DNA from: Fragilaria crotonensis
Taxonomy: Eukaryota > Bacillariophyta > Fragilariophyceae > Fragilariales > Fragilariaceae
Assembly (NCBI GenBank): GCA_022925895.1
Contig: JAKSYS010000757.1
Span: 1 to 27,270 of the forward strand
Reading direction: 5' to 3'
DNA length: 27,270 nt
Shown here: in pieces, positions 1 to 27,270 of the stretch
Layout of the letters: every line of letters starts with the position of its first letter
How positions within the stretch are numbered: the first letter of the stretch is position 1
Translations under genes and position numbers: made by a program
The notes under the pieces: generated by a model
Told to the model about the DNA's origin: nothing
Databases searched by the model: none
The model's input: only the letters and a program-made list of their open reading frames with translations

Positions 1-191
1 ACTATTTGGTACACAAATTTTGCACCTTCTAATGATGGTGTCTTCTGTCTTCACGAGTGATGTGGCCCTTGCCTGACGTACTTCTGCCACGTGTGTGTCG
101 TGAAGTATGAACTTCTTATCACATTTTTTCTGGGTCGATTGCCATACATCATTGCGAATGGTCATCAAAGGGCACGATCAACTTGCAAACC

Positions 192-425
192 ATCATGACG
201 ACGTTGAAACAGGTCACTGCTATCTGTGACATTGGGCACAGTAGCAGCAGCTCCAACCTTGACGTCCGGAAAAACATGATGAGGAGTACGGTTGTGGAAT
301 GCACAGGTAAAGACGAGGAAACTATCATGACAACGTTGAAACAGGTCACTGCTATCTGTGACATTGGGCACAGTAGCAGCAGTTCCAACCTTGACGCAAA
401 ACTGAACATGATGAGGAGTACAGTC
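192..425. repeat. 132-bp direct tandem duplication
   Basis: Two copies of a segment lie head to tail at a 132-bp offset. The first begins at 192 (ATCATGACGACGTTG) and the second at 324 (ATCATGACAACGTTG). They share the run from the ATCATGAC start to AACATGATGAGGAGTAC, with few substitutions except in a diverged patch before AACATGATG. The offset is a multiple of three, so short ORFs on both strands repeat as well. That follows from the duplication and is not evidence of coding. No family is recognised. The rest of 1-850 shows no credible gene. Confidence 0.85.
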
Positions 426-850
426 CTTCCAAATGATGCCACCAGTGATGATTACATGGTCTGAAGGGATACAGTACTACGGTGACTCCGGTACGGCAAG
501 GGCCGGTGTTACGGGCATGGGACACTACAGTGGAACACGGCATCACTACGACACTCCAATACACGCAACACGAACACGGATACGTGAGAACGATATGAGT
601 GATAACCGAAGACAGGACTCGCCAACAGGGTGGTGTGGGATATCGATACGCAACCCTCACATCTATCCATCCGGATCGATTGTGCCTTATCAACCCCAAT
701 AGAGTAACTTTTACATTTTCCAAGCCCACCCCTGGAACCATCAACTCCGGGGAGTCGGAGCTATATCACTGCCTAGGCATTCGCCCTTGGCCAAGCCTAC
801 AGGACGACAGACTGTTTTCGATGCAGAGAATCAAGCGTCGCAGTGAAAAA

Positions 851-1023
851 CGCGGTACATGTGGTCCGGTGCCCGCCACATATACTGCGAAATCCGAGAA
901 AACGCGGCACATGTGGTAGGGTGCTCACCATATATGCCGCGAAAAATGAAAACGCGGTATATGTGGTCCGGTACCCACCACATATACCGCGAAATTCGTG
1001 AATACGCGGCACATGTGGTCCGG
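851..1023. repeat. array of 39-bp hairpins at 50-52 bp spacing
   Basis: Three imperfect palindromes of exactly 39 bp lie at 851-889, 903-941 and 953-991, and a fourth left arm lies at 1005-1023. Unit starts are 52, 50 and 52 bp apart. Each unit has a left arm CGCGG(T/C)A(C/T)ATGTGG, a centre of about 11 nt and a right arm complementary to the left. The third unit has perfect 15-bp arms around CCGGTACCC. The first two keep pairing apart from one wobble and one C/A mismatch each. Spacers are 11-13 nt and A-rich. The array lies beyond the 3' end of the Helitron gene. It could be a minisatellite, a Helitron terminal structure or a source of structured RNA. Confidence 0.85.
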
Positions 1024-1250
1024 ACCTGTCGATGGACCCTGCGACGTCGCTAATTCCACGAGATGTGAGATAGCTGGATTTGCAGGTCCATTGCTCAACG
1101 CGGAATCGATCATTCAGAGTACAGTTGTGAACAAGGAAGCTAGTACCTCTGACATGGTTGGCAGCAAAAGACAAGGATTCCAACAGGTTTTTAGCTCAAG
1201 CAAGTAAATCAAGAAAAAAGTACTGGTGTATGAAGCACAGATCTTAATTT

Positions 1251-3660
1251 TCACGATGGCTTTAACAATGTTTCATTGACAACATTTAGCGTTCGCGTTC
1301 GATTGTTTATGATATGTTCCTTGAAAGTGAGAACACGAAGCTGTGATGCTTGAGGGACTCGGCTGCATGAGACATGCAGTTGGCCGTGAGCAAAGGGATC
1401 GTGCCGCAAGTCTAGAAGCATATGCTCAATTGTTTTCCCTTGAACAATGTTTGACGTCATTGAGTAACGAGGACGGAGTGGAAATTGACGCCTTGAGATT
1501 TTCAGTGGCGACTTGGAATTGATGTTCTGTATGAAGCAAATGCGAGGAATGTCATCTTCAAGTCCGGTAGTATAGTTATAGACCGTGATGTACTTGTCTG
1601 TCATGCTTACAATGCGTACAATTGTACCATTCATTAACTTGCGCCCAAAGTTAATGCTCCTCATACACGAGTAGATGCCGTTCACTTTCAGGAGTAACTT
1701 GCTTGGAGGCATGCTATTATGCGTCATTGCATCTGCAAAATCTGCGATTATGCATTTGACGTCAGTAGGCATCTCCGACAGAATCTGGTCTGACGATTCC
1801 ATAACACGACTTTCGCCGTTAACTTTGCTTAGGAAGTAGTTGTTGTGTTCGTCTACCTGCTTGTTGGTCATAGCAACTAAAGCAGACATAATTACTGCAT
1901 CGTAGTTGTTCACGTCCGGGTGAACCCAGTCGCGCGCTGCCTGTAATTGTGTCTCTGCATCATAACACCATATGGTTTGCGGAAGGTCAACCCATTTCGA
2001 CAGACCTATTGATGTCCAACGGCCATCTGTATCTGGTACAACTGGTTGAACTTTCCCATTTCCTAAATCATCACATACTTTTGTCCATTCCTTGTCGTTT
2101 GCAGTTCGAATAGGTTGTGTAAGATGGAGGACTGTGAACTTTTGAAAAACAGGCCAAGACTTGACACTTGCATTGTAAATGTCTCAATCATCGCATGATT
2201 TGATAGGTGGTGGGATCTGACGGAAATCACCTGCCGTTATGACACGAAGACCGCCGAAAGGGCTTCCGTTTTTTCTTATATCTCTGCAAGCTCGTTCTAA
2301 TGATTCCCATATTCGACGATGCGCGTTTGGGCCTTCTTCAATAATCAGGTAATGCGTTCCGCGAATAAGAGCGGCACGTTGAGAATTGTCACCAACATGA
2401 TATTGCAACCGGTCGGCATCGTCAGGTTCAATATCCATCTTAACAATTCCGTGCATCGTGAACCCTCCACGTGCAATAGCCATTACTCCTGTTGGTGCCA
2501 CGGCAAGTGCGATCATAGACTTCCGAACTCGAATATGACCAAGAATGTAATCCAGGAGAAAAGATTTCCCGCGACCAAACGGTGCATCAATGAAGATGTT
2601 GTCCGTATGCCTGAAAATGTATTTAACAATCTTTTTTTGTTCTCTGTTAAGAACGACGCTATCAAGCATTCTCGTTATAGCGTCAATATTGTACTTTGTC
2701 TTCTCGAGCTCAGCCTCAGCAGGTGCTTTTGGTAATGGAAGGCCATAACCTTCCATTTCCAGATTGTTGTCAACGAACATTTCTTGAATTGCTTGTAACA
2801 GATCTTGTTGGATATCGTACGGCATATCGTAAAACGTGAACTGGTACAGCAAAGCCATCATAGGTTTACCTTGACAAACGGGTGTAATCATGTTGCGTGC
2901 TTGATAGAAATCCAATGACATGTATACAGCATACTTGATGAAATTTGCTTTCGATTGAGCATACTTTTGGAGGAGAACCATTACGAATAGGCGCCAAAGC
3001 TTGTCTGAGACAATCAGGTTTGCGATAGCTTCCTTCATAATCACATCAAATTCAGTGTTATTGGATACGATGCTCATGGCAACGCAGGCGTCATGACATG
3101 TGTCATGAACATTGCCGTTGGCAGTCCGTGCATCTACCCAAGAGCGTGACGGGTAGTGTCGAAGTAACATGCGTAGGTAATACAAATCACCGCATGCAGG
3201 GGATACAAACTTCATCCGGTTGATCGTTTGTGTTAAAGACGATGTTGTCTTCCGTCTTGAATACACAAACAACTGCATGTCTTGTTTACGCTGAAGAACC
3301 TCGCTGCGTGGTATAAAAATTTCGCCCCTAAGGCTCTTGGTAGACCTACGTTCAACATGTTCAACCACATAGGTGTCGAAGAACTTCTCTAACGTCAACA
3401 TGTCGAATTCTTCTCCTGCTGGGCGGTTCCAATAGATGTCCTGCGCACTAACTTTGTTGGCAATCATCTCTTCCATGCTGGTAATATTGTTTGGCTTAAA
3501 ATGGACCACCTCATTTCCTGGAAGTTCAATATCAATCACGTGGATGCCTGGTTGATTTTGTGAAGTCCGGTAACCGAGAAACTTCCATGTTGCTTGCGTT
3601 GCAGGAATGCAGTGCATGAGCTCAAATCGGTTGATTTCATTCTTTTCGTATAACGTGAAA
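1251..3660 (-). pseudogene. Helitron RepHel, C-terminal part: PIF1-type helicase, interrupted by TGA
   Basis: This is the helicase half of a Helitron rolling-circle transposase, which would unwind DNA during transposition. Numbered from the ATG at 3617, the Walker A loop is G348-R349-G350-K351-S352 within DAPFGRGKS, read from 2562-2576. It is followed by a LIIEEG Walker B region (EE where DE is usual) and GDFRQIPPP. The same frame stays open to 1251 except for one TGA at 2184-2186. Beyond the stop come LTQPIR and the motif VI-like stretch HGQLHVSCSRV, so the domain is complete apart from that codon. The upstream part NEINRF..IPATQATWKFLGY is the usual link between Rep and helicase. The frame is joined to the Rep part through a run of seven A that appears one base short (3661-3667). 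A product from this copy is unlikely. Identification as a Helitron helicase is firm. Confidence 0.9.
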
Positions 3661-3667
3661 TTTTTTT

Positions 3668-5835
3668 CATTTCTTCCTTCACACGTTCCCGCACAATATT
3701 AGGGATTCGGGAGTCCATCTCGTTATCGACAAATGTTGAGACATTTTGAACTTGGAGACGTACGTTGCCCATGTAAATATACTTGAACAAATATTCAATA
3801 ATGAAGACGTCCGAACAGATTTCTGTCTTTTGAATAATGAACAGCATCGAATGTCAGAAATACGCTTGGCATGGATGACAACAATGCCTCGTCTTACATT
3901 AACATGACAGTTGTACTTTGTGATCATGTCGAGAACGCACAGAACGATGCGCCGATCCTCCTCATCAAGACGTTTGTACAAAGGGTACCCATGATCGCCA
4001 ATCTGATACGTTGGATTAAGCTTTTTTGGGTAAAACAGACAACACGGCTTTCCATCTTTCAAGCATAGGTCTCGTTTACAATGATGGGTCATGAACGTTT
4101 CTAACAACTTCATTTCCTTTTGTGTCTTACATTGCGTGTAAGAGGTCGTAATCATCCGATTGATTTCATCAGCCGTTAACCTATCACCTTGTAGCCTATA
4201 TACAATATGTGCGTGAGGATGTCCTCGCCATTGAAACTCGACAACACTGATGATGTATACAGCTTCCCGCTCTTCAAAAAACACCCCAGCACGCAAGTCA
4301 TCCAAGAACAAAGCCAGCTTTTCCTTAAACACACGATCTTCCACAACCATATTGTCTTCCACGTATGGGGTGTTACTGGTACTGTCACAAAATTCCAACC
4401 AAGTAGGTGATGTTGTGAAGGTTGTAAACAGATGAGGACCTCCTAGCTTAGCAGCAGTTGTCATCGCATCAGCAAACTTTAGCATCTGGCTTCGTGGTCC
4501 ACCAGGATAACTTGACGGCAAATACGTATAGCCAGGAAGGTATTTCAAGTCGCTTGCTGTGAACGTTTCGTTTGTATCCTCATGATGATGATCATGACCT
4601 TCGATGATAAGAGATTCAAAGTTAACGCGTTCTTTGATGTCTTCCGGCAATGCCTCAAGATATGACACCTTAGCTTGTTCGTCCTCAGACAGTAAGTTAA
4701 TCGCCATTTCTCTTTGCCTTATCATATTGACCGCCGTGTAGAGTGCACCTTCAACAACACTTCTTGGAGCCCTCTTCAATAGTGTGTTGTTTTGCCGAAG
4801 GTAGTCAAGTGTGTTGTGTTGATCACGTAGAAATTGTTCCAACACCCATGCCTGGGAAAGCCGACCTGCGTGTGAAATAATAGGACTATGCAGCAGTAGA
4901 TACTTTGTGTATTCATGGAGAGTAATGCCGTTCTTTGTATGTAACTTGGTGAAGATTGATGTGCCGTCTGGCAAATGACCCCAGCCAATTTGCCCATCAA
5001 CAAAAAGCAAAGGATAAGCAAGCGTCTCCCAGAACCCGCTTTGGTAGTGAATTGTATTCGACAATCTGTATGCTTCAGATTTTCGCTTTGGAATAACTGT
5101 TGCAAACAATTCCGTATTGTCATTCCGATGCATCGTACTGTGAACTAATGCCAGCTCCTCACTACTCAATCGTTTCTGTTCCATGTGCTTCGAACGATGC
5201 GTAAAATTAAACTTAATGGCTTCGATAGCGCTGTCTTGCCCCATACTCATTAACGACAGTGCAAAGGGATTGAACCGCTGTAAATAGTCCGAAATTGTTG
5301 CTGCCCATGACTTTGCTTGTGTTATATGGCTAGTAGGCCAATAATCTTCCGGAAGATTATCAAATTCTTGTAGTTGCAATGATGTATCATTAATCCATGC
5401 GCGCAGAGGCCCACCGACATCTCCGTTCAAAATCCTTGTGTAGGTTTGCCCGCAACAGCGAAGGTGAGCTGGCTGTGAAGGCATAAACATTCCACCACGA
5501 ACAACACTTCCAGGCGATGAAAATCGCAACGTATTGTTAACGATACGTGACCATGGTCCAAACCATTTGTTGGTGTACACGGACATAAGCTCTTCTGGGA
5601 TCTCAAAGCATTGACTGTCAAGAGAAGTTAGCATGCCCTTACCACAACAAAATCCAGCTGATTCATGAGCATATAAGAGGAAGTTGTTATCGCAGTACTT
5701 GCATAACTTTGCTGGTTTCACATTAACTGGCTCGAGACGCTTTTTGAAATTAACGGGACGACGTCTTGTATTGGGATTACGCTCTCTATAGCGCTGCTTC
5801 CTCTCACGATCAAGCTGACGAATGCGATCAATCAC
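3668..5835 (-). pseudogene. Helitron RepHel, N-terminal part: HUH Rep nuclease
   Basis: This encodes the Rep nuclease half of a Helitron transposase, which nicks and joins DNA strands in rolling-circle transposition. Near the N-terminus is a zinc-binding-like CKYC...FCCGKG cluster. The Helitron-like domain follows (LGGPHLFTTFTTSPTW). Counting from the GTG at 5835, H541-A-H543 within RGHPHAH is the metal-binding HUH motif (4207-4221). The catalytic two-tyrosine motif YLFKY is in another frame, with its Tyr codons at 3791-3793 and 3779-3781. A 61-nt GT-AG intron (3837-3897) between them restores the frame exactly. The GTG at 5835 is not a real start: the same frame runs upstream into Arg-rich repeats until a TGA next to a six-A run at 5903-5908. 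The reading frame therefore originally began further upstream. Confidence 0.9.
3837..3897 (-). other. 61-nt spliceosomal intron in the Helitron Rep gene
   Basis: On the minus strand the segment starts GTAAGA directly after codons for YNCHVN and ends TTCAAAAG directly before codons for TEICSDV. Both joints fall between codons. Its length of 61 nt is not a multiple of three, so unspliced RNA leaves the frame before the catalytic tyrosines. Removing it gives the order usual in Helitron Rep proteins (YNCHVN, then EICSD, then YLFKYIY). No alternative single-base indel yields as good a join, because the intervening 20 codons have no counterpart in the family. Confidence 0.75.
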
Positions 5836-6470
5836 TTCGCTGTTTCCTTGCGCATTCCTAACACGCCTTTTCCTCTCACGATCAAGGCGACGACGGCGAT
5901 GGTTTTTTCATGTGCGTTTTCAATTTTAGCTGCACTGTTATTCTGTAATAATTCATCATCAGCTTCATCACCGTTTCCTCTTACCGCTGCCGTTTCGTCG
6001 CTTCCTGCCGGATCGATTGTAGCAGGACATGAAAGGATCACTTCGCTGTTTCCATGCGCATTCCTAACACGCCTTTTCCTCTCACGATCAAGGCGACGAC
6101 GGCGATCAGCCAAATTACTGTTTCCATCTGCATGCCTAAGAACACATCTTTTCCTCTCACAATCAAGTCAGCGATGGCGATCTTCTATCGTTTCTCCCGG
6201 ATCTGCCAGAGAAGAATCAGTCACATTGTTCTTTCCATGTGCGTTTTCAATTTTAGCTGCTACATCACCGTTTCCTCTTACAGCTGCCGTCTTCTCGCTT
6301 CCTGCCGGATCGATTGAAGCAGGACATGAAAGAAGACGGTAGCGTTGTCTTGTCCTTCTATATCTGTTACGGCTCAGACAACGGCCACGCTCGCATTCCG
6401 TCTCCTCATTTTCTCGCGAGGGAGAATCAGACAAATCACCGCTTGCGGATGAGGCGTGCATAGTGTTCAT
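5831..6470 (-). repeat. Helitron N-terminal coding region of repeated Arg-rich modules
   Basis: Copies of a module encoding RRRRLDRERKRRVR lie at 5831-5900 and 6037-6106 (206-bp offset), with a diverged copy at about 6111-6182. A second module, read on the minus strand as SCPA(T/S)IDPAGS then AAVRGNGD and AKIENAH, is duplicated at about 5908-6035 and 6230-6330. One copy carries roughly 27 extra bases (the DELLQNN part). Minus-strand frames run through the whole stretch up to an ATG at 6468-6470, broken by small shifts. Basic repeated RERKRR-type segments are common at the N-terminus of Helitron proteins, so this is probably the decayed start of the same gene. Plus-strand ORFs here are mirror images of the repeats. 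Confidence 0.6.
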
Positions 6471-6473
6471 CGT

Positions 6474-6690
6474 CTGACACGAACTTCAGGACCTTCCGTT
6501 CAATACTTTCGTGGTCTTACCAAGCCGTGCACAGTACTGGCACACGGCTTTCAGTCCTGCAAACGACGTGACACAATTGAGAACTTTGTCTGACACCAAA
6601 ATAATGATCATATTCTGACACCAACTTCATGACCTTCCGTTGAATACTGTCGCGGTCTTGCAGAGCCGTGCTCAGTATTGGCTACGCCAA
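6474..6690. repeat. degenerate direct duplication, 141-bp offset
   Basis: CTGACACGAACTTCAGGACC at 6474 and CTGACACCAACTTCATGACC at 6615 begin two related segments of about 70 bp that also share CCTTCCGTT, AATACT and GCCGTGC. A further CTGACACCAA lies between them. From 6471 to 7109 no gene is seen. The second half (6700-7100) is rich in GTAC and CCGG motifs and contains the upstream region of the gene that starts at 7110. Confidence 0.6.
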
Positions 6691-7109
6691 GATTTGGTCC
6701 GGACGTACATCCGGGGCGTCTGGCCGGGGCTTGCACGGTACTGGTACACAGCGTTCCGTATACATGTACGCCATCGTTGTCTTCATCTATTTCGTCCGGT
6801 TCTTCATGTCTTCGGAATTTTTTATCTTACCGGACACAAGACAATCTTATTACTTAAAAAAAAGAGGACGACATCAAAGGCGTGAACACGACCGTAACAG
6901 TGTCCGGTACCGGTCAATAATGCTACCGTCGTACTGTATCTAGCTTCATCCAGTTTCCAGTGTTCTCCCAGTAGGGTGTAGTATGACGTATGAACAATGT
7001 ACAATACTGGTATGTACACTTCACACGATTGTTTGCCTCTATTGTAGTGAATTTTTAGTGATGCGATGATAGTGCTTGTGTGCTCGTCGGAGGACTTGTC
7101 AAGACAGCA

Positions 7110-7958
7110 ATGGAGGACGAAGAGCCTCAGCGAGACAAGTTTGAAAGTCTCAGGACTGACCTAAGCAGTGCTGTCTCTGTCGCGGAGGGTGGATCGCACG
7201 CGCCAAAGCGAGATAAATTTGCGAGCTTGACTCTGAGAGAACAGGAGCAATCGTCGCCGCCCGCATCGGTTCCAGCACATGAGCCTGCCAACGATTCGTC
7301 AATCCTTAGCGCGGAGATATCAAAGCCACCTCGAAGAGATAAATTCGCCAGCATGGCAGCGAGAAAAGAACTTACAGCCGAGGCAGCAATGACTGCGGCT
7401 GCTCGAGCTCCTTCCGCGTCTAAGAATCGCGATAATGCTACACCCACATCGCGATTGACTCCCCGAGACAAATTTTCGAGTACGACCCAGCTACAGAAAA
7501 GTCACTTTGTCGACCGAACCAACGCAGAAAAGAACTCGGGATCGAATGGTAGGGTGAATTTCGAAATTCGGACACAGCAGCGGCTAAGGGTTCTCGAGGA
7601 CCTGGAAATTGCGGAAACCCATACTTGGATGTTAATTCAATTCGCCAGCCGAACTGCTGAACACCTGGCAAAACTGAATGTGGAGCAGAGTGACACTACG
7701 GTTTCTTCGATTTCATTGCAGTACCGTGACACCCTTCAAAAAATTCACTCGTTACTCTCCAGGCACTCTAAATTCGTGAAAGCATATGAAAATCACCAAG
7801 AGGAAGTCGACGCAACGAACATGTACGCAGCCAGAGTCGAAACCAGGTTAGCGCAAGAGCGACGAAATGTCGTCGAAGAGTTGCTCAAACTAGAAAAACA
7901 AGAATTGCCATTAGGCGTTACTGCAGGTATTGAAAACAAACGAAAGCGTGATGATTGA
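7110..7958 (+). CDS. possible Mediator subunit 11-like protein with four RDKF motifs
   Basis: Intact 282-residue protein. The ATG at 7110 has a good context (GCAATGG). The track also opens at a GTG at 7080, which is less likely. The first 140 residues are low complexity and contain four copies of RDKF followed by A/E/S and S, at residues 8, 34, 76 and 119. From about residue 148 the protein becomes helical. The segment QQRLRVLEDLE, followed by a hydrophobic heptad-like stretch and later helices, resembles the N-terminal helix of Mediator subunit 11 (NERLRALEDIE in human). A basic KRKRDD at the end could be a nuclear signal. Med11 belongs to the Mediator head and is usually much shorter (about 120 residues), so the RDKF extension would be lineage-specific. 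The Med11 call rests on one helix and is tentative. An intact host coding gene is likely. Confidence 0.75.
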   Translation: MEDEEPQRDKFESLRTDLSSAVSVAEGGSHAPKRDKFASLTLREQEQSSPPASVPAHEPANDSSILSAEISKPPRRDKFASMAARKELTAEAAMTAAARAPSASKNRDNATPTSRLTPRDKFSSTTQLQKSHFVDRTNAEKNSGSNGRVNFEIRTQQRLRVLEDLEIAETHTWMLIQFASRTAEHLAKLNVEQSDTTVSSISLQYRDTLQKIHSLLSRHSKFVKAYENHQEEVDATNMYAARVETRLAQERRNVVEELLKLEKQELPLGVTAGIENKRKRDD

Positions 7959-10900
7959 CGGCAAGCCGTTTTCACGGAATCGAATATTCTAGTTGGAGTA
8001 TACCAGTTAGAGAGTACTCGAATACAATACTCAATAGAGAATAACTTGCCGTTCGTTCTCCTCAGGAGCTTAGGAAAGAAAAACCTTAGGGACATCATTC
8101 CAGCTTAGCAAAAGGATGAGCTAATCTAGAAATCTATACATCCTATTCAAAATTCCAATTTCCCATGGCAATGGTGGAGTGCTGGTCCACTGGTGATCTC
8201 CTTTTCTTGACCAATTGCATCGCAATATTTGTCATATCATTGAGCTGTTGGTTCTGACAAACTCAATAACCTACGAGGATTATCATAAGGGTCATTGAAG
8301 TATGTTGAGAATCTCCTAATTTGGATCCTATTCATTGTTTGTGCCGAATTTCATGTCCCAGATTGAGCCAAGTCGCCTGAGCTGTATATAGGTTCTCCAT
8401 GTATCCTTGTACAGTTATCTGTCTTGAGTTGGTTCCATGCAGTATGCCTCTTGCTAAAGGCTTGCTTGACATCCTCAAAATGTTGCACCAAGATGGATTG
8501 CATGGTTTTAATCAGATGAAGCCACACACTGCCTTGGCTTGCACCCCCTTGTCTTCACACTTCATGCGAGATATGCTCTGTGGTGAAAGCATGCCCATGA
8601 TGACATCAAGAATAGCTGATTCTGAATTTGTTAATACTCCAACAGCTGCAATGGTGCTATGATTATCGGCAAGCAATGCCGGAAAGCATCATCTGATAAT
8701 GCTGCATGGGGCGATGTTGATACTTGGAATATTTTTTTACCGCCCCATGATGAGAATCCCAATTGAAATGTTGTTTCTTAATACGACCTTGGTCAAAGTT
8801 GTCTTGTTGACTGGAACGCCTTCAATGATGTGCAGAACCACGACGCCAACTGACCGGTCACAGTCAATTCACTCTACCCTGCTTTAGACAAGGACTATGG
8901 TTGACCTCAGTTTGAGGGCGAGCTATCTTTAAACAACCATTGCAGCAGATGAAGTGAAGTGCAAATTTGTGAACTCGGGTAAGAAATGCACAAACATGAG
9001 CTGTGCCACGTCTCCTTGTCACCTGGTGTGTGCACAACCCCACAATCAACTCATAATTCTAAAAGTTTTGTTCAAGGCAATGGAGCGACAATGGAGCGAC
9101 AAATAAGAAGAGCTCGGGTACAATGAACTAGTTAAAATACTTAGAAGGCTTCTTGTATTTTGCAATAGACTAATTTGCTGTGAGATGAATAAAGCATGCA
9201 GCAGGAAATGAATTTGAAACAACCAAGTGAGAGCTGCACTTTTCTTTCTTTCTCTTCTCTGATTGTTCTTTGAATATTGTTCAGAATCCCTTGAGTAGAT
9301 TGATTGTTGAAAGATACTGATTCACAGAATTTGATTGATTTATATAGTGAAATATAAAGCATGTAACATGTACATTTGGTGATGCATCAGTTGGTGTTCT
9401 CTTTGAAGGTTGGCTGACAATTGCGCTTCCCATCAATTTGTCTGCAAAACATATGACAATGACCAAAGAACAATGACAAGACAAACAATTGCAAGAACGC
9501 AAACCGGAAGTGTGACTAAATCTTGCAAAGAGAATCAAAGCATGACTCACAGAAAATTGTGGTTGACAAACAGACGGAAGGTGAGGTAGAGTACTATGAT
9601 CATGACGGTAGATGCCTGCACGGCTCTTCTTGGCTTCTTTGTTTTGGGCGTCATGAGGCAAGATGTCAATGACAGAGACTGAAAAAAGAGGCAAGGGGAA
9701 GGCTATATACTATATATGTTATTTGAACATAGATATATACGACCTCCAAGGCGGCGGTTCGAGTGCACACGGTGTTTTACGTTTTCATGTACAAGGTACT
9801 AGTATGACATACCTGGTATTTTCTTCATCGACTTGTGCGTCTTTATCTACATTCTACGGTTGTCGCACGTAGATGCTATACCAAATATCAAACACAGTTC
9901 AAGTATTTAAGTGTCTCGGCGTATCAACAATAAATACATCCCGACACTCGAGCCCTGCTTCCTTTGATGCCCATCATCAAGAAGCATAGGCATTCATGTA
10001 CATATTTGATGCTACTAATTACTACTTCAGTGCTGCATGCATATCCTTCGCAATCCCACGGTTGTCACACAGTGGTTGCTGACTCTACTATTTGCACTCC
10101 TGGACCAAAAAAATTGTAGTGCTGCCAGGCTTTGGGTTGAATCATCACTCACAGGAAACACTGCATCCTCAGAAGCATCCAGCAGCAACACTGCATTCAG
10201 CAAGAAGACTTGCCTATTGCCTGGATTGCATGTGACATCATTGTTGTTTGGACCGCAAGCATGGTACCATAGGTTCCTCAAAACAATAAAATTGGGGCAC
10301 CGGCTGGGAGTGCATGCTGAATGCTCCTTCTTGAACAATCCTGCCAAAGTGGATCTTCCCATTTTATTCTCAGAGTGATTGACATGCCAATTACCAGATT
10401 TTACTTTGAATGCTGGTCAAGGACGGGCATGGTCGTTCTCGTGGCCATACCCGGATTGCACACCACAAGACTGAAACTCAAAACAAGTTTATTCCTGTGT
10501 CGTTTACCAAGACACATCCTTCAGAATTACATTTGGTTGCCTCAGCTCTTGGAATAACCAGGCAGCATTTTCAAACTGAGACGCACGTCAACAATGACTT
10601 GTTTTGCTCAGATTTTGATGGAATCTGGGCTGAATAAACGTACATGTAGGGTGGCAATATTGTGCAGGCCGGTATGGTGTTGGCTTTCAATAAGAAGGTT
10701 CCAATTTTTCAATGGCATTGATGCCTCATCATGTCATTTTCATTTTTGACACACAAGTTGTCATCATATACAATAGGGTGTCACAGCATATCACCATTCA
10801 AAAGGAGCGAGTTGATTGGAGAGCACCTCAAACAACTCCAGTTGGATACTGATGGAAATTGGCGACCAAATCATGTTTGGAACTAGCGCAAGGCTCGCAC

Positions 10901-11164
10901 TCTGTTCCATTGTAGTGGAGGTTCTCATTAACCATGCAAGACCGTGACTTGCAAAAGTTTACCTCGCAGAAAAGCCTCAAGGATGGCTTGCAATCTCATT
11001 TTGGAGACGACATTCCGGCACAGATGGAAGCGCCATGGGACATGCCAAGTCCTTCTGCACCAATACTGTCCAAAGGCGACTGTAACGTTATTGAGTCCAC
11101 CCCCATACGTATCCACAACACTATGACACTATATTCCTGCTCATTACTGTATAACTCCCTCAAG
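7959..11164. other. 3.2-kb stretch without a convincing gene
   Basis: No recognisable protein family is present. Short ORFs at 8399-8662, 8699-8887 and 9281-9694 show no motifs. A plus-strand ORF at 10037-10378 contains LLFGPQAWYHRFL, which faintly recalls the LYG..(Q)..AWY segment of copia reverse transcriptases, but the surrounding sequence does not support it. AT-rich degenerate DNA of this kind usually represents old transposon remains. A candidate spliced minus-strand ORF at 9433-9828 is listed separately. Confidence 0.5.
9433..9828 (-). other. candidate small spliced ORF with two GT-AG introns
   Basis: On the minus strand an ATG at 9826-9828 opens a 16-nt exon ending CCAG before GTATGT. 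A 134-nt candidate intron (9679-9812) ends TCTTTTTTCAG. The next 128-nt exon is open and ends before GTGAGT. A second candidate intron of 109 nt (9442-9550) ends TTTTGCAG. The spliced frame stops at 9433, giving 50 residues. The splice consensus is good at all four sites and intron lengths suit diatoms. However, the peptide is short and unlike anything known, so it could be a remnant or coincidence. Confidence 0.2.
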
Positions 11165-11269
11165 ATGATGACGATGATGAAAGTGCCGATCGTTCTGAGC
11201 TTCGGGTTTTTTATGTTGGCAATCGTTCGTGCTCAGGGCGATCCAGAATGGAATCGTCCGTACAATTAA
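11165..11269 (+). CDS. very short ORF with signal-peptide-like sequence
   Basis: A 34-residue ORF begins with two Met codons and a Lys, followed by a hydrophobic core (VPIVLSFGFFMLAIV) and RAQG, a plausible signal peptidase site. The mature part would be only about 11 residues. It could be the first exon of a gene whose remainder is lost or unrecognised, or chance. The same frame is open further upstream to 10934 without any recognisable domain. Confidence 0.2.
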   Translation: MMTMMKVPIVLSFGFFMLAIVRAQGDPEWNRPYN

Positions 11270-11390
11270 TACCAGAAGCTACGATGGTACGACTACTGAA
11301 TTTCTCTTCGTAGAAATTCATTCACCGTGTGCACACGAACCGCCGCATTGGAGCTGGTAGTATGCTAGCAACATACGTTACGGGGTGTGA

Positions 11391-11467
11391 TGATTACTGA
11401 TTACTGATTACTGATGACTGATGACTGATGACTGATGACTGATGACTGATGACTGATGACTGATGAC
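11391..11467. repeat. heptanucleotide microsatellite (TGATTAC)3(TGATGAC)8
   Basis: Eleven perfect 7-bp units run without interruption: three TGATTAC, then eight TGATGAC. The switch by one base, T to G at the fifth position, divides the array into two homogeneous blocks. It lies between the small ORF ending at 11269 and the SRRM1-like gene. The rest of 11270-11658 shows no gene. Confidence 0.95.
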
Positions 11468-11658
11468 ATACTGGAGCACGTCGTTATTCGTACCGTCGTA
11501 CTGGTACTGTCAATCGTCAACTGTCCTCTGGCTGCTATGCATACCCATTACGTCGTACTTGTACCCATGGTCAAGCAATCTTACGCAAATACCTTGAGGG
11601 CTGCAAGTTGCAAGCCGAAAGTTCTGTGGCGGTGAGTGGCAGGTGGCAGGGAGTAGAA

Positions 11659-12672
11659 ATGCAAAACGACATTTTGTCTGCAACCAGATACTCTCACGCC
11701 ATGCCAACAATAAAAGGAACCGCTAGTGTCTCTGATGACCATGCTATGTCCAAGCAGCTCAGGCAGACCAAGTTCCCGAAGATTTTTTCCACGAAAGTTA
11801 GGATTGACAAAGTCAACGTTCCCGTCATGTCGCAGTGGATCGAGAAACGTATTGCCGAAATTCTTGGTTTTGAAGATGAGATCGTTGCGTCGATGGCAAT
11901 CAACCTATTTCTAGAACCACAGGATGGGATGGATCCACGAAGAGCGCAATTAAATTTGGCTGGATTTTTAGGCGATGAGCAATCAGCCCTGTTTTGCGAC
12001 TCATTGTGGAGACTTCTCCTTGATGCTCAAGACCAAACCGCTGGGATTCCAACAGTGATACTCGAAGAAAAGAAGACAAAGATGCAGCTTGAAAAAGAAC
12101 AACTAGAGGCGCTTCTGGCGGAGGAAAAGTGCCTTCGGCTTCCAAATGACGATGCCCAGCATCGTAGGCCGGTGGAATATCCCGAAAGGAACCAGCGTGG
12201 TCGAGAACTCGAACGAAGACCACCACCAAATCAATATCACCGCCACCCGCAGGTGAACAGAGTGCCTCCTCCTCATCCACAACGAATCAGTCCAGCACGT
12301 CCCAGTGTAGACGAATTTGGACGAGTTACTCAAGACGGTGACGATGTGCGGAAGCCAAGAGCTCATGGTGGCGACCGTGATCGACCTTCCAGAGGTCCTC
12401 GGGACCGAGGCGATATTGAGCACCAACCTGAGCGTCGGTCCCGTCGTAGCGTTTACCCAGAGGAGCGTCGAGGACGACACTGTAGCGACGATCGGCGCAG
12501 GTTTCAAAGGGATAATCCGCGATACAATGAGCGAGATGAGTATAGGCGACGACGCCCCAGAGAGGAAAGGAGACGACGGCGATCGAGATCATCGTCGTCG
12601 AGTTCAAGATCGAGGTCCTCACCGTCCAGATCGCGATCTCGATCAACTTCCCGATCCAGATCTCCTTCTTAG
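11659..12672 (+). CDS. SRRM1: SRRM1-like splicing coactivator (PWI domain, RS-rich tail)
   Basis: The protein would act in the nucleus as a serine/arginine-rich coactivator of pre-mRNA splicing, binding nucleic acid through its PWI domain. Residues about 37-125 form the PWI domain: TKFPKIFSTKVRIDKV, then QWIEKRIAEILGFEDEIV (Q replaces the usual P before WI), then LNLAGFLGDEQS and a leucine-rich end followed by AGIP. This order closely matches the N-terminal domain of animal SRm160. A charged helical stretch follows, then Pro- and Arg-rich repeats, ending in about 35 residues of RS/SR dipeptides. The ATG at 11659 gives 337 residues. In-frame ATGs at 11701 and 11746 also lie ahead of the domain, so the start is uncertain. 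No frameshift or intron is seen. It converges on ATG12, with 58 bp between the stops. Confidence 0.9.
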   Translation: MQNDILSATRYSHAMPTIKGTASVSDDHAMSKQLRQTKFPKIFSTKVRIDKVNVPVMSQWIEKRIAEILGFEDEIVASMAINLFLEPQDGMDPRRAQLNLAGFLGDEQSALFCDSLWRLLLDAQDQTAGIPTVILEEKKTKMQLEKEQLEALLAEEKCLRLPNDDAQHRRPVEYPERNQRGRELERRPPPNQYHRHPQVNRVPPPHPQRISPARPSVDEFGRVTQDGDDVRKPRAHGGDRDRPSRGPRDRGDIEHQPERRSRRSVYPEERRGRHCSDDRRRFQRDNPRYNERDEYRRRRPREERRRRRSRSSSSSSRSRSSPSRSRSRSTSRSRSPS

Positions 12673-12730
12673 ACGGTGACTTTTCGTAGAAGAGAAGCAT
12701 GCACTGCCTATACGTTACTCTCTACCTAAA

Positions 12731-13030
12731 CTAGCCCCACGCTTCTTGTAGACTGTAGTGAAGTACAAGCTCGTCGCGAACCGAAAATGCATCGTTGAGG
12801 TCTTGCAGGAGTTCATCAGGCGACGGGACAAAGGCCGAGTTGCAATAAAGAAAAAGACTCTGCCCACTTTCAAGCTTTAGCATCTTTCGAAGAAACCCCG
12901 ACACTGATATAAACCTTTGATGCGCAGGTATGTGGAATTTCGTTTTCTTCAAAATGGGGGCGGATCCGGCGGCAACGAAGTGCACCTTGACTTTCCCCAT
13001 CGTCGTTTCGACATCGTTGTCCTTTGTCAT
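12731..13030 (-). CDS. ATG12: ATG12, ubiquitin-like autophagy conjugation protein
   Basis: Intact 99-residue protein. It starts KVKVHFVAAGSAPILKKTKF, continues with LRKMLKLESGQSLFLYCNSAF and PSPDELLQDL, and ends with AWG. These are hallmarks of the ATG12 ubiquitin fold, including NSAF.P.PDE and the C-terminal Gly by which ATG12 is linked to a Lys of ATG5 through the E1-like ATG7 and E2-like ATG10. The ATG5-ATG12 complex then promotes ATG8 lipidation on autophagosome membranes. The frame is open upstream to a TTG at 13063, but the first ATG is at 13030. The disordered N-terminus is only about 12 residues, shorter than in animals, so most of the protein is the folded domain. Confidence 0.93.
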   Translation of the reverse strand: MTKDNDVETTMGKVKVHFVAAGSAPILKKTKFHIPAHQRFISVSGFLRKMLKLESGQSLFLYCNSAFVPSPDELLQDLNDAFSVRDELVLHYSLQEAWG

Positions 13031-13659
13031 ATTCCTCTGAGAACCTCTACCTTTGATCGACAACGTCAGGTTTTGCGCTCATTTCGGGCAAGCGGTAGCG
13101 GATGATATTGATGGATGTCCTCGGTGGCGTAAAGGACGTTATTCAATGTGCTCGTCGTGTTTCTCCCATAAGTCTCCAACCTCCAACCCCGTCTGTCGAT
13201 GGTATGAATAGGCTACTGGAATCGTCCAGTACCTGTACCGGTCAGATACAACAAATAACCTCATTAGTAGAAGTGCGAGTGATGTGACGTACAGACGAAA
13301 TTGATTGCACAACTGAATACTGAGAGTACAATTCCAAAGATTCCAACAACCCAAGAATCCATCGGAGGCCAAAACTAATGTCAGTCATTAAAGGCCAGTA
13401 TTAAGAACAGAGAAGAATGGACCAAAGTCCATGATAAATGATCAGAGAAGAATGGGAACGAGTCCCAAGGAAAGAAGAACAAGACTAAGGCCATTCCTTG
13501 TACGGAAAACATTGTTTTTGTTGAAGGAGAGGTTTTTATCAGCCATGCCCTTATATGAAAACAGGTTTCACAAGAAGGTCTAACAAGAAGGAAACGTTCA
13601 TTGTTTTCAGTCGGACGAGTGGTGTTCAATTCGCACAGTTTTGGTACACATTGTGCCTT
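13031..13659. other. ATG12 upstream region and flank of the gypsy insertion
   Basis: No gene is seen. The motif CAGAGAAGAATGG occurs twice (around 13407 and 13442). At about 13486 the sequence TAAGGCCATTCCTTGTACGG resembles the start of the repeat pair found at 21388 and 22001, so this flank may hold a diverged copy. Regulatory elements for ATG12 would lie in the first part but none can be named. Confidence 0.4.
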
Positions 13660-13664
13660 CCTCT

Positions 13665-14078
13665 TGCAGTACACCTCACGTGCCCTTAGCGTAGTGCAAT
13701 ACAGTATACTATATTACTAGTATCCAGTACTACAATACAATGGCCATGTATAGTACTTGGACATACCGGTAGGCTAGTAATAAAATAGTACAGTGTAACA
13801 TTACAACACTGATCCTGTACCACAGTACAACTGTACAAAAATGTGTGATTATCTCTTAACTAGGATAAGAACTAGTTGACAACTCTTGGAGACTCAATGA
13901 GAGTTCAAGAGAATAAAAATGAGAACAGTTCAATCCCATCTGGGATGGGATGAAATGGGACTGCTCCAAATTCTTTATTAACTAGTCTCATAACTTTTAG
14001 TTAACCCACTTTATCACCCCACCATTAAAACTAACTGCAAATTACTTGTTAAAAACTGATTACTTCGCGCGTAGGGCA
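13665..14078 (+). repeat. 5' LTR of the gypsy element
   Basis: This 414-bp repeat runs from TGCAGTACACC to GTAGGGCA. Against the 3' LTR it has G for A at 13680, T for C in GAGAGTTCAAG, an extra ACC near 14021, and C for T in TACTTCGCGC. Many short GTAC and CTAGT palindromes occur in its first half. The promoter should lie here, but no certain TATA box can be assigned. Confidence 0.97.
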
Positions 14079-14079
14079 C

Positions 14080-14112
14080 AGTGAATTCACTCCCAGTGGT
14101 CAGTACATCACC
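14080..14112 (+). promoter_or_regulatory. gypsy leader with a 12-bp palindrome; primer site unclear
   Basis: One base after the 5' LTR lies the perfect palindrome AGTGAATTCACT (14080-14091), followed by CCCAGTGGTCAGTACATCACC up to the gag ATG. Gypsy primer binding sites normally begin with TGG within a few bases of the LTR. The only TGG here is at 14096, about 18 bases in. The leader is only 34 nt long, which is short for the group. No tRNA match can be named by eye. Confidence 0.4.
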
Positions 14113-14571
14113 ATGACAAATAAAAATAAAGGTAAGCGCAAAGCGTCTGAAAATTCGTCTGCGGAACATGTCGCATTCCGTCAGTCGAACCTCGCGTTGA
14201 ATCCGCCGTCGATTTATTTCGATAGGCCCAAGAAATCGACAGAGAAATCTGACGATGAGGGCAACTATAAAAAAATTGATGTCCCGATTGAAGCTGGAAA
14301 TGCGAACTCCAAAAATATCGAAAAGAGAATTCGTTTGTTTGGAGACTACGACACCTCGCCGGAAGCGTGGGTGAAGTGGCGCATAGAGCTCGAGGAAGTC
14401 ATTCGTGACTATCCGCTCGAGTCCGGCGAACAAAAAACGTCTATGGCGCTTGCACTACTTAAGGGCAGTGCAAGAGACAAATTCCAGCAAACGTGGCGTA
14501 GACTCGATACGGAGAACGTGGCGGGTCCGCACGACAGAGGAAGACTCCAAATGAGATTTTCCAGCTGGTGA
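14113..14571 (+). CDS. gag: gypsy Gag, N-terminal part
   Basis: This ORF encodes 152 residues starting at the first ATG after the leader. The first 80 residues are basic and polar. Then comes a capsid-like retrotransposon Gag segment (IRLFGDYDTSPEAWVKWRI, later ALLKGSARDKFQQTW). The frame ends at TGA 14569-14571, in the middle of the capsid domain. The domain continues in the -1 frame (KTPNEIFQLVMTEVGKSYFP), which is already open before this stop. The last dozen or so residues here (GPHDRG...RFSSW) are probably out-of-frame sequence. Either a 1-nt deletion hit this copy or the element uses a -1 shift. TGA overlaps the next ATG as TGATG. Confidence 0.85.
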   Translation: MTNKNKGKRKASENSSAEHVAFRQSNLALNPPSIYFDRPKKSTEKSDDEGNYKKIDVPIEAGNANSKNIEKRIRLFGDYDTSPEAWVKWRIELEEVIRDYPLESGEQKTSMALALLKGSARDKFQQTWRRLDTENVAGPHDRGRLQMRFSSW

Positions 14572-17500
14572 TGACGGAAGTTGGTAAGTCTTACTTCCCA
14601 ATCTTGCATGCGTACCAGAAACAGGTGGTGTACATGCAGCATTACCTACGTCTTGGAAGTCATACGGTTCGTAACTTTGCTACGCGTTTACGCGAGTTAA
14701 ATAATTACTTACCGTATTTTCCACGGGAAGAAGGTAAGGCTGAACCGTCTAAATTGTCTGATGATGACTTGATTCAAATTCTCAACCAGGCGAAGCCTGA
14801 AGAATGGCAAGCGGTCATTCTTGGTGCAAATATTGAACTTTACAAGTTCGATTTTCAAGGCACTGTTGATTATTTTGAGAAACTTGAACTCAGACAGGCA
14901 CTCGAGGCCAAACGTTGTAAGGTGGATAAAACCGATAACCCTGAGGGCACGAAAAAGGGCAATTGGAACAATAAGTCCGCTGACAAAATGGCAACGGCCA
15001 AAACACAGTCGTCTAAGTATAAGAAGTGTGCGCATTGCGGTCGTACAAATCATACTACGAAAGACTGTTGGTTTAACCCTGAAAACAAAGGGAAGCAAAA
15101 ACCTGGCAAGAAAAACGTCGGTTCTACGGACCGAAATGTCTTGATGACGCAGGAGCAGTTTAACGCTATCCTTGAGCGTCTTCCACGCAACCCGAAGTCT
15201 GGCAAGCGTAAGGTCCGCGACCGCGACTTTACACCTGAGAATTCGGATGCAGAAATCGTGGAAATGTTCAGTCCAAAGACCACAATTAGCACAGTAGACA
15301 CTAAGGACGATAGTGATGCAAGTTCTATCTACTTTGGTCTATTTTCTAGCGAGATATTGCCATCCAAAGATGGCCATGGCAGCAAGAAGCAAAAACAAAA
15401 ACACAAAACCACCGAAGTCGTGGGCGAAGTGATGGGAACAGGCAAACCCGGCATCGTTCGCATTTTGCTAGACACTGGAGCATCTGCGACAATTATACTT
15501 AAGGATGCGATACGGGGCTTAACTGGACCGGTATTCAAAACATCACATACACGATGGCATACTATGGGTGGTCAGTTCGTAACTAAATTACAACGGGAAA
15601 TTAAATTCAAATTACCCGAGTTTAGTACGTCAAAGATAGTACAATGGGTGTGTCATGAGGACACACATACACTGCGTAAGAATGCACAGTATGACATGAT
15701 CATTGGTGCAGATTTACTATCAGAATTAGGTATTAAAATTAATTTCAATACGCAACGGATAGTATGGGAAGGTGTAGAAATTCCCATGAAAGAAAAACAT
15801 GTAATATCCGATCTACAGAATGCTACAGCTATCTACTACCACAGTATCGAACCTACGGTACTCAAAGAAGCAGAAGCAAGACAGAAACGTATATTGGATG
15901 CAGACTATAGTGCGTTAGATATTGATGACTACGCACACATGGAAACGCATCTAAGTAACGACCAACAAGAACAACTCATACATTCATTACAAAAGTATCC
16001 GAAGTTGTTTCGTGGAGGACTGGGCGTACTTAACGTACCTCCCGTGCATCTCGAGCTACGGCCCTTAAGTAAAGATGAGAAGCCGTATCACGCTCGTCCA
16101 TTTCCTATACCGAAGTGTTACGAGGAAACGACGAAGAAAGAAATTAAACGTCTATGCGACATTGGAGTATTAACGAAGTGCAATGACTCCGAGTGGGCGG
16201 CACCAACGTTCATACAGCCTAAAAAGACTGGTGACGTTCGAGTCCTAACGGACTTTCGTGTACTTAATAGGTACATCAAACGTAAACCATACCCCTTACC
16301 CAAGATTGCTGACCTTCTTCAGAAACTTGAAGGGATTAATTGGGCAACGGCTTTGGATCTAAGTATGGGCTACTACCATATTATACTGGATAAAGAATCC
16401 AGCTATCTATGTACGATGATTGTACCATGGGGTAAATATCGCTACTGTCGCCTACCTATGGGCTTAAACGGCAGTCCTGATATCTTTCAGGCCATAATTA
16501 ACGACATTATGGGAGACTTGCCTAATGTACGTGCGTACCTAGATGACATACTGATTACAACTGCAGGTTCCTACGCGGACCATCTTCAGCATGTTGAACT
16601 CGTACTGCAACGCCTAACAGATGTTGGCTTTGCCGTTAACTTACGTAAATCCTCGTTCGCTGTGACCGAGATTGATTACTTAGGATATTGGATTACTCGT
16701 CGCGGTATCCAACCTCAACCTAAGAAAGTGGAAGCGATTATGCGGCTGACACCACCAACTACCAAACGGCAGTTAAGACGTTTCTTAGGTATGATCAATT
16801 ACTACCGTGACATGTGGCGACGTAGAAGTCACATATTAGCACCGCTTACGGCAATGTGTTCTGCCAAAGCTAAATTTATTTGGCATGATAAAGAACAGAA
16901 AGCCTTCGAAGACATTAAGGCTATAATTAGTCGAGAGACATTACTGGCTTATCCAGATTTCTCTAAAGACTTTCATATTTATACGGACTCCAGCGATTAT
17001 CAACTGGGAGCAGTCATAATGCAAAATGACCGTCCGTTAGCCTTCTACAGTAGGAAACTTAACAGCGCTCAAAAACGTTACACGACTGGGGAGCAAGAAC
17101 TGTTATCCATAGTAGAAACGCTTAAAGAATTCAAAAATATACTATTGGGTCAAAAGCTGATAGTACATACAGATCATAAGAATCTCCTATATCAGAAAAT
17201 GTCCACCGATCGTATTATACGATGGAGACTCCTAATTGAAGAGTTTGGACCTACATTCCTACACATAAAAGGAGAAAAGAACGTCATTGCTGACGCCTTG
17301 TCACAATTAGATGCAAACTTCAATGAGAAGTTGCCTACAGAGCCTACGAATGATAGTATGGCTTATATCTTCATGACAAAGACAGATGTAAAAGAAACTG
17401 ACTTTCCGTTAAGTCCAACACTAATCGCTAAGTACCAGCGGTTAGATAACGAACTCAAACAAAGAAGTACGAAATCAAAGAGTCAGAATTTCAATACCAA

Positions 17501-18557
17501 AACAATTGAAGGAGTTGAGGTCATTACGTACCAAGGAAAAATATATATTCCTATTCAACTTCAACAACGCGTAGTTGCTTGGTATCATGAGTACCTAGCA
17601 CATCCTGGCGAATCACGTACTGAAGCAACGATACGTCAAACATGTACGTGGCCGAAATTACGTAGCCACGTTGAGACATTTTGTAAGACATGTCGTACAT
17701 GTCAGTTGTTTAAGAAACAACGGAAGAAGTATGGGCACTTACCGCCTAAGGAAGCCGAAGAACTTCCATGGTCTCGTGTCAACGTAGACTTGATTGGACC
17801 ATACGTTGTACGTACTCCAACGGCTACACATACACTCCGTGCGTTGACTATGATCGATCCTGTGACAGGATGGTTTGAAGTCATTTCAATATCAGATAAG
17901 AACGCCCATACGGTTATGGAGGCGTTTAATAATACGTGGTTAACAAGATATCCACGACCCCAATACATAGGGTATGATAACGGTACCGAATTCAAAGCAC
18001 AGTTCAAACAAATGTGCGAGAATTATGGTATGAAAGAAAAACCGTCATCTAGTTACAATCCGCAATCAAACGGTATTGTAGAACGAGTACATCAAGTACT
18101 TGGCAATGCACTTCGGACGTTCGAACTCGAGCACAAAGAACTTGATGCAAATGACCCTTGGGGGCCATTCCTAAGTGCAGCCGCATGGGCAATACGTAGT
18201 ACAGTACATACTACGTTAGATGCTACACCCGGACAGTTGGTATTTGGACGCGACATGTTGTTGCCCATCCAATTAAAGACGGATTGGGCTAGAATACGAC
18301 AACGTAAGCAAGACGTCATCAACGCTAATAATAAAAAGGAAAATGCCAAACGCATTGAACACGAGTACCGCGTTGGAGAAAAAGTCCTATTGGAAAAACC
18401 AGGACTGATTTCCAAATTGTCCGCCCCACGTACAGGACCGTATCGGATTACTGAAACCTATGCTAATGGTACAGTACGCATTCAACGTGGCATTGTCAAT
18501 GAACGTGTCAACATACGTCGACTGACGCCATATAAAGAACGCGTACCGCCCAATTAG
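14571..18557 (+). CDS. pol: gypsy Gag C-terminus plus Pol polyprotein
   Basis: An uninterrupted frame of 1,328 codons from ATG 14571 carries the whole enzyme set. Positions here count from the GTG at 14568. The capsid end comes first, then a CCHC knuckle at C154 (CAHCGRTNHTTKDC). The protease LLDTGAS has its catalytic Asp at 302. Reverse transcriptase has the YLDD active site at 657-660. RNase H has TDSS with Asp 807. Integrase has an HHCC zinc finger, then Asp 1074, Asp 1137 and Glu 1172 (spacing 62 and 34) and a GPY module at 1290-1292. All catalytic residues are present, so Pol appears functional. The frame stops at the TAG inside the polypurine tract. The domain order identifies Ty3/gypsy. 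Confidence 0.97.
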   Translation: MTEVGKSYFPILHAYQKQVVYMQHYLRLGSHTVRNFATRLRELNNYLPYFPREEGKAEPSKLSDDDLIQILNQAKPEEWQAVILGANIELYKFDFQGTVDYFEKLELRQALEAKRCKVDKTDNPEGTKKGNWNNKSADKMATAKTQSSKYKKCAHCGRTNHTTKDCWFNPENKGKQKPGKKNVGSTDRNVLMTQEQFNAILERLPRNPKSGKRKVRDRDFTPENSDAEIVEMFSPKTTISTVDTKDDSDASSIYFGLFSSEILPSKDGHGSKKQKQKHKTTEVVGEVMGTGKPGIVRILLDTGASATIILKDAIRGLTGPVFKTSHTRWHTMGGQFVTKLQREIKFKLPEFSTSKIVQWVCHEDTHTLRKNAQYDMIIGADLLSELGIKINFNTQRIVWEGVEIPMKEKHVISDLQNATAIYYHSIEPTVLKEAEARQKRILDADYSALDIDDYAHMETHLSNDQQEQLIHSLQKYPKLFRGGLGVLNVPPVHLELRPLSKDEKPYHARPFPIPKCYEETTKKEIKRLCDIGVLTKCNDSEWAAPTFIQPKKTGDVRVLTDFRVLNRYIKRKPYPLPKIADLLQKLEGINWATALDLSMGYYHIILDKESSYLCTMIVPWGKYRYCRLPMGLNGSPDIFQAIINDIMGDLPNVRAYLDDILITTAGSYADHLQHVELVLQRLTDVGFAVNLRKSSFAVTEIDYLGYWITRRGIQPQPKKVEAIMRLTPPTTKRQLRRFLGMINYYRDMWRRRSHILAPLTAMCSAKAKFIWHDKEQKAFEDIKAIISRETLLAYPDFSKDFHIYTDSSDYQLGAVIMQNDRPLAFYSRKLNSAQKRYTTGEQELLSIVETLKEFKNILLGQKLIVHTDHKNLLYQKMSTDRIIRWRLLIEEFGPTFLHIKGEKNVIADALSQLDANFNEKLPTEPTNDSMAYIFMTKTDVKETDFPLSPTLIAKYQRLDNELKQRSTKSKSQNFNTKTIEGVEVITYQGKIYIPIQLQQRVVAWYHEYLAHPGESRTEATIRQTCTWPKLRSHVETFCKTCRTCQLFKKQRKKYGHLPPKEAEELPWSRVNVDLIGPYVVRTPTATHTLRALTMIDPVTGWFEVISISDKNAHTVMEAFNNTWLTRYPRPQYIGYDNGTEFKAQFKQMCENYGMKEKPSSSYNPQSNGIVERVHQVLGNALRTFELEHKELDANDPWGPFLSAAAWAIRSTVHTTLDATPGQLVFGRDMLLPIQLKTDWARIRQRKQDVINANNKKENAKRIEHEYRVGEKVLLEKPGLISKLSAPRTGPYRITETYANGTVRIQRGIVNERVNIRRLTPYKERVPPN

Positions 18558-18566
18558 GGAAGCGAG
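18556..18566 (+). other. polypurine tract of the gypsy element
   Basis: AGGGAAGCGAG lies directly before the 3' LTR and has one pyrimidine in 11 bases. This is the expected place for the plus-strand primer. It overlaps the last two bases of the pol stop codon, so there is no 3' untranslated spacer. Confidence 0.7.
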
Positions 18567-18977
18567 TGCAGTACACCTCACATGCCCTTAGCGTAGTGCA
18601 ATACAGTATACTATATTACTAGTATCCAGTACTACAATACAATGGCCATGTATAGTACTTGGACATACCGGTAGGCTAGTAATAAAATAGTACAGTGTAA
18701 CATTACAACACTGATCCTGTACCACAGTACAACTGTACAAAAATGTGTGATTATCTCTTAACTAGGATAAGAACTAGTTGACAACTCTTGGAGACTCAAT
18801 GAGAGTCCAAGAGAATAAAAATGAGAACAGTTCAATCCCATCTGGGATGGGATGAAATGGGACTGCTCCAAATTCTTTATTAACTAGTCTCATAACTTTT
18901 AGTTAACCCACTTTATCACCCCATTAAAACTAACTGCAAATTACTTGTTAAAAACTGATTACTTTGCGCGTAGGGCA
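18567..18977 (+). repeat. 3' LTR of the gypsy element
   Basis: This 411-bp repeat has the same TG...CA ends as the 5' LTR and about 99% identity to it. It is followed by the CCTCT target duplication. Just outside it, 18992-19011 forms a small perfect hairpin (GGAGAGTA, loop CAAT, TACTCTCC). Confidence 0.97.
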
Positions 18978-19184
18978 CCTCTATAGTCTCAGGAGAGTAC
19001 AATTACTCTCCCCACAACTGGATGGGCAGAGACATGTTCTGTGATTGACAATGTTGTTCTGATCTCATCAGAGGGCACATATAGTTCTTGAACAAGTAAG
19101 GAAATTGGGTTCACCATTTTACTAGTACTAGAGTGTTCTGTTTTTAATGGCTGCTGACATGTCCCAAGAACGTTATACTAGTAG

Positions 19185-20277
19185 ATGAATATGAACCTCC
19201 TTTGCACCATGCCATTTTCTTCTGTTCTTGAGATGACTCATTGGTTAGGTGCTTATGAACAAGGCACAAACATAACATTGCCAACAATAGGGGCATTCAC
19301 CGCTGCCCTCCAGCTGTGGCATTCACAGGTAAAGAAGGATGAAGCAGCCAAAACAGCAGTATCAATGTTGAAAGCAAGAATTCTTTCCAGTCAAAACATG
19401 GACAGTAACTCCTCAAGCTGGTGCTCCAAGTCATTCTGAATTGTCCAGAATATGCTGATTCACACTCATTCAATACTTCTTCAACCACCACCACACAGTT
19501 ATCATCAACTGAGGGTCCAGCAGCTTCTGCTCCGAGGATTCCTGCCACTTGTGATTGCCAACCTAAACCATGTTGATGATCAATCAGTTGTGTCTTCCAG
19601 TTCTGCACCAACTGTTTCTGGCTCTTCTGTCCCACAATCTATGATGCATGGCTCATCCAATGCTGTCCAATGCTGCTTACTTGCCCTGTGAAAATGACTG
19701 TGTTATGGTTCAGGAAGGGACGGTTTACCTTCGTGGTGTCAAGATGACAAATGTAAACTATTGCTTCCGTGCCCACTCTGCCGCTCAAACTACCTGTGCA
19801 GGTTGCCTCATTGATGGTGGGGCCAATGCTGGTGGATGGTGTGGATCTGATGTCCTCATTTTGCCAGAGACCGGTCATTACAGCAATGTTGCTGGAATCA
19901 CCAATATTGCTGTCACTGATTTGCCCAGCATTGTTCAAGCTGCTGGACTGATTCAAAGCTTCATTGGCCCAATTATTGGTATCTTCCACCAATATGCATC
20001 AATTAAAGATGAGAAGTCTGCTCATTCCTGCATGCAACTTTGAAGTTATGGCACCATTATTGATGATGTCCCTACTATTGCTTCTTGTGGTGGAACTCAG
20101 CAATTTGTTCCCCCTGAGGGTAACGTTGATGTTCCCTTTTCCATTTGTGATGGATAAGCATTCATGGATGTGAGTCCCAATTCTGCTGATGATCTTGAAC
20201 AATACCCTCATTTGATTTTCAATTTGGATGATGGTTGGGACCCTTTGCTCCTTGTAATAAATAGCAAATCAGACTAA
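19185..20277 (+). pseudogene. truncated Ty1/copia (CoDi-like) gag-pol remnant
   Basis: From 19648 one frame runs to 20277 with two internal stops (TGA 20041-20043 and TAA 20155-20157). It encodes a segment typical of diatom copia elements: CLIDGGANAGGWCGSDVLIL, the protease-type Asp-Gly-Gly region, then GPIIGIFHQYA. After the first stop come FMDVSPNSADDLEQYPHLIF and GWDP, the usual sequence just before the integrase. Similarity ends there, so integrase, reverse transcriptase and RNase H are missing. The ORF at 19185-19439 in another frame may be what is left of gag, but this is not certain. The family assignment comes from pattern memory of CoDi elements and is fairly strong. The copy is dead. 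Confidence 0.8.
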
Positions 20278-21387
20278 GGTTTTCCTATTTGCGTTAGGTA
20301 ATACTCCTATTTGCTTTCAACCAGTCAAAACTAGGGAATCAGGACACATCATTTCAGAGGGAATCCATAAAATAATCAGAATTAATTTAAGAGGAAATCC
20401 ATATAATAATCCAATTTTTTGGTAAAGGCTGACTACTACTAGTTGTGCTTGCAAGGACTGGGACAAGCAATTGTCAATAAGCAGTCAACAAAATTGATTA
20501 AATGAATTAAAATGATTGCAATGCTCAATACAACCTTTGTTGCAAAGTAGTAAACAATGAAATGCATCTGGATCCAACATACTTGGTTCCTTGACAATAG
20601 AAACAACAACAATTGCAAGAAGTTGATATCATAAGTGAGTGGCTTCCATGAACAAATTAATGTATAACAAATGACATCACACATAAAATATGTTGACTTG
20701 TGAAAGCTGCAGCATGGCATCTCAATTGCTGCAAAGTGATCAATTTTTGTATTATTAACAACTACCGGTAGTTCCTGAACAGAGGTCATTACATGGTATG
20801 GGTTACCATCTAAATTAATAGTTAACGAAACCCACCTTCTGATGAACCTCATCATCACCAGTGTCAGGTGGACAGAAATCATTGGTTACAGCAGAAAGGA
20901 AAGGAACTCATCCACGTTGTCCTTGCTTTACAAAGGAATAGAAACCACAACAGTCATGTCAGTGTCATCCATTGGAGTGCCTTGGACACAGTGTATGGGT
21001 CAACTGTTGCAAGAACCACAGTCATGAACCGAGTTGCAGCTATGTTGGCAAAGGTGGATAGCATGGTTCTGTGAACGATGAGACAACAATGCACTGCAAT
21101 CATGGCATAGCTAGAGGCAAGAACTGTAAGCTGATTCATGCATCAAAGCCTGACAAGTCAAAGCAGGATGTTTGTTAATGCTTGAGAAACAGGCACCAAA
21201 ACTCAGGATATAACAGAGACATTTTAAACTTGTAAGAATGACAGTATAAAAATGTTGAGGAACAACAGACATATTGAACAACATTTTCAAAAATATGTCT
21301 GGCATGCTCTTAAGCATCAGCAATAGGTATTATATCAACAAAGAGATAGTTAGGGGTTGACAACTGAGTACCATGCTTCACAATGCT
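20278..21387. other. 1.1 kb with no recognisable gene
   Basis: AT-rich sequence with short ORFs on both strands and no conserved motif. An ORF at 20868-21074 (plus) and its neighbour at 20842-21027 overlap in different frames, and neither resembles a known family. Probably degraded transposon sequence. Confidence 0.5.
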
Positions 21388-21580
21388 AAGGCCCTCCCTT
21401 ATACGGAAATTACCTCAACAAAAAGAAAAATGAAAAATAGATTTGTTGCTCATTTTTGGTTTTACCGCCCTTATAGTAAAACTCGACAATTTTGTTAATC
21501 ACATTAGTCAAATGGAAAATGTGTGGTCCTCCCAGCACAGAATCCTTGTGCTCAACAAAAATGGGTTTTTCCTTTTTTGC
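21388..21580. repeat. dispersed repeat, copy 1 (TAAGGCCCTCCC start)
   Basis: Begins TAAGGCCCTCCCTTATACGG and is about 80% identical over roughly 180 bp to the copy at 22001. Shared blocks include GATTTGTTGCTCATTT, CCTTATAGTAAAAC, TAGTCAAATGG and GTGTGGTCCTCC. On the minus strand both copies are open and encode a similar peptide (DSVLGGPH..HLTN and NEQQI). The TAA at the start fits a TAA target site next to a GGCC terminus, as in PIF/Harbinger elements, but no inverted partner is seen. Confidence 0.75.
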
Positions 21581-21907
21581 CGTCTGTCGACCAATGTCCA
21601 CTGTCTACTGGACTACTGCAATGACAAAGACACGTGAAGATTGCACTCAAATCAACAATTTCTGCATTTTGAGCGAGGGACCTCATGCATCACGAAGCCG
21701 TGCCGCTCAAGTACGAAGATGACGTAGGAAAGACAACAGACACGAAGCTGATCGAACAGTGAATTCATTTTTGGCACAGCAGAATAGAAGTAATCGACTT
21801 AGGAGCGTGGTACTGTAGCATAAGTACTGTAGCACTAATCATCACGTGAAAATTTGGCTATGTCATGGAATTTTCAAAATTGTTTTCATTTTTGTCGGCA
21901 CGAAAAA

Positions 21908-21964
21908 CCGACAGAAATGAAATCCATTTCTGTCGGAGATCGGTTATCAGTCGGGGGCCGACTG
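21908..21964. repeat. two adjacent hairpins between the repeat copies
   Basis: A perfect 12-bp inverted repeat, CCGACAGAAATG / CATTTCTGTCGG, lies at 21908-21919 and 21925-21936 with a 5-nt loop. Directly after it CAGTCGG / CCGACTG (21948-21954 and 21958-21964) forms a second hairpin with a 3-nt loop. GAAATGAAATC recurs around both. Upstream, GTACTGTAGCA is repeated twice near 21810-21835. Confidence 0.8.
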
Positions 21965-22000
21965 AAATGAAATCAGATTTGTTTCTGTTTTTGTCGTGAT

Positions 22001-22190
22001 AAGGCCCTCCCTTATACGGAAATTCACTCAACAAAAACAAAAACAAAAAACAGATTTGTTGCTCATTTCTGTTTTTACCGTCCTTATAGTAAAACACGAC
22101 AATTCTCTCAATCGAGTTAGTCAAATGGTAAACGTGTGGTCCTCCGAGCACGGAATCGTTGCCTTCAACAAAAATCATTTTTCCCTTGTT
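22001..22190. repeat. dispersed repeat, copy 2 (TAAGGCCCTCCC start)
   Basis: Second copy of the repeat at 21388, same orientation, 613 bp away. The first 20 bases are identical, and the body has scattered substitutions and small indels. It ends about 85 bp before the open frame of the next gene, in a pyrimidine-rich stretch (22190-22270) that could be a 5' leader. Confidence 0.75.
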
Positions 22191-22274
22191 CTATCGTCCC
22201 CCTACCATTGATTGTTTTTTTTCTTCAATCGGTGATATTTCTTCCCTCCATTACCTTTTTCTCACTCATTTTGT

Positions 22275-24079
22275 GTGTGCATTCACCTCCTCGTGACCAC
22301 TGCTGGTGTTGTCAGAGTTGCCAACAAGTTCCCTGGGGGAGCCGGTCTCCAAAAAGAGCTTCAAGGTTTTGCCAGCTTCGTATCTTTTCAAAACGCCTGT
22401 TTCCGTAATGGGACTGCGATGACAAAGATTACTCAAGAAAAGGTACTTTCTGGATGGTTTTTTGGTAATCCTGACGATCCAGACTCAGTCGGTATCAGTC
22501 AGCAACTTGTCGAGGGCACTGGGCTATTTGAACACGTGTATGACACTGAGGAAATCATGCAGCAGACAGGGAGTCAGCAGACAGGTAACACTCGCAACAA
22601 CAAGACACTGGTTCTTAAACCATTTCTTCATTGTATTTCTGGCACCAGCATATTGGTTGGCAATCAATCCAACCAAATCAATTTGGGTCTCCTTCGCTCC
22701 AGCGGACTGTCATCCCAGAAATCTATGCCAATCATGGGAAGATCCCTGCTTTCTCGTGCCCAAGAGCACATCCAGAATGGAAAAAAAGCACTGGCAGTTG
22801 TTATGAACAAGAGAAGTCCCTATGAATCATATGTTGCAACTGGCAACTTACCATCGGACATGAGTATGGACGACTACTATGTGTATGTCCGAAAACGAAT
22901 GTATGTTTCTCTTGTCACTAACGCTACTAAAACTCAGTCGGAAGGAACTCTTTTGTCAGCTTCTTCTCAAAGTATTGAAACGACAATTCCTGCAAGTGTA
23001 CAATGCTGTGATAACGCAACTGATGAGAGCTTCGACGATACTGGCAGTTTTGTCAGCTGCCATACTAGTGTCGTTGATAGTGTGGTTGAAAATGTTGGTT
23101 CTGATGAAAAATGACGAGGACTTACCCGACCACGATCCGATGTATGACATTGACGATGGTGGTCATCTCATGCCCATAGACTGGAGTTTTCCTGGCTTTA
23201 TCTCATTTGCTTTGCTTGGACCAATCGTCACCAGTGTTATGATTCCATACCGGTCAGAGTTACTCATGGCATCACTTCCTTCAGGAAACAATACAAACAA
23301 TGGACGGGCTGCGTTACGACAAAGTGCGAGAAGCATCAAACAGAAGAACAACAAGGAAGCAACAACAACTAGTATTCTAGTTCAGTAACATCAGGACCCG
23401 GGTCTGTGACAGCGGCTGTTGCTCTTTTTACTATATCACAAGAACCATCTCTCCAACAACAAATCATGCTGGTGGGCATTGCCCAATCCAAGATGCTGAT
23501 TGAACAGAGACATTCGTTCAAAATGAACGACAGAGTCATTTCATTGCATCAAAAAAAGGTTTCCGCCAAGAGAATGATGATTGACAAATTGAAGTTCATG
23601 ATAAGAAACACTCCAGCCAATGATCCTGAGCGTATGGTACTCATGCACGATCTTAAGCAGTTGAACAAGGCATTAAACGAAGCCGTGCAAAACTTGACTA
23701 GAGCTGAAGAAGAAATTGTTAAAGGCGACATGCTGGTAGCTGGTACGACAAAAGATGCCAATACATTCATCGATCTTACAATTGGCATGGTACTTGGCAG
23801 GATGCCAATGCAACCAACAACTTTGCCACACCTCAGTCGTCCAACCGGAAGAAAAGAAGAATACTTCAAGAAAGCGAAGCGGCGGCATCTGCAACATCAT
23901 GTCCAACATCCTCGTCTCTTGCTGAACAGAGCCTTGGATTTGCTCTTCCTGCCTGGCCATGTACTGCCAACATGTCACCTGATTCTCCTTGCGGTTCCAT
24001 TCAAGGAGAGAACAAAACTGAAAGCGCCGCCATACCAGACAAAGATGACGACAATGGGGACTCCAACATGAACCTTTGA
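22275..24079 (+). pseudogene. large unrecognised protein gene, broken by three frameshifts
   Basis: The family is not recognised. The first frame (22275-23114) includes VANKFPGGAGLQKELQGFAS, a low-complexity tail and an acidic end. It appears to continue at NDEDLPDHDPMYDIDDGGH in the next frame once a run of five A at about 23109-23113 is shortened by one. That frame has a hydrophobic stretch (FPGFISFALLGPIVTSVMI) and a basic segment (GRAALRQSARSIKQKN). Another shift near 23370 leads to TSGPGSVTAAV and a long charged helical, coiled-coil-like region. A last shift near 23790 gives the natural-looking tail SSSLAEQSLGFALPAW and an acidic DKDDDNGDSN end at 24079. The true 5' end is unknown: the first ATG is at 22419, and GTG 22275 merely opens the frame. 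No splice sites explain the breaks. Confidence 0.55.
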
Positions 24080-24151
24080 TAAGAATAGAGTTTGACCTGT
24101 CTGTATCATCCCAAGGATTCCGCCAATGTTTTTATCGCAGTCGCCTGCCAT

Positions 24152-24391
24152 CCCCTGAAAACTCAAGAAATTATTTGATTGGCCATTGCCATTGTGAACT
24201 CCTAAATATTCTATACGTCATCACTTTCTGTACTTAAAAATCTACTCTGTAAGTGAAGCTTATGAAGCCGGCCATGCCCCTGAAAACCTAAAAATTATTT
24301 GATTGGTCGATGTCAATCACTACTTGAGTATCGTCACATTGTCAACAATGTTGCTGAGTGTCCAACCAATCTGTGAAAACTATTTGATTGG
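24152..24391 (+). repeat. three spaced copies of TGAAAAC...TTTGATTGG
   Basis: CCCCTGAAAACTCAAGAAAT with TTATTTGATTGG (from about 24152), CCCCTGAAAACCTAAAAATT with ATTTGATTGG (from about 24277) and CTGTGAAAACTATTTGATTGG in two parts (24371-24391) recur at roughly 100-bp spacing between two broken genes. Each ends in ATTGG, the reverse of CCAAT, so they could be promoter elements for the following gene or decayed tandem repeats. Nothing else is seen in 24080-24600. Confidence 0.6.
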
Positions 24392-24600
24392 TCAACATCG
24401 ATGTCATTAATGGACAAACGGTTATACACAAATGTTTTCATAGGTGAAAACAATTCCAAATTTATAGTTCCCGCATTTCATCTCTAAGTAAACATGTTGC
24501 GAAATATTTTGGAGTTCCCTAAATCCCTTATGTAATGCTAATTGGCATTTCATCTCATTTCAAAGCACTCCCGACATTTTCACAAGCAACAAAGACCATC

Positions 24601-25093
24601 ATGGCACCTCCTCCTCCTTCTGATACTCATGCTATCCATCATGGCCAACCTCAAGCATTTTACCCCTTCATGTTACCACGGACCGCCATGGTATCATCAA
24701 TGGGGCCGTCCGTTTCCACCAGCAGTTCCGCCCGTGCAAATTGTGATAAACTTCACTGTCTATGGTGGAGTGCAACATTTCAACTCTGGTTCACTCCAAC
24801 GAGCAAGCGAGTCTAGTTGTTGTCAGGAGACCAACGACAACAAAAATGAAGAATGCAGGAACAGCAACGGGCGAGTGATTGATAACATGATGAAAGGATC
24901 TGATTGTACAGCAGATACTGCTGGTTGCAATAACAGCAGCGAGGAGGGCGATGAAAACAAACATGAATACAGCAGCGACATTGTGGAGGACAAAAGCTGC
25001 GACACTCACGACAATGCTAATAATCAGGAAGTGCTCAACAGCAAGGGGAATGGTTGCACAACAGGGATGCAGAATGAGGAGAGGAAACGCTAA
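24601..25093 (+). pseudogene. proline-rich then polar protein gene with one frameshift
   Basis: An ATG at 24601 in good context (ATCATGG) begins MAPPPPSDTHAIHHGQPQAF. Near 24675-24690 the coding quality passes to the next frame, which reads PPWYHQWGRPFPPAVPPVQI, then INFTVYGGVQHF and an Asn/Glu/Ser/Asp-rich, Cys-containing tail ending KR at 25093. One inserted base would explain the shift. No domain is recognised. It lies between the large broken gene and the AlkB gene on the same strand and may belong to the same element. Confidence 0.45.
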
Positions 25094-25307
25094 AAAAAGG
25101 ATACTACAAGCTATTCTTCAACAGGATTCTTGACATGCCTGTCAAGTGTTGTCAAAGAGGCAACTGGAGTAGGAGATTGAGTTATTGCGCGTAGCAGGAA
25201 GTGGCTGTCATCCTGTCAACAGTGGAGTCCATGGATTTTGCATAAGATGCAGAAGAATGAAACTATAGACAACAATTCTCTCACGTTTAAGTTTAATAAA
25301 GTTTAAT

Positions 25308-25907
25308 ATGAATCGTGGTGGAGTCATACAATTTTTTCCAACCATTGTTTCAAACATTCATGCGGTACAAATGGAGATGCTATCAGTCAAACAATTTTGG
25401 CAATGCAAAGTTCGAGAGTGTGCCAAGGAACCAAGGCTCCATGCATTGTTCTCGTCAAATGACCCAGACGAAGGTGGATACAAATATGGAAGGGTCACCT
25501 TGGAAAGCCACCCGCTCAATTCACTCCCAGTGATTTCGAAAGTGGCTGACAACCTTGATTCTCGTTTTCATACTGAAAACAATGTATGGAACATTGGATG
25601 CCATCTTGTTGTCTATCGAGATGGAAAAGACAGCATAAACTGGCATGCAGATGATACTCAAGGAGAAGATTTAGTTGTTTCACTTACTGTTGAATCACCG
25701 GCGGATGCTCGAACAATTTGCTTCCAGCCCGCAAATAGTGTTCCCTTGCAAGAAGGAGATGCGCAAATTGAGCTGTTTCCACTTGCATGTGATGCGTACA
25801 GCATGGATGGAGTTGTTCAACATGGCTACGTTCATGCCATGCTCAAGATGCGCCATGGAAGTGATGGAAGACGAATGACAATCATTTCATTTTTAGAAAT
25901 GGTTTGA
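25308..25907 (+). CDS. AlkB-family 2-oxoglutarate/Fe(II) dioxygenase
   Basis: AlkB enzymes remove or oxidise methyl groups on nucleic-acid bases using Fe(II) and 2-oxoglutarate. This 199-residue frame starts at ATG 25308. LVVYRDGKDSINWHADD holds the iron ligands H113 and D115. H172, 57 residues on, fits the third ligand, and R189, 17 residues after it, fits the 2-oxoglutarate-binding Arg of E. coli AlkB (H187 and R204). The second conserved Arg six residues later is replaced by F195. The upstream segment GGYKYGRVTLESHPLNSLPV fits the substrate-lid region of ALKBH2/3-type proteins. The domain ends at TIISFLEMV just before the stop, and the SRA domain begins in the -1 frame at once. The original protein was therefore probably a fusion, broken by a 1-nt loss, perhaps in the T run at 25890-25894. 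Confidence 0.85.
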   Translation: MNRGGVIQFFPTIVSNIHAVQMEMLSVKQFWQCKVRECAKEPRLHALFSSNDPDEGGYKYGRVTLESHPLNSLPVISKVADNLDSRFHTENNVWNIGCHLVVYRDGKDSINWHADDTQGEDLVVSLTVESPADARTICFQPANSVPLQEGDAQIELFPLACDAYSMDGVVQHGYVHAMLKMRHGSDGRRMTIISFLEMV

Positions 25908-26593
25908 AACAACCATGTCAAGACAATGGGATAGACGTTGAAACAATTGAAGCTCCGCCAGCAAGAGTGGAGATGTACAAATTTGGTTCCCTTGACAACT
26001 TGGTGGAAGGCAACTGTTACTCTCGAGAGTACGTTTTCAATTGCTGTGCACACCTCAATGATCGGGGCAGTGTTGCTGGCAACATGAAACTTGGATGCCC
26101 ATCGCTTATTGTCTCTCGAATGGCAGACGAAAGAGAATGCGATCACTTTCGCTATTTGACATATGTCGTTGGCTCCAACTCTCGACCAAAAGCACTTTTT
26201 TGAAGTTTCATGGACAACAAAGCAATTCGAGTGTTCAGATCTTCAAATGGAAACAGTCGACGAGGAATATATTTTCCAAAATCAAATAACAATCATGTTG
26301 TCTATCGATATGATGGTCTTTATTTTGTGTCTGGTGCAACCGATGAGAAGGGACATGAAGTTTCAAAAAGTTTGCATGGTGATGCCATTGTTTTCTATAT
26401 GATCAGATGTGAAGCCTTTGAGTGTTTGGAGCGATTGTACCAGCAATATCCAGAGATGCAGTACAGTATCTCGTGTCATGAACATCACCAACACGGTTCA
26501 AATATGCTATCGTCTGAGGAGATTTTGGTTGACATTGAAGAATTCAATGTCAACCACTTCCTAGATTGGAGCCCGCACACTGTAGGTGTTTAA
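25901..26593 (+). pseudogene. SRA-YDG domain, C-terminal half of the AlkB gene
   Basis: SRA-YDG domains bind modified cytosine in DNA by flipping the base, as in UHRF1 and plant SUVH proteins. One frame runs from about 25901 to 26593 with a single TGA at 26201-26203. Before the stop are GSVAGNMKLGCPSLIVSRMA and a region ending NSRPKALF. After it are KAIRVFRSSNGNSRRGIYFP and YRYDGLYFVSG, matching the PVRV.R...YAP...YRYDGIY core. The conserved flanks on both sides show that the stop replaced a sense codon (CGA by one C-to-T change is the simplest guess). The frame is -1 relative to the AlkB frame and overlaps its end with no room for a promoter, so both probably formed one gene. The last 60 residues are acidic and unassigned. 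Confidence 0.78.
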
Positions 26594-26696
26594 AAAGAAT
26601 ACAATTATTGTTGTATGTATTGCTTATTACAGCATTACTTAAGATCACTTAAACGGCAGATGTGTTCTTTGCAGACGGCCATTTTATTTCACGTCG

Positions 26697-27270
26697 CTAA
26701 TACGCAATATCAAAATGCGTGATCAGACGTTTCCGGAAGTCTGCCAGAGACAAGTTCCGAACAACAATTGGAACTGCAGCCTGCTCTTCCTCCTCGCTTT
26801 CATGATCATTCTCTGGATTGCTGCTGTGACTGGGGTTGTCTACCCTGACGTCGTATGAATTCTCCGCTTCTTCAATGTCACTTCCGGGACCCATCCCGGA
26901 CAAGTCGTACGTTCTCATGGCTACTGGATTGTGAAGATTGCGAATGGCCTGAGGAATTATGTAGTCATCCTCAGGACTGTGTTCTCCCAGTGGTCCATCC
27001 CAGTCACTGTTCACAGTTGAAACTCCGTTGTTCCAAGTAGTGGTGAACCCATCTGTTTCTAACAGCCAATTGTGTAGTGCACAACAAGTAAGAAAGATCT
27101 TGTCGGCATTCTCAACTCCATTCATACGGATTCCGGTCTTGAGTATCCGCCATCTTCCCTTTAGGATACCAAAAGTACATTCGACATCCTTTCTCATTGA
27201 TTCTAGCCACGACAAGAATCGAATTTCAATGCGACTACTTGTGGTTTTGATTGGTGGAACTGTGGTTGGC
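26697..27270 (-). CDS. PIF/Harbinger transposase (DDE), C-terminal part, runs off the window
   Basis: The frame is open from the window edge to the stop at 26697 (about 190 codons). MRKDVECTFGILKGRWRIL is the conserved block containing the catalytic Glu of the PIF/Harbinger (DDE_Tnp_4) nuclease. It is followed by ADKIFLTCCALHNWLLE, the typical end of the domain. The tail has an acidic EDD/EEEE region and ends RKRLITHFDIAY. The two Asp residues of the triad lie beyond the window. No stop or shift is visible, so this part may be intact. It converges on the AlkB-SRA gene with 103 bp between them, which hold no gene. Confidence 0.88.
   Translation of the reverse strand, partial: PTTVPPIKTTSSRIEIRFLSWLESMRKDVECTFGILKGRWRILKTGIRMNGVENADKIFLTCCALHNWLLETDGFTTTWNNGVSTVNSDWDGPLGEHSPEDDYIIPQAIRNLHNPVAMRTYDLSGMGPGSDIEEAENSYDVRVDNPSHSSNPENDHESEEEEQAAVPIVVRNLSLADFRKRLITHFDIAY

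What the first reader, a model, noticed from the sequence alone, without database searches (positions are those of the whole stretch)
25308..26593. AlkB dioxygenase joined to an SRA-YDG modified-base reader
Seen: AlkB ligands H113, D115, H172 and R189 are followed without a gap by an SRA core with RVFRSSN and YRYDGLY. Known: AlkB oxidises alkylated bases and SRA binds modified cytosine in DNA. Inference: the ancestral product was one enzyme recruited to methylated or otherwise modified DNA to oxidise or repair it. I know of no well-studied AlkB-SRA protein, though TET/JBP oxygenases are known to travel with fungal transposons.
Basis: partly seen in the sequence, partly recalled or inferred. 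Interest (0 to 1): 0.82.

Follow-up and report, generated by a model that had tools for sequence, protein, structure and literature searches.

The report
Transposon-borne AlkB–SRA fusion in a diatom
A jumping gene in what looks like a diatom carries the broken remains of a fused protein that would both recognise chemically marked DNA bases and oxidise modified bases, possibly to escape being silenced by its host.

Summary
AlkB and SRA are really there, but not in one frame: the AlkB frame ends at 25907 and the SRA lies in another frame with a TGA at 26201-26203. The window copy is a pseudogene. Continuous AlkB-SRA frames exist elsewhere in the genome, on C413 (628 aa) and C180 (682 aa), so the inferred ancestral fusion holds.

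The larger finding is the context. The gene sits between the two convergent genes of a PIF/Harbinger transposon: left end 22000-22018, second ORF 22251-23989, AlkB-SRA about 24716-26593, transposase from 26697 to the contig end. A complete relative (C786) has only about 80 bp there. A second Harbinger family carries relatives on C656, C71 and C603; C603 has the SRA alone, fused to the second ORF. Six further copies, both intact ones included, lie in no recognised Harbinger.

Conserved residues and pairwise dN/dS suggest past constraint. Best reading: a reader-eraser kept by transposons against silencing; binding, substrate and effect are untested. Parallel: TET/JBP-carrying fungal Harbingers (PMC12730594).

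The parts
22000..22018 (+). Left end of the PIF/Harbinger element: TAA (target-site trinucleotide) then terminal repeat GGCCCTCCCTTATACG
   Evidence: Same 16 nt, next to TAA, at both ends of the complete C786 relative
22251..23989 (+). Harbinger second gene (ORF2), frames broken
   Evidence: tblastn of the C786 ORF2: 58% over q8-540 and 63% over q551-609; frames. No Pfam match at E<=0.1 for the C786 ORF2
24167..24402 (+). Three 27-nt direct repeats holding ATTTGATTGG, upstream of the AlkB-SRA gene
   Evidence: family D1; the same 10-mer occurs three times on the other strand upstream of the C413 copies
24716..25300 (+). N-terminal extension of the AlkB-SRA gene, frames broken
   Evidence: tblastn with the C413 protein q26-201, 27% identity; stops
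25308..25907 (+). AlkB (2OG-Fe(II) dioxygenase) frame; H113, D115, H176, R189
   Evidence: PF13532 E=2.8e-8; 62% identical to C413 over 201 aa; residues
25886..26593 (+). SRA domain and C-terminal tail in a different frame; TGA at 26201-26203
   Evidence: PF02182 at 26006-26359, E=1.9e-7, 36.1 bits, 1 TGA; 42% to C413 over 238 aa
26697..27269 (-). C-terminal part of a PIF/Harbinger DDE transposase; runs off the contig end
   Evidence: PF13359 E=7.8e-10 for 26697-27215; 80% aa identity to C786; DNA match 26677-27270 to C786 at 82%

Best explanation
The window holds a decayed PIF/Harbinger DNA transposon carrying a third gene, an AlkB dioxygenase fused to an SRA modified-base reader, between its two standard convergent genes. 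Shown: the element's left end, the gene order, the fusion in intact copies of the same genome, conserved catalytic residues in those copies, mostly low pairwise dN/dS among divergent copies, and a second Harbinger family with the same gene or with its SRA alone. Inferred: the SRA part docks on modified (most simply 5-methyl) cytosine and places the AlkB part on the same DNA, where it oxidises a methylated base on or near the transposon, so that the element loses or changes the mark that silences it.
For: Fusion in one frame at C413 and C180. Window gene between Harbinger ORF2 and transposase, against about 80 bp between the two frames in C786, a 4.28-kb element with identical 16-nt ends and TAA on both sides. 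Second family: C656 has ORF2 (82% to the C603 ORF2 over 258 aa) followed on the same strand by AlkB-SRA; C71 has AlkB-SRA facing a transposase with the family's terminal repeat beyond it; C603 has ORF2 fused to SRA inside 37-nt terminal repeats with TTA. These three group together in the AlkB-SRA tree, support 1.00 (joint) and 0.994 (SRA). HxD, third His and both Arg are all present in C413a, C180 and the window. Over all readable copies: HxD 4 of 7, third His 7 of 8, first Arg 4 of 7, second Arg 6 of 7. Pairwise dN/dS 0.20 (window/C410, AlkB), 0.15 (C578/C603, SRA), 0.22 (C413a/C578, SRA), against 1.05 for the decayed C413 duplicate. The genome has C5-methyltransferase matches (13 places). 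Published parallel: Harbingers with TET/JBP (PMC12730594: abstract, passages, section 4.2).
Against: Only 4 loci (window, C656, C71, C603) tie the family to Harbinger; 11 other contigs with the C603-type family show ORF2 and transposase without SRA or AlkB in the stretches held, and transposase matches number 113 and 149 in the two searches. The other copies (C413a, partial C413b, partial C578, C180, AlkB-only C410, partial C65), both intact fusions included, are in no recognised Harbinger: C413a and C578 face helicase genes, C180 lies between what look by eye like host genes; C410 and C65 have only short transposase fragments near by, not in the tail-to-tail order. C603 kept SRA without AlkB. 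All three Harbinger copies with AlkB are broken. dS is infinite in 16 of 40 comparisons and high in most of the rest, so dN/dS is only indicative; SRA ratios inside the C603/C656/C71 group are 0.38-0.55. HxD is changed in C656, C410 and C65. C786's ORF2 shows no Myb/SANT match. No activity was measured, and action of AlkB on 5mC in cells is not established (recalled).
Confidence: 0.5

Rival explanations
1. Host repair gene, captured now and then. AlkB-SRA is a diatom repair protein whose SRA brings AlkB to methylated DNA to remove stray alkylation such as 3-methylcytosine made by DNA methyltransferases; Harbingers picked up copies by chance as passengers.
For: The two intact fusions are not in recognised Harbingers; C180 lies between frames that look by eye like host genes. 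The AlkB part resembles ALKBH3, weakly (profile E=0.014). The three Harbinger copies with AlkB are broken. Repair of 3mC by ALKBH2/3 is established knowledge.
Against: Two Harbinger families carry it on the transposase side of ORF2, and C603 keeps an open ORF2-SRA frame in an element with intact ends and a 464-aa transposase frame. The family is multicopy, and the genome has 6 other PF13532 places.
Confidence: 0.3
2. Reader for the transposition machinery. The SRA part chiefly steers Harbinger ORF2 or transposase to methylated target or donor DNA; AlkB is dispensable.
For: C603: SRA fused in frame to ORF2 without AlkB, in the best-preserved SRA-bearing element.
Against: AlkB residues are all kept in C413a, C180 and the window, with low AlkB dN/dS in 8 of 9 comparisons with finite dS (0.09-0.31; the ninth is 1.05); 11 related contigs show no SRA next to ORF2.
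Confidence: 0.12
3. Chance nesting: an unrelated gene or retrocopy inserted between the two Harbinger genes in the window, with no functional tie.
For: The window is rich in transposon remains and the copy is dead.
Against: A like arrangement recurs in a second Harbinger family, with one AlkB-SRA group. None of the 25 longest of 97 inverted pairs in 23900-26760 looks like the ends of a nested transposon; the nearest, I19, is 17 nt at 76%.
Confidence: 0.08

Closest known systems
TET/JBP-carrying fungal Harbinger (PHISTA) and other DNA transposons (Kojima 2025, PMC12730594; abstract, passages and section 4.2 seen)
   Same: A DNA transposon of the Harbinger superfamily carries a 2-oxoglutarate dioxygenase as a third gene, proposed to undo silencing
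   Different: Here the enzyme matches AlkB (PF13532), not TET/JBP; it is fused to an SRA reader; the genome looks like a diatom's; the target site is a TNA trinucleotide, not TA
UHRF1/UHRF2 SRA proteins
   Same: SRA by profile; the RVFRS and YRYDG segments align with UHRF2 (E=4.2e-5)
   Different: Joined to AlkB; no RING, PHD, Tudor or SET family at E<=0.01 in the C413 or C180 protein
ALKBH2/ALKBH3 alkylation repair dioxygenases
   Same: HxD...H...R-x5-R (motif recalled, residues) and the YRxxxDSxxWHxDD stretch shared with ALKBH3
   Different: Weak match (best PDB profile E=0.014 for ALKBH3); SRA fused at the C-terminus. ALKBH2 itself was not among the PDB hits listed
VANC anti-silencing proteins of Arabidopsis VANDAL transposons (PMC5735166, abstract seen)
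   Same: Transposon-encoded factor that causes loss of DNA methylation on transposons
   Different: VANC is sequence-specific (abstract); that it is neither an oxygenase nor an SRA protein is recalled
Sola1-1_Ec32 ParB-methyltransferase accessory protein of Ectocarpus (PMC12477816, passages seen)
   Same: Stramenopile DNA transposon with a DNA-modifying accessory protein on the strand opposite the transposase
   Different: A writer (methyltransferase), not an eraser; other transposon superfamily

Membership tests
AlkB dioxygenase (PF13532) | Profile match over curated cut-off | tested here: met
   Window 34.6 bits and C413 34.8 bits, cut-off 31.2. C180 gave no PF13532 match at E<=0.01 but is 56% identical to the window AlkB over 196 aa
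AlkB dioxygenase (PF13532) | HxD...H iron ligands and R-x5-R (motif recalled) | tested here: met
   All present in C413a, C180 and the window, in the window with the last Arg beyond the frameshift. HxD is changed in C656, C410 and C65; first Arg in C656, C71 and C65
AlkB dioxygenase (PF13532) | 2OG/Fe(II)-dependent oxidation of methylated bases | not testable with these tools
   Needs enzyme assay
SRA (PF02182) | Profile match over curated cut-off 30.7 | tested here: met
   48.6 bits C413, 43 C180, 45.3 C578, 35 C603; window 36.1 bits across one TGA
SRA (PF02182) | Base-flipping pocket binding modified cytosine | not testable with these tools
PIF/Harbinger (PHIS) | DDE_Tnp_4-type transposase | tested here: met
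   Window 39 bits, C603 80.1 and C786 69.6, cut-off 24.8
PIF/Harbinger (PHIS) | Terminal inverted repeats with 3-bp T-N-A target duplication | tested here: met
   C786: TAA on both sides, identical 16-nt ends. C603: TTA on both sides within C|TTA|G, as PMC4482050 gives for NuwaII (passages), 37-nt ends. Window: left end only, the right end lies beyond the contig
PIF/Harbinger (PHIS) | Second, convergent gene with Myb/SANT domain | tested here: inconclusive
   Convergent second gene present; no Pfam match at E<=0.1 for the C786 ORF2
TET/JBP transposon dioxygenase | TET/JBP domain | tested here: not met
   Pfam scan of C413 and C180 proteins returned no TET/JBP family at E<=0.01
UHRF1-type maintenance factor | RING/PHD/Tudor with SRA | tested here: not met
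   No such family at E<=0.01 in the C413, C180, C578, C603 and C207 frames scanned

The most novel reading that the evidence does not exclude
A new kind of transposon anti-silencing enzyme: a single protein that reads the host's own DNA mark with an SRA domain and erases or rewrites it with AlkB, acquired by at least two Harbinger families of a diatom, in parallel to the TET/JBP genes of fungal transposons, and later reduced in one lineage to an SRA fused to the transposon's second protein.
Probability: 0.4. Interest if true: 0.8.

Novelty: new variant of a known kind. Interest (0 to 1): 0.64.

Why it matters
If true, transposons have captured a DNA-base oxygenase outside the TET/JBP family, and with a built-in reader. 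It would offer a natural, testable reader-eraser protein (two intact copies in one genome) for asking whether AlkB enzymes can edit regulatory DNA methylation, and it would show the silencing arms race in diatoms.

Tried and rejected
Rejected: a continuous frame in the window. Thought unlikely: a nested transposon with its own terminal repeats around AlkB-SRA (none convincing among the 25 longest of 97 inverted pairs shown; I19, 17 nt at 76%, lies nearest to both ends).

Wider spread: viral contigs gave no relative. Prokaryote contigs gave none with one alignment and two with the other: an SRA frame of 231 aa and a 291-aa frame with an SRA-like start; by eye no AlkB in those frames or the neighbouring frames listed. 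Phage records gave AlkB-like matches only, in 6 records. These collections are not built for eukaryotes, so absence says little.

(no MT-A70 match) is uninformative, as the tool itself says. C413:1-10000 showed one inverted pair of 18 nt or more (26 nt, 73%, arms 1548-1573 and 8693-8718 of L007), too weak to call an element end, so the vehicle of the C413 copies, if any, is unknown. C656's element ends were not found. C71's left end and ORF2 were not found in 50800-58089.

Paper searches for an AlkB-SRA protein (listings only, capped) showed none in their listings; the library lacks most subscription papers. Catalogues of eukaryotic DNA-methylation domain fusions by Iyer, Aravind and colleagues were not read (recalled only), so the fusion may be listed there. 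PMC3265494 and PMC9998398 were searched for terms only.

Full report
What was checked. Pfam confirms both. AlkB: PF13532 with E=2.8e-8 in frame 25308-25907. SRA: PF02182 with 36.1 bits at 26006-26359, over its cut-off of 30.7, read across one TGA. They do not form one frame. The AlkB frame stops at 25907, while 'FRNG', which follows the first Arg in intact copies, is read in another frame at 25892-25903, and the SRA frame has TGA at 26201-26203. Upstream, the N-terminal part at 24716-25300 is also broken. The third iron ligand is H176 rather than H172: the YVH histidine is kept in 7 of 8 readable copies (the exception is the decayed C65), while the column of H172 is H in C413a, C413b and the window and another residue in C180, C578, C656, C71 and C410.

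The ancestral fusion is real. Six places in the genome (62.1 Mb, 881 contigs) match SRA, and a search with the C413 protein gives 20 matches on 9 contigs: C413, C180, C732 (the window), C578, C410, C656, C603, C65 and C71. C413:2956-4842 is a 628-aa frame passing both Pfam cut-offs. C180 is a 682-aa frame passing the SRA cut-off, its AlkB part 56% identical to the window's over 196 aa, without a PF13532 match at E<=0.01. The genome has silicon transporters (19 matches, best E=4e-193), so the host is likely a diatom; its name was not given.

The surroundings. The transposase fragment at 26697-27269 (minus strand) is a DDE_Tnp_4 protein, 80% identical to one on C786. C786 holds TAA, GGCCCTCCCTTATACG, ORF2 (frame 1495-3354 of L063), transposase (frame 3437-4999 of L063, minus strand, open at the end of that stretch), CGTATAAGGGAGGGCC, TAA: 4,279 bases between the TAAs. 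By DNA, window 22000-23988 matches C786 1271-3320 (74%) and window 26677-27270 matches 3474-4076 (82%). So 153 bases of C786 stand against 2,688 bases in the window (23989-26676), which hold the AlkB-SRA gene. The window's left end is the same sequence at 22000-22018. Its right end lies beyond the contig. Among the 25 longest of 97 inverted pairs in 23900-26760 none looks like the ends of a nested transposon.

A second Harbinger family. C603 has a 464-aa transposase frame and a convergent 525-aa frame whose first ~297 residues are the family's ORF2 and whose rest is SRA, inside 37-nt terminal repeats (97% complementary) with TTA on both sides. The flanks C|TTA|G fit the NuwaII site in PMC4482050 (passages). 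C656 has the same ORF2 (82% over 258 aa) followed on the same strand by a broken AlkB-SRA, then the contig ends. C71 has a broken AlkB-SRA facing a transposase of this family, with the family's terminal repeat (3 mismatches in 26, TTA included) beyond it. Eleven other contigs with this transposase family (C428, C228, C394, C301, C109, C246, C447, C517, C807, C328, C107) show ORF2 without SRA or AlkB in the stretches held. C603, C656 and C71 group together (support 1.00 in the joint tree, 0.994 for SRA). That C603 arose by deletion of AlkB from a C656-like element is an inference from this.

Copies outside Harbinger. C413 (one intact, one partial), C578 (partial), C180 (intact), C410 (AlkB only in the stretch held) and C65 (partial). 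C413a and C578 lie tail to tail with a helicase family that has 58 matches in the genome, a lower bound. C180 lies between frames that I read by eye as a Yip1-like and a SEN1-like protein (recalled, not tested). C410 and C65 have short transposase fragments of the window's type near by, not in tail-to-tail order. So Harbinger is one vehicle, not shown to be the only home.

Was it functional? With a Nei-Gojobori script of my own, dS is infinite in 16 of 40 comparisons. Of the 24 finite ones, 18 have dN/dS of 0.14-0.40, one 0.09, four 0.40-0.55, and the decayed C413 duplicate 1.05. Inside the C603/C656/C71 group AlkB gives 0.20 (one pair, 72 codons) and SRA 0.38-0.55. HxD is intact in C413a, C413b, C180 and the window; it is changed in C410 (HxN), C656 (YxD) and C65. 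This fits past constraint and later loss in many copies. Neither test separates selection for the host from selection for the transposon.

Mechanism. Shown: anatomy, fusion, position, signs of constraint. Established knowledge: SRA domains of UHRF/SUVH bind modified cytosine; AlkB proteins oxidise N-methylated bases. Inferred: SRA brings the oxygenase to marked DNA; oxidation weakens silencing of the element. The genome has C5-methyltransferase matches (13 places, some from one gene), so 5mC is a sensible mark but was not measured. A repair role (3mC left by methyltransferases) is the main rival.

Comparison with what is known. Fungal transposons of 11 lineages, Harbinger among them, carry TET/JBP genes thought to counter silencing (PMC12730594: abstract, passages, section 4.2). 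That paper's main text has no occurrence of AlkB, SRA or diatom. Ectocarpus Harbingers have two tail-to-tail genes and a Sola element has a ParB-methyltransferase (PMC12477816: passages). Hence: a known kind (transposon-borne base dioxygenase), with a different enzyme family, a built-in reader and a new lineage. My searches showed no AlkB-SRA protein in print (capped listings), within an open-access library only.

Noticed in passing
window 2184-5835 (-): Helitron remains: Helitron_like_N (E=7.9e-24) and PIF1 helicase (E=8.2e-30) in separate frames
   Followed up: no
window 14568-18557 (+): LTR-retrotransposon-type frame with protease, reverse transcriptase, RNase H and integrase domains, 1329 aa without a stop
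   Followed up: no
window 21387-21560 and 13486-13504: Further copies of the Harbinger left end (TAA + terminal repeat), one about 600 bases before the described element and one diverged
   Followed up: partly
window 24173, 24297, 24382; L007 913, 1068, 1218: The 10-mer ATTTGATTGG (CCAAT on the other strand) occurs three times upstream of AlkB-SRA in the window and three times, opposite strand, upstream of the C413 copies; possible promoter or binding repeats. It was absent from the C656, C71, C578, C180, C410, C65 and C786 stretches scanned and occurs once in L010
   Followed up: partly
L009, L007 and 58 matches over many contigs: A large family of SF2 helicase genes (DEAD + Helicase_C), several contigs with more than one, tail to tail with AlkB-SRA on C413 and C578; nature unknown
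   Followed up: partly
L005 1366-2862 (-), C207: A 498-aa frame with SRA and no other Pfam family at E<=0.01, unlike the AlkB-SRA family (24-38% identity in SRA); perhaps the host's own SRA protein
   Followed up: no
L008 5381-5797 (-), C180: A second, partial copy of the N-terminal region (38% over 149 aa) of the intact C180 AlkB-SRA gene lies upstream of it
   Followed up: no
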